This document shows positions 1 through 64,000 of a DNA stretch of 64,000 nucleotides, one piece after another. The position numbers and the translations under genes were made by a program. Within the stretch, counting starts at the first letter, position 1, and each line of letters starts with the position of its first letter. The stretch spans positions 45,395,883-45,459,882 of the forward strand of contig OZ024879.1 in assembly GCA_964017185.1 (NCBI GenBank), given 5' to 3'. The notes beneath the pieces were generated by a model. The model saw nothing but the letters and a program-made list of their open reading frames with translations, was not told where the DNA came from and searched no databases. The stretch comes from Rugalucina vietnamica. Its lineage: Eukaryota; Mollusca; Bivalvia; Lucinida; Lucinidae.

Positions 1-1270
1 GTTCATGAACAGAATAGAGATTTTGCGAGGGGAGTGCGTTTTCAGCAGCATGTCATTTTTCAAGCAGCTGTCTGAATAATTCCATTTTAGCATTTTCGAA
101 TGCGTAAAAGGCTAGCAAAAGATATGACCAATATTTAAAATAATTTAAGTTGTTAATCTTGGCAGTATGACGTGTCAAAGTTGACTGAGGCGTTTTTTTG
201 TTGACGTCAGTATAGAAATTAGAACGCAATCGCAATCGAAGGTGGAGTTTTGTCAAAGTGTGGTTATATTGGGGGTGGGGATGGGGGTGGGGGGCGCTTC
301 CGGAAGACTCGATGAAATCCAACGACCTTGAACAGGCGACCACCCTGCCACGAGCAATACATTGATACGAAGTTAATGTGGGCGACAGTGGTGGCAGGCG
401 AACTAGAATTTACTACTACGAGGTTACTTTATGAAAATGCATTCAGCAGCATTTTTTCTACATAAAGAAAAATCTGAAAAGTTTCCAAAAAGATTTTTGA
501 CCTACCCCTGATATGTATCCTAACCGACTAGACTGTAGCGTAGGTTCTATGGGATTAACTAATACCCTACCATAAATACCGGACAATTATTATGACTTTT
601 TGCAACTTGTTGAAAATAGTGTTTTTCGTTTTCTGAGGGATATTTATGCTAGATTCCTTCGGTGTTTAGGATATCTCGCAGGAGGACAACTGGGCTCAAC
701 ATACAGGAAATCTTTCACGACCCCTGCCTAGAAAGGAAAGGGGACAAAATGGTCTTGCTGATGAGCATAATTTTGGAAGAAATCGGTATTTTAATCGAAA
801 ATGACTTTCAATCGTACTTGCTATAATACAATAAGCTTCTTAACGATTGTTTGATTTAACCTTTTCAGCAGATTGGTCTTGGTAAAATTTCTAAATTGCG
901 TCATGGTTTACCGACAGTCTTGTCGTTAAATAGCCTGCTCTTTGCACACGTATGCTCTTGTTGCATCTTGCACTCGTATATATGCATTAAAAATGATTTT
1001 GATCACTGTTCGAGAACTGAAAATCAAAAGAAATAAGATCCCAGTGCAATGAACGCTTTTAGCAAGATATGATAATGTATTATTTTTTTAACACGTTTTC
1101 CCGTTTTTATGCGTAACTGAGTCCACCAGTTTCCGACCATTCATATACAAGTATAAGCTTTTACAAAAAGCTTGGTCTACGCTTCGCATATATAAACTTG
1201 AATGTCAAAGAATCTGACCTTTCTCCCATTTCATCGTGGTTCATGTGACTGAACAGAAATAAAACGCTGC
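1..1270. other. Gene-free AT-rich stretch
   Basis: No recognisable coding region, RNA or repeat was found. The only longer open frame (minus strand, 53-343) has a low-complexity His-Pro run and no domain. I see no paired splice signals that would join it to a gene. Confidence 0.4.
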
Positions 1271-1463
1271 GCGGTCAAAGCATTCATACCTGACAATCGA
1301 CCGTCACAGTACTGTCGGTTCATTTCATTCCGTTGTGGCTTGGATAGAATGTAATTGGCTACACGGCAGGTGGGGTGCGGTCAAAGCTTTCAGGCCTGAC
1401 CATATAGCGTCACAATACCGTCGGTTCATTTCATTCCGTTGTTGCTTAGATAGAATGCAGTCA
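1271..1463. repeat. Tandem duplication, period about 106 bp
   Basis: The block starting GCGGTCAAAGC at 1271 recurs at 1377. Both copies go on to a shared GTCGGTTCATTTCATTCCG segment and a GATAGAATG segment, with scattered substitutions. No coding content is evident. Confidence 0.75.
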
Positions 1464-1716
1464 TGCACCAGTTCCACGAATTTAACAATTTGCCCCATTT
1501 TTGATACCTACTGCACTATTGGTACAAATGTTACCAACCAAAGGGAGGTTTGCCTGGGTGTTTTGGGTGTTTACACGGTCCTTGGCGAAACGACCCGGAA
1601 TCCTACTAACACGATGGTCAAGCCACTACACTCAAACGTGCAGTTGCAGTTGTAGAGAGGTGTACGAGTTGTCTTGTAATTTAATTAAAAGTAGGTCAAT
1701 CTCAAACTTTAGAGTA

Positions 1717-1738
1717 GTCTACGCGCTGGCGCGTAGAC
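1717..1738. repeat. Perfect 10-bp inverted repeat (hairpin)
   Basis: Arms GTCTACGCGC (1717-1726) and GCGCGTAGAC (1729-1738) are perfect reverse complements around a 2-nt spacer. It lies next to the tRNA-like repeat unit and may mark its end. Function unknown. Confidence 0.7.
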
Positions 1739-1767
1739 AATAAATGTCACAGGGGCGGAAAAAGAAC

Positions 1768-1842
1768 GTGGCCCGACCGGGACTCGAACCCAGGGTCTCT
1801 CGCTTACCGTGCGAGCACTCTACCACTGAGCTACCGAGCCAC
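1768..1842 (-). repeat. tRNA-like SINE head, full cloverleaf
   Basis: Read on the minus strand, 75 nt fold as a tRNA. A 7-bp acceptor stem (GTGGCTC with GGGCCAC, one G-T pair) closes it. There is an A-box-like D arm (TAGCTCAGTGGTAGAG), an anticodon stem CTCGC/GCGAG and a T arm with TTCGAGT loop. The 7-nt anticodon loop ACGGTAA would place GGT as anticodon but has C where U33 is expected. It also recurs in a 237-bp tandem unit. A tRNA-derived SINE head or tRNA pseudogene is therefore more likely than a working tRNA gene. Confidence 0.6.
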
Positions 1843-2004
1843 ACGATCGACCGGTTACATTTTCCCCCTGCTTAATTAGATTCGTCCCCGAATCTGTTCG
1901 GAACCATGCCAGAACCGACGAGACAGTCTCTTTCAGGTTGCTGCTCGCAGCACGAGCACGGACCCACACTGAGCCACCAAATGTCACAGGGGCGGAAAAA
2001 GAAC

Positions 2005-2063
2005 GTGGCCCAACCGGGACTCGAACCCAGGGTCTCTCGCTTACCGTGCGAGCACCGAGCCAC
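2005..2063 (-). repeat. Second tRNA-like copy, D arm deleted
   Basis: This matches the copy at 1768-1842 at 237-bp spacing but lacks 16 nt (TCTACCACTGAGCTAC on the plus strand). The loss removes much of the D arm and the A box. Flanking sequence (ATGTCACAGGGGCGG on one side, GATCGACCGGTTACAT on the other) is shared with the first copy, so the duplication covers the whole unit. Confidence 0.65.
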
Positions 2064-3494
2064 AAGATCGACCGGTTACATAAATATCTCAGGAACTGCG
2101 GAAATATCCTAGCTAAATCAAAGAGCTCGGCTATTTTTAGGCTGTGGAAATGACACAGTTTAAACAAAGGGCGACACGGATATCGGAGGTAAACCGACAG
2201 GGTGAAAGAGGTTCATGTACGATGATAGCCCGACCTATTTCGTGTCATATTTGTATGTTTTTTCTCCGGTATGATAAGTGAATGAAAGTAGTATTTATAG
2301 AGACAGCAAGCAGATAGAGGATATAGCCAGTGTTATATTGGCAAAAGAATTACCACCACAACCACCACCACCACCACCATTTATATGCAGTTGAAACTTC
2401 ATGCTCAGTCGAGTTGATCATAAAGTGTGAAATAGTTTGGTGTAAGTTGAACATTATTGGGTGTAGGTCTTTGTACCTTGGATCATTCTATCGTCCCCCT
2501 AAGTTCCCAACTCAGGAGCTTGAATTGAAATATCTTGAGGATTTTAATACTTCACTCTCTCGGATTATGTCAAATAAAAATGCCCATGTTCTTGTAGGTG
2601 GTGACTTCAATTGTGGTGATATTGAGTGGAGCACAATGCAGGTACCCGAGGGGGTCCCAAAGAGGCCAGTTCAGACTAAACTCGTAAACATAATACAGGA
2701 TCACTGCCTCTCCCAAATGGTAAATATACACACCCGAGAAGATAAGACCCTTGATTTACTCTTCACTAACTCGCCATCCCCAATTAACCGTGTTAAAGGG
2801 ATGCCCCCGATCGGCAAAGCAGATCATGACATTGTCTATATTGAATATGACATTAAGGCTAAACGGATCCAGCAGGCCCCGCGGAAGATTTTTCTGTATA
2901 AACGAGCGGATATGGACGGTCTCCATGACCATCTAGCGCGCTATAGGGATTCGTTCCTTTCAACTGACCATAGTCATGTGTCAGTTAATGACATGTGGGT
3001 CAGTTTCAAGTCGGAGGTTCTCTCGGCTATTTGAAAGGTTTATTCCATTAAAAATGACCAAGACAAAATATAGTTTACCATGGATCGATAGCTCGACCAA
3101 ACGCTTGATTAGGAAACGTGATAAACTTTACTTTCGTGCTCGCAAAGCTAGTAGCCCTGACATTAAGAATTCAGAGCACATGTTCAAAAGAGCATTAGAG
3201 GTGCATATTGGAAGCATGTTACCAATATCTTCTCCTTTGAAGATGATAATCCTGATCCCGATTGTCCCCGAAAAAATGAAAAGGCGAAAAAGTTTTGGTC
3301 ATTTGTCAAGTCCCTTAAAAAAGACGCGTCTGGGATCAATACCCTTAGAGAAAACGGTATCTTGAAGACTGACACCTTGGATAAGGCTAATATTTGTAAT
3401 AGGCAGTTTCAGTCGGCCTTCACTCGCGAATCAAATGATGAAATCCCCTCCAAAGGCACAAGTCCCTTCACCGCTATGGGTGAAGTTACAGTTG

Positions 3495-3534
3495 ACCCCA
3501 AAGGGGTCATTAAGACCCCAAAGGGGTCATTAAA
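3495..3534. repeat. 20-bp tandem duplication breaking the LINE frame
   Basis: The 20-mer at 3495-3514 is repeated with one change at 3515-3534. Twenty extra bases shift the frame between the linker (ending VDPKGVIK) and the RT domain (starting LLNNLNIHKAPG), a clear inactivating lesion. Confidence 0.85.
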
Positions 3535-5000
3535 CTGTTGAATAATTTGAATATACATAAGGCGCCCGGGCCAGATGGCCTGAGTGCTAGGGTGTTGAAA
3601 GAATGTAGTTCTGAAATTGCTCCTGTCCTGACCTATATCTTCAATGAGTCGCTTGCTCAGGGTGCTGTACCAGACGATTGGCGACATGCAAATGTAGCCC
3701 CGGTGTTTAAGAAAGGTGAGAAATATGATGCAGCTAATTATCGACCGGTGTCGCTTACCTGTGTATCTGAGCATATAATCATGATAATAGTCAGCAACAT
3801 AAACAAACACTTGGCTATTGAAAACATTCTTGCTGACTGTCAACATGGGTTCCGAAGTCAAAGGTCTTGCGAAACCCAGTTAGTTCAGTTTTATCATGAC
3901 TTGGTTAGTAATTTGGATCGAGCTGTGAGTCGTGGCCACAGGCAGACAGACGTGATTGTCATGGATTTCGCTAAGGCCTTTGACAAGATCCCACATAAAA
4001 GGTTATTATACAAACTTGACTTCTACGGGATTAGAGGATCTACTCATAAGTGGATCGACTCGTGGCTCTCTGAGCGCTCTCAAAAAGTGGTATTAGATGG
4101 CCGTGCCTCAGATCCAGTCCCGGTTCTATCTGGTGTCCCACAAGGATCGGTCTTAGGACCAGTCCTATTTCTTATTTTTATTAATGATCTTCCTGACAAT
4201 ATCAGGTCATCTGTTCGGCTATTTGCTGATGATTGTGTTTTGTACAGGAATGTCCAGTCACCATTGGATTGTCAAATTTTGCAAGATGACCTGAATAGCT
4301 TGGCCAAATGGGAAATGGATTGGCAAATGAAATTCAATGTTAGCAAATGTCATGCAATGAGGGTGACCCGGCTACATCCAAGCAAGCATATACAATTCAA
4401 TTACACACTGCATCAGCAAACATTAGAACAAGTTCAGTCCGCTAAATACCTAGGTTTAACTACCACAGATGATCTTGATTGGGGCCAACATATTTCCGAA
4501 ATTACATGCAAGGCAACTAAGACGTTGGGTTTTCTTCGGCGCAATTTGGCACTGGCACCTAGGCATACTAAGGAAGTTGCATACAAAACATTGGTTCGGC
4601 TTCAACTTGAGTATGCAGCTCCTATTTGGCATCCCTATAATGAAACTCAGACTGCTAAGGTGGAGAAGGTGCAGAGGACTGCTGCCCGGTGGACCTGCAG
4701 GAGATGGAGGAACACCAGTAGCGTCGGTGAAATGCTAGACGAACTTGAGTGGCCATCCCTGGAGTCCCGCAGGGAGCGTTCCTCCTTAACCTTCTTCTAC
4801 AAGATACACTCCGGTACAGTGTCTCTTGATAAAGACAAATACCTGACCGCGGCACCCGACCTAAGGCGTACTCGGGGATCACATGAATCACAATACACAA
4901 GACCATTTGCCTATAGTGATGCCCTGAAAAATTCCTTTTTCCCCAGAACTATTCCGGTTTGGAATAGTCTCCCCTCTTCAGTGGTCTCATCCAAGACCAT

Positions 5001-5091
5001 TGAGGAATTTAGGGCTTCTATTTAAATCTTAGGCCCTGAGGCATGCTGAGGAATTTAAGGCTTCTATTTAAATCTTAGGCCCTGAGGCATG
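5001..5091. repeat. 46-bp tandem duplication at LINE 3' end
   Basis: The segment covering the RT stop codon and the first 3'UTR bases (TGAGGAATTT...GGCATGC) occurs at 5001-5046 and again at 5047-5091 with few changes. It does not alter the RT frame. Confidence 0.8.
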
Positions 5092-5259
5092 CGTTTTAGT
5101 ATGCCTCTCATCTTTATCTTGTAAATAGATTTAATGGTCCACCCCAAATGTCCCCTTTTCCCTTGACTAAATTCTAAATTCTCATTCTTAGAGGGCTTAT
5201 GTCCCAGTAAGTCCAAGCCCGAGTACTGGAACAGACTCGGCTCCTCAAAATCCAGAAAT

Positions 5260-5491
5260 GTGACACAACAAGAAGAATCTAAGGTAATAATTCAATCTCT
5301 GGTGGAGATGTCTAACTACAATAATTTGATAGTGTTTACAGATGGGTCACGATTAGGAAACCCTGGGCCCTGTGGGTCAGGAGCTTGTATATTTGTACCA
5401 AATGAGACAGAGCCTGTCATGTTGAAGAGACCTGTTACTAACAGAGGCTCAATATTGCTTGGTGAATTAATAGCCAATATTTTTTTTTCTG

Positions 5492-5545
<54 letters not shown>

Positions 5546-6307
5546 AAAAAATAAAGAAAAAAAAAAAAAAAAAAAAAAAGACAATTACATGGTATTACAA
5601 TATTTTCAGATAGTCAATCAGCCGTGGGAATTTTGACCTTAGGATGGGCTGCTACATCCCATAAAAAGGCTGTAGAAGATACTAAACTCCTTATTTCAGA
5701 TTTGGAGAGATCAGGACTTGAAATCAGTATCCAGTGGACACCGGGCCATGCCGATATCAGAGGAAATATTATTGCAGATGATTTAGCAAAAGAGGCTGCA
5801 GAGGAAGCAAAATCTTTCCCAGAAGAAAGTCAGATTCTTACTGGAGCTGATTTTAAGAAATTTGCGAGAGTATCATGTTGCATGAAATGGCAGAGGTCTT
5901 GGGATGCATCTGATACGGGCAGGCATTTGTATGAATACAAGCCAAAGGTCTCTTTGAAAAGCCCAACATATATGTTTATGCCTTTCATAGAAGAAAAAAA
6001 GGTTATTTCACAGCTTAGATTAGGATATACTCTAAATGACTATAGACACAAGATAGGTCTCGAAGAATCTCCGAACTGCACATGCGGTGAGATCGAGACA
6101 GTAGTCCATTTTATTTGTGACTGTGAAGAATATGAAGAGGAAAGACAGAAATTACTAACCCAGATGTTCTATCTTACTGGAGCACAAGTTATTAGTGCAG
6201 AAATCTTCCTCAGCTTGAAAGAAGAAATATTCAAAGAGCACAGAGAATCACTCTTAATGTTGCTTAGTGAGTACATCACAAGCACAAAGAGGTTTCTCAA
6301 AAAATAG
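5260..6307 (+). pseudogene. LINE RNase H plus zinc-knuckle fragment, poly(A) interrupted
   Basis: The first part (5260-5490) reads FTDGSRLGNPGPCGSGACIF and then GELIANI, the first Asp and the Glu of an RNase H active site. After an A-rich tract the frame resumes at about 5590 with GITIFSDSQSAVGIL (second Asp), WTPGHADIRGN and ADDLAKEA (last Asp). A C-terminal region follows with CTCGEIETVVHFICDCEEY, the Cys/His finger found at the ends of RNase-H-bearing LINEs. The upstream LINE already ends with its own C-terminus, so this is probably a separate 5'-truncated LINE inserted beside it. About 14 residues between GELIA and ITIFSDS seem replaced by the A tract. The stop is at 6305-6307 and an ATT-rich tail follows at 6483. 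Confidence 0.8.
5492..5579 (+). repeat. A-rich tract inside RNase H frame
   Basis: About 88 nt of nearly pure A with two short T interruptions lie between two halves of the RNase H domain. It may be the tail of a lost retroposon, slippage expansion, or an assembly fault at a homopolymer. Confidence 0.9.
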
Positions 6308-8096
6308 TGCTTCGCACGTATCCCCCCCCCGGCCATACCCCCCCCCCCTCGCACAGCCCCTCCTCATTCCCTGTAATGTATTATACTGAATCTTACTTTA
6401 TGTGTGTATGGTTGGATACTTAATTCATTAATTGTACTTCATAAACTGCCACCAGCTCCTACACATTAATTATTACTGTTTACTATTATTATTATTATTA
6501 TTATTATCATTATTATTATTTTTTTTTTGAACTATCACTGTTGATAAAGGAGCACCATCCGCTATGGGGTATTTTATCATTGAGTGAAATAATCTCTTTT
6601 TGGTTAATAGCCAAATATTTCGTTGTCATGGTGGCTGTTTTTTTGGGGTGCCTGTGAATTTTGTTGCTTGACTGACTTTAGAAATGCTGTTTAAGGCATT
6701 TCAATAATTGATAATATAAGTATGTGCTGTCATTCAAAATGAATTATAGATTTTAGCTTCCATCAACATTAATCATAGTCTCATGGTCATGCATTTTTCA
6801 TTGTTATATATATGAAAAAAAAAAAAAAATAAAAAAAAAAAAAAATAAATAAAAATAAAAAAAAAAAAAAAAAAATAAAAAAAAAAAAAATAAAAAAAAA
6901 AAATAAAAAAAAAAAAAATAAATAAAAAAAAAAGTAAAAAGAAATATGTATGTATCTTCCATCAGTCATCACACATCTTCATTTTTTAAGGTTTTCATAG
7001 TTAATGTTTGTGTGCTTGAATACATTGTTTGCATGGCAAATATCAACAATTTATTGTTTAGTATTTCTCAATATAAGTCTAGTCAAAAGGTTTTTCACAT
7101 TTTTTTTATATAAGCATGCTATAAGCAGTGATCTGTGATAAAGAGCAAATATTGTGATGTTCATCCTTAAGTGATGTTTGTTGTTTTCTGCATTCTAACT
7201 TTAAATCAATTGTGATAAAGACTACTTCCTACCTTGGGACTGAATATGTTAAGGTACATTTTAAGTCTGAGTCAACACCAGTGTTCAGTGTTTATACAAG
7301 GAGCATTCGGAATTGAACTCTGCATAGTGAGCTGCAAATGGTTGTCTTAGTTAGTAGGCTGATACAATTACAAGTGGTTACTGTGGATTGTTTGACAATT
7401 TCAGATAAAAGGGGCTCTGGTTAAATAATATTCGAAGAGTGGCATTGATTGGAAAATAGACTTTACTTCTATCTCAACAAGACATTAGCGCACCACCTAC
7501 ACAGGATTACTTGTGTGACAGTTATACTTAGAGAAAATACAGAGAGTCACTTCACCGAGAGAACACTACGGCCAATTAGGGCTTAGCTACAACCAACCAA
7601 CCAAATGATATATATTTCTGTGCGCAAATGAAAACTGTGCGCAAACGAAATTTTTGAAAAATGTGCGCAAATGTAATAGCACCTATGCAGGGTATCTCTA
7701 ATTGTCCATGTCATTATTGTATATGGTTTGCCTTTTTAAGGCGTTTTAATGACAGTATATTACAACGAGACGCCATTTTGTGCCGAACGTTTTGCTTGCT
7801 TGGTGAAATTTACTCTAAATCTCATTTTAAATTCGATATGCCGAGAAAATAATGGAATCATCGTGTCAACGGTAACTTACCTTACTATTCCTACCGGCAG
7901 CTGATGTAAAAAACTGCCTCTTTCCAAGGATTTTATCCAAATTTCCGGATAAGGACGTTTTCTCTGTCCTTCACAATGACATCCGACGTCGTTGCTAAGC
8001 GAGTAACGGAACCGGATATGCGCGTTTAAAGCGCGTAACGTAACGTTACAAATTGACTACGTTTATAGTGATATTTTCAATGCGACATCGTTTTTC
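6308..8096. other. Gene-free stretch with simple repeats
   Basis: This holds C-rich runs (6320-6355), an (ATT)n tract (6483-6530) that may be the tail of the RNase H LINE, and an A-rich tract (6813-6934). Past 7000 the sequence is AT-rich without recognisable coding. At 7960-8060 it becomes richer in CG dinucleotides, with short words such as TGACATCCGACGTCG, but I cannot assign a promoter. Confidence 0.4.
6813..6934. repeat. A-rich low-complexity tract
   Basis: About 120 nt of A runs interrupted by single T residues. Any open frame on the other strand here is a poly-Phe artefact. Confidence 0.9.
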
Positions 8097-8152
8097 ACTT
8101 TCTTTTCTTTCTTTCTTCCAATACTTCTTCACCTCTATTGAGGACTTCAGAA
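8097..8152 (-). mobile_element. LINE 3' tail only, inverted
   Basis: The reverse complement (CCTTCTGAAGTCCTC then GAGGTGAAGAAGTATTGGAAG and a GAAA tail) matches the 3' end of the plus-strand LINE fragment at 9573-9632, which ends in a GATA microsatellite. It is an extremely 5'-truncated relative in the opposite orientation. Confidence 0.65.
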
Positions 8153-8379
8153 GGTTTGACTGATGTAAGTCAGTCATGTTAATTATTGCTTTTGATCTGC
8201 GATTTAGCTTTTGGCAGAGCACTTTTTTTTAGCTTATTCATTTATTTATTTATTAGAATTTCATGACAACATATATACACATATTATAAAGATTCAGATA
8301 AGTAACAGTATAACATTTCTAAGCATATATAGGCGCCAAAGGATCGGATGGTAGGCAAGCCTGTATTTATCCATTCCTA

Positions 8380-8780
8380 GGACGGTACTATAATGAGAAC
8401 TTTCTGCATTATTCAGAAGCTCAAACCTTTTTGCGGCTACACAGTTCATGTTGTATAGGACACCTTTTTATCAAGGAAGTAGCTACTTTTTTCGCAATGC
8501 GTATCGTAGGATATTGTACGCATCAAAATGAATGTACAGTGCGTACCAACAATTATTTATGACTTCACTGGAGATGTTCAATTGGTCTAAAATGTAAATT
8601 CCATTTGAGTGCAGTTTCATTTGATTTGTGCTACATCGTACGTACGGGGATTTAAAGAAGGCATGGATCAGAAACGTTTTTCGGTTGCACCAATTGCAGT
8701 GAACAATAGACATGATAGATATAATTTATAGAAAAAGGTACAAGTAGGCAAAGATCAGGAAAAGGCGCAATCACAATAAG
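8380..8780. other. Uncharacterised stretch
   Basis: A minus-strand frame of 76 codons (8483-8713) is open but has no domain I recognise. It lies between two LINE tails and could be LINE-derived filler. Confidence 0.25.
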
Positions 8781-8838
8781 ACTCCCACACCAAAAACCGA
8801 GATGGGAAAAAACAAATTAACTAAATTAAGTATGGACT

Positions 8839-9632
8839 GCCAAGTACCTTGGGGTCACAATATCAGAAGACCTCAGCTGGGGAAATCACATAAATAACAT
8901 CACTAAAAAAGCAAATCAAACGCTGGGCTTTCTCAAACGCAATATCAAAGTTCGTAACCAAGACCTCAAATCCACAGCCTACAAAACACTTGTCAGACCA
9001 CAGCTGGAATACGCCTCCTCTGTATGGTCTCCCCACACCGACACTGACATAAAAAAGATAGAATCTGTTCAACGGAGATCGGCCAGGTGGGCTACCCATG
9101 ACTACAGGTCCACCTCCAGTGTTACTGAAATGCTTAATAAACTTTCCTGGCGTCCATTAGACCAAAGGCGAATAGATACCCGACTGATCATGCTGTACAA
9201 GATCACATATGATCTTGTAGCAATCCCCCTAACTGACTATCTCACACCAAATCGCAGGCAGTCCAAATTCATCCACCCGCTGGCATACAGACAAATCAGC
9301 ACTACTACCAATTACTGCAAGTATAGCTTTTTTCCAAGAACTGCAGTACATTGGAACGCTTTACCCATCAGTATTGTCATGCTCCCCACCGTGGCACAGT
9401 TCAGTCATGCTGTTTGCCAGGTGGTGCATGTGTCTCCCTAATCACCAGATTCTGTTTTTTTTTTTATCTTTTAAACTATACTAACACTCTTCTTTCACTG
9501 TACAAACTCATTTCACCCACTTCACTTTTCTTTTATTTCAGCTAACCCCATTTAGCACTTGGTATACCGGAATTCCTTCTGAAGTCCTCTGATGAGGTTA
9601 AGAAGTAGTGGAAGATAGATAGATAGAACAAT
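8839..9632 (+). pseudogene. LINE reverse transcriptase C-terminal fragment
   Basis: One open frame (8839-9441) starts inside the RT thumb (AKYLGVTISEDLSWGNHI). It continues with KTLVRPQLEYASSVW, VQRRSARWATHDYRSTSSV, LSWRPLDQRRI and YSFFPRTAVHWNALP, the usual C-terminal signature of CR1/Jockey-like LINEs. It resembles the end of the LINE at 2.4-5.0 kb in motif order but is a different family. There is no in-frame stop before 9441. A 3'UTR follows and ends in a (GATA)n tail at about 9615-9628. The 5' part (endonuclease and catalytic RT) is absent, as expected from truncated reverse transcription. Confidence 0.88.
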
Positions 9633-9639
9633 CAGGTAC

Positions 9640-9778
9640 TTATATCATGAAAACATATCGTAAGCCGAATGGGCAGCAATTTTTCCCAACAGGTGGCCAC
9701 TCAGTTACCTAAACTTAACTAAAAATATGAAAACATACATAAGGCGCCAACAGCACAAAAATTTTAAAACGAAAGAAC
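9640..9778 (-). repeat. Dispersed GGCGCC-type repeat, inverted copy
   Basis: The reverse complement matches 32275-32470, 46125-46345 and 61735-61935. Shared words are GTGCTGTTGGCGCCTTA, GTAACTGAGTGGCCACCT and CATTCGGCTTACGA. A multicopy interspersed repeat of unknown class; boundaries are approximate. Confidence 0.7.
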
Positions 9779-10004
9779 CACCACAGAAGTATCGCCTTGG
9801 AACGATAAGCATTATTGTTGCCTCTGATTTAGATAGATTAGGTTTTAATTGAAATACGTCACGATTTTCTTTTCTTTTAATAAAAACATAATATTGTGGG
9901 TTATATACATTAATGCCTTTAATGTAAATTACGCATACACATATAATATAGTTACAATACACGGCACTATATGGCACATTGGTTAGCGCAATGGCCAAAA
10001 TTGA

Positions 10005-10220
10005 CCCGCATCGTGAGAAAACTGAATTTTTGCATATGCGAAAACAAAGGCGCAGATCAGCTTAGCAGTAATTGCAAAGCTGATCAGCGTCTTTGTTTTT
10101 GCTACATGGATAATACTATTACTATTCTTCATAAATCCGACATTTCAAGCTTCTAACCTTTTGTACAGACCGGTTTGTGTCAGATCTTGTCGAAAACCCC
10201 GAAGACCGATTTGCGGCTCG
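10005..10220 (+). mobile_element. MITE-2 family copy
   Basis: It carries the family's internal hairpin (GGCGCAGATCAGCTTAGCAG against CTGATCAGCGTCTTTG) beside GCGAAAACAAA, a middle segment with AAGCTTCTAACC, and the distal block ACCGGTTTGTGTCAGATC...CGAAGACCG ending GCGGCTC. The left terminus is degraded. Same family as 13396, 14706, 22879, 23440 and 49099. Confidence 0.7.
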
Positions 10221-10366
10221 AATGGTAGAGCGTAAGACACCGGTGCGAGAAACTCTACCTAGACATCAAACCAAACCAAACAAAACTAACACAGACCACA
10301 ATCTTTGGTTCTTAATTGCGTGTCACAGCTTGCGGATGGGAAATCTCATCTTCGATTCCCGCACCA

Positions 10367-10555
10367 GGCACTTTTGATGAATTATTCACACAGACAATGT
10401 CTATAATCGACAGAAATTACACATTTTGGCCTAAGCTACACCCCCGCCGCCCCCGATATCGGCACTTTTGATGAATTATTCACACAAACAATTTCTAAAA
10501 TCGACAGATATTACACATTTTGGCCTAAGCTACACCCCCGCCCCCGGTAGCATTA
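10367..10555. repeat. Two-copy tandem repeat, period 94 bp
   Basis: GGCACTTTTGATGAATTATT begins at 10367 and 10461. Both copies run through ACACATTTTGGCCTAAGC to a C-rich end. Confidence 0.85.
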
Positions 10556-10777
10556 TTATTTAATACACCCCGCAAGAAAGTCTCCTCATGTCCAGTATGA
10601 ATTATTACAATGTCCGAAATGCACTCAGCCATTACCCAATCTTTAGGTCATTATGGCTTGTGGTACTCGATGATCAGTTTCTTTTTTTTTGACTATTTCT
10701 AAGAATCCTGGTACCCGACCGCCCACCCACCTCTCCCGACCGCACGCAAATCGGGCCAACCCGCAAAGTTTAAAATG

Positions 10778-10900
10778 CATGGAAATGTATTGCTAATATA
10801 GCACACATGATGCTATGGAAATGTAATATAGCACACATGATGCATGGAAATGTATTGCTAATATAGCACACAGGATGCCATGGAAATGTAATATAACACA
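10778..10900. repeat. Short tandem repeat ATGGAAATGTA...TAGCACAC
   Basis: Four units of roughly 25-35 bp repeat the words GCATGGAAATGTA and ATATAGCACACA with small indels. Confidence 0.8.
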
Positions 10901-11369
10901 CTTTAGAATCATAAATGCATGGAAGCGTCCTGTTTGTGGGAAGAATGTTGTGAGTCTTTGAAGTAAGATCTAGGAATCACGACCATCTGTCCATCACCCA
11001 CTGAAATATACATGTACAACAAGGGGGATAACTGAGACGTTTTGTTGTCATTTGATGCTCATATTTTGCTTTTATTCACCAACAGAAATAATTATTATCC
11101 GATAAAATATTAACAGTTTCAAAGCAACTTCTTCATTACTTTTATAACTTTAAGCTTATATAGAGTATTTATTAAAATTATGCTACAAACGTTGCTATAT
11201 CTTGAATTATTAGGTTTATCTCTAGTATGTTATCGTACACACACCTGCGTATGCAATAGATATGCACTACCGTGACTGAGATGATGGCACTGGAACAGTA
11301 CGAATAAAAATGACACATCTTTGTTGTTTCAATGTTCAAGCTTCGACAGACAGACCGAAGTGTCAGATT

Positions 11370-11658
11370 CATTACGAAAACTTGTCCATAAAATATACAT
11401 AACAGAGATATTTTTCAGAAGCAAAATTGAAAATTTCATCAGAAAAAAAATGATATTTTTCTTATTTTTGCTCAAAACATAGATTGTGGGTACACTCGCC
11501 GAGGTGGTTCAAACGAGTACCCACAATTTATGTTTTGGAGCAAACATAAGAAAAATAGGTATACCCCTGCAGACCCCAGTTTTGCTATATAAAAGTGTGT
11601 GTGTGTGTGGGGGGGGGGTATAAGGGGGTATTCATTACACGGACATGTTTTCTTGATG
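11370..11658 (-). mobile_element. MITE-1 copy abutting aquaporin splice donor
   Basis: On the minus strand it begins CATCAAGAAAACATGTCC and ends CAAGTTTTCGTAATG, the family's imperfect terminal inverted repeats. A central inverted repeat around GATTGTGGGTAC / GTACCCACAAT has a short GC-rich middle. Its minus-strand start is immediately after GTGAGTATA, the donor of aquaporin exon 5. It also contains a TG/G simple tract near 11596-11620. Confidence 0.85.
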
Positions 11659-11667
11659 TATACTCAC

Positions 11668-11779
11668 TGAGTTTGTCAACTGCCTCTTCCATAGAGAGTC
11701 CGCCTCTGTAGGGATCAAACACGTACTTGTACATCAATGCTGCTATACAACCACCCAGTATAGGTCCTATCCAGTATAC
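11668..11779 (-). CDS. Aquaporin exon 5 (helix 6 and start of C-tail)
   Basis: 112 bp encoding VYWIGPILGGCIAALMYKYV then FDPYRGGLSMEEAVDKL plus one base. The acceptor is TTGTATCTAG and the donor GTGAGT. Without splicing, translation would run into MITE sequence, which supports the donor. Confidence 0.9.
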
Positions 11780-14700
11780 CTAGATACAAGAAGCAATATT
11801 CATTTACAAATATGCCATATTACGGTCCAGATAACAAATGAGTGCTTATTTTAATGATACGCAAATCATTATGAAAACTTGCCCATGCAATATACAAAGA
11901 TTTTTAAAGTTGTAAAAAAATGAAAATTTTCAGTTGAATTTTTTTTTATATTTTTCTTATTTTTGCTCAAAACATAGATTGTGGGTGCACGTTAGAACCG
12001 CCTCAGCGTTCTAACGACTACCCACAATCTATGTTTTGGAGCAAAAATGAGAAAAATAGGTATACCCCTCCATATCCCAGTTTTACTATATAAAAATGTG
12101 GGATTTGAGGGGGTATACATTTCACGGACATGTTTTCCTGATGTTAACTCTACAATCTGAAGGGCAAATGATAGACTGACATAATAATAATTTTCACAAC
12201 GTGTATATTCATTTTCAGTATTTCTCTTTGGCTCCATTTTGCCAAATCTGCGGGGTCACTGAGGAGGCTTCGGCCCATCCCTTTTCTCATTAATATGCTC
12301 ACTGCTCTTAAAGGATCTCAGTTGTATTTTTATTCAACTTATTTTTTTCTCGTGTTTGTTTGTTTTGAGGTTTAACGTCCCAGTAAATAATTTTAAGTCA
12401 AACTGTTCTACTTGTAAAGGAAATTTAGATATTCCAATAATGTATTTTAAAAAAAAGCTAATCGAGGCTAAGAAGTGTTTATTATACATGTTTAGTAATG
12501 TATACTTGGGCACTCGATCATTTACCACTGAATCTGGAGTGGGACAGGTCACATGCGAGACAAGCGAAATTTATCTTGCGGGTGTGTCAGGTGGTTTTGT
12601 CGATGTTCTCTCGTTTGTTCCCCATCAACTGACTGGCACGTCTCGTATGAGTTGAAATAATCTTGAAGGAGAGTAAAACGGAATAAAAATGCATATTTTA
12701 ACATCACACACTGACGAGAAACCTTTCAACGAACACATACATAGACTGGCTCCCGTCCTATGTTCATATCTACCTCATCTATCATGTTCTATAACCTCCA
12801 CAAATATTTTTGTATGAGTTACCTCTCTTCTTAGACCAAGAACATCTATAATCGAACGCAACAATTAGCAACTAAAGCAATTTAAGACATGCATGTTTTA
12901 CTTTTAAAACAAAAGTTTGACGACGGGAGCCAGTCCAGGCCCCGAGATTATAAAACTTTTTTCAAGCTCAGCTCAGCTGAGCATGAAATTTCAACTGCTC
13001 ATAAATGCTGAAATAGTCAAAATTAGTGGAAAATTTCTGTTCAAACCTCAAAAACTGGTAAATCCTGGTCATAAATGTTAAAATGCCAACAATTGTTGGC
13101 ATTTTAACATTTATAAGCAGGATAAATTTTAAGCTCAGCTGAGTTGAGCATGAAAAAAGTTTTATAACCTCGGGACCAGAACCTACCCAGTGATCCTCAA
13201 AATCGTTCGATACCACAGCTGAGCCTAGAGATCTGGCGGGGTTCATACTGGCACCACTGTAGGGGATCTACAATACAAACAGAGCATTACCACAGCTGAG
13301 CCTAGAGATCTGGCGGGATTCATACTGGCGCCACTGTAGGGGATCTAAAACATCATGGAAACGCGTCCATGTAAAGTATGTACATGCGTACCATTTGAGC
13401 CACCTCGTGGGAAAACCAACAATGTGGTTTCCGAACAGGTCCGACACAAACCGGTCTGTAGAAGCACAGAAAAGAGCTAGAAGCTTGATTTAAGTAGAAG
13501 AGGAAGTGTACTATCTGAGTAGCGAAAACAAAGGCGCTGATCAGCTTCGCGGTTACCGCGAAGCTGATCTGCGTCTTTGTTTTCGCATATGCAAATTGTT
13601 GGGTTTCCCATGAGGCGGCTCATTTCATACTCCAGTTTTACAACAAAATTAGGGTTTAAGGGGTTATTCATGGTCATGTTTTCCTGATGAGAGTAATTTT
13701 CAGGACAACATGTCCATGCAATGAATACCCCCTTAAAACCCACTTTTACATAGTAAACTGGGATATGAAGGGTATACATTTTTTCTTATTTTCTATCCAA
13801 GACATACATTGTGGGTACTCGTTAGAACCGCCTCGCCCAGGCGGTTCTTAAAAGTACACCCAATCTGTATTTTGGAGCATAACGCAACACCACATAGCCA
13901 TGTGTCAATACGCACGGTAGTCCAGTGGAAACTGCGTCTGACTCCGGCTGGAGAAGGTCGGGGTAACCCCACCGGCGCTTAGTCACCCTAGAGAAGACGC
14001 ATTAAGGGTTAAACAGTAAGGGTTAAGAAAGCGCTGGCCCTGGTCAGAAAAATAGGTAAACCCCTTCACAACCCTGTGTTACTATATAAACTTATGGTTT
14101 ATGGGGGTTTATTTTTCATAGACATTTTCCTGTTGCAGTAATTTTTATCATATTTACTGTCAGTCCAGTCTTTAATTTTTCATGCATTTTATTTTTGTGT
14201 TACCAGGTTAGTGTACGGAATTGTAAATCACCTTTTATTTTTACAAATTTTGTTTGAAACTCTATATACATGAATTACGAACGTTGTCCAATTGTTGAAA
14301 ATGAAAAAAGTCTGCCGAAATTCTGATTTCACAAAACAGCCCGAATATATTTTTAACTTACCCCTCCGAGATGCAACACCCCTACAGTGAGACCAATCCC
14401 CAGGGCCGGGCTACCGAAAAACGGTCTATTCCCGTCCGTGCATCCAAATATGGAAAATACGAGTACAAAAGTAAAAATAACTTCACATCCAAACATTTCC
14501 CCGCCATCAAGTAGGGAGCTGCCCGTGACCCCTAGGTTACCGTGGGTGGAACTGGGAGTTACCCTGGAATGGAGAGAATTGCTTATAATTTTATTTTCGT
14601 TGTCGGGAAGGGCCGTAACTAAGGTTGGAAGAACTTGTGGCCCGACCCTTTTGCTTGTACATGTATGTATGTTCAGCAATAAAATAGAGAGAAAATAATT

Positions 14701-15421
14701 TGCACTCGAGCCGCCGGAAGCGAGAAAACCGTCATCGGGTTGTCCGACCAGGTCCGATACAAACGGGCATGCACATACACAGACTTTAAATTTTCGATTT
14801 ATAAAGAAAATGCATTGTACTATATGTGTAGCGAAAACAAAGGAGCTGATCGGCTGTGCACCTTTGTTTTCGCCTAGGTATGTTGTTGTTTTTCTTGTGC
14901 AGCGGCTCAAATAATGCATTGGTAGCTGTTACTGTATTAGTTCTAATAAGCGCCCAACCAGATGGGCTTCGAAATTTCGCGTATTTTTAAGGTATACAAT
15001 TTTCCCGATAATTTAGCTCTGAAACATATGCACAGGGTCGGCACAGTAAAAGTGCAAGATACTTCTATTTATGCGGATTCTGTCAATATCAATACTACAT
15101 GTATGCAGATATATTTAAACATTTTATTTGACTACCACACGCCCTCGTGGACATTTTGGCAGATCGATGCCAAAAAATGTCAAGTATCACAGTGTTCTAA
15201 TTATGCACTTACCCTTTTAAAATGAGAGATCCTAGCATAGCACCACAACACTGAGATATAGTATAAAGTATGGCACGAACTGGGCTTATTTTTAGCGCCA
15301 CCGCCATTGCTATGGAAACGGCGGGGTTCATGTGAGCACCTGACACGTGACCAAACATTTGGATGAGAATCGTTATCATGAGACCAAATGTGAAGGCAAT
15401 CTGCAAAGAAAAAAACCCCGT

Positions 15422-15483
<62 letters not shown>

Positions 15484-15484
15484 G

Positions 15485-15525
<41 letters not shown>

Positions 15526-18500
15526 TTTGAAAACCGCTCGACTATGGCTGACAAATAGTCATGGTGCCAGTTGGGATATGCAGACGCCCAATCAGTTGTA
15601 CGGAAAAGTTACAGGCAACTGATGTAGCCAGAAGCAAAGCTCATTAGAGCTTATGTTTATTGTTATTTACTGTCATATTTTACCTTATCTCATAAAAGCA
15701 TAGTCGAAGAGCCGGGCACAAAGTATACCTAGACGCACACAAAAAAAGACACAAACTGGACAAAACTCGACGACAAAACAAACAAGAACGCCGCGGAGGT
15801 CGATATCGCACCTGCATTGGGCAAAATAACTAAAAACGTGATATATATGTCAAGGGCACCAGGTCAAGGTGTGCTCTGAAAGGGTCTAGGTTTCATACTT
15901 GCAGCGAAAACAACGCAGCATAGCTCACCTGGCGAGTTACATTCCACAAACGACGAGCACGAAGTTATTGACTTGACAAACAAACCTACCAAAGTTATAC
16001 ATACACCAACATTATTAGTTGGCAGCTCAATCTTAAAAAGGGTCAAAACCAGTGACCTAAACCCAAACGTAGCAATAAAAACATTCCCAGGGGCAACATT
16101 TGATTCCATCAAAGACAGCCTGTCTGATTACGATATAAGCAAATGTAACACCATCATTCTGCATGTTGGCGGGAATGATGCCGACAGCGGCGCCGACATT
16201 GAAACTTTCTGTGACAGTTATGTGTCGTTGTTAGAAGACCTCCAGACGGACGACCGTCGTCTAGTAGTGTCGGGACTTCTTCCCAGAGGGAGCGTTGACC
16301 TCGAACCATACAATAACAAACTTAAAGCTGTATGTGCTGAAAATGACTTGGAATTTATAAATTACTATGATAGTTTTTTGCTGGCTTCAGGTGACATTCC
16401 CGATGCATACTTTCATAAAGATAAAACTCACTTAAACATGTCGGGAACTAGAAAGTTTTTAATGAATATAGATTCCGTATGTAAGGTACGAAATGTGATG
16501 CATCCGGTGAATCGAAATGAGCATGGTAATCGATCGGTAAAAGGTTATCAAGGTCCGAGTACAGGCAGAAGGGCTCCTCCACGTGCAGGACCCCGATATT
16601 CTCAGAAATACTGCCATATATGTGCCATGAAAAATCATTCAACTAAGGAATGTTGGTTCAATGGAGGGGACTCTGGGATACCGAACTCATATTCCGGTTA
16701 GGATTTAGCAGAGCGTATGAAACTGACATCGTCCATGACGGACAACTTAATTTCTTATCCTACGCTAAATTCTGATGAAAGTTGTTGTGTCTATACATCT
16801 CGAAAAGCTCAGCATCCGGGGGCACCTGCCACTGCACATTCTGAAAATACGGATGCTTGCTCTTCTAATTCGAAAACCATTGATCCTACCTGTTTGAAAG
16901 AAAATCAAGTACGTCCAAACAGTTTAATGAGACTTAATTTCACGTCAAAAGGTCTGCACATGTGCAATCTGAATGTTCAACATATCCTTCCAAAACTAGA
17001 TGAACTACGTGTATTATTAGCAGACAATGCCGGTCCGGATATTTTTTGCGCATGCGATTTTGCGATTTTTGCGACAGAGCCTGTAATTTTGGAAAACCAG
17101 CTAGCGATCGATGGTTTTGAATTTTTTCGAAAGGATAGAGCAGCGACTCAAAATAAAACTGGAGGTGGGTTGATTATGTATTTTAAAAACTCCTTTGTTT
17201 GTGCACGACGCACAGAGTTTGAAATATCAAATTTGGAAACCATTTGGGCAGAAGTTAAGCTTCCAAATGCGAAGCCTTTCCTGTTGCGCACAGTTTACCG
17301 TCCCTCAAATGCTAAGAGCGAATGGGTTGACTTGTTTGAGGAGGAGCTTTCCATAGCTCAAACGACCGGCCTTGAATATATAGTAATGGGCGACTTTAAT
17401 ATTGATCTGTTATCAAACATTCCGAGAACGAAATGGTCAAATATGATACAGCTATTTGACCTTACTCAGCTCATCACGAAACCAACCCGCATTACGCAAG
17501 CTACGGCAACATTGATTGACCATGTCTACACAACGTCTCCTGACAATATATCCGAAAGTTTTGTATCAGATTTATCTGTCAGTGATCATTTTCCCATATG
17601 CATAACCCGTAAAGTTGGTGTTAAAAAGTCCAAAGATACTCACATTTCCACCATATATCGCTCATTTAAACATTTTAATGAAAATCAATTTCTGCATGAA
17701 CTTTCGCTAGACTTAGAGAGTTTTACCCCTTTCCATGAAAGTATCGAAGATGATTTTAGTACATGGTTCTCAATAATTTATAAAACTTTAAATGAACATG
17801 CTCCCCTGAAAAATAAAAGAGTAAAACATAAGAGATTGCCAGAATGGTTTACACCTGATATAAAAGAAATGCAACATAAACGAGATTTAAGCAAACGTTT
17901 GAAACAATGGGAGGACTACAGAAAATTTCGAAACAAAACAAGACAATTAATAAGGCAAGCAAAACGCAAATACTTCTCTGATACAGTTGATAATAGCAAA
18001 GATACTAAAGCAATATGGAGACATTTACGGTCAGTCAGTTCCGGAAAAAAAAAACATGCAAACAAATCACCTCCCAGTCGAACTTAATGTAAATAATGAA
18101 CGCATAATTGATTCAACAAAAGTTGCATCTAAACTAAATGAATTTTTGCTTCAGTGGCAGAGCATTTTGAAATGGAAAGTACGGAATTATCTATCTATTA
18201 TTAATCTATAAGATTAAAGCTTTTTGTTGATTCTAAAGTCCCTACCAGCACTAAGTTCTCTATTCCATACATAACCAGTGATCAAGTGTTGCACTATATC
18301 AATAAACTAGATTCATCAAAAGCTACTGGGTTGGATGGCATCGGGCCAAAGATTATTAAACTTGCAGGTAGCTGCTTATCGCCATCCATTGCTGAACTTA
18401 TCAATAAAAGTATAACTTTAGGACAATTTCCATCCCAACTTAAACAGGCAAAAATATTCCCAATTTTTAAAAGTGGGTCTTAGACAGACCCGTCAAATTA

Positions 18501-21500
18501 CAGACCTATCTCGATATTGCCTACGATATCCAAAATTTTCGAGAGACATGTTAATAAGCACTTAATGGGGTTTTTAAATAAACATAAACTTTTATTAGAA
18601 ACTCAGTCTGGATTTAGACCAAAGCATAGTTGCCAAACGGCTTTAATTAGACTGATTGATACCTGGATGGAATGTATCGACAAAGGAGACATAATAGGCG
18701 CACTCTTTCTTGACTTCCGCAAAGCGTTCGATCTAGTTGATCACAGAATCCTACTTGATAAGCTTGCACTATATAATTTCAGTAACTCTTCTCTTAAATG
18801 GTTTGACTCATATCTACATGACCGTCAATAGGCTATGCAAGGCCAACACGGATTAACGGAATTTTCAAAAATACTGTCTGGCGTACCTCAGGGTTCCATT
18901 TTAGGCCCTACTCTTTTATTTATTAACGATTTACCATTAAATTTTGAATTTTGCTTATCAGACCTTTACGCTAGCGCTGATGACGCGACAGCTCATACTA
19001 ATGGCAAGGAAGTCGATACCGTCGAATATAAAATACAAGGAGACTTTGGTAATGCTAAACATTGGAGTAAACGGAATAATCTTCCAATAAATTATAAAAA
19101 ATCCACCTGCATGATGTTAGGCACTAGGAATCGACTTATAGAAGCGCGTAAATTTAACATTAAAGTAGATGACATTTGTTTACAAAATGTCTCAACACAA
19201 TCAGTATTAGGCTTGCATATTGATGAGCACCTTACATGGTCAATTCATATAGATCACTTATGCTCAGCCATCTCGAGTAAGATTTCGCTTCTAAAACAAT
19301 TAGCAGAGTACGTACCAGTAGACGTACAAAAACGTTTTTACCAAGGTTATATTGTACCATTGATATATTACTGATCCGTCACTTGGGGAGCAGCCTCAAA
19401 GTATAATATAGAACGGGTATCGAAATTACAAAAACGCGCCGCCAGGATAATATTAAAAGCTGATTTCGACACATCATCTGATGATATGTTTCAAAATCTC
19501 AACTGGCCTTCAATAGAAAAAAGACTTAAATATAATAAGGCAGTGCTAACATACAGAGCTCTCAATAAACAAACTCCGGACTATATTTCAAGTTTATTAA
19601 AACCTTTATCTGAAACTCATTCATTGAATTTAAGATCTTCAGAAAATAAATGCCTACATATACCACGATCACATACTACTCTTTATGATAACTCTTTTAC
19701 ATGCTCGGCCCCGAAGCTATGGAATGCTCTTCCTCAAACAGTCAGAGAAGCAGAAACTCTTTTAACTTTTAAAAAACAACTAAAAATGTTCTTGAAATCT
19801 AAACATTTTAAATAATCTTTTAACAGTGCTACATTGTTTGTAAAACATTCCCTTATCTTTTAAAGAAAATGTTCCATGTTATATCTGTCACATATTTTAA
19901 AGAATATATTTTATGTTTTATGCGCTCGTTTTGCACACATATTTTGTATATTATGTATCTAGTTGTAATGTTGTTATTTTAAGAGGACCGCAAGGTAGAA
20001 TAGCTTCAGCTAATTGTGTTATCCTATATAAACATTGTACAATTAAATAAATAAATAAAACTATGCAAGGTTTGAGACTCGCAGCTATCACTGATGTCGA
20101 GAAAACTAAACTTTGACGTAAAATTTGCCAAAGTCAGTGGACTGTGAAATATAGGTGAAGGTCAGCGGGTCAAGGTGTGTGCTTGAAGGGTATGTCAAAG
20201 ACAATAACTATGCAAGGTTTGAGACTCGCAGCTATCACTGATGTCGAGAAAACCAAACTTCGACGTAAAATTTGTCAAAGTCAGAGGACCGTGAAATAAA
20301 GAGCAAGGTCAGCAGGTCAAGGTGCGTGCTTGTAGGATATGTCAAGGACAATTACTATGTAAGGTTTGAGACTCACAGCTATCATTGATGTCGAGAAAAC
20401 CAAACTTCGACGTAAATATTGACGGACGGACGGACGAACGGACGGACGAACGAACGGACGGACAGAAATTTGGACTCCTATATCGCACCCTGCTATAAGC
20501 AGGTGCGATAACAAAACCACGACAGGAAGAACGGTCTGTAATATACATATGCCATTTATTCATATCCCCAAGGGATAAGCTTTAACACTACATACATTAC
20601 CCTGCAATTACTTGTCTGTGATTTTTATTTTAATGTTTATGTTATTCTCGCTGTCCACAAATTAAACCAAATAAATCCCTTTGAAGACTTGAAAGCTTGT
20701 AATGTAGGGAATTATCTGTTTGATTAGTTCTTAGCAATGTGTACAGTAAGCAGCAGCACGTGGCAAAAGTGTATATTTGAGCTCGGAAAAATCTCGGTAG
20801 TTGCTTTTCACGAAATGACGATTTAAACCATCCGTTTTTATGGATATGCATGTATATCATATGTGCAATGTAATCATCTAAAATTCAATTGACCAAAACG
20901 TATGTGTTTATTTTGAAATGGAAACGCGTTTTATGGACATTTCTTTCTGCATGTCAGTTTATCTCATGTTTTTACATACATTGTAAACTGAGAGAGAACA
21001 AATAAACTTGGAAACTTGGACAAAATCCTTCACTTGATGAGTATTTTTGTAATATTGTGATATAGTGGCATTAAATCAGCTTCATGATTTGTGAACTTGT
21101 GAACTTGATAACCTTATTCCAATCAACCAAATGAATGTGTTCACTTTTCGTTATTTCCCATAGTTTAGATACAAATAGGGGCAACTTCTTTCATCATATT
21201 TGTTTTGCCAACCAAGAAAACAAATATCTATTGTCCTTACACCATCTTTCAGAAACCGCCTTTTTGAAAACCACACTTGTTGTGTTAGGTTAAACAGTTT
21301 TGGGCATAAATTAAAATTGTTATTAGTGTACCGATTTCCAATTTTTCAGTGGCATTTTAGAGACTTCTGGAATGTAAAATAATGAGAGGGTCAGATATTT
21401 CCTTAGGTGTTTTAGAAAAGTGTGATATTGAAAAACGGTAGTTTCTGAAATATGGTGTAAGGACAGTAGACCTACTAACTTACTCTGATAATTAAAGCGG

Positions 21501-21696
21501 GCCCTAGCACCTGTCCCTCAGGTAAAACAATGGAGGCCGTACCAACGAACACGAACAACATAGTCGCCAAGCCCTCAGCTAACACTGCTCGCCAGAGATC
21601 CCAACTTTTGAGCTCTCCGATAATGTCAAGTTTGCCTTGACCCTCTGTCCGTATGCTGTCAAGACGGTTGGCAATGTGGAGAAAATAACCGTCCAT
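11668..21696 (-). CDS. Aquaporin (AQP4/AQP1-type water channel), five exons, 3' end missing
   Basis: Five minus-strand exons join in frame: 21696-21484, 15400-15213, 14563-14362, 13267-13187 and 11779-11668, about 265 residues. All junctions have AG acceptors and GTAAGT, GTAGGT or GTGAGT donors. The product shows helix 1 (AVLAEGLATMLFVFVGTASI), loop B with HMNPAVS, loop E with SMNPARS, and helix 6 (WIGPILGGCIAALMYKYVF). Filter positions read Phe (TFGLMI), His (VGVLHLGG), Ala (SGASMNPAR) and Arg (NPAR), the F/H/A/R set of water-selective AQP4. It should be a tetrameric plasma-membrane channel moving water along osmotic gradients; that role is inferred from family knowledge. The last exon ends one base into a codon, so at least one C-terminal tail exon is expected at lower coordinates; I did not find it. 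Introns are packed with mobile DNA. Confidence 0.92.
11867..12143 (-). mobile_element. MITE-1 copy in aquaporin intron 4
   Basis: The ends are CATTATGAAAACTTGCCC on the plus-strand left and GGACATGTTTTCCTGATG on the right. A long central hairpin has the arms GATTGTGGGTGCACGTTAGA and TCTAACGACTACCCACAAT. It lies between exons 4 and 5. Confidence 0.85.
12530..12690 (+). repeat. SINE-like GTCAGGTGG / GAGTTGAAATAATC repeat
   Basis: It shares ordered words with 36240-36430 and 36815-36975: GCGAGACAAG, GTGTCAGGTGGTTTTGT, TTCTC, GTCTCGTATGAGTTGAAATAATC and a GTAAAAC..GAATAAA end. Copies at 36 kb include a B-box-like GGGTTCGAACCC, so the family may be tRNA-derived. Confidence 0.6.
12960..13170. repeat. 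Palindrome with AGCTCAGCTGAGC ends
   Basis: The left arm (12950-13090) starts CCCGAGATTATAAAACTTTTTTC with AGCTCAGCTGAGCATGAAA and TTAAAATGCCAACAATTG. The right arm (13090-13175) is its near reverse complement, ending AAGTTTTATAACCTCGGG. A foldback or MITE-like structure inside aquaporin intron 4, next to exon 4. Confidence 0.7.
13187..13267 (-). CDS. Aquaporin exon 4 (second NPA box)
   Basis: 81 bp, phase 0 at both ends, encoding IPYSGASMNPARSLGSAVVS then NDFEDHW. The acceptor is GTATTGTAG and the donor GTAGGT. It contains the NPAR box whose Arg is the selectivity-filter residue. Confidence 0.92.
13291..13344 (-). pseudogene. Partial tandem duplicate of aquaporin exon 4
   Basis: Just upstream in gene order, 54 bp (18 codons, IPYSGASMNPARSLGSAV) repeat the start of exon 4 with three silent-looking changes. 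It keeps an AG acceptor (GTTTTAG) and is followed by GTAATG, a possible weak donor. It stops where exon 4 continues with VSNDFEDHW. It is in frame, so inclusion would add 18 residues; more likely it is a broken duplicate or cryptic exon. Confidence 0.8.
13396..13622 (-). mobile_element. MITE-2 family copy
   Basis: Terminal inverted repeats of about 27 bp: GAGCCACCTCGTGGGAAAAC at the left and GTTTCCCATGAGGCGGCTC at the right. A strong internal hairpin has AAAGGCGCTGATCAGCTTCG paired with CGAAGCTGATCTGCGTCTTT. It lies in aquaporin intron 3. Confidence 0.85.
13629..14137. mobile_element. Compound of MITE-1 fragments split by a tRNA-like SINE
   Basis: 13629-13688 is the end of one MITE-1 copy in minus orientation. 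13700-13880 is a plus-oriented copy with the central hairpin (TAGAACCGCC / GGCGGTTCT), and 14044-14137 is another minus-oriented end. Between them, 13905-14040 contains GGTAGTCCAGTGGAAACTG and GTCTGACTCCGGCTGGAGAA, which resembles a tRNA D arm and anticodon arm, so a SINE insertion is likely. Confidence 0.6.
14362..14563 (-). CDS. Aquaporin exon 3 (helices 4 and 5)
   Basis: 202 bp. The first base completes the Gly codon split with exon 2 and it ends in phase 0. It encodes VTPSSTHGNLGVTGSSLLDG, then MFGCEVIFTFVLVFSIFG, then PALGIGLTVGVLHLGG. The acceptor is CATTCCAG and the donor GTAAGT. It supplies the filter His. Confidence 0.9.
14706..14909 (-). mobile_element. MITE-2 family copy, internally deleted
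   Basis: The termini GAGCCGCCGGAAGCGAGAAA and TTGTTTTTCTTGTGCAGCGGC are inverted repeats. The internal hairpin is shortened to GGAGCTGATCGGCTGTGCACC. It lies in aquaporin intron 2, about 140 bp upstream of exon 3. Confidence 0.75.
15213..15400 (-). CDS. Aquaporin exon 2 (helix 2, first NPA box, helix 3)
   Basis: 188 bp starting in phase 0 with IAFTFGLMITILIQMFGHVS. HMNPAVS and ISPVRAILYTISQCCGAML follow, and it ends two bases into a Gly codon. The acceptor is TTCTTTGCAG and the donor GTAAGT. It supplies the filter Phe and the first NPA half-helix. Confidence 0.92.
15425..15522. repeat. (TCA)n / (TGA)n microsatellite
   Basis: About 32 near-perfect trinucleotide repeats lie 25 bp upstream of the exon 2 acceptor, in aquaporin intron 1. 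Poly-Ser and poly-Met frames here are artefacts. Confidence 0.95.
15807..15885 (+). mobile_element. Left part of a Helitron-like (HINE) element
   Basis: TATCGCACCTGC near 15807 is the inverted match of GCAGGTGCGATA at 20500-20512. The following GGTCAAGGTGTGC..GAAAGGGT matches the tandem core at 20163-20193. The two parts are one element split by the LINE at about 15886-20060. Confidence 0.65.
15886..16701 (+). pseudogene. LINE ORF1: SGNH/GDSL-type esterase plus zinc knuckle
   Basis: The frame is open from the junction with the Helitron-like element, so its own start is probably lost. The fold resembles an SGNH hydrolase: block I in TLLVGSSILKRV, block III in ILHVGGNDA, and DKTHLNMSG carrying the Asp-x-x-His pair. 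A CCHC knuckle (CHICAMKNHSTKEC, spacing 2-4-4) follows near the C-terminus. CR1-clade LINEs carry esterase-bearing ORF1 proteins thought to help bind RNA or membranes. No internal stop is visible, unlike ORF2. Confidence 0.8.
16717..19815 (+). pseudogene. LINE ORF2: endonuclease and reverse transcriptase, inactivated
   Basis: The endonuclease (16717-17640) shows LHMCNLNVQHILPKLDELR, MGDFNIDL, TLIDHVYTT and SDHFPIC. The expected catalytic Glu segment reads FCACDFAIFATEP, so it is altered. A frameshift sits at the A run near 18045. The RT follows with SSKATGLDGIGPK, NYRPISILPTISKI, LDFRKAFDLVDH, SGVPQGSILGP, ADDAT (Tyr before ADD changed to Ser) and the C-terminal SAPKLWNALPQTV. In-frame stops lie at about 18481, 18829 and 19372, and a few residues are missing after GPT. 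The element is clearly dead. It ends with a 3'UTR and an (AAAT)n tail near 20042-20058, and it sits in aquaporin intron 1. Confidence 0.88.
20061..20512 (+). mobile_element. Helitron-like (HINE) element, tandem cores and 3' hairpin
   Basis: Core units begin at 20061, 20208 and 20355 (CTATGCAAGGTTTGAGACTC), period 147 bp. A GGAC/GAAC microsatellite follows (20420-20462), then a hairpin (CACCCTGC, TATAA, GCAGGTG) next to the 3' end GCGATA. Terminal sequence is an inverted match to 15807. These are the traits of non-autonomous Helentron-type elements (short terminal inverted repeat, 3' hairpin, tandem cores, microsatellite). It resembles oyster pearl elements in layout. Confidence 0.7.
20520..21470. 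other. Aquaporin intron 1, unique sequence
   Basis: No repeat or coding segment was recognised. A few short frames are open but lack domains or codon structure. Confidence 0.4.
21484..21696 (-). CDS. Aquaporin exon 1 (start and helix 1)
   Basis: 213 bp, 71 codons, starting ATGGACGG and ending in phase 0 at GTAAGT. It encodes a 35-residue N-terminus (MDGYFLHIANRLDSIRTEGQ then KLDIIGELKSWDLW) and helix 1, RAVLAEGLATMLFVFVGTAS. The Met was chosen because no earlier in-frame Met is apparent and the length fits AQP N-termini. An additional 5'UTR exon is possible. Confidence 0.85.
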
Positions 21697-21699
21697 CTT

Positions 21700-21855
21700 C
21701 TCTCACAGACGCCTATCAATAAATAAATAAATAAATAGATAAATAAATAAATAAATAAATAAATGTCAAATTTGCCCTGACCCTCTGTCCGTATGCTGTC
21801 GAGACGGTTGGCAATGTGGAGAAAATAACCGTCTATCTTCTCTCAAAGAAGCCTA

Positions 21856-21894
<39 letters not shown>

Positions 21895-22135
21895 GTTTGT
21901 CCTGGCCTTCTGTCCATACCACGTCAAGGTGGTTGGCAATGTATGTAGAAAATAACCGTCCATACTCTCTCATAGAAGCCTAAAATAAATATCAAATTTG
22001 CCCAGGCATTCTGTCCGTACGCTGTCACAAGTTGCCAGAGATCCGAACTGTTGCCAATGTCAAGTTTGCCCTGACCCTCTGACCGTATAATTCAAGGCGG
22101 TTGGTAACCGCCCATCTTCTCTCATAGAAGCCTAT
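21700..22135 (-). repeat. Decayed tandem copies of aquaporin exon 1 5' half
   Basis: Three to four degenerate copies (about 21760-21850, 21893-21975, 21990-22135) repeat the exon 1 leader and first 30 codons. The minus-strand words are GGCTTCT.TGAGAGAAGAT, GACGGTTATTTTCT, GCCAACCG and CAGAGGGTCA. (AAAT)n tracts separate the first ones. The first extra copy has ATA for the start codon. The last copy also retains a piece resembling the SWDLW region (GGATCTCTGGC). Confidence 0.75.
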
Positions 22136-22178
22136 ATGAAAATGAAATCGAAAACTTGAAAATATAAATGGACACTGG

Positions 22179-22537
22179 CACTGGGCGCTTCCTTGGTCCC
22201 GATATAAAAAGGTTTTGTTTGACTTTTGTTCTACTTCTTTAACACAGTAAACCTCAACAAAACAGAGTCGATAATAACATAAATTGCTTAATTTACTTCA
22301 CTTTTTAACGAATCAAAAGGAATCTTACCATAAAATTGCATTCAAAGCACCATATTATGATTTGAAATTCTTTCAATGACGTCATAAATAAAAATCAAAT
22401 CAAATCTTTGACCAAATTCTAGGAATTATTGTAGAAACAAATCTTATACCAGAATCAAACAAAACCAAATCCTATCGGGACCTATAGTAACAGTCAAACA
22501 AAACCTTTTTATATCGGGACGAGGGAAGCACCCAGTG
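22179..22537. mobile_element. 359-bp TIR element with ACTGG target duplication
   Basis: Inverted terminal repeats of about 44 bp begin CACTGGGCGCTTCCTTGGTC on the left. The right end is complementary to CACTGGGTGCTTCCCTCGTC, and both go on to CCCGATATAAAAAGGTTTTG. It is flanked by ACTGG at 22174-22178 and 22538-22542. The interior is AT-rich without coding. A CAC-starting TIR with a 5-bp TSD recalls Transib-type elements, but the heptamer does not match well. Confidence 0.85.
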
Positions 22538-22878
22538 ACTGGGGGACGGGAATGATTGTGGGTAAGAATCAGAATTGCCACGACGTGATGATGACGACTC
22601 GAAATTAATTATCCTAAGCGTGTGGTTTATGACAGACTGACGCATTCAGGCTTCAATATTTTTAAAACTAATCTAGCATGTATTCTGGTTGTCGGGGCAA
22701 CGCGAGACGTCCCCTGTCAGGTTTGATGATAAACTAGCATTGCATTCTTTCCCTGTACATACCCGGGAATTGCGATGATTTGCCTTATTGACCTGTTTCG
22801 ATTGGCATTACAAAATGTGTCTGATGTCATAGTTACATTTATTAGCATATCGCAGATTGCAGCAGCCTTTAGAATTAT

Positions 22879-23117
22879 ATGAGCCGCCGCATGGGAAAAC
22901 CAACAATGTGCATAGGCGAAAACAAAGGCGCAGATCAGCTTCGCAGTAACCGCGAAGCTGATCATCGCCTTTGTTTTCGATACACGGATAGTACTATTCC
23001 CCTACTTTTTAAATCCAAAATTTCCAGCCTCAAGCCATCTTCTGTGACTGTACAGCCCGGTTTATGTCGGACCTGGTCGGAACCCAAATTGTTGTTTTTC
23101 TCACGCACAGGCTCATA
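22879..23117 (+). mobile_element. MITE-2 family copy
   Basis: It starts GAGCCGCCGCATGGGAAAAC and ends with a GGCTC terminus after TTTTTCTCACGCACA. An internal hairpin has AAAGGCGCAGATCAGCTTCG and CGAAGCTGATCATCGCCTTT, and the distal block AGCCCGGTTTATGTCGGACC is present. Confidence 0.85.
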
Positions 23118-23439
23118 TGAATTCACTGGAGATGTTGCTGATGTTGGAAACGTCACCATGCCGCAGTAGAACATAGCGCTTGCAAAACAATCTCAGGCCC
23201 CCATTTAATTTTGTTTTATACTGAGTTCGTTGACCAATGATTAGAATCAACAAATAGAAGATGATTAGAACTTTTCAAATTAATCTTATAGAGTGAACCC
23301 AGTTTATTAACCCTGTCATACAAACAGGGGACGCAAGATAATCACATTTTTCTGTCATTTTCATCATAGTTGCCGACTTGCCGTACCTTCTCAGTATGTA
23401 ATTTATCTGTATATCTGCAGCCAAGCTTTAAATTCTGGG

Positions 23440-23654
23440 AGCCGAGACGCGAGAAAACCTGTCTTTGGGGTTTCCGTACAGGTCCGACACAAACCGAGCT
23501 GTACAAGCACAAAATATGGCTAGAGGCTGGAAATTGTGGATTTAGAAAGTAGAGGAATTGTTCCATCCGTGTAACGGAAACAGGCGCTGATCAGCTTTGC
23601 AGTAACTTTGTTTTCGCATGATACAAAATGCTGGTTTTCTCATGACGCGGCTCA
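23440..23654 (-). mobile_element. MITE-2 family copy
   Basis: The left end GAGCCGAGACGCGAGAAAAC is complementary to the right end GTTTTCTCATGACGCGGCTC. It contains GGTCCGACACAAACCG and a reduced hairpin (GGCGCTGATCAGCTTTGCAG). Confidence 0.85.
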
Positions 23655-23984
23655 TTTGTCATATCGGCTTTCCTTGTCATATATGCGCGGATTTTGTAGA
23701 TTTTGTAAGTAATCAAGAAAAAATATCCGAGATTAATTATTGCTTTTTTCTTAGGAAAAAATATTAATGGTCGTATCACATGGCATATTGTATCAAGATG
23801 CTCTGATTTACCCATCCTTTTCTAAATTGTTGATGTTATCTTGCTAAAATGCACGAAACTACAGTTCTATCCTCGTCAAATCTAGCTTCATAACATGACG
23901 CTCTGCATTGTCGCGAAGCTTCCTCATTTTCAGTTATCATAAGGAAAGCATCCTTGAGATAAATACCGCTGCATAGCCCAATTT

Positions 23985-24211
23985 TATGTAGTAAAACTGG
24001 GGTTTAAAGGGGCGTATACCTATATTGCTTGTTTTTGATCTAACATAAAGATTCTGAGTTCTCGTTAGAACCGCCGCGCCGTGGCGGTTCTAACGTAAAC
24101 CACAATAAATGTTTTGAGCAAAAATATTAAAAATGTCAATGTTTGCAATGAAATTTTCTTTTTGACAGCTGAAAAAGTCTCTGTACATTGCATGGGCAAG
24201 TTTCCATAATG
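23985..24211 (+). mobile_element. MITE-1 copy, left end eroded
   Basis: It has TAAAACTGGGGTTTAAAGGG, the central hairpin CTCGTTAGAACCGCC / GGCGGTTCTAACG, and the right terminus GCATGGGCAAGTTTCCATAA. Confidence 0.8.
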
Positions 24212-26481
24212 TTGCTTACGGCATGCATTTATTGCAAATGCCCAAACCGAAGCTTTGTTGAACGCAAATTTCACATTTCTAAAATTTTACATGATGAATC
24301 TTTACAGTCCGTGAAGAGTTTGTACCAGTATGTCACGAATAGCATTCCAAAATTTCACAGGCATGTGAGATATGCGCATGTAATCGAATTTCTTGCGTAT
24401 TTTTCACAATTTTAGTAGATAAAACCATCCATCTCAAGTGTATATGCCTTCGATCTAATAAAATTCAGAAAACTTCTTCACAGATGTGATGTATACCAAC
24501 CAATTCTCCACACGCAAATGCCAAAAGTTGGTACCAAGTTTTACATAAGAAAAAAAATAAATTTTCCTTGTTAAAAGGAACGCTTGGCTAGTCTGTATAA
24601 AACATTATTTCGTCAATACTGCAAAGCTGGTCCCGGATCTAAGTTCTTGGATGGGTTCCCATATGGGGTCCCATGGACTTCCTAGACCATTCCATATCAC
24701 AAACCAATGTTGAACTATGCTTAACCTGCCAGCTCTGGGTTTTTACTGGCTCATTCTTGTGGTAAATACAACGTCATATCTGAGCGTCTGCAAGTTTCCT
24801 GTTCTGTTTATAGAGCTGCTGAAAACTCACTCTGATAACGAAAATACAAATACTTCAAGTCCCAAGTTAAATGCACAGAGAAGCCCACAAAATACCATTA
24901 ATCCCATGTGCACGCGTGGACCAAAATATGACTAATGAGAACATTTGCTTTTGCTATGCTTCATACAGACAACTTAGGCACTGTTTAAATGTGGCTATTA
25001 AATTATAAACAATGTAAACATTTATTTCTGTTGGTACTGCAGTGCGTTGGCTCAATAGATTTATTACTAAGTGCAGCTATTAACATTGTGTTTTAAGGTT
25101 CAGAAGCTACTTTAGGTAACAACAATATGTTAATTTGAGATCCTCTAGCAGACGCGTCTCCGGAGAAAATGCAGTGGAGCAGCTAAAAGACATCCTCGGT
25201 GGAAACAATCGTACTTGGTCGGACCTTGGACTAGTTCCGGGTTTTAGCATTATCCGTCCAGAATCATATTTATGAGGAACGTATTAATAATTTCATTAGA
25301 ACCAGTCTAATTTTACATGGTATATGTTTACCTCCGCACCGGTATATGTTTAGAGCCAAACACGTCATTCTTCCCACAAGTCCTAGAAAGCACGTCTGGT
25401 TGCCGTTTTCAATTGCTTTATAATGCGACAAGAGTAGCAAAAAAAATTACGACTGGAACCAGGCCCCTGGCTGTCAAAGGGAAACCCCACAGATTGAAGG
25501 AAAAGACCCCGCAGATTGAAGAGAAATCCCCATTCCGTCTCAACTGCTTGGCGCTTGCCAGCGCCAAGCAAAAAAAACACCTCATATCAGCTCTTCATAG
25601 ATCGGACGTGCCGTAAGTAAATACTGCACATGAACACGGCTTTATAGAAACAGTTTTTGTCATTGCATGCTTACAAAATAGGAGTTTCCAATTTAATTCA
25701 CTTTACTTTATAAGTTATATGAGGTGGTTCTTTGGAGTAAACGGATCAAAGTTTCAAATGGAACAAAACATACTTCATACAGAAATCAATTGACATACAA
25801 CAAATAATTGCTCGTGAGTGTGCAACTATAGTGTTCTCTTGTTCAATTTGCATGGTAATGATGCATCAAATTGTTCTTGGTGAGGCACTGTTAGCTGTCC
25901 GTAGTGCTGGATAAAACCCAGAAAGAGACGGCGTCACCCCGCTATGACTAAAATTGTTGGCTGAGATGTGAAGCAGTAACCAAAAGCAGACCAAATTAAT
26001 TTTAGGATGTTGCAGGCTGAAATTTAGATGGCAGCTGTGCACATAAATGGACTTCAATATGTGAATGAATTTTAGTATTATGCGTCTCTGGCTTTGTGTC
26101 TCTTCCATCTAAATGAACAGAAGACGAGAAAACATTGTACAACAAAACAATTGTTCTTGAGTATACATGTATACATGTAGTGTTCACATGACTGTTCAAT
26201 TTGCATGATAATGATGTACATGTATCAAATTGTCCATTAAGTAAATTTGAATGAAATAGTGTACATTCAATCAAATTCCCCCAAAGACCCATTATTCTCT
26301 CCAGTTTTGTTTTAAATTGAAATATTGAAATATAAAACATCTTTGCTTCGAGACCTTTAGGATATAATGTTTCGTATAATTATTTACCACGCGTTGACTT
26401 GACAAAGATGTATATAATCAACATCTTTGTACGATTTTTGCCGTCTGATATAAAAAAGTGCGACAATGTTAGCATAAGATT
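24212..26481. other. Gene-free stretch with minor repeats
   Basis: No gene was recognised. A degenerate two-copy repeat (about 25800-25875 and 26145-26235) shares GTTCAATTTGCATG.TAATGATG and ATCAAATTGT. A perfect inverted repeat GCTTGGCGCT / AGCGCCAAGC sits at about 25547-25570. Confidence 0.4.
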
Positions 26482-26664
26482 ATAGGGATCAACCATGGTT
26501 TTCAGCGTTCAAACATTCGATGGATCACGAGGAAGGTGTTTGAACACAAGGCCGAGTTGTATGTTTGAACACTGAAACAAACCATGGTTGATCGCTATTC
26601 TTGCATTTTCACTCTAATCCACTTAAAATCTCTTGAAAATAACATTAACAACGCAAAAACTCAC

Positions 26665-26697
26665 CGAAAACCGCAGAGCTTCTTCAACGTCGGCCAT
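26665..26697 (-). CDS. Possible first exon (11 codons) in the palindrome arm
   Basis: On the minus strand, AACAAAATGG gives a good start context. Eleven codons (MADVEEALRFS) then run in phase 0 into GTGAGT, a good splice donor. CRE (TGACGTCA) and an inverted CCAAT (ATTGG) lie about 20-45 bp upstream. The downstream exons were not found. It may belong to the autonomous version of the element or to a captured host promoter. Confidence 0.35.
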
Positions 26698-26699
26698 TT

Positions 26700-26980
26700 T
26701 GTTTCTACGAAACACATGACGTCACGTCGCACTGACCAATGACGTTGGCCAAAACCTATGTTCAAACGGCACGTGAATTTCATGATTTGAACATGGGTTT
26801 TGAAAAATTCTTGCATAGATATCTATGCGCATAGCTGTTTGAAGTCGTTTTCGATTGGTCGAAAGCCGTGTTCAAACAGCAAAACCCACGTTCAAATCAT
26901 GAAATTCACGTGCCGTTTGAACATGGGTTTTGGCCGACGTCATTGGTCAATGCGACGTGACGTCATGTGGTTTGTAGAAA
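26700..26980. promoter_or_regulatory. Paired divergent promoter-like arms with CRE and CCAAT motifs
   Basis: Both arms carry CACATGACGTCACGTCGCA (CRE TGACGTCA) and GACCAATGACGT (CCAAT). They face outwards, each followed by TAGAAACA and an ATGGCCGA start context (at 26697 on minus; at 28058 on plus, after the inserted element). The motif content and symmetry suggest promoter activity; this is inferred only. Confidence 0.4.
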
Positions 26981-26982
26981 CA

Positions 26983-28055
26983 CAAGAGGACCAATGGTCC
27001 TTTAAACGCTCACCTGAGACCCGAGATATATACTTATAAACTTGTTTGACTACAATGGTAATATGCATGTATATAACCCCAAGGCAGGTTCAGAATAACC
27101 CCTGGAGCCAATGTCTTTTCAAATTATGAAAATTCAGTCTATTTGCCAATTTACTGCAAGTTTTACCCTTCAAATGACATTTTAACAATTTTCCCCATTC
27201 AAATGCATGGGCGACCTAAGTTGACCTTGCCGTAAAATAGGTCATGGTCATCCCAGGGTCATGATTTATTTAAAATCTGTAGCCCTCTATTCCTTAATGC
27301 TTCATGCCAAGTTTCAAAATCATAGGTCTCCTGGTTCTGGAGAAAAAGATTCTTAAAGGTTTTGCTATTTATAGCCATGGTGGCCATCTTGGTCATGTGA
27401 CCTTGACCATTCTTACAAATTTTCGTTCCCTCTTCCTAATGATGCTCCACATAAAGTTTGGCTTTGATTGGCCACGCGGTTTCAGACAAGAAGATGTTTG
27501 AATATTTTGGTCATATACATGTATATAGCCCTCGGGCAGGGGCAGACAACCCCATGGGCCCAAAATATTTTCATAAACATAAATTTTCTGTCCGTTTGCT
27601 CATTCCTAGCAGGTTTTCTGCCATTAAATGACATTTTCTGGTTTTTCCCCAATCAAATGCCTGGGCGACCTAAGTTGACCTTTGCCGTAAAAAAGGTCAA
27701 CGTCATCCCAGGGTCACAAAATTTGTAGAGCTCCATCGCCTGATGCTTCATGCCAAGTTTCAAAATCATAGGCCTTTTGGTTCTGGAGAAGAAGATTTTT
27801 CAAGGTTTTTGCTATTTATAGCCATGGTGGCCATCTTGGTCATGTGACCTGGACCATTTATACAAACTTTCGTTCCCCCATCGTAAGGATGCTCCACATG
27901 AAATTTGAATTTGATTGGCCAAGCGGTTTCAGAGAAGAAGATGCTTGAAAAGTGTGAACGACGACAACGACGACGACGACAACAACGACGACGGACGACG
28001 GAGCCTGGGTATACTATAAGTTCACCTTGTGAGCCTAACGGCTCAGTTGAGCTAA
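26983..28055 (+). mobile_element. Helitron-like (HINE) element with two 450-bp core repeats
   Basis: It begins CAAGAGGACCAATGGTCC and ends in a hairpin (GAGCC, TAAC, GGCTC) followed by AGTTGAGCTAA. GCTCACCTGAG near the 5' end inversely matches CTCAGTTGAGC at the 3' end. Two core copies are offset about 446-454 bp (for example CATGCCAAGTTTCAAAATCA at 27303 and 27749). An ACG-rich microsatellite lies at 27958-28000. The uninterrupted left palindrome arm (TAGAAACAAAATGGCC) shows the exact insertion point between A and A with no target duplication, as expected for Helentron-type insertion. Confidence 0.8.
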
Positions 28056-28479
28056 AAATGGCCGATAGCGATCAACCATGGTTTGTTTCAGTGTTCAAAC
28101 ATTCGCTGGATCATTCGGAAGGTGTTTGAACACGCGGCTTGCGGCCTTGTGTTCAAACACCTTCCTCGTGAGCCATCGAATGTTTGAAGACTGAAAACCA
28201 TGAATGATCCCTATGATCACACTCTTTCACCCGTCTGCTTTTTTCAGCAGCTGTAGTATTTGCAGTATCGACGATGGCTGAGTTCACTTCCTTAAGCTGG
28301 CATCTTAAATACATGTATGTCCCTGAGTATAAAATTTGTTTGAGTTGTTTGATTTAATGCTTTACATTTCAGTCAACAGCAATGGTCATGTCGGGACGTT
28401 GTCTCCATTTTATGGGACTTTTACCCAACATTAGGGTGTCATGACTCACAAAATGTGCTCCATAAATATAACCATCCAA

Positions 28480-29611
28480 CTAAATCTGGGTTCACACTAC
28501 CGATCAGATCAACTCGATCGTCCCGATTGCCAAAAGTTCCCGACCGAGCTCGATAATGGCCTGAACACGACTTTTACTCGAGCGCTACTGGATGATACCC
28601 GATAGCCGCACGAGCACTCAAGACTCCTACACGACTTCAACCCGACTGACAACCCGATCACTGCTCGAGCATACCGATCTCAACAGGAGCCCTACACGAT
28701 CTGTTCACGAACACCTTGAAAATTACTCGATTCTTACACGAACAATTCCAGTAGACCATTACTCGATCGCTACTTGATCGCTTCTCGATCTTTACTCGAT
28801 CACAGCACAACTATTTTGACCTACATACGTCAGTGTTATGCAGCGAAGAAGAAATGAAGAAGGTTTAGCAGGAGAGCCATCACGGGAGTCATCGACTTCA
28901 GCTGGCGTTGGTACTGACCGCTGTTTCCCCTTTTTAGCCTTCTGGGGGCTGGGTTCTGGCGAAGCCGTAGCTGCTAACACAGCAGCAACGGCAAGACGCG
29001 CCTTACCTGTTCGCGGCATCAGTGTCTACTTCTGTCTTCAAGTACCGAGCGACTTATGACAGACGGATTAATATCTTTGCGCCTTTTTGAAGGAACGTAT
29101 TGAAGCTCATTGCGCGTGTGCAAAGTCGGGTAGCGATCGGGTCCACTCGACTAGCGATCGGGTATGCTCGAGAAGTGATCGTGTACGATCGGGTAGAGAT
29201 CGAGTGCGATCGAATGGGATCGGGTATGGATCTGGGAGCGATCGAGTACGGTCGTTTGGAGATCGGCTTGATCTGGACCTCGGCTCGAGTAGGAATCGTG
29301 TTGATCGAGTAAGCATTGGGTAGTGGTCGAACTTAGGTCGGGCTGATCGTGTCCTGGTCTGCAAATATTTCAATCCCGATCTAGGTACATGTAGACCTCT
29401 ACACGATCGCTACTCGACCGACACGATTCCTGCTAGACTGATGCTCGATTCTCGCTTCCCGAGCGGTTTGCTACACGATCTCTACTCGAAAATTGATGCC
29501 GACCAAAGACGACCGTCCAGACCACTCCCGCCGATCAAGCTCGACCAACCCCCGACCGCATGATCGGGTTTGATCGGGTTGATCTGATCGGCAGTGTGAA
29601 CACGTCTTTAG
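28480..29611. mobile_element. GATCG foldback element with CCAA target duplication
   Basis: It is flanked by CCAA at 28476-28479 and 29612-29615. The ends are inverted repeats: CTAAATCTGGGTTCACACT and, complementary, CTAAAGACGTGTTCACACT, then C.GATCAGATCAAC. The left arm (to about 28805) is filled with words such as ACTCGATC and ACACGATC. The right arm (about 29115-29590) has the opposite-strand GATCGGGT and GATCGAGT. The arms are thus long degenerate inverted repeats around a GC-richer core. The superfamily is unknown; no transposase was seen. Confidence 0.8.
28792..29019 (-). CDS. Small basic Ala/Pro-rich ORF in the foldback core
   Basis: A 75-codon frame starts MPRTGKARLAVAAVLAATAS, then PEPSPQKAKKGKQRSVPTPA, acidic DDSRDGS and a hydrophobic end. 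It has no domain I recognise. The base composition is GC-rich against AT-rich surroundings and it sits exactly between the two repeat arms. It may be the N-terminal exon of a transposase, a captured host exon, or chance. Possible donors exist (GTAAGG inside codon 5, GTATGT near the end). Confidence 0.35.
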   Translation of the reverse strand: MPRTGKARLAVAAVLAATASPEPSPQKAKKGKQRSVPTPAEVDDSRDGSPAKPSSFLLRCITLTYVGQNSCAVIE

Positions 29612-29615
29612 CCAA

Positions 29616-30574
29616 TAAGGCTTATACTCTATATGTATGGATGACTTGACTAAACCACTTTTCCTGGGCAGGTTCATAAGGTCAGTAGTTTTCAAGCTTT
29701 GCATGGAGGCACACGCAGCCCATCTATTTCTCTTAGGCCCAAATGGGCGGGGCCCATGTTCCCACCCGACCACCTAAGAGTATAAAATGACGATGTTTCA
29801 CCATATGCAAATTATTTAAAATCATAAACTCAAAAACAGAAATAGCATCAGATCTGTATACAGCATTTTAACGGATCTGACTGTAAATAGCAAAGCTATT
29901 TGACCATTGCAACGTCTTTGGCTAGTTATAGTTGAATATTAGTACTCCAGCATACGACGTACCATGCTCGGTGGTCAGATTAGCACATTCATTTAAAATA
30001 ATAATTTAAAAAGAAGAAAAAAGATCATAGACAAAATACCTGGTATACCTCTTTAACCCACTCCTTCTCAGAATTGGTTGTTGACCGTACAGTCACTGAA
30101 TCCTCTCTGAGAAAGAGAGGGATATCAGTAATGGACGATTGTTCTGTACGATTAATGAAAGAAAACGTCTTAAAATGTGTCATGCGATGTTGTAATTTTC
30201 GAGCAACAGTAAACATTAACGCGTTAAGCAGCATTTTATGTTGTTTCCTGTAGAACACGATTTTGTTTTCGAATATAAGGATATGTTGTGTGTATTTTTA
30301 CCGGGGAAAGTTGATATCCGTCCGTCCGTCTGTCCGTCTGTCTGTCTGTTTCACACACATACTAAACTAGGATACTTGTCTGTTCAACTGGTGACGGTTT
30401 TTCTTTTGCTCCAGATTTCAATAATGTTGTTTGACGCCCAGGGATCTTCATCGCCGATCAGCTTGTTGTATATGCGAGTCCTCGTTTTTGATTTTATATT
30501 GTGTTTATTATGATTTTTTTGTTTGTCCGTGATGATTTAGCGACTAGTTAGAGACTTAATGTTGTGAACCACTG
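29616..30574. other. Gene-free stretch
   Basis: 30100-30240 is a diverged relative of the segment at 31620-31735 and 45470-45600 (GGACGATTGTTCTGTACGAT, GCGATGTTGTAATTTTCGAG). A GTCC/GTCT microsatellite lies at 30316-30350. Nothing coding was recognised. Confidence 0.45.
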
Positions 30575-30960
30575 CAGATTTAAGCCCGCCAATAATTTTA
30601 TATTAATGATCGTTCCAAGACGACACTTCTGTCATGGTTAAAATTGTTTTATGGTTTGGACGTTATATATTTTTGTGCATTTACAACCTCATGTACGTTT
30701 TCAAATATTACTTCGAGCAACTAAGGGGCCGCATATTTGGAAATAGCCGCTCACTCGGCTCACAATATGTTCCCTTAGTATAAGTACCTTATTGTCAATA
30801 TATTTTTTCCACATCGGTTTTTGGAGTGGGAATTTCTTTTTGATTGTACATTTTCCTGATCATTGCCTACTTTTACCTTTCAATGGAATTTTCAGAAGTA
30901 AGTTATTAATCATGTATCAGGTGCCTCAAAGCAGATTTTACCATTGTGCTTCCATGGTTA
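30575..30960 (+). repeat. Dispersed GGCGCC-type repeat, diverged long copy
   Basis: TTTAAGCCCGCCAATAATTT and TGATCGTTCCAA match 61674-61712. GCTCACTCGGCTCACAATAT and TTTTTGGAGTGGGAATTTC match the copies at 32.4, 46.3 and 61.9 kb. Confidence 0.65.
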
Positions 30961-31240
30961 TAAACTCAATTTACATCAAGAAAAAATGTCTGCGTCTTAA
31001 TTTTGAACAGGTCAGTACAAAAACTTTCGTGAGTACATCACTATTGTAGGTCCATGCAGGCCATCGTAGATAAGATGCGTTCGGATTTTCTCCATTAAAT
31101 ATAGGCGTGTTCGGATCAAAGGCTCTGCTCAACAGAACGAGTCGTTTCGGTCCAGCGACTCTTAAGGACTCTCGCCGTAAGGACATTAGAAAAGCATTTC
31201 CTCTCAGTCATGTCTGGAGTTGGCTGTGCAAGAGTCATAC

Positions 31241-31315
<75 letters not shown>
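31241..31315. repeat. (TGTC)n(TC)n microsatellite
   Basis: TGTC repeats pass directly into CT repeats. The same compound arrangement recurs at 45680-45749, and related CT tracts occur at 31838-31860, 36583-36642 and 52540-52592. Confidence 0.95.
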
Positions 31316-31318
<3 letters not shown>

Positions 31319-31740
31319 GCATCCTGTACCCTTTTGCAGAACAGATATTAATCTTCGACAATTATCTTTTTTAAAGGTGTTTCTTGTCTTGATTGTTTAT
31401 TAGGCTAATATTGGTACTTTGGGTTCGAATGTCGTAAAGGGTACTGGGCTTATTGATCTGAGCTGTGGTTTAATGACATGATGATTTGATGGAATCTGAA
31501 CCTGCGTTAGGCTTATACTTTATTAATGTTGGAAATAAGAACATTATAAACAACGTGAACTCAGCGAAGGGTCATGTCCATATTTATCATCTAACCATCA
31601 GCACTTTCAACAATTGTTTAATACAGAGGAGAATTTCTGCAATGAACGATTGTTCTGTACAGTTAATGAAAAATAGTTCTCTTAAAAATGTATCATGCAA
31701 TGTCGTAATTTTTGAGAGCGCGTTAGGCTGCATTTCCTGG

Positions 31741-31778
<38 letters not shown>

Positions 31779-32264
31779 GATTTTGTTATCGTACGCAAGG
31801 ACAGGTTGCGTGTAATTTTTCATGTTGTGAAAAGTGGTCTCTCTCTCTCTCTCTCTCTCTTCAAAGAGCCTGAATTTTTTTTCACCTTGATTTTCAGAAC
31901 TGAACCATTAATCGCATATCAGATGCCTTTAAGCAGATGCTACCATTGTGCTGTCATGGATACCGGTTCAGTGTTCTGTTTTCAGTCACGCAATATCTCT
32001 ATTCCAAAGACGTTATGTATTTTATGGCATTCCAAGATATTTGATACTTAAACATCTTAAAGAATTGCATAAACAATTACTTGCAAATATCTTTTATGTC
32101 ATCAACAAGAAACCGTAGACATTTAGCGGTAGGGGGAAGGTACATGTTTACATGCAGACCCTGGGTTTGTACATCATAAAATTTTGGCTTTTGGACTTTA
32201 CTTTCTAACAACCATACTTATATGAGATACTTGGATATTTCTGTGGTGGTTCGTTTGTTTTGTT

Positions 32265-32480
32265 TTATGTCTTAGTGTTTAAAAGTTTTGTGCTGTTGGC
32301 GCCTTAGGTATGTTTTCATATTTTAGTTAAGGTAACTGAGTGGCCACCTATTGGGAAAATAGCTGCTTATTCGGCTTCTCATGGTATAAGTACCTGATTG
32401 TTAATTTAGTTTTTTCCCACCTCGGTTTTTTGAGTGGGAATCTTTTTCTGATTGTGCCTTTTCCTTGTACCTTCGAATAC
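32265..32480 (+). repeat. Dispersed GGCGCC-type repeat
   Basis: It contains GTGCTGTTGGCGCCTTAGG, AACTGAGTGGCCACCTATTG and TTTTTGAGTGGGAATCTTTT. The paralogous copy in U2 is at 46125-46345. Confidence 0.75.
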
Positions 32481-32862
32481 CAATCACAAGCACTAAATTC
32501 AATGCCAAGTCCACAGATTTCAGTTAAGAGTTATAGCGAATATATTTACAGAAATGAACGACCCAAAACTCATTAATAAAATATGATATTGTATGATATA
32601 ATAGTACAACTCAGCTTTTTGCAATTATTCCAGTATAATCCACAAAGCGACCCCGGTGGTTGCCTCCGGCTTTACAGCATGTCGTATCCCTGTTGGCCAG
32701 CCTACAGTTTAATAGTTTCATTTAGTTTCTATACAAAAGTCATATTTATATAACCAACGATTGAGTAAAAAAAATCTAAGCATATAATAACGTATTTAGT
32801 AAAACTGTCAATCTTCCTAACTGTCTCCTCCATTGAATGCAGACATTGATTATTTTCGGACC

Positions 32863-33050
32863 TTTTTTGTTATCATTCAGGCGTTTTCCTATCTTTGTTA
32901 GTGATGCTATATTTTTGGAAGGAGAGAAGCAATACTGAGCGGCAAGCCACTTGTACCTATTTTACGTCTTTGGTGTGACATGGCCCGGGATCGAACCCAG
33001 AACCTCCCGCTCCCAAAGCGGACGCTCTAACCAGTATCGTAATGGAGCCG
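32863..33050 (-). mobile_element. tRNA(Pro)-like SINE
   Basis: On the minus strand the head shows an A-box region (ACTGGTTAGAGCGTC), an anticodon arm CCGCTTTGGGAGCGG with TGG in the loop, and a B box (GGTTCGATCCC). A body of about 110 bp follows, with an A-rich end (AACAAAAAAGG). It is present in U1 and U2 (46740-46930) but absent from U3, where flanking sequence is continuous near 54735. Confidence 0.7.
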
Positions 33051-33115
33051 GCAGCGTAATGGTAAGAGCGTCAGCTTCGGGAACGGAAGGTCCATGGCAT
33101 CCCGTTAAGCTACAG
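33040..33115 (+). repeat. Second tRNA-like head, opposite strand
   Basis: GCCGGCAGCGTAATGGTAAGAGCG looks like a tRNA 5' end with an A box, followed by GGAACGGAAGGTCC. It abuts the minus-strand SINE head. Copies are at 46925-46990 and, alone, at 54746-54800. Confidence 0.5.
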
Positions 33116-33119
33116 CTTC

Positions 33120-34670
33120 TTCGACATATACATGTACGTACTTCGAAACTGTTTTAGTTTTCACTACCTTAATTTTCTCATGATTTATTCGCATTCATCC
33201 ATCTACCACTATGACTTTCGACCTCACGTACTCGCATTTCGACGGCCTAATATTTAGATTGTACATAGACAACCAAGCTGAATCCAGTCTTTCTACATAT
33301 TCTTTGAATGTGGACGATAAGACAATACACTGTCTCGGTATATTTACGTTCTCAGAGTTAGCTCTTCGTGCACCTTTTCATAAATCTTCGTCAGCATGCG
33401 GGTGAATTACACAAGCCGAACGGAATGTCGTTAAATATATAAGCATAAAAATGCGGCGTGATTTTCTTCTGTTGGTAGCGACTAGCCACTCCCATGATCA
33501 ATCACCAAGTAACTTCCGATTGAAAGAGTTTGTTAATCAGCTAAAAATGGTATTATCTCAGTTTGAACAGAAACACAAATAAATAAAACTGTATTTTAGT
33601 TAAACATTCAAATATTTCGCGATATAACACAAAACTGAATTTAATGGTTATTTGTTCATCTAACAATATCATTTTACAGCAGCTTAAACATGCTTAACGT
33701 AAGTAAATATTATTCTTGTTATCTAGAAATGCTTATTGTCATATTACTACATTACTACCAGCCTTATGTACAAGGGTACTTACCTGTTTAGTGTCACAAC
33801 TAGCCTGTTACTACACAAAGTATATTCTGATAAAGTTTCGAACTTGTTCATCGGGTAAAACGTCACAAATTAAAATTTCTAATTCTTACGCAAAATGACA
33901 CTAAAGCCACTTCATAACACGTAAAAGATGGTTTTCTATTTAAATCTAGTTAATTTAAATTTGCATTGCTATTTTACAGGCCAATCAATGGCTTATGTTG
34001 TTTATGTTGTTTATAATAAGCTAGAATATCTTTCTTGTCGATTAAATGTGAAATTTCAAAAAGTTTTGAATCTGATCAGTCTGCTTTGTGTCTGAAAATG
34101 TGTGATACTCATGGTCGAAAGGCATATTTATTTACAGAGACGTAGCTTATACAGTTCACCCGATCAGGTCGACTGTGCCACAAAAATGTCCCTTATGTCT
34201 ATATAAAATTGTGATGATACAGGTTCAAAAATACTTCAAGACAATGCACAGAAATACATGTTTGGAAATTTTAAAAACAAAGTATAACATTGTGGACATG
34301 ACTTGAGTAACTAACGACACAAATACCTGTACACCCATTCACGTTTAACATGATGACTATAGCTGCGAATTGACATCACATTATAGAAAGTTTTGTTTAA
34401 ATAAGCAAATCTTAACAACTGCCACAAAATAACACTTTGACTTTATTTCAGTCATGACCCCAGGAGGTTGCTCAAACCACCGTCTTTTGTTTTGATTGTA
34501 TTTCTACTATCTTTCATATACGTAATATGATTTTATGCAAATGAGGTTTGAAATTTAAACGTATTCAAATGCTTTCTTTATCAATATTATAGAACGCTAA
34601 TTAAACGTGAAGTGAGAAAATAACCTGTGTTGATTTTGTTTATTTATGTAATCAAACACTTCTTTCTTTA
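33120..34670. other. U1 unique-looking non-coding sequence
   Basis: It matches U2 at 47000-48560 and, with more divergence, U3 at 54800-56660. No open frame has a domain. Conservation among the three units seems even rather than codon-patterned. Confidence 0.5.
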
Positions 34671-34679
34671 ATGACACAC

Positions 34680-34946
34680 CATCAAGATAACATGTCCGTG
34701 CAACGAATACCCCCTTATACAATGTATACCCCACTTTTATATAGGAATATAGGGTATGCACGGGTATAACTATTTTCTTATTTTTGCTCCAAAGCATAGA
34801 TTGTGAGGCGAGGCGGTTCTAACGTGTACCCACAATCTATGTTTTGAGTAAAAATAAGAAAAATATCAAAACTTTTCTGCTGAAAAAATACAATTTTAGC
34901 TTCTGAAAGAAGTATATTTATATTGCATGGGCAAGTTTTCGTAATG
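34680..34946 (+). mobile_element. MITE-1 copy (U1)
   Basis: It starts CATCAAGATAACATGTCC and ends GGCAAGTTTTCGTAATG. The central hairpin has lost part of one arm. The paralogue is at 48571-48837. Confidence 0.85.
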
Positions 34947-35868
34947 CAATACACATATTTCATGTGCCCTCAGAAAACGCCAAACGAAATAAAGGTTGTC
35001 TAACGCCTATCAGATATTACCCTATATGTATTATCAAATTTTGTTGTTGTACATGTAGGTGACAAACGTTTATGTTTATAACACATTTAGCTTTTGAAAG
35101 ACTGCTATATAGTTGTATGGCATACGAAGCGTAGGACTAGCTACAAATACATGTACATCTACATATATAATGTCAAGTATGCACCTTGAATAGTGGGCAC
35201 CACGCCATATGAGCCTTCGTAAGAGAAAACCAACAATCTACATATGCGAAAACTAAGACGCAGTCATTGAGCTGTGCAGAAACTACACATCTGATCTGAT
35301 CAGCGGCTTTGTTTTAGCTTACCAGATACAGTAATTTATCCGGTTTCGAATCTTATCCAGTTCCGAATCAAGTGGTCGTATCGTCACGAACTACACAGCA
35401 GCTGTTCAATTAAAAAACAAATATTTTGTATGGTCATGAAGTCTATCTTTTTCTCTTCCTCTGCACAAAGTCAGATTTTGAAAACTTATCTGCATGCTAA
35501 AAATAAATCTGTTCTTCGAGATGACCTGTCGAATTAGAATGTATATTGCACTTGTGTAATTATCCGCAAGGTGCAGGTTAACGCAAAATGCATGAACCTT
35601 GAACATTATTTTTTTACACTTTTGGTTCCAACATGCGTTCCAACATTAATTATAACACACCAGGAAAACTGAACTTCATTTATTGATTTTCTGTTGTGTA
35701 GGAGCTTGTTTATTTTATCTACCAATTTAGCTAGTTTCGGGTCAGTGAAATTTAATTGTGTCGACATAGTACATGTACTCGTAAATCTATTTATATCGCA
35801 GTACACGTCTTAGCGCTAAACCTAAAGGAACTGAGGAGGGAGTGTTTAAATCTCAATAAGTATTTTGT

Positions 35869-35876
35869 TTGATGTG

Positions 35877-35908
<32 letters not shown>

Positions 35909-35920
35909 TGCGTGCGTGAC
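35869..35920. repeat. (TG)n(CGTG)n microsatellite
   Basis: GTGTGTGTG grades into GCGTGCGTGCGT. It lies inside the 2.66-kb element. Confidence 0.9.
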
Positions 35921-36180
35921 ATGCTCGGATCCAGAAATTTTCATGAGAAAATGGTAATTCCAACGAAAATAGTAATTTTTGGTCACAGACGAGGGGGGGG
36001 GGGGGGTCCAACCCCCCAAAAATCCCGAAATTACCTTTTTTAAGGTAAAATTTTCAAATTCCAGGGGGGGGGGGGAGGGTCCGGACCCCGGTCCCCCCCT
36101 CTGGATCCGCGCATGCGTGTCGCCACAATACCACAGTCTTTCATTTGCAATGCAGTTTGTTTGAATTGATGCTTAACGTT

Positions 36181-36440
36181 CTAGTCCACAGCTATGGTCA
36201 TATCAGGACTTTGCCCCCATTTTATGAGACTTGTGCCCAAAGTTCTCACCGCTGTGTCTAGTGTGGGTTCGAACCCTGCTCTGGCCATGTGAGACAAACC
36301 AAGTTCTGCTTGCGAGCGTGTCAGGTGGTTTTGTTTTTCTCGGGGTTCTCCCGTTTTCGTCCCACCTACTGATTTGCGCGTCTCATATGAGCTGAAATAA
36401 TCATGAAAGGGACGTAAAACTGAATCAAAAAAGGGGGGGG
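36181..36440 (+). repeat. SINE-like repeat with B-box motif
   Basis: It contains GTGGGTTCGAACCCTGCTC (B-box-like), GTGAGACAAACCAAGTTCTG, GTCAGGTGGTTTTGTTTTTC and a GTCTCATATGAGCTGAAATA end. Related copies are at 36815-36975 and 12530-12690, and a head part resembles 28375-28450. Confidence 0.6.
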
Positions 36441-36582
36441 GGGGTTAGGATGCCCTGACATCCTAAACTAAACGTGCTTCAAATATAACCACACAACAAA
36501 GCCAAGAAGGACAGACACTGGGTTCGATCCTCACGTTGAGCGCCGAGTTATGCTTTTTGATCCTCATATAAGGAATCTAGCA

Positions 36583-36583
36583 A

Positions 36584-36642
<59 letters not shown>
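36583..36642. repeat. (CT)n microsatellite
   Basis: About 28 uninterrupted CT repeats. Confidence 0.95.
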
Positions 36643-36643
<1 letters not shown>

Positions 36644-37164
36644 AATTGTTCTATCTATTATTTTGATTTCTTCTTTTGACATAGTAGTCTTGTGAGTAGC
36701 TGTTTCCCAAAAAGTGGCTATTCATTTACCAAAACTTAACTAAATAAATGAATGCCCCCACCCCGTTGCCGAGTGGTGAAGAGCTGATTTCATTAACGCG
36801 TTTCATTCGATCGTCTCACCGCTGTGTTTGTTGTGGGCTCATGTGAGACAAGTTCTGCTTGAAGATATGCCAGGTTTTTTTTTCCCTTTTTTTCTCGGGG
36901 TTCGCCCGTTTTCACCACATCAACAGGCTGGCTCGTCTCATATGAGCTAAATGATCTTAAAAGGGAAGTAAACTGACCCAAGATAGATAGATAAATAAAT
37001 GAATGAATTCTAAGAGGGGTGGGGGTTGGAAGATGTTTCCGGGCCTGGATATTATTTTTCTCTCACGACGCGGTCCTGTCTTTTTATTGGTATATATTAC
37101 AATACGTAAGATAGTAATACAGAATTTACTCTGCCCTAGATATGTTTTTCGGCCAAAATTGGAT

Positions 37165-37176
37165 CCTGTTTTTTTT

Positions 37177-37209
<33 letters not shown>

Positions 37210-37220
37210 TTGTTGTTGTT
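37165..37220. repeat. Poly(T) tract
   Basis: About 40 T residues with G interruptions, then a GTT repeat. Lys- or Phe-rich frames here are artefacts. Confidence 0.95.
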
Positions 37221-38184
37221 TTTTAATCTTACAGCCCCTCCCCCCTCCCCAATAATAAAAATCAAATGGTCGTTTCCTTACGCAGGTGATTCTTTGTGCA
37301 GTCGGTCTGCATCGCGAACAAAACATGCTGTCTGGATTTCTAGTCTAGTTGACATATTCCTGTTAGATATCTCTGTTTACGCAACATTAAAGCTGTGTTT
37401 GAAATTCAATGTTAATCAAACAGGTGAAAGTTAAACTCATAAAACATCAACAACAAAACAAACAAACAAACAAACAAACAAAAATGAAAATAACCAATGC
37501 ACAGCCCATGATTACCAGCTCTTAACTGCAAAAATCTGGAACCAGTTACGCCATTATCGACTTAGAACATGTATTTGTTTTCGATTGACGCCAATATCCA
37601 GAACGTAAGTTATACGTCGTATACATGTACACAGTTTTTTTTTTAACACTTTTTCTATCTGAAATGGTAAACTGTGTGTAAGTCTTGTTTTATAAAGAAG
37701 TAATGAAGCTACAAACTCAAAATCATAACGCAATAGCGCCATAGAGTGTCCTGTTTAAAAATTATCGCAAGTGATTCGGTACTGGATAAATGATTCGGAA
37801 CTGGATAAATTGGTGGTCTGCTTCAAAGCCATCGTGTGGCCCACAGAATATTCACGATTAATCAGACTAAAGTTCATTATTTAGAAGAAGGATTATACTT
37901 TCTAATGGTAAGGTCATAACCTAGTTTGCTGTGAGCAATTATCTGGAAACCACTTCGAAAAAAAAGTGACCCGGAACTGGATAATTTACTGTAGTATAAT
38001 TCTTCTTCTTCTTAAATCCAATTTCAAGCGTCTAGCTTTTTTCTTTAGCACAGGCCGGTTTGAGATGGACCTGGTAGGAAACCCCGAAGACCCGTTTTCT
38101 CGGGTCGCGGCTAATATATACAGTGATAGAAAGAGATGTTCTAAGTTTATGGCTATTTGTAGTTTTCGTGGTTTTCAAATGAAA

Positions 38185-38215
<31 letters not shown>

Positions 38216-38236
38216 CAAGCAAATTCAAAGAATTTA

Positions 38237-39173
38237 TGTCCCCCGCCTTGATTGTTTAGTTACACAAATATAATCTGAGAAGCCACATGAACTTTCTAAG
38301 TGTAAATGCCCAAAAAATGACTCAGTTCAAATTGCGAAAAAGTGCTAACAATTAAGCTGAGGATTATATGCAAACCATATGCGTATCTTCAAAGCATTAT
38401 AAAGACAACTGTAAAGTTTCAAAAAAATCAGAATGAAACTGTAGGAGGAGTTGCGCACAAGAGGTACCCCCTGTCCATTCACTTTCATTGTCAAAATGAC
38501 CGAAAAATGACTTAGTTCAAATTGCGAGCAAAAGTAATAAAAAATAATCTGAGTAGCATATCCAAACCACATGCATATCTTCAAAGCCTGGTAAAGACAT
38601 CTGTAAAGTTTCAAAAGAATAGGAATGAAACTGTAGGAGGATTTGCGCACACAAGGTACCCACTGTCCATTCGCTTTCATTGTCAAAATGCTCGAAAAAT
38701 GACTAAGTTCAAATTGCAAAAAAAAAGTGTGAAAAATTAATCTGAGGATTATTTCCAAACCACATGCATATCTTCAAAGGATGGTAAAAAACATCTGTAA
38801 AGTTTCAAAAGAATCGGAGTAAAACTGTAGGAGGAGTTGCGCACACAAGGTATCCACTGTCCATTCGCTTTCATTGTCAAAATGCTCGAAAAATGACTAT
38901 GTTCAAATTTCGAAAAAAGTGTGAAAAATTAATCTGAGGATTATATCCAAACCACATGCATATCTTCAAAGGATGGTAAAAAACATCTGTAAAGTTTCAA
39001 AAGAATCGGAGTAAAACTGTAGGAGGAGTTGCGCACGAAAGGTACATACTCTATAGGGGGACGGAAGGACGGAAGGACAGACGGACGGACGGACGCACGG
39101 ACAGACGGACGGACGGAATGACGGAAAGCCAAAAACTATGTCCCTCCGCTTTTCTTCGAAAAGGCGGGGGACA
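38237..39173 (+). mobile_element. HINE-like element, four core units (U1)
   Basis: The terminus TGTCCCCCGCCTT is inverted at the right end (AAGGCGGGGGACA). Core units of about 192 bp are marked by CTGTAAAGTTTCAAA at 38409, 38601, 38795 and 38987. A GGAC/GGAA microsatellite follows (39058-39122), then a 3' hairpin CCGCTTTTC / GAAAAGGCGG. No coding. U3 lacks the element at the matching site (about 57930). Confidence 0.8.
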
Positions 39174-39378
39174 AAAAGGTTGATTCTGTATGTGTGGCTC
39201 CCATCTATTTATTTAGATTCCGGCCACAATCGATCGTTTGGTACATGTAGCTGCATCAAATTGCGATGCATATTATCTAGAGAACAGCATTTGGAAACAT
39301 TTCTACAGTCTTTCAACCTCTCCCACTGATTTCTCAGTTACATTTAAACACTGAATTCTATGCTTTAAGTACTGGTTA

Positions 39379-39620
39379 CATCAGGAAAACATATCCGTGC
39401 AATGAATACCCCCTTATACCCCACTTTTACATAGCAAAACTGGGGTATGCAGTGGTATATCTATTTTTCTTAGTTTTGCTCCAAAGTTCTAACGTGTACC
39501 CACAATCTATGTTTTGAGCAAAAATAAGAAAAATATCAAAAATTTTCTGCTGAAAACTTTCAATTTTTAAGACTTTATTTAATAAAAATCTATATTTTAC
39601 ATGGGCGTGTTTTCGCAATG
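39379..39620 (+). mobile_element. MITE-1 copy, central arm deleted (U1)
   Basis: It starts CATCAGGAAAACATATCC and ends GGGCGTGTTTTCGCAATG. Only one side of the central hairpin remains. The paralogue is at 50441-50682. Confidence 0.85.
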
Positions 39621-40840
39621 GAAACATTTCTATAGGCTTTCATCCTCTCCCACTGGTTTATCAGTTACATTTAACACTGGATTTTATTCTTTAAGTACTG
39701 GTTAATACTCTCTGGACATCTTGCAGTCATTACTTGAGACATTAGATTGGGCTAATTGCGATACAAACGACATACTAGTATTTGTTTTATAAATTAGGGC
39801 TGCATTTGGTAATGCAAATATTTCTACAGCCTTTTATCGTCTCCCATTGATTCACTGAAACATGCAATAAGTACGGGTTAATTTGCTTATTTTCTGAGCA
39901 TTCGTGCAGACAAGGCTTGAGACAGCAGATCGGGCTGGATGGGACATATCAAGCGACATATCTGTCGAATGCGCAAAATTGATACAATTCTTCCTGCGTG
40001 ATTGAAGTTGAGAAGTCGCACCTGACATTATTTTTTCAATCAGAATCAAAGATTAATTCATCAAGAGCGGTAGATAAACGCATTAATTATTACGCGAGAG
40101 ATTTAAATTGACGATTAACCGCTCCAGGTTCTCTGGCAATGCTTAGTCTATGGCAAGGACACGTAACGCGAAAATTTTCATACTGCGCAAATAATAACAA
40201 AGTGATTACGGCTCCGTTGGTTCTCCGCTATGTATTAATATGACTTCTCCAGCTCTTGATTGCAAACTTCTTCGACATATGGTGTGCTTACATTTTCGCA
40301 TGCGTTGAATACATACGGAATCAGCGATACGATCACACATTTCATTAGATCTTTGTAAAGGATATTTTCTAGGCAAAATAGGATTTACTTTTAGAGTAAC
40401 TCTATCTCTTTGAAGCCTTTCAATTGTTTGACACGTACTGATTAAAGCTCAAGGTTTATCTTTAAAACTTATTATTTCGTTTGATATAAGAATTCTCAAG
40501 TCTGCGTACTGTGCACTGCTTTTAGTTACGCTAATAAAATGTCCGATTCATACTCTGCGATCTGTCTGCCAGCATTAGACAAAAAAAAAAAAAAAAGGAT
40601 ATTGATATTAAAAATACACCATACCTGTTCCTTAAGCTTCTATAGATATAAGTTTCAGAAATCGTAAGACTAAATTGGGAGACCCTGCATATACATGTAC
40701 CAAGTATTGATGTATTTTCAGTAGATTGTCTTGATTGTCATTGATTGTTTATTAATATTGGTACTTTGGGCTCGAGATAAAATGACGGAAAGGGTAGTGG
40801 CCATATTGGTCTGAGCTATGATTTAATTACATGGTGATTT

Positions 40841-41120
40841 CATCACGAAAACATGTCCGTGTAATATATACCCCCTTGAATCCCACTTTTATATAGCAAA
40901 ACTGGGGTATGCAGGGGTATACCTATTTTTCTTATTTTTGCTCCAAAACATAGATTGTGGGTACTCGTTAGAACCGCCTCGGCGAGGCGGTTCTAACGTG
41001 TACCCACAATCTATGTTTTGAGCAAAAATAAGAAAAATATCAAAAATTTTCAGCTGAAAATTTTCAGTTTTTAAAGGTCAAAAAAATCTCGTTTTATTAC
41101 ATGGGCAAGTTTTCGTAATG
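40841..41120 (+). mobile_element. MITE-1 copy with full hairpin (U1)
   Basis: It starts CATCACGAAAACATGTCC and ends GGCAAGTTTTCGTAATG. The centre is a near-perfect palindrome: GGGTACTCGTTAGAACCGCC / GGCGGTTCTAACGTGTACCC. The arms extend outward to TTTTTCTTATTTTTGCTC. The paralogue is at 51887-52166. Confidence 0.9.
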
Positions 41121-42035
41121 TGATGATATCTGAACCCGAGTTAGGCTTCCACTTTTTTAATGTTGGAAATAAGAGCATTATAAACAACATGAACTCAGCA
41201 AAGGGTCATGTCCATATTATCATCTGATCATCAGAACTGGTAAAATGCATTTTCAACAATTGTTTGATATAGAGGAGAATTTCTGCAATTGAAGATTGTG
41301 CTGTACAGTTAATGAAAAATAGTTATCTTTAAAATTTGTCTTGCAATGTCGTAACATTTCTACAGCCTTTTGTCCTCTCCCACTGACTGAAACATGCAAT
41401 AAGTACGGGTTAATTTGCTCATATTTCTGAGCATTCGTGCAGACAAGACTTGAGATAGCATGATCGGGCTAGATGGGGCATATCAAGCGACATATCTGTC
41501 GAATGCGCAAAATTGATACAATTCTTCCTGCGTGATTGAAGTAAAGAAGTCGCACTTGACATTATTTCCCAATCAGAATCAAAGATAAATAAACCAAGTT
41601 CGGTAGATAAAAGCATTAATTATTACGCAAGAGATTTAAACTGACGATTAACCGCTCCAGGCTCTTCACAATGCTCAGTCTATGACAAGGACACCTAACA
41701 CGAAAATAAAGTTTCATCCCGCGCAAAAGAACGTACCTCTATCATTCGGACCATCAAATAATAACAAAGGGATTACTTATATGATCGACAGGCTGCGTGG
41801 GTTCTCCGCTATGTATGAGTATGACTTGTCCAGCTCTTGGTTGCAAACTTCTTTGACATACGGTGTGCTTACATTTTTGCATGCCTTGTAGAATTTGCGA
41901 TACGATCACACATTTCATTAGATCTTTCTAGGCAAAGTAGGATTTTACTTTTAGAGTAACTCTATCTCTTTGAAGACTTTCAATGGTTTGACAAGCACTA
42001 ATTAGAACCCCAGGTTTATCTTTAAACCTAATTAT

Positions 42036-42326
42036 CATCAGGAAAACATGTCCGTGTAATGTACAACCCCCTGAACCCCACTTTTATATAGCAAAACTGG
42101 GGTATGCAGGGGTATACATATTTGTTTTTTTATTTTTGCTCGAAAACATAGATTGTGGGTACTCGTTAGAACCCCCTCGGTCGTTCTCGCCGAGGCGGTT
42201 CTAACGTGTACCCAAAATCTATGTTTTAGCAAAAATAAGAAAAATGTCAAAATTTTTCTGATGAAATTTTCATTTTTTTTTTCAACTAAAAATCTCTGTA
42301 TATTGCATGAGCAAGTTTTCGTAATG
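42036..42326 (+). mobile_element. MITE-1 copy in array unit 1
   Basis: CATCAGGAAAACATGTCC to GAGCAAGTTTTCGTAATG, with central GAACCCCCTCGGTCGTTCTC and GCCGAGGCGGTTCTAACG. One arm has a G-to-C change relative to units 2 and 3. Confidence 0.9.
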
Positions 42327-42965
42327 TTTGGTGTTATCTGTTCTATCCTTCTGGATATTTCTTAAAGCTGTTTGCATTTGGTGCCACTACTGCTATTTTG
42401 TATCAAAGCTAGAGTTGTATTGAACTTGGTATATCTGTACTCATTTTCTTGGTAATTTCCTTAAGGTTAGACATTGATATAAGAGTCCTAAAGTCGAAGT
42501 TATACTTTTGTAAGAGTATATAAATCAAGCACGTAGATAAAAGCATTAATTATTACGTAAGAGATTTAAACTGACGATTAACCGCTCCAGGCTCTTCACA
42601 ACGCTCAGTCTATGACAAGGGCAAGTAACGCGAAAATAAAGTTTCATCCTGCGCAAAAGAACGCACCTATATCATTCGGACCATCAAATAATAACAAAGG
42701 GATTACTTATATGATCGACAGGCTGCGTGGGTTCTTTGCTATGTATGAGTATGACTTGTCCAGCTCTTGGTTGCAAACTTCTTTGACATACGGTGTGCTT
42801 ACATTTTTGCATGCCTTGTAGAATTTGCGATACGATCACACATTTCATTAGATCTTTCTAGGCAAACTAGGATTTTACTTTTAGAGTAACTCTATCTCTT
42901 TGAAGACTTTCAATGGTTTGACAAGCACTAATTAGAACCCCAGGTTTATCTTTAAACCTAATCAT

Positions 42966-43256
42966 CATCAGGAAAACATGTCCGTGTAATGTACAACCCC
43001 CTGAACCCCACTTTTATATAGCAAAACTGGGGTATGCAGGGGTATACATATTTGTTTTTTTATTTTTGCTCGAAAACATAGATTGTGGGTACTCGTTAGA
43101 ACCGCCTCGGTCGTTCTCGCCGAGGCGGTTCTAACGTGTACCCAAAATCTATGTTTTAGCAAAAATAAGAAAAATGTCAAAATTTTTCTGATGAAATTTT
43201 CATTTTTTTTTTCAACTAAAAATCTCTGTATATTGCATGAGCAAGTTTTCGTAATG
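42966..43256 (+). mobile_element. MITE-1 copy in array unit 2
   Basis: Same structure as in unit 1, with the central arm GAACCGCCTCGG restored to pair with CCGAGGCGGTTC. Confidence 0.9.
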
Positions 43257-43895
43257 TTTGGTGTTATCTGTTGTATCCTTCTGGATATTTCTTAAAGCTG
43301 TTTGCATTTGGTGCCACTACTGCTATTTTGTATCAAAGCTAGAGTTGTATTGAACTTGGTATATCTGTACTCATTTTCTTGGTAATTTCCTTAAGGTTAG
43401 ACATTGATATAAGAGTCCTAAAGTCGAAGTTATACTTTTGTAAGAGTATATAAATCAAGCACGTAGATAAAAGCATTAATTATTACGTAAGAGATTTAAA
43501 CTGACGATTAACCGCTCCAGGCTCTTCACAACGCTCAGTCTATGACAAGGGCAAGTAACGCGAAAATAAAGTTTCATCCTGCGCAAAAGAACGCACCTAT
43601 ATCATTCGGACCATCAAATAATAACAAAGGGATTACTTATATGATCGACAGGCTGCGTGGGTTCTTTGCTATGTATGAGTATGACTTGTCCAGCTCTTGG
43701 TTGCAAACTTCTTTGACATACAGTGTGCTTACATTTTTGCATGCCTTGTAGAATTTGCGATACGATCACACATTTCATTAGATCTTTCTAGGCAAAGTAG
43801 GATTTTACTTTTAGAGTAACTCTATCTCTTTGAAGACTTTCAATGGTTTGACAAGCACTAATTAGAACCCCAGGTTTATCTTTAAACCTAATCAT

Positions 43896-44185
43896 CATCA
43901 GGAAAACATGTCCGTGTAATGTACAACCCCCTGAACCCCACTTTTATATAGCAAAACTGGGGTATGCAGGGGTATACATATTTGTTTTTTTATTTTTGCT
44001 CGAAAACATAGATTGTGGGTACTCGTTAGAACCGCCTCGGTCGTTCTCGCCGAGGCGGTTCTAACGTGTACCCAAAATCTATGTTTTAGCAAAAATAAGA
44101 AAAATGTCAAAATTTTTCTGATGAAATTTTCATTTTTTTTTCAACTAAAAATCTCTGTATATTGCATGAGCAAGTTTTCGTAATG
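43896..44185 (+). mobile_element. MITE-1 copy in array unit 3
   Basis: Nearly identical to the unit 2 copy, one T shorter in a T run. Confidence 0.9.
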
Positions 44186-44960
44186 TTTGGTGTTATCTGT
44201 TCTATCCTTCTGGATATTTCTTAAAGCTGTTTGCATTTGGTGCCACTACTGCTATTTTGTATCAAAGCTAGAGTTGTATTGAACTTGGTATATCTGTACT
44301 CATTTTCTTGGTAATTTCCTTAAGGTTAGACATTGATATAAGAGTCCTAAAGTCGAAGTTATACTTTTGTAAGAGTATATAAATCAAGCACGTAGATAAA
44401 AGCATTAATTATTACGTAAGAGATTTAAACTGACGATTAACCGCTCCAGGTTCTTCACAACGCTCAGTCTATGACAAGGGCAAGTAACGCGAAAATAAAG
44501 TTTCATCCTGCGCAAAAGAACGCACCTATATCATTCGGACCATCAAATAATAACAAAGGGATTACTTATATGATCGACAGGCTGCGTGGGTTCTCCGCTA
44601 TGTATGAGTGTGGCTTGTCCAGCTCTTGGTTCCAAACTTCTTTGACATACGGTGTGCTTACATTTTTGCATGCCTTGTATACATACAGAATTTGCAATAC
44701 GATCATAGATCTTTGTTAAGGATATTTTCTAGGCAAACTAGGATTTTACTTTTAGAGTAACTCTATCTCTTTGAATACTTTCAATGGTTTGACAAGCACT
44801 AATTAGAACCCCAGGTTTATCTTTAAAACTAATTATTTAGGTGTTATCTGTTCTATCCTTCCGGATATTTCTTAAAGCTGTTTGCATTTGGTGCCACTAC
44901 TGCTATTTTGTATCACAGCTAGAGTTGTATTGAACTTGGTATTTCTGTTCTTGGTAATTC

Positions 44961-45299
44961 CCCTTAAGATTATACATTGATATCGTTCAGAAGGCTAAAT
45001 TGGGAGACACTGCATATACATGTATCAACATTAGAAGAGTGTCTTGATTGTCCTTGAATATTCATATGGTCAATATTGGTGCTTTTGGCTGGAGATAAAA
45101 TATAGTAAAGGGTACTGGCCATATTGATCTGAGCTATTTGACGAACGGATTTTCCCATCATTATCATTTGGGTGAGACCACTTTCATTTAAGGGCCATCA
45201 GGACTGATTTTATATTTCCATATGATTTTTTTATGAAAATCCTCTGAGCAAACAGAATAGCCCCAGATGGGACGCCGCGTTCTGCTAGGCATAAATGAG
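44961..45299. other. Junction between array and U2
   Basis: 44961-45130 resembles 40650-40830 (TTGGGAGAC.CTGCATATACA, GTCTTGATTGTC). 45130-45299 looks unique. Nothing coding was recognised. Confidence 0.45.
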
Positions 45300-45677
45300 T
45301 TAATGACATGATGATATCTGAACCTGATTTAGGCTTCCACTTTATTAATGTTGGAAATAAGAGCATTATAAACAACATGAACTCAGCAAAGGGTCATGTC
45401 CAATTTATCATCTAATCATCAGAACTGGGAAAATGCATTTTCAACAATTGTTTGATATAGAGGAGAATTTCTGCAATGAAAGATTATGCTGTACCGTTAA
45501 TGAAAAATAGTTATCTTTAAAAAATGTCATGCAATGTCGTAATTTTTGAGCAACAGCGAACATAAACACGTTAAGCTGCATTTATGTGGTTTCCTGGATA
45601 TAATAAAAATAACAGATTTTGTTATCATAGCACGGACATGTTGCGTATAGTTTTTGCGCAGTGAAAAGGAGGCTCTC

Positions 45678-45679
<2 letters not shown>

Positions 45680-45749
<70 letters not shown>
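45680..45749. repeat. (TGTC)n(TC)n microsatellite
   Basis: GTCT repeats run into CT repeats, the same composite as at 31241-31315. Confidence 0.95.
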
Positions 45750-45753
<4 letters not shown>

Positions 45754-46124
45754 AAAAATGACCTTTTTCAGATGAAAAGCTTTAATCATATATCAGATGG
45801 TATAAGTAGATGCTACCATCATGCTGTCACGGATACCGGTTCAGTGTTCTATTTTCAGTCACGCAATACCTTTATTCCAAAGGCATTATGTATTTTATGG
45901 CATTTCAAGATATTTGATACTTAAACATCTTAAAAAATTGCATTAACAATTACTTGCAAATATCTTTTATGTCATCAACAAGAAACCGTAGACATTTAGC
46001 GGTAGGGGGAAGGAACATGTTTACATGCAGACCCTGGGTTTGTACATCATAAATTTTGGCTTTTGGAGTTTACTTTCTAACAACCATACTTATATGAGAT
46101 ACTTGGATATTTCTGTGGTGGTTC

Positions 46125-46345
46125 GTTTGTTTTGTTTTATGTCTTGGTGTTTAAAATTTTTGTGCTGTTGGCGCCTTAGGTATGTTTTCATATTTTAGTT
46201 AAGGTAACTGAGTGGCCACCTATTGGGAAAATAGCTGCTTATTCGGCTTACGATATGTTCTCATGGTATAAGTACCTGATTGTTAGTTTAGTTTTTTCCC
46301 CACCTCGGTTTTTTGAGTGGGAATCTTTTTCTGATTGTGCCTTTT
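46125..46345 (+). repeat. Dispersed GGCGCC-type repeat (U2)
   Basis: Paralogue of 32265-32480; it retains the CGGCTTACGATATGTTCTCA segment that U1 has lost. Confidence 0.75.
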
Positions 46346-46739
46346 CCTTGTACCTTCGAATACCAATCACAAGCACTAAATTCAATGCCAAGTCCACAGA
46401 TTTCAGTTAAGAGTTATAGCGAATATATTTACAGAAATGAACGACCCAAAACTCATTAATAAAATATGATATTGTATGATATAATAGTACAATGCAGCTT
46501 TTTGCAATTATTCCAGTATAATCCACAAAGAGACCCCGGTGGTTGCTTCCGGCTTTACAGCATGTCGTATCCCTGTTGGCCAGCCTACAATTTAATAGTT
46601 TCATTTAGTTTCTATACAAAAGTCATATTTATATAACCAACGATTGAGTAAAAAAATCTAAGCATATAATAACGTATTTAGTGAAACTGTCAATCTTCCA
46701 AACTGTCTCCTCCATTGAATGCAGACATTGATTATTTTC

Positions 46740-46930
46740 GGACCTTTTTTGTTATCATTCAGGCGTTTTTCTATGTTTGTTAGTGATGCTATATTTTTGG
46801 AAGGAGAGAAGCAATACTGAGCGGCAAGCCACTTGTACCTTTTTACGTCTTTGGTGTGACATGGCCCGGGATCGAACCCAGAACCTCCCGCTCCCAAAGC
46901 GGACGCTCTAACCAGTATCGTAATGGAGCC
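46740..46930 (-). mobile_element. tRNA(Pro)-like SINE (U2)
   Basis: Paralogue of 32863-33050 with the same anticodon arm and B box. Confidence 0.7.
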
Positions 46931-48570
46931 GGCAGCGTAATGGTTAGAGCGTCAGCTTCGGGAACGGAAGGTCCATGGCATCCCGTTAAGCTACAGCTTC
47001 TTCGACATATACCTGCACGTACTTCGAAACTGTTTTAGTTTTCACTACCTTAATTTTCTCATGATTTATTCGCATTCATCCATCTACCACTATGACTTTC
47101 GACCTCACGTACTCGCATTTCGACGGCCTAATATTTAGATTGAACATAGACAACCAAGCTGAATTCAGTCTTTCTACATATTCTTTGAATGTGGACGATA
47201 AGACAATACACTGTCTCGGTATATTTACGTTCTCAGAGTTAGCTCTTCGTGCACCTTTTCATAAATCTTCGTCAGCATGCGGGTGAATTACACAAGCCGA
47301 ACGGAATGTCGTTAAATATATAAGCATAAAAATGCGGCGTGATTTTCTTCTGTTGGTAGCGACTAGCGACTCCCATGATCAATCACCAAGTAACTTCCGA
47401 TTGAAAAGAGTTTCTGTCAATCAGCTAAAATGGTATTATCTCAGTTTGAACAGAAACACAAATAAATAAAACTGTATTTTAGTTAAACATTCAAATATTT
47501 CGCGATATAACACAAAACTGAATTTAATGGTTATTTGTTCATCTAACAATATCATTTTACAGCAGCTTAAACATGCTTAACGTAAGTAAATATTATTCTT
47601 GTTATCTAGAAATGCTTATTGTCATATTACTACATTACTACCAGCCTTATGTACAAGGGTACTTACCTGTTTAGTGTCACAACTAGCCTGTTACTACACA
47701 AAGTATATTCTGATAAAGTTTCGAACTTGTTCATCGGGTAAAACGTCACAAATTAAAATTTCTATTTCTTACGCAAAATGACACTAAATCCACTTCATAA
47801 CACGTAAAAGATGGTTTTCAATTTAAATCTAGTTAATTTAAATTTGCATTGCTATTTTACAGGCCAATCAATGGCTTATGTTGTTTATGTTGTTTATAAT
47901 AAGCTAGAATATCTTTCTTGTCGATTAAATGTGAAATTTCAAAAAGTTTTGAATCTGATCAGTCTGCTTTGTGTCTGAAAATGTGTGATTCTCATGGTCG
48001 AAAGGCATATTTATTTACAGAGACGTAGCTTATTCAGTCCACCCGATCAGGTCGACTGTGCCACAAAAATGTCCCTTATGTCTATATAAAATTGTTATGA
48101 TACAGGTTCAAAAATACTTCAAGACAATGCACAGAAACACACGTTTGGAAATTTTAAAAACAAAGTATAACGTTGTGGACATGACTTGAGTAACTAATGA
48201 CACAAATACCTGTACACCCATTCACGTTTAACATGATGACTATAGCTGCGAATTGACATCACATTATATAAAGTTTTGTTTAAATAAGCAAATCTTAACA
48301 ACTGCCTCAAAATAACACTTTGACTTTATTTCAGTCATGACCCCAGGAGGTTGCTCAAACCACCGTCTTTTGTTTTGATTGTATTTCTACTATCTTTCAT
48401 ATACGTAATATGATTTTATGCAAATGAGGTTTGAAATTTAAACGTATTCAAATGCTTTCTTTATCAATATTATAGAACGCTAACTATACGTGAAGTGAGA
48501 AAATAACCTGTGTTGATTTTGTTATTTTGTTTATTTATGTAATCAAACACTCCTTTCTTTAATGACACAC

Positions 48571-48837
48571 CATCAAGATAACATGTCCGTGCAACGAATA
48601 CCCCCTTATACAATGTATACCCCACTTTTATATAGGAATATAGGGTATGCACGGGTATAACTATTTTCTTATTTTTGCTCCAAAGCATAGATTGTGAGGC
48701 GAGGCGGTTCTAACGTGTACCCACAATCTATGTTTTGAGTAAAAATAAGAAAAATATCAAAACTTTTCTGCTGAAAAAATACAATTTTAGCTTCTGAAAG
48801 AAGTATATTTATATTGCATGGGCAAGTTTTCGTAATG
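48571..48837 (+). mobile_element. MITE-1 copy (U2)
   Basis: Paralogue of 34680-34946, same termini and same arm deletion, so the insertion preceded the duplication. Confidence 0.85.
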
Positions 48838-49098
48838 CAATACACATATTTCATGTGCCCTCAGAAAACGCCAAACGAAATAAAGGTTGTCTACCGCCTA
48901 TCAGATATTACCCTATATGTATTATCAAATTTTGTTGTTGTACATGTAGGTGACAAAAGTTTATGTTTATAACACATTTAGCTTTTGAAAGACTGCTATA
49001 TAGTTGTATGGCATACGAAGCGAAGGACTAGCTACAAATACATGTACATCTACATATATAATGTCAAGTATGCACCTTGAATAGTGGGCACCACGCCA

Positions 49099-49336
49099 TA
49101 TGAGCCTTCGCAAGTGAAAACCAACAATCTACATATGCGAAAACTAAGACGCAGATCACTGAGCTGTGCAGAAACTACACATCTGATCTGATCAAGGCTG
49201 TTTTAGCTTACCAGATAGTATAATTCTTCTTCTTCTTAAATCCAATTTCAAGCGTCTAGCTTTTTTCTTTAGCACAGGCCGGTTTGAGATGGACCTGGTA
49301 GGAAACCCCGAAGACCCGTTTTCTCGGGTCGCGGCT
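49099..49336 (+). mobile_element. MITE-2 copy, uninterrupted (U2)
   Basis: GAGCCTTCGCAAGTGAAAAC to CGGGTCGCGGCT, with ACAGGCCGGTTTGAGATGG. It provides the empty site for the element at 35329. Confidence 0.8.
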
Positions 49337-49433
49337 AATATATACAGTGATAGAAAGAGATGTTCTAAGTTTATGGCTATTTGTAGTTTTCGTGGTTTTC
49401 AAATGAAAAAAAAAAAAATAAAAAAAAAAAAAA

Positions 49434-49472
<39 letters not shown>

Positions 49473-49493
49473 CAAGCAAATTCAAAGAATTTA

Positions 49494-50235
49494 TGTCCCC
49501 CGCCTTGATTGTTTAGTTACACAAATATAATCTGAGAAGCCACATGAACTTTCTAAGTGTAAATGCCCAAAAAATGACTAAGTTCAAATTGCGAAAAAGT
49601 GCTAACAATTAAGCTGAGGATTATATGCAATCCATATGCGTATCTTCAAAGCATTATAAAGACAACTGTAAAGTTTAAAAAAAATCAGAACGAAATTGTA
49701 GGAGGAGTTGCGCACAAAAGGTACCCCCTGTCCATTCACTTTCATTGTCAAAATGACCGAAAAATGACTAAGTTCAAATTGCGAGCAAAAGTAATAAAAA
49801 TTAATCTGAGTAGCATATCCAAACCACATGCATATCTTCAAAGCCTGGTAAAGACATCTGTAAAGTTTCAAAAGAATCGGAGTAAAACTGTAGGAGCAGT
49901 TGCGCACACAAGGTATCCACTGTCAATTCGCTTTCATTGTCAAAATGCTCGAAAAATGACTAAGTTCAAATTGCGAAAAAAGTGTGAAAAATTAATCTGA
50001 GGATTATATCCAAACCACATGCATATTTTCAAAGAATGGTAAAAACATCTGTAAAGTTTCAAAAGAATCGGAGTAAAACTGTAGGAGGAGTTGCGCACAA
50101 AAGGTACATACTCTATAGGGGGACGGAAGGACGGAAGGACAGACGGACGGACGGACGCACGGACAGACGGACGGACGGAATGACGGAAAGCCAAAAACTA
50201 TGTCCCTCCGCTTTTCTTCGAAAAGGCGGGGGACA
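49494..50235 (+). mobile_element. HINE-like element, three core units (U2)
   Basis: Same ends (GTCCCCCGCCTT / AAGGCGGGGGAC), core markers at about 49669, 49858 and 50049, the GGAC microsatellite and the 3' hairpin. It is one core shorter than its paralogue at 38237. Confidence 0.8.
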
Positions 50236-50440
50236 AAAAGGTTGATTCTGTATGTGTGGCTCCCATCTATTTATTTAGATTCCGGCCACAATCGATCGTT
50301 TGGTACATGTAGCTGCATCAAATTGCGATGCATATTATCTAGAGAACAGCATTTGGAAACATTTCTACAGTCTTTCAACCTCTCCCACTGATTTATCAGT
50401 TACATTTAAACACTGAATTCTATGCTTTAAGTACTGGTTA

Positions 50441-50682
50441 CATCAGGAAAACATATCCGTGCAATGAATACCCCCTTATACCCCACTTTTACATAGCAAA
50501 ACTGGGGTATGCAGTGGTATATCTATTTTTCTTAGTTTTGCTCCAAAGTTCTAACGTGTACCCACAATCTATGTTTTGAGCAAAAATAAGAAAAATATCA
50601 AAAATTTTCTGCTGAAAACTTTCAATTTTTAAGACTTTATTTAATAAAAATCTATATTTTACATGGGCGTGTTTTCGCAATG
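50441..50682 (+). mobile_element. MITE-1 copy (U2)
   Basis: Paralogue of 39379-39620. Confidence 0.85.
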
Positions 50683-51886
50683 GAAACATTTCTATAGGCT
50701 TTCATCCTCTCCCACTGGTTTATCAGTTACATTTAACACTGGATTTTATGCTTTAAGTACTGGTTAATACTCTCTGGACATCTTGCAGTCATTACTTGAG
50801 ACATTAGATTGGGCTAATTGCGATACAAACGACATACTAGTATTTGTTTTATAAATTAGGGCAGCATTTGGTAATGCAAATATTTCTACAGCCTTTTATC
50901 GTCTCCCATTGATTCACTGAAACATGCAATAAGTACGGGTTAATTTGCTTATTTTCTGAGCATTCGTGCAGACAAGGCTTGAGACAGCAGATCGGGCTGG
51001 ATGGGACATATCAAGCGACATATCTGTCGAATGCGCAAAATTGATACAATTCTTCCTGCGTGATTGAAGTTGAGAAGTCGCACCTGACATTATTTTTTCA
51101 ATCAGAATCAAAGATTAATTCATCAAGAGCGGTAGATAAACGCATTAATTATTACGCGAGAGATTTAAATTGACGATTAACCGCTCCAGCAATGCTTAGT
51201 CTATGGCAAGGACACGTAACGCGAAAATTTTCATTTTGCGCAAATAATAACAAAGTGATTACGGCTCCGTTGGTTCTCCGCTATGTATTAATATGACTTC
51301 TCCAGCTCTTGATTGCAAACTTCTTCGACATATGGTGTGCTTACATTTTCGCATGCGTTGAATACATACGGAATCAGCGATACGATCACACATTTCATTA
51401 GATCTTTGTAAAGGATATTTTCTAGGCAAAATAGGATTTACTTTTAGAGTAACTCTATCTCTTTGAAGCCTTTCAATTGTTTGACACGTACTGATTAAAG
51501 CTCAAGGTTTATCTTTAAAACTTATTATTTCGTTTGATATAAGAATCCTCAAGTCTGCGTACTGTGCACTGCTTTTAGTTACGCTAATAAAATGTCCGAT
51601 TCATACTCTGCGATCTGTCTGCCAGCATTAGACAAAAAAAAAGGATATTGATATTAAAAATACACCATACCTGTTCCTTAAGCTTCTATAGATATAAGTT
51701 TCAGAAATCGTAAGACTAAATTGGGAGACCCTGCATATACATGTACCAAGTATTGATGTATTTTCAGTAGATTGTCTTGATTGTCATTGATTGTTTATTA
51801 ATATTGGTACTTTGGGCTCGAGATAAAATGACGGAAAGGGTAGTGGCCATATTGGTCTGAGCTATGATTTAATTACATGGTGATTT

Positions 51887-52166
51887 CATCACGAAAACAT
51901 GTCCGTGTAATATATACCCCCTTGAATCCCACTTTTATATAGCAAAACTGGGGTATGCAGGGGTATACCTATTTTTCTTATTTTTGCTCCAAAACATAGA
52001 TTGTGGGTACTCGTTAGAACCGCCTCGGCGAGGCGGTTCTAACGTGTACCCACAATCTATGGTTTGAGCAAAAATAAGAAAAATATCAAAAATTTTCAGC
52101 TGAAAATTTTCAGTTTTTAAAGGTCAAAAAAATCTCGTTTTATTACATGGGCAAGTTTTCGTAATG
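51887..52166 (+). mobile_element. MITE-1 copy with full hairpin (U2)
   Basis: Paralogue of 40841-41120; one substitution (CTATGGTTTGAGC) in the outer arm. Confidence 0.88.
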
Positions 52167-52400
52167 TGATGATATCTGAACCCGAGTTAGGCTTCCACTT
52201 TTTTAATGTTGGAAATAAGAGCATTATAAACAACATGAACTCAGCAAAGGGTCATGTCCATATTATCATCTGATCATCAGAACTGGTAAAATGCATTTTC
52301 AACAATTGTTTGATATAGAGGAGAATTTCTGCAATTGAAGATTGTGCTGTACAGTTAATGAAAAATAGTTATCTTTAAAATTTGTCTTGCAATGTCGTAA

Positions 52401-52545
52401 TGTTTGAGCAACAGAGAACATTAACGCGTTAACCTGCATTTTATGTGGTTTCCTGGATATAATAATAATAACACATTTTGTTATCATATGGACAATGCAC
52501 GGACAGGTTGCGTGTATTTTTTCACGCAGTGAAAAGTAGGCTCTC

Positions 52546-52596
<51 letters not shown>

Positions 52597-52870
52597 GAAG
52601 AGTGACCTTTTTCATAATCATATATCAGATGGTATAAGTAGATGCTACCATCATGCTGTCATGGATACCGGTTCAGTGTTCTATTTTCAGTCACGCAATA
52701 TCTCTATTCCAAAGACGTTATGTATTTTATAGCTTTCCAAGATATTTGATACTGTAACATCTTAAAACATTGCATAAACAATTACTTGCAAATTCTTTCA
52801 TGTCTTCAACCGTGGAAATTTAGCGGTAGCGGGAGGTACATGTTTACATGCAGACCCTGGGTTTGTACAA
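52401..52870. repeat. Further copy of the U1/U2 left part
   Basis: 52401-52592 continues the 45545-45750 homology, including a CT tract, and 52610-52870 matches 45785-46050 (GATGCTACCATCATGCTGTC, TTTACATGCAGACCCTGGGT). Confidence 0.75.
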
Positions 52871-54078
52871 CATACAATTTTGGCTTTTGGAGTTTACTGT
52901 GATTGTTGAGGTTGGTACACAAGGCTACATGTTCTTAACGTGTTCATTATGATGAAGTCGAAAGGCCAGCAGTTCTGACAAATTCGGTTCTGTTTATTGT
53001 TTCCCAAAATCATGAGTTCCAGTCAACGCTATAAAAATCAAATGGTCGCTCCCTAAGATCCGTTCTACATGAAGCAGACTAACGGGATGCTCTAATAAAT
53101 GGAAAAAATATATACCTAAAAGGAGCATTACGATAATATACACTAATCAGACTGAACAAAACTAGTAACCTTCACTTATGCACAGGTCATTTGAAACCAC
53201 TGCCCCCTCCCCCACCTACTGGGATAGGCGGGGATGACTTTTTACTTTTCAGTGCCCCACCATAAGCACCACCTTGCATGGACAAGATTGAGGTCAAACC
53301 CTGTTCTTTGCCCCGTCCATCATAATAGAAAATCCCACTGGGGTAAGAATTCTCATGATAAACCTTAGTCAGTTCTGCTGCACTATCGGGGCAATTAAAA
53401 GTAATTGCCTCGCACTTTAGCCCGACTATACCCCACCCTTCCCCGTAGGTTGCGGACAGTGGTTACAAATGACTGGTGCATTACCTGCATATACATTTTT
53501 CTATATCACATTTTGTAGACCTTCATGTTGCTAGACAATCCTAGAATTATTCCTTGCATTAGCTCCTGAGTTTTTATGTAAGTCAAAGGACATCACGTTA
53601 TATAACATGCCGACATTAAATCGAATGCTTATGCTTATATAGGCAGGAGAAAATCACGTACTAACAATATTTCTCCCTAAGTGGAGTGAAACAATTAAGA
53701 AGCCTGTCATATTGGAACCGGGTCATGTTACATGTAATCGCGACATTTTCATGTGCTTGTAGGTAAAATGATTCAGATCGGTCTGTTATTCACCATGTTG
53801 GTAACATTTTTTTTGTTTCTCCGAATCTATTTGTGTTCAGTTGTTTATTACGTGACACAAGCAGATTCAGCAAGCAAATCCCACGGCTCTGTTAAAGCCA
53901 TGCTCACGGCGTATTGGTGGATTTTGTTATTGACTGGTTTATTTTTCTGTTGACTATGGAAACACCAGATTTTATCCAAGGCATTAGATCATTATCAATC
54001 ATAGCTAGATTCACCTGAGAAAAATCATAGCTTAATTACTGGTTTGTCTCCTTGATAATGAAGACTGCTGATGTGACA
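52871..54078. other. Unique stretch between U2 and U3
   Basis: No repeat or convincing gene. A plus-strand frame at 53753-53953 (66 codons) predicts two hydrophobic segments (IGLLFTMLVTFFLFLRIYL and AYWWILLLTGLFF). A possible acceptor (GTGCTTGTAG) lies at its start. In AT-rich DNA such frames arise by chance. Confidence 0.3.
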
Positions 54079-54265
54079 CATTACGAAAACTTGCCCGTGC
54101 AATATCCAGAGATTTTTAGTATTAAAAATTGAAACTTTTATTAAAAAAAAATTGATATTTTTAATATCTTTCTCAAAACATAGATTGTAGGTACCCACAA
54201 TGTATGTTTAGAGCAAATATAAGAAACATAGGTATACCCCTGGAGAACCCAGTTTTGCTATATAT
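54079..54265 (-). mobile_element. MITE-1 fragment
   Basis: CATTACGAAAACTTGCCCGT at the left and the hairpin side AGATTGTAGGTACCCACAAT; the other end is cut off after TTTTGCTATATA. Confidence 0.75.
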
Positions 54266-54622
54266 ACATGAAATATAGTACTTTTTTCTGCTACAGAGCA
54301 TAGATTGGTCTACTCCGCTTAGATTAATGAAATATGATATAATAGTGCAATGAATCTATTTGCAATTATTGCAGTATAATCCACAAAGAGATTCCGGGGG
54401 TTTGTCTCCGCCTTAACAACTGGCCAGCCTAAAGTTTGCTAGTTGCATTTAGCTTCCATACAAACGTCATATTCATATAACCAACGCTGGAATTTGCACA
54501 TGCCTAGGAGAAATGAGTGACATGAAACCATCAAATGATGGTAAAAAATGGCAAATCAAAATTGCAGCTAGTTTTCACACTTCATTGAAGTTAAAGTTAC
54601 CAGAAGGTAATGTCTTAGCATA

Positions 54623-54638
54623 TAATAATAATAATAAT

Positions 54639-54677
<39 letters not shown>
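54623..54677. repeat. (AAT)n microsatellite
   Basis: Eighteen or so AAT repeats, one imperfect. A similar tract is at 31744-31778. Confidence 0.9.
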
Positions 54678-55196
54678 TAACGTATTTGGTAAAACTGTCA
54701 CTCTTCCATACTGTCCTCCATTGTATGCAGACATTGATTAGGGGCCGGCAGCGTAATGGTTAGAGCGTCCGCGTCAGGAACGGAAGGTCCGGCGGCATCC
54801 CGTAAAGCTACAGCTTCTTTGACATAAACATGTACGTACTTCGAAACTGTTTTTGGTTTCACGACCTTAATTTCTCATGATTTATTCGCATTCATCCATC
54901 TACCACACTACATGTGTCAAAATGACTTTCGACCTCACGAACTAGCATTTTGACAGCCAGCCTGAGTTTTAGATTGTACATAGACTAACAAACTAAACTG
55001 AATCCCGTCTTTCTACATACTCTTTGAATGTGGACGATAAGACAATACCTTGTCTCGGTACATTTACGTTGTCGGAGTTTGCTCTTCCATGCACCTTTCC
55101 ATTAATCTTCGGCAACATGCGGGTGAATTGCACAATCCGAACGGAATGTGGTTAAATATAAAAGCATAAAAATACGGTTTTGCTGTCTTCTTTGGG

Positions 55197-55493
55197 GATC
55201 ACGATAACATGTCCATGTAATGTATACCCACTTATACCCCACTTTTATAAAGCAAAACTGGTATATGCAGGGTTATACCGATTTTCCCTATTTTTGCTCC
55301 AAAGAATGGGCGGATTTAACGTGTACCCACAATCTATGTTTTTGAGCAAAGGCGGTTATAACGAGTACATGCAATCTATGTTTTGAAGCAAAAATACGAA
55401 AGATATTAAAATTTTTCATCTGAAAAAAAAAAAAAAAAAAAAAAAAACTTTCTTTAAAATACCTGTATATTGCATTGACATGTTTTCGTAATG
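55197..55493 (+). mobile_element. MITE-1 copy unique to U3
   Basis: ATCACGATAACATGTCCATG to TTGACATGTTTTCGTAATG. U1 (33478) and U2 (47359) are continuous here (TTCTGTTGGTAGCGACTAG). Contains a poly(A) run at 55422-55447. Confidence 0.85.
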
Positions 55494-56669
55494 AGTAGCG
55501 ACTAGGGACTCCCGTGATCAATCACCAAGTAACTTCCGATTGAAAATAGTTTCATCTCAAATGGTATTATTTCAGTTTGAACAAAAATCACATGCATTTG
55601 GAATTTAAAAAAAAATACAATCAAAAATTGTGCGATATTACATAAAATTGAATTTAACGTTTATTTGTTCATCTAATAAAACAATTTTACAACAGCTTAA
55701 ACTTACAGCAAATAAATATTATTATTTTTATCCAGAAATGCCGATTGTCGCATTACCCCAGCCTTATGTACAAGTGTACTTACCCTGTGTTGTGTCACAA
55801 CGAGCCTGTTACTATACAAAGAATATTCTGATGAAGAGTCGAACTTGTTGGCCTAGTAAAACGTCACAAATTAAATTTCTAATTCTTTCGCAAATTGACA
55901 CTAGAGACATTTCATAATAAAAGTTGGTTTTCTATTTAAATCTAGTTGAGTTAAATTTGCATTGCACTTTTGCAGGTCAATCGATGGCTTATGTTGATGA
56001 TAACAAGCCAGTATATCTTTCTTGTCTCTGAAATGTGACATTTCAAACACGTTTTGATCTGATCAGTCTGGTTTACGTCTGAAAATGTGTGATACTCATG
56101 GTCGAAAGACATATTTATTTACAGAGACGTAGCTTATTCAGTTTACAGTGCCACAAAAATGGCCCTCATGTCTATATTTGATTGACGTGATGATACAGGT
56201 ACAAAAATATACTTCAAGACAGTGCACAGAAAACACACGTTTGGAAACTTTGAACACAAAATATACCACTTCGCCAAAAAGAGTTGATAGTACTTAAGTA
56301 ACTATACACTCAAATTCCTGTACACCCATTCACTGATGACGTTTAGCTTGATGACTATAGCTGCGCATTGACAGCACATTATCTTAAGATTTGTTTATAT
56401 AAATTTAGCTTAACAATTGCTTCAAAATAACACTTTGACTTTATTTCAGTCATGACCCCAGGAGGTTGCTCAAATCACCGTCTTTTGTTTTGATTGTATT
56501 TCTACCATGTATCATATATATGAGTTTATGCAAATAAGGTTTGAAATTTAAACGTATTCAAATGCTTTCTTTATCAATATTATAGAACGCTAATTATACG
56601 TGATGTAAGAACATAACCTGTGTTGACTTTTGTTCATGTAATGAAACACTTCTTTCTTTAATGACACAC

Positions 56670-56918
56670 CATCAGGAAAACATGTCCGTGCAACGAATAC
56701 CCCATTATACCCCTCTTTTATATGGCAAAACTGGGGTATGCATGGGTATAACTATTTTTCTTAGTTTAACTCCAAAACATAGATTGTGAAGAGACGCAAT
56801 CTGTATATGTTTTGAGCAAATATAAAAAATAAAATAAAAAAAATAAATCTGCTAATAATATTCAATTTTAGCTTCTGGCTAAAATCTTTTTATATTGGAT
56901 GGCCAAGTTTTTGTTATG
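56670..56918 (+). mobile_element. MITE-1 copy (U3 paralogue)
   Basis: CATCAGGAAAACATGTCC to TTTTTGTTATG; the central hairpin is largely lost. It corresponds to 34680 and 48571. Confidence 0.8.
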
Positions 56919-57292
56919 CAATAGATTTTGTGCCCTCAGAAAACGCCTAACCGCGAAATAAAGGTTGTCCAAAGCGTTTCAGATATACGTATTATCACAA
57001 TAATATTGCTGTTGTACATGTAGGTGAAAAACTTTATTTTTAATACATTTAGCTTTTTGAAAGACTGCTATATTGTTGTATGGCATACGAAGCGTAGGAC
57101 TGGCTACAAATACATGTACATCCACATATATAATGCAAAGTATGCTCCTTGAAAAATGGGCACCATACCATATGAGACTTCGCATGAGAAAACCAACAAT
57201 CTACAGATGCGAAAACTAAGACTCTGATCAGCGTCTTTGCTTTCGATTACCAGATAGGATAATCCTTCTTCTTCTTAAATCCAACATTTTAA

Positions 57293-57772
57293 GGGCTACT
57301 GATGAGGGTTCATTACCCGAAATTGTGCAATATAGTCCATAATATCTCCCTTTGAATGTTTTTACTGCTTCCAAAGGATCAAACCTTTATATTTTATTTG
57401 CTATTACTGCAGCTGGTGTTGTGCCGTGTGGCGGCCGTAAAAAGTCTCCCCGTACATCATCCATAGTGCAGATTATATTTTTATTTCGGTCCTTTGAGAT
57501 CAGTAAAGATATTCAGAGCGTTCAAAACACTCACGTTTAGAAACATACTTCTAAGCAATGTTTAAACATATTTGACCCAATTTAGGAATATGTCTTTGAT
57601 TTAGACTCCTCTTGTAAATTCTCGAAATTGGAGCACAATAGTCTGGCGTTCGTTGCCGGTTTAAAAAGGGCTACTGATGAGGGTTCATTACCCGAAATTG
57701 TGCAATATAGTCCATAATATCTCCCTTTGAATGTTTTTACTGCTTCCAAAGGATCAAACCTTTATATTTTAT
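57293..57772. mobile_element. 480-bp insertion with 107-bp terminal direct repeats
   Basis: Two identical copies of a 107-bp block (GGGCTACTGATGAGGGTTCA to CCTTTATATTTTATTT) lie at the ends, with about 270 bp of other sequence between. The insertion splits the U3 copy of MITE-2 (57172-57290 and 57773-57868). The layout recalls a tiny LTR-like element, but the ends are not TG..CA; a local duplication is possible. Confidence 0.6.
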
Positions 57773-57868
57773 TTCAAGCGTCTAGGCTTTTTCAAAAGCA
57801 CATGCCGATTTGTGTCGGACCTGGTAGGAAACCCCGAAGACCAGTTTTCTCGGGTCGCGGCTAATATA

Positions 57869-58935
57869 TACAGTGCTACAAAAATATGTTGTTGTTTTTT
57901 TTTTTCAAGTGAAACAAAAATAAAAAAGATTGATTCTGTATGTGTGGCTCCCATCTATTTATTTACATTCCGGCCACAGTTTGGTACATGAAGTTGCATC
58001 AAATTGCTATGCACATTACCTAAAGCAGCATTTGGAAACATTTCTACTGTTACATGTAACACTGAATTTTATGCTTTAAGTACTGGATACTACTTTCTGG
58101 ACATCGTGCAGTCATTACTTGAGACATTACATGAAGCTAATTGCGATGCAAAAGACACACTTATTATGTAGAGCAGCATTTTGTAATGCAAACGTTTCTA
58201 CAGCCTTTTATCCTCTCCTACTGATTCATCAGTTAACACTGAAACATGCACAAAATACGGGCTAATTTGCTTATATTTTCTGAGCATTCGTGCAGACAAG
58301 GCTTGAGACAGCAGATCGGGCTGGACATATCAAGCGACATATCTGTCGAATGCGCAAAATTGATACAATTCTTCCTGCGTGATTGAAGTCGCATCTGACA
58401 TTATTTCCCAATCAGAATCAAAGACTAATAAATCAAGTATGGTAGATATAATTATGACGCAAGAGATGAGATTTAAACTGACGATTAACCACTCCAGGCT
58501 CTTCACAGACAAGGGTACGTAACGCGAAAATTTTTATCCTGCACAACAGAACGTACCTCTATCATTCGGACCATCAGATAATAACAGAGGGATTACTTAT
58601 ATGATCGACAGGCTCCGTGGGTTCTCCGCTATGTATGAATATGACTTGTCCAGCTCTTGATTGTAAACTGCTTTGACATACGGTGTGCTTACACTTTCGC
58701 ATGCCTTGAATACATACGGAATCTGCGATAAGATCACACATTTCATTAGATCTTTGTTAAGGATATTTTCTAGGCAAAATAGGATTTTACTTCTAGAGTA
58801 ACTCTATCTCTTTGAATTCTTTCAATGGTATGACACGCACTAATTAAAATCTCAGATTTATCTTTAAAACTACATGTAATTATTTCGGTGTTATCTGTTC
58901 TATCCCTACGAATTGTAATGTTTGCATTTTACTCC
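57869..58935. other. U3 right part, non-coding
   Basis: Homologous in segments to 39178-39350, 39700-40570 and to the 930-bp unit (58440-58935). No gene. Confidence 0.55.
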
Positions 58936-58943
58936 ACTACGGC

Positions 58944-61655
58944 GGCTCAAGTACAGTATTGGGGACCCTCCCCACAAAAAAACCGACACCATACACTTTT
59001 TCAAACCTATGAATCACACATTCGATATATTCTCTGGGCAGGTCGGCAGGTCGGCACTAGTAAGACAGATCTAAATATAGATATATATTTATATGCATAG
59101 CCATATACTTAAATTGGTGCCGACCTGCCGACCCGCCGACCTGCCGACCTGCCCTCCTACCGGCAGATCCCCATGCCCATACGTTGCAATATAATATATT
59201 CGGGAGGTCGACAGGTAGGCAGGCATATGTCCATCCAGCAGGGTTATTATCAATGCCCGATATGGAGTATCTATTCTTTTGCCGGGGGTCTGGGGGGCTT
59301 GCCCCCCAGGCGTCGTCTAATGACAGGGCCACTACCAAAAGATGGCGTCGACTTCCGACCAGTGCCGGTAAGTCGGCAGGTCGGCAGGTCGGCACTTAGA
59401 CAGATCTAAATATAGATATATATTTATATGCATAGCCATCCGACCAGTGCCGGTAGGTCGGCAGGTCGGCAGGTCGGCACTTAGACAGATCTAAATATAA
59501 ATATATATTTATATGCATAGCCATATACTTAAATAGGTGTCGACCTGCCGACCTGCCGACCTGCCCTCCTACCGGCACATCACCATGCCAATACGTTTCA
59601 ATATGGTATATTAGGGAGGTTGACAGGTCGGCACTAATAAGACAGATCTATATATATATATATATTTATATGCATAGCCATATACTTAAATTGGTGCCGA
59701 CCTGCCGACCCGCCGACCTGCCGACCTGCCCTCCTACCGGCAGATCCCCATGCCAATACGTTGCAATATAATATATTCGGGAGGTCGACAGGTTGGCAGG
59801 CATGTGTCCATCCAGCAGGGTTATTATCAATGCCCGATATGGAGTATCTATTCTGTTGCGGGGGGGGGTCTGGGGGGCTTGCCCCCCCAGGCGTCGTGTT
59901 ATGACAGGGCCACTACCCGAAAATGACGTCGACCCCTGGCCAACATACTGGTGCCGACCTGCCGACCTGCCCTCCTACCGGCACATCACCATGCCAATAC
60001 GTTTCAATATAATATATTAGGGAGGTTGACAGGTAGGCAGGCATGTGTCTATCCAGCAGGGTTATTATCAATGCCCGATATGGAGTATCTATTCTGTTGC
60101 AAGGGATCTGGGGGGTTTGCCACCCCCCCCCCTAGGCGACGTGTTATGACAGGGCCACTACCCGAAAATGGCGTCGACCCCTGGCCAACATACTGGTGCT
60201 GACCTGTCGATCTGCCGACCCACCCCATATTCATACTTTATAATGTATATGTAGGCCCATATTAGTGCCGACCTGCCGACTACATCTTCTTGGTTTGATT
60301 ACAGTTAATCTTGTTGACATCACCGAATATTTTATACCCTTACATAGCCACATACTTAAATTGGTGCCGACCTGCCGACCTGCCGACCTACAGGTAAATC
60401 CCCAATTCCAAAACTTTGTAATATATATTTAGGTCCATATTAGTGCCTCTATCAGCTGTTAGGTCGGCAGGTCGGCAGGTCGGCACTAAGACAGATCTAA
60501 ATATATATATATAAGCATAGCCATATACTTAAATTGGTGCCGACCTGCCGAGCTGCCGACCCACCCCTTATTCATACTTTGTAATGTATATGTAGGCCCA
60601 TATTAATGCCGACCTGCCGACCTGCTGATCCCCCTACTATATTGCTCTTGGTCTTTGTATATGTGAGATGGCGTCGACCCCGGCCAACATACTGGAGCCG
60701 ACCTGCCGACCTGCGGACCCACCCCATATTCATACTATAGGCCCATATAAGTGCCGACCTGCCGACCTGCCAACTTGCCCCCAGGCGTCGTGTAATTACA
60801 GGGCCACTATTGCAAGATGGCGTCGAAACCCAACCAACAAACTAGTGCCGACCTGCCGACCCACCCCTTATTCAATACTGTGTAATGTATATGTTTGCCC
60901 ATATAAGTGCCGACCTGCCGACCTGCCGACTACATCTACTTGGTAAAATGGCCATTGAGTTATTATGGATAATATTTTTTTAAGTGCCGACCTGCCGACC
61001 TGCCTACTATATTGTTCAGGTTCTTTGTATATGAGAGGGCATATATCTCAAAATGGCCATTGAGTTATTATGAGATATATATATATTTATATATTTAAGT
61101 GCCGACCTGCCGACCTGCCGACCTGCCGTCCTAACAACTCATAGTTACTGTATTATAGTTATGAACACTATGTCAGGTATATTTATATACTGATGAGATC
61201 AAATAAATACGTGGCAAGTTGTCGAGCTGCCGAGCTGCGTTGTGTTTACAATGTTGCATTTTATTAGCCAGTGTCGATCTGTAAGTCACATATGTGTTGT
61301 CTATTTTTAGCTTGATGTATGTTCTTAGTCATTTATTTAGTAGATCTTCTGAGTACTCAGTCTCTTTTTAAAATGGAGGACATGTTTGTATGTATATGGA
61401 GTATACTGTAGTATATTGGAGTATTATTGTATTTAGTTGATGTACATTGTTATATTGTCTGAGTGTTTCCGCATTGTATGTGTGTGTATTATATAGTAGA
61501 TAAAAGGTAGTAGGTATGGCCTACATATATATAGCACATATAGTAGATATGTTATATAGTAGATAGATGGGTATAGCCTCTAGGCTAGTATGCTAATATC
61601 CATTATATCTGTATGTTGTCATATTGTCTTGGGTCCCCAATACTGTACTTGAGCC
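58944..61655. mobile_element. 2,712-bp TIR element with GCCGACCT inverted arrays
   Basis: Perfect 25-bp terminal inverted repeats begin GGCTCAAGTACAGTATTGGG. Exact 8-bp target duplicates ACTACGGC lie at 58936-58943 and 61656-61663. Paralogous sites (for example 44902) read CCACTACTGC without an insertion. The interior is dominated by runs of GCCGACCT and its complement AGGTCGGC, arranged as many facing pairs around short AT-rich linkers such as AGACAGATCTAAATATA. No transposase frame. An 8-bp TSD is known for hAT, P and Merlin; GG-starting ends would suit Merlin, but this is open. Confidence 0.88.
59036..61250. repeat. GCCGACCT / AGGTCGGC array
   Basis: Short runs of one to three octamers recur at irregular spacing (for example 59119, 59369, 59460, 59538, 59695, 59953, 60361, 60466, 60539, 60752, 60848, 60909, 60985, 61100). 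Strand alternates, forming potential stems. Larger units of 250-300 bp containing GGGTTATTATCAATGCCCGA and a G/C-rich GGGGGTCTGGGGGGCTTGCC palindrome recur at about 59240, 59815 and 60058. Confidence 0.9.
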
Positions 61656-61663
61656 ACTACGGC

Positions 61664-61945
61664 TACGGCCGGTTTAAGCCCGCCAGTAATTTTCTATTAC
61701 TGATCGTTCCAATGTGGTTCTTATTGTTTTATGTCTTGGTGTTTAAAAGTTTTTGTGCTGTTGGCGCCTTATGTATGTTATCATATTACTGAGTGGCCAC
61801 CTATTGGGAAGATAGCTGCTCATTCGGCTTACGAAATGTTTTCATGGTATAAGTACCTTATTGTTAGTTTGTTTTTTTCCCGCCTCGGTTTTTGGAGTGG
61901 AAATCTTTTTTCTGATTGCGCCTTTTCCTGACCGATGCCTACTTG
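61664..61945 (+). repeat. Dispersed GGCGCC-type repeat
   Basis: GGTTTAAGCCCGCCAGTAAT start, GTGCTGTTGGCGCCTTATG and TTTTTGGAGTGGAAATC. It sits between the 2.7-kb element and the resumption of U3 homology. Confidence 0.7.
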
Positions 61946-63000
61946 TACCTTTTTGTATCACAGGTATTAAGCTATAGTTGTATTGAATTTGGTGATTCAG
62001 TGCTAATTTTCTCGTAGTCCTGCAGATTTATGGGGTATTTTAACGGAACCAGGAAATAGGGTTCAAACTTTTTTTCTTGACTGATTCTTGTAGCAAAGAC
62101 CTTGTCCTTCAAGAATCTGACTGATGTCACCTTCTCACCATTGAGCGTTTTGAGATATTTGAGATGGCGTCTAGAATGGCCGCCAAATATATGTTATCAC
62201 TTGTTTTGCTATGCCTAGGGCTTGAATACTGGTTTATATTTGCCTCATTTGGCTGTTCAAACATAAATTTGAAGTTGCCAGATAAATCACATACCTAAAA
62301 TGATTTTTAAAAAATAAGCATGGCATCCAAGATGGCCGTCAAATGGAATTTTTGCATAGAATAGAATGTAATGTGCAGTACCTGTCATTTTGTCTTCATT
62401 TTATCCTGTAAGTTAATCTTATATTATATTGTCATGTGCAGATATGACTTAAGACCATTATTAGAACACTCTGAATCTAACATGTCATCCAAGATGGCTG
62501 TTTCTGTATGGCAACAACCATATGCGTTTGGCTGGCATACGTATTTGCTATTTATTTAAGGTATTTCTAGACCGTATGAAAAGCAGGATCCACAATTATA
62601 AGTTTCTGTGCTGTTGTGATTAAGCTATCGACATGTATACCAGGGGTCTTGGGTTCATGCCTTGGCTTTTCCAGTCTTTTGAATGAGACTTTAAACTGAG
62701 GTCTCGGCTCCACATGACCTTAGCTGTTGATTGGAGTTTAAAACAAAAAATAACCACCAAATACAGAAAGACGAATATTTCCCTATGGCAGTGGTATTTC
62801 TTGAATATGCACATATCTTGAAGTTATATTCAACATCATCCAAAGCGGTCATTTCCTTGATATTATCTGGTAAAGGCTAACTCAGTTCATCAAGCTTGTC
62901 GGGTATGAAACCCTTTGAAAGTGTTTTCAGACTGCCCACTTTCCTATGCACTAACCACAATGGGTTACTGTATCACATCCTGGCAGAAACAGCATGTACT
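61946..63000. other. Gene-free stretch
   Basis: 61950-62020 continues U3 homology. 62150-62500 has recurrent ATCCAAGATGGC-type words, typical of interspersed repeats. No gene recognised. Confidence 0.4.
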
Positions 63001-63029
63001 GCAAGAAGGAAGGAGACTCATTCAGACGT

Positions 63030-63240
63030 TTTACCATCAAGAACATGACAAGTCCCAAAAACGATCCTTGAGTGACATGAGATAAGACCGGTACTGGATC
63101 TGAGGCTTGGCCATCTAACATCACTTTTGATAGCGCTCAGAGAGCCATAAGCGATCCACTTGTGAGTAGATCCTCTAATCCTGTAGTAGTTTAGTTTGTA
63201 AAGTAGTTGCCTATGTGGTGCTTGTGGTAGTTCACGGATA
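63030..63240 (-). pseudogene. LINE reverse transcriptase fragment
   Basis: On the minus strand, LLYKLNYYRIRGSTHKWI closely matches LLYKLDFYGIRGSTHKWI of the LINE at 2.4-5.1 kb (RT palm region). Degenerate sequence follows that still aligns with ASDPVPVLSG. Only about 70 codons remain. Confidence 0.75.
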
Positions 63241-63269
63241 ACCGCATATATAGGAGTTGACCTTAACAC

Positions 63270-64000
63270 ATATTAATTCAGATTTAGAATAGGTTGTTGC
63301 CCCTGCATCATCAGTACTCATTAGCTGGTGAAAAGTGAGCAAACTTATCCTAATAGAGAACCGCATGTTAGTCTGCTGGCCGCATGTGCTGACTGCTTCT
63401 GCATGATAAGAAATTAGATCATGACCGAATGTTGAAATTGTGGATCTCCCGGGCCCACGTCCCCAGGAAACATTACTGCATTAACTGAGAGGTAATCATT
63501 AAGAACTTATTACCGTTTGATATCAGAAGCAAAGGCACGTCTAACACGATCTATCACGCCCTCTATCGACAGAGCCTCCCGAGGACAGATTGGACATAAT
63601 GAGACCGCTAGATCATCCGAGTTAAAGTATGTCTTTCTTGCGAACATGAAGTTTCGCCTCAAGACGTGTTCTTTTACCCGGATGCTGCCGTGTTCAAGCT
63701 TATCTATAGATCCGGTTCAAGTTCAAAGAAGGGTGTCCTCTGTTGTGGTTCGACCAGATACCCTGTAGAGTTACACCTTTCATCCCATAATATACGGCTA
63801 AATGACCGCTAGCTTTTGTAAACGCTAACGCTTGTGTCCTGAATCCTGATATAGTAAGATTATGGGGGCCATCTTGGCCACCATCTTGGCACATTGTTTT
63901 TATGTGAGAATAAACACTAATTCATGCTGTTCACAACATTATATATTATATGAGCATTTCATATACATGACATTTTGGTATATGCAGCACATGAATGGTA
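63270..64000. other. Window end, nothing recognised
   Basis: An 83-codon plus-strand frame (63517-63768) is open but has no domain. GGCCATCTTGGCCACCATCT at 63868 is a repeat-like word also present at 27830. Confidence 0.35.

Follow-up and report, generated by a model that had tools for sequence, protein, structure and literature searches.

A modular, non-autonomous transposon family with octamer runs between its internal modules in the bivalve Rugalucina vietnamica

In a stretch of 64,000 nucleotides of Rugalucina vietnamica DNA (64 kb; hereafter the window), we found an element of 2,712 bp (positions 58944-61655) that belongs to a dispersed transposon family, in which the terminal inverted repeats (TIRs) and target site duplications (TSDs) agree at many genomic sites. 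Its interior consists of recurring modules of about 45-155 bp, which are joined by runs of an octamer and are repeated and rearranged between copies. With a probability of roughly 80%, we consider this to be a non-autonomous family of cut-and-paste DNA transposons, probably Merlin-like, with a composite minisatellite interior.

First, the window copy was examined. The copy begins with 5'-GG (GGCTCAAG...), and its two TIRs were the only matches to GGCTCAAGTACAGTATTGGGGACCC in the window at up to three mismatches (0 expected from 100 shuffles). With a cut-off of 80 aa, three ORFs of 83-112 aa were found, none of which had a Pfam match at E of 1 or below; the window copy has no transposase gene. 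Rfam gave no match inside the element and a single tRNA in the whole window, a tRNA-Thr gene (anticodon ggt) on the minus strand at 1769-1840. The original prediction of a mobile insertion without coding was borne out by the perfect 25-bp TIRs, the exact 8-bp TSD ACTACGGC, the many genomic sites and the ORF analysis. The positions of the features are given in Table 1.

Table 1 Features of the window copy (positions are those of the window)
Feature	Position	Strand	Remark
Left target site duplication ACTACGGC	58936..58943	.	exact match to the right one
5' terminal inverted repeat, 25 bp, GGCTCAAGTACAGTATTGGGGACCC	58944..58968	+	
5' subterminal stretch	58969..59039	+	common to octamer-free or octamer-poor relatives L049, L062, L068
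Modular region: modules A, B, C, D, F, G, H, K and 24 runs of GCCGACCT/AGGTCGGC	59040..61236	.	
Module A example, AT-rich, predicted hairpin	59056..59118	+	flanked by octamer runs 59040-59055 (reverse) and 59119-59150 (forward)
Module D example, about 54 bp	59151..59204	+	again at 59563-59624, 59728-59781, 59969-60030
Module B example, about 150 bp	59221..59369	+	again at 59798-59952, 60039-60197
Module C example, about 45 bp	60222..60266	+	again at 60390-60460, 60563-60607, 60863-60908
3' region without octamers	61237..61630	+	pairwise median difference 3.8% over the 370 bp next to the TIR, 35 copies
3' terminal inverted repeat, 25 bp	61631..61655	-	perfect match to the 5' TIR
Right target site duplication ACTACGGC	61656..61663	.	

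Elsewhere in the window, two stretches (38077-39300 and 49301-50362) were 93% identical over about 800 bp, and in each, tandem repeats of 192 bp precede a GGAC microsatellite; we take them to be reminiscent of pearl/HINE elements. Retrotransposon-like ORFs, reverse-transcriptase-like by eye, were seen at 2327-6304 and 15880-19812.

Subsequently, the host genome (1.09 Gb, 47 contigs) was searched with the TIR. At up to three mismatches, 88 + 77 = 165 matches were observed, against 0 + 0 for the reversed control. An exact TSD of 8-9 bp flanked 35 of the 39 complete copies; these 35 represent about 27 independent sites. The original prediction had staked itself on further copies with agreeing ends and TSDs, and such copies were indeed found. 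The tally started from 41 loci, of which seven were dropped since no second end was recognisable in the fetched stretch; 30 of the remaining 34 had an exact TSD of at least 8 bp, and four of four further copies and L019, the far end of which is L054, were added. Duplicates were counted once, namely L022, L029-L033 and L038, which share GCCCGTTT, and L016 and L020, which share AAAACATG; L021 and L023, both in CAGA repeats, were also counted once, which gave 27 sites. The exceptions were L011 and L012, with swapped flanks, L013 (7 of 8 bases matching) and L040 (6 of 8). The TSD of L017 is 9 bp long, and two TSDs sit in a CAGA microsatellite. A weak symmetric motif, VAAWWTTB, was noted post hoc among 26 distinct TSDs; this set includes the right copy of the L013 TSD and leaves out L011, L012, L017, L019 and L040.

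Mismatches in the TIR amounted to 0.6% per site over 76 ends, a value biased low because the copies were picked by similarity and TIR. The outer 24 bp of the TIR had no exact match in two non-eukaryote collections (viral_contigs and genome_contigs). The missing transposase gene, the ends shared by many copies and the TSD mark the family as a non-autonomous TIR element. One mini copy, L049, is 298 bp long and has the same ends, almost no interior and an exact TSD; it is inserted in a 51-bp tandem array, in which filled and unbroken units lie side by side. A separate element, L051 (C3:9300689-9301219), shares the outer 24 bp; its TIRs measure about 78 bp by eye, its interior is another one and a TSD is lacking. 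It was left out of the copy and TSD counts; similar ends were seen at C1:50027906, C1:73569634 and C8:62624114.

The octamer GCCGACCT occurred exactly 40 times in the window (29 forward and 11 reverse), all inside the element at 59040-61124, with 0.42 (sd 0.68) expected. When one mismatch was allowed, 56 octamers in 24 runs covered 448 of the 2,712 bp, and the last 419 bp contained none. The interior had been described as an array of inverted octamers; both orientations stand, but the octamers cover 16.5% of the copy and form the joints of a modular interior. When 38 complete copies (including two mini copies) were split wherever an octamer run with up to one mismatch occurred, 684 stretches resulted, and those of at least 25 bp were classed. 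They fell mainly into a few classes, besides rarer ones and the 3' end: module A (186 stretches, median 60 bp), B (146, median 149 bp; formed by single linkage, so that the class also took in some 5' ends), C (146, median 53 bp) and D (100, median 54 bp). Labels of inverted B in 20 of the 38 copies hinted at inversion of whole modules; this was rejected, as B was direct in all 34 copies holding it when matches of at least 60 bp were scored, and the labels reflected an inverted 59-bp end piece of B, as checked in L021 and L024.

In the window copy, four of six A modules have a reverse octamer run on one side and a forward run on the other, an arrangement able to form a hairpin. Folding of the element as single-stranded DNA gave -440.3, compared with a mean of -322.9 (sd 10.0, z -11.8) for 19 dinucleotide shuffles and with -325.5 to -393.6 for four further stretches of equal length from the window. 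This computed stability is consistent with the original suggestion that the interior could fold into stems.

We then compared copies that descend from one insertion. Five copies on contig C13 (L029-L033) are duplicates of a single insertion, with flanks 96.9-100% identical where aligned; for the left flank of L029, 351 of 900 bp could be aligned with the other four. Their 10 pairs, which are non-independent, differed by 4-12 substitutions (0.18-0.52%) and 3-8 indels each. Exact octamer units (8 or 16 bp) made up 31 of the 58 indels, and 27 lay in C/T homopolymers or AT-runs; five pairs with the more distant L022 were excluded, and the longest indels were displayed in part. Since duplicates of one insertion differ by whole octamer units, the octamer number changes in place. 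The octamers act like a minisatellite mutating in place, as observed in one duplicate group of one assembly, and the runs would gain or lose whole units probably by slippage. The suggestion that the octamer is amplified by the element's own replication is not supported by this result.

A protein, either the transposase or one of the host, could also bind the octamer runs, and selection would then maintain them because more sites make transposition more efficient. For the internal TIR repeats of Galileo and Tetris, a functional binding role is suggested in the available text of PMC4079207. In the present family, the string TGCCGACCTGCCGACCTGCC occurred 189 + 147 = 336 times in the host genome (control, 0), and by eye, none of the 100 places listed was farther than about 3.2 kb from a TIR place. 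Octamers in both orientations were present in 35 of 38 copies (the exceptions being L044, L049 and L050), and 24 independent copies held 17-42 exact units each. Furthermore, a cousin (L068+L075) contained a run of four octamers with module matches of about 75% identity. These observations agree with binding; the cousin shows that this layout predates the present family. However, the octamer columns were no better conserved than those of the adjoining module, with values of 0.934 and 0.932 for D (69 stretches), 0.932 and 0.938 for A (96 stretches) and 0.866 and 0.889 for C (87 stretches), and this argues against a selected binding site. In addition, the runs are internal and do not adjoin the TIRs, and the mini copies L049 and L050, with one octamer or none, have exact TSDs. 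The protein-binding idea, which the original prediction had also raised, thus appears quite unlikely, and we prefer the minisatellite reading. Beyond its octamer part, L075 carries what is presumably a HARBI1-like fragment.

The runs may also be joints at which modules are exchanged. Among the 24 independent copies, 31.4% of alignment ends (30.1% of distinct ends) fell in octamer runs, which occupy 20.1% of the positions of the modular part; within 3 bp of the runs, the values were 47.4% (distinct, 42.3%) and 26.3%. This enrichment of about 1.6-fold lends moderate support to the view that shared octamer runs are sites where recombination would duplicate and rearrange modules. As alignments tend to extend through shared octamers, the enrichment is weak as a proof of recombination at the runs.

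Amplification of a satellite seems to account for part of the copy number. With 1,262 bp of the flank of L012 as probe, ten places were matched on contig C12 at 100%, spaced 3,230-3,247 bp apart, and at least 39 places on nine other contigs at 80-94%, partly in tandem; the tally is a lower bound, as 40 of 2,065 candidates were scored. The site GCCCGTTT or its reverse complement was found at L022, L029-L033, L038, L059 and L060, and some satellite matches were interspersed with the GCCCGTTT copies on C13; on C16 they came to about 3 kb from L038 and L022, and on C5 they were 5-15 kb away from the ends L060 and L059. Seemingly, some insertions beside the 3.2-3.4-kb tandem satellite were amplified along with it.

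A different arrangement was observed at C12:2752161-2789138 (L011, L012, L078-L080), where two element copies, 98.2% identical, enclose 32,398 bp. This corresponds to ten tandem units with a mean of 3,239 bp plus the 8-bp TSD. The inner flanks of the pair carry GGGGTGGC and the outer flanks TTATTTTC, and each of three fetched stretches agreed with the empty inner site that had been predicted in all 121 bases compared. Either a circle made up of ten units and one element would have recombined into the element at the outer site, or the two outer ends would have moved 37 kb together; both fit. No Rfam match at the gathering score was found at the L011 and L012 loci, and the unit of about 3.24 kb had no ORF longer than 95 aa. 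For maize Ac, composite insertions after alternative transposition are described in the accessible part of PMC4270019, and the inside of those described there is not a tandem array of integer units. It is a tentative and rather doubtful extension that the octamer runs act as recombination joints for module exchange and that the element, in addition, allows whole tandem arrays to be taken up and settled elsewhere.

As for the superfamily, we infer from the TIR and TSD that Merlin is the best fit. Merlin is defined in the available text of PMC8101967 by 5'-GG, TIRs of 24-462 bp and TSDs of 8-9 bp, and the present copies have GG ends, a 25-bp TIR and TSDs of 8 or 9 bp (exact in the 35 of 39 above). 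A DDE transposase encoded elsewhere would accordingly recognise these TIRs. The hAT superfamily, which has 8-bp TSDs with T at position 2 and A at position 7 and ends in CA, was disfavoured: T2/A7 occupied 8 of 52 TSD cells compared with 28 of 52 for A2/T7, and the ends are GG.

Domains of candidate transposases were counted in the host genome and placed relative to 117 positioned TIR places (100 listed of the 165, plus 17 from further searches). The Merlin domain PF12762 (DDE_Tnp_IS1595) had 56 matches, the nearest at 174 kb; the MULE domain PF10551 had 59, the nearest at 987 kb; and the P domain PF21787 had 20, the nearest at 492 kb. Hence, no Merlin, MULE or P domain lay within 173 kb of these places, and the proposed genome search with TIR and octamer defined the TSD set but yielded no autonomous partner near them. 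The partner may lie at one of up to 65 other TIR places, be much diverged or be lost. The single Merlin locus read, L076 (C8:8609500-8611500), has an ORF of 359 aa for a Merlin-like transposase; its inverted repeat is a different one, and the family TIR is absent from it. In molluscs, one analysis finds Merlin almost restricted to cephalopods and another counts 63 elements, with three consensus sequences in a curated library (PMC10294476, available text), so that Merlin is present but rare.

TIR pairs at distances of 4.6-6.4 kb served as partner candidates, and none was retained. L047 holds a nested retrotransposon, the ORFs of which we take to be endonuclease/RT-like, and L048 other nested repeats; the pair on C6 is L019+L054. 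The pair on C10 was read from 6518500 onward (L037). L016 (4.9 kb) has retrotransposon-like ORFs alongside and a 2.8-kb stretch inside. In the first 1.2 kb of the octamer-free relative L062+L077, no ORF reached 90 aa.

The family might instead belong to the Mutator (MULE) superfamily or be a Tetris-like foldback element. TSDs of 8-9 bp fit this as well, as do the 59 MULE domain matches and the relative L051 with its longer TIRs behind the same outer 24 bp. On the other hand, the TIRs of the family are just 25 bp rather than long, the inner repeats are asymmetric about the element centre, and the nearest MULE match is 987 kb from a positioned TIR place; we regard this assignment as improbable, though to be kept in mind. 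Far less probable still is a satellite-bearing Helentron of the HINE or pearl-like kind, such as those of oysters. The Cg_HINE Helentrons are of the rolling-circle type, with no TIR and no TSD, and to our knowledge Helentrons and pearl elements have neither, whereas perfect or near-perfect TIRs and exact TSDs were found in 35 of 39 copies here. The point in its favour is that central tandem repeats are carried by such a mobile element (PMC7492417, available part).

Several known systems resemble this family in part, as far as the accessible texts go. Cg_HINE Helentrons of the Pacific oyster (PMC7492417) are likewise non-autonomous and have spread short satellite-like arrays in a bivalve genome. 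Galileo, of the P superfamily (PMC4168063), shares strong structural variation, internal direct tandem repeats and TSDs of 7-8 bp, but has the TSD consensus GTATTAC and long TIRs, neither of which is seen here. Merlin elements (PMC8101967) have in common the 5'-GG ends, a TIR range (24-462 bp) that includes 25 bp and TSDs of 8 or 9 bp, and tandem repeats lie inside some Symbiodinium Merlin copies; the present family differs in having no transposase, and an autonomous Merlin with these TIRs was not found among the loci examined. By analogy, the nearest precedent in behaviour is Tetris of Drosophila virilis (PMC4079207), a modular non-autonomous TIR element with many rearranged forms and internal tandem repeats. 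Its TSDs are 8-10 bp, its partner was not found, a mini relative (DAIBAM) has the same ends, and the repeat number differs between alleles of one insertion. In contrast to the 25-bp TIRs and the two-orientation octamer joints between several module types in the interior of the present family, Tetris has TIRs of up to 1,735 bp with repeats of about 220 bp within them (foldback), and feeds a satellite.

No mention of the octamer or TIR strings was found in the literature searched, in line with the original remark that no such interior had been described; Tetris is nevertheless close in kind in the available text of PMC4079207. We therefore consider the family an unusually modular non-autonomous TIR element that is new, with known relatives in kind. 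The family provides a natural setting for distinguishing transposition, repeat change in place and recombination from one another: same-site duplicates show the in-place octamer change, and independent insertions share the ends. The C12 locus points to a way in which a transposon could disperse whole satellite arrays, and the octamer-jointed, multi-module interior joins the few elements that link transposons and satellites, namely Tetris, Galileo and the HINEs.
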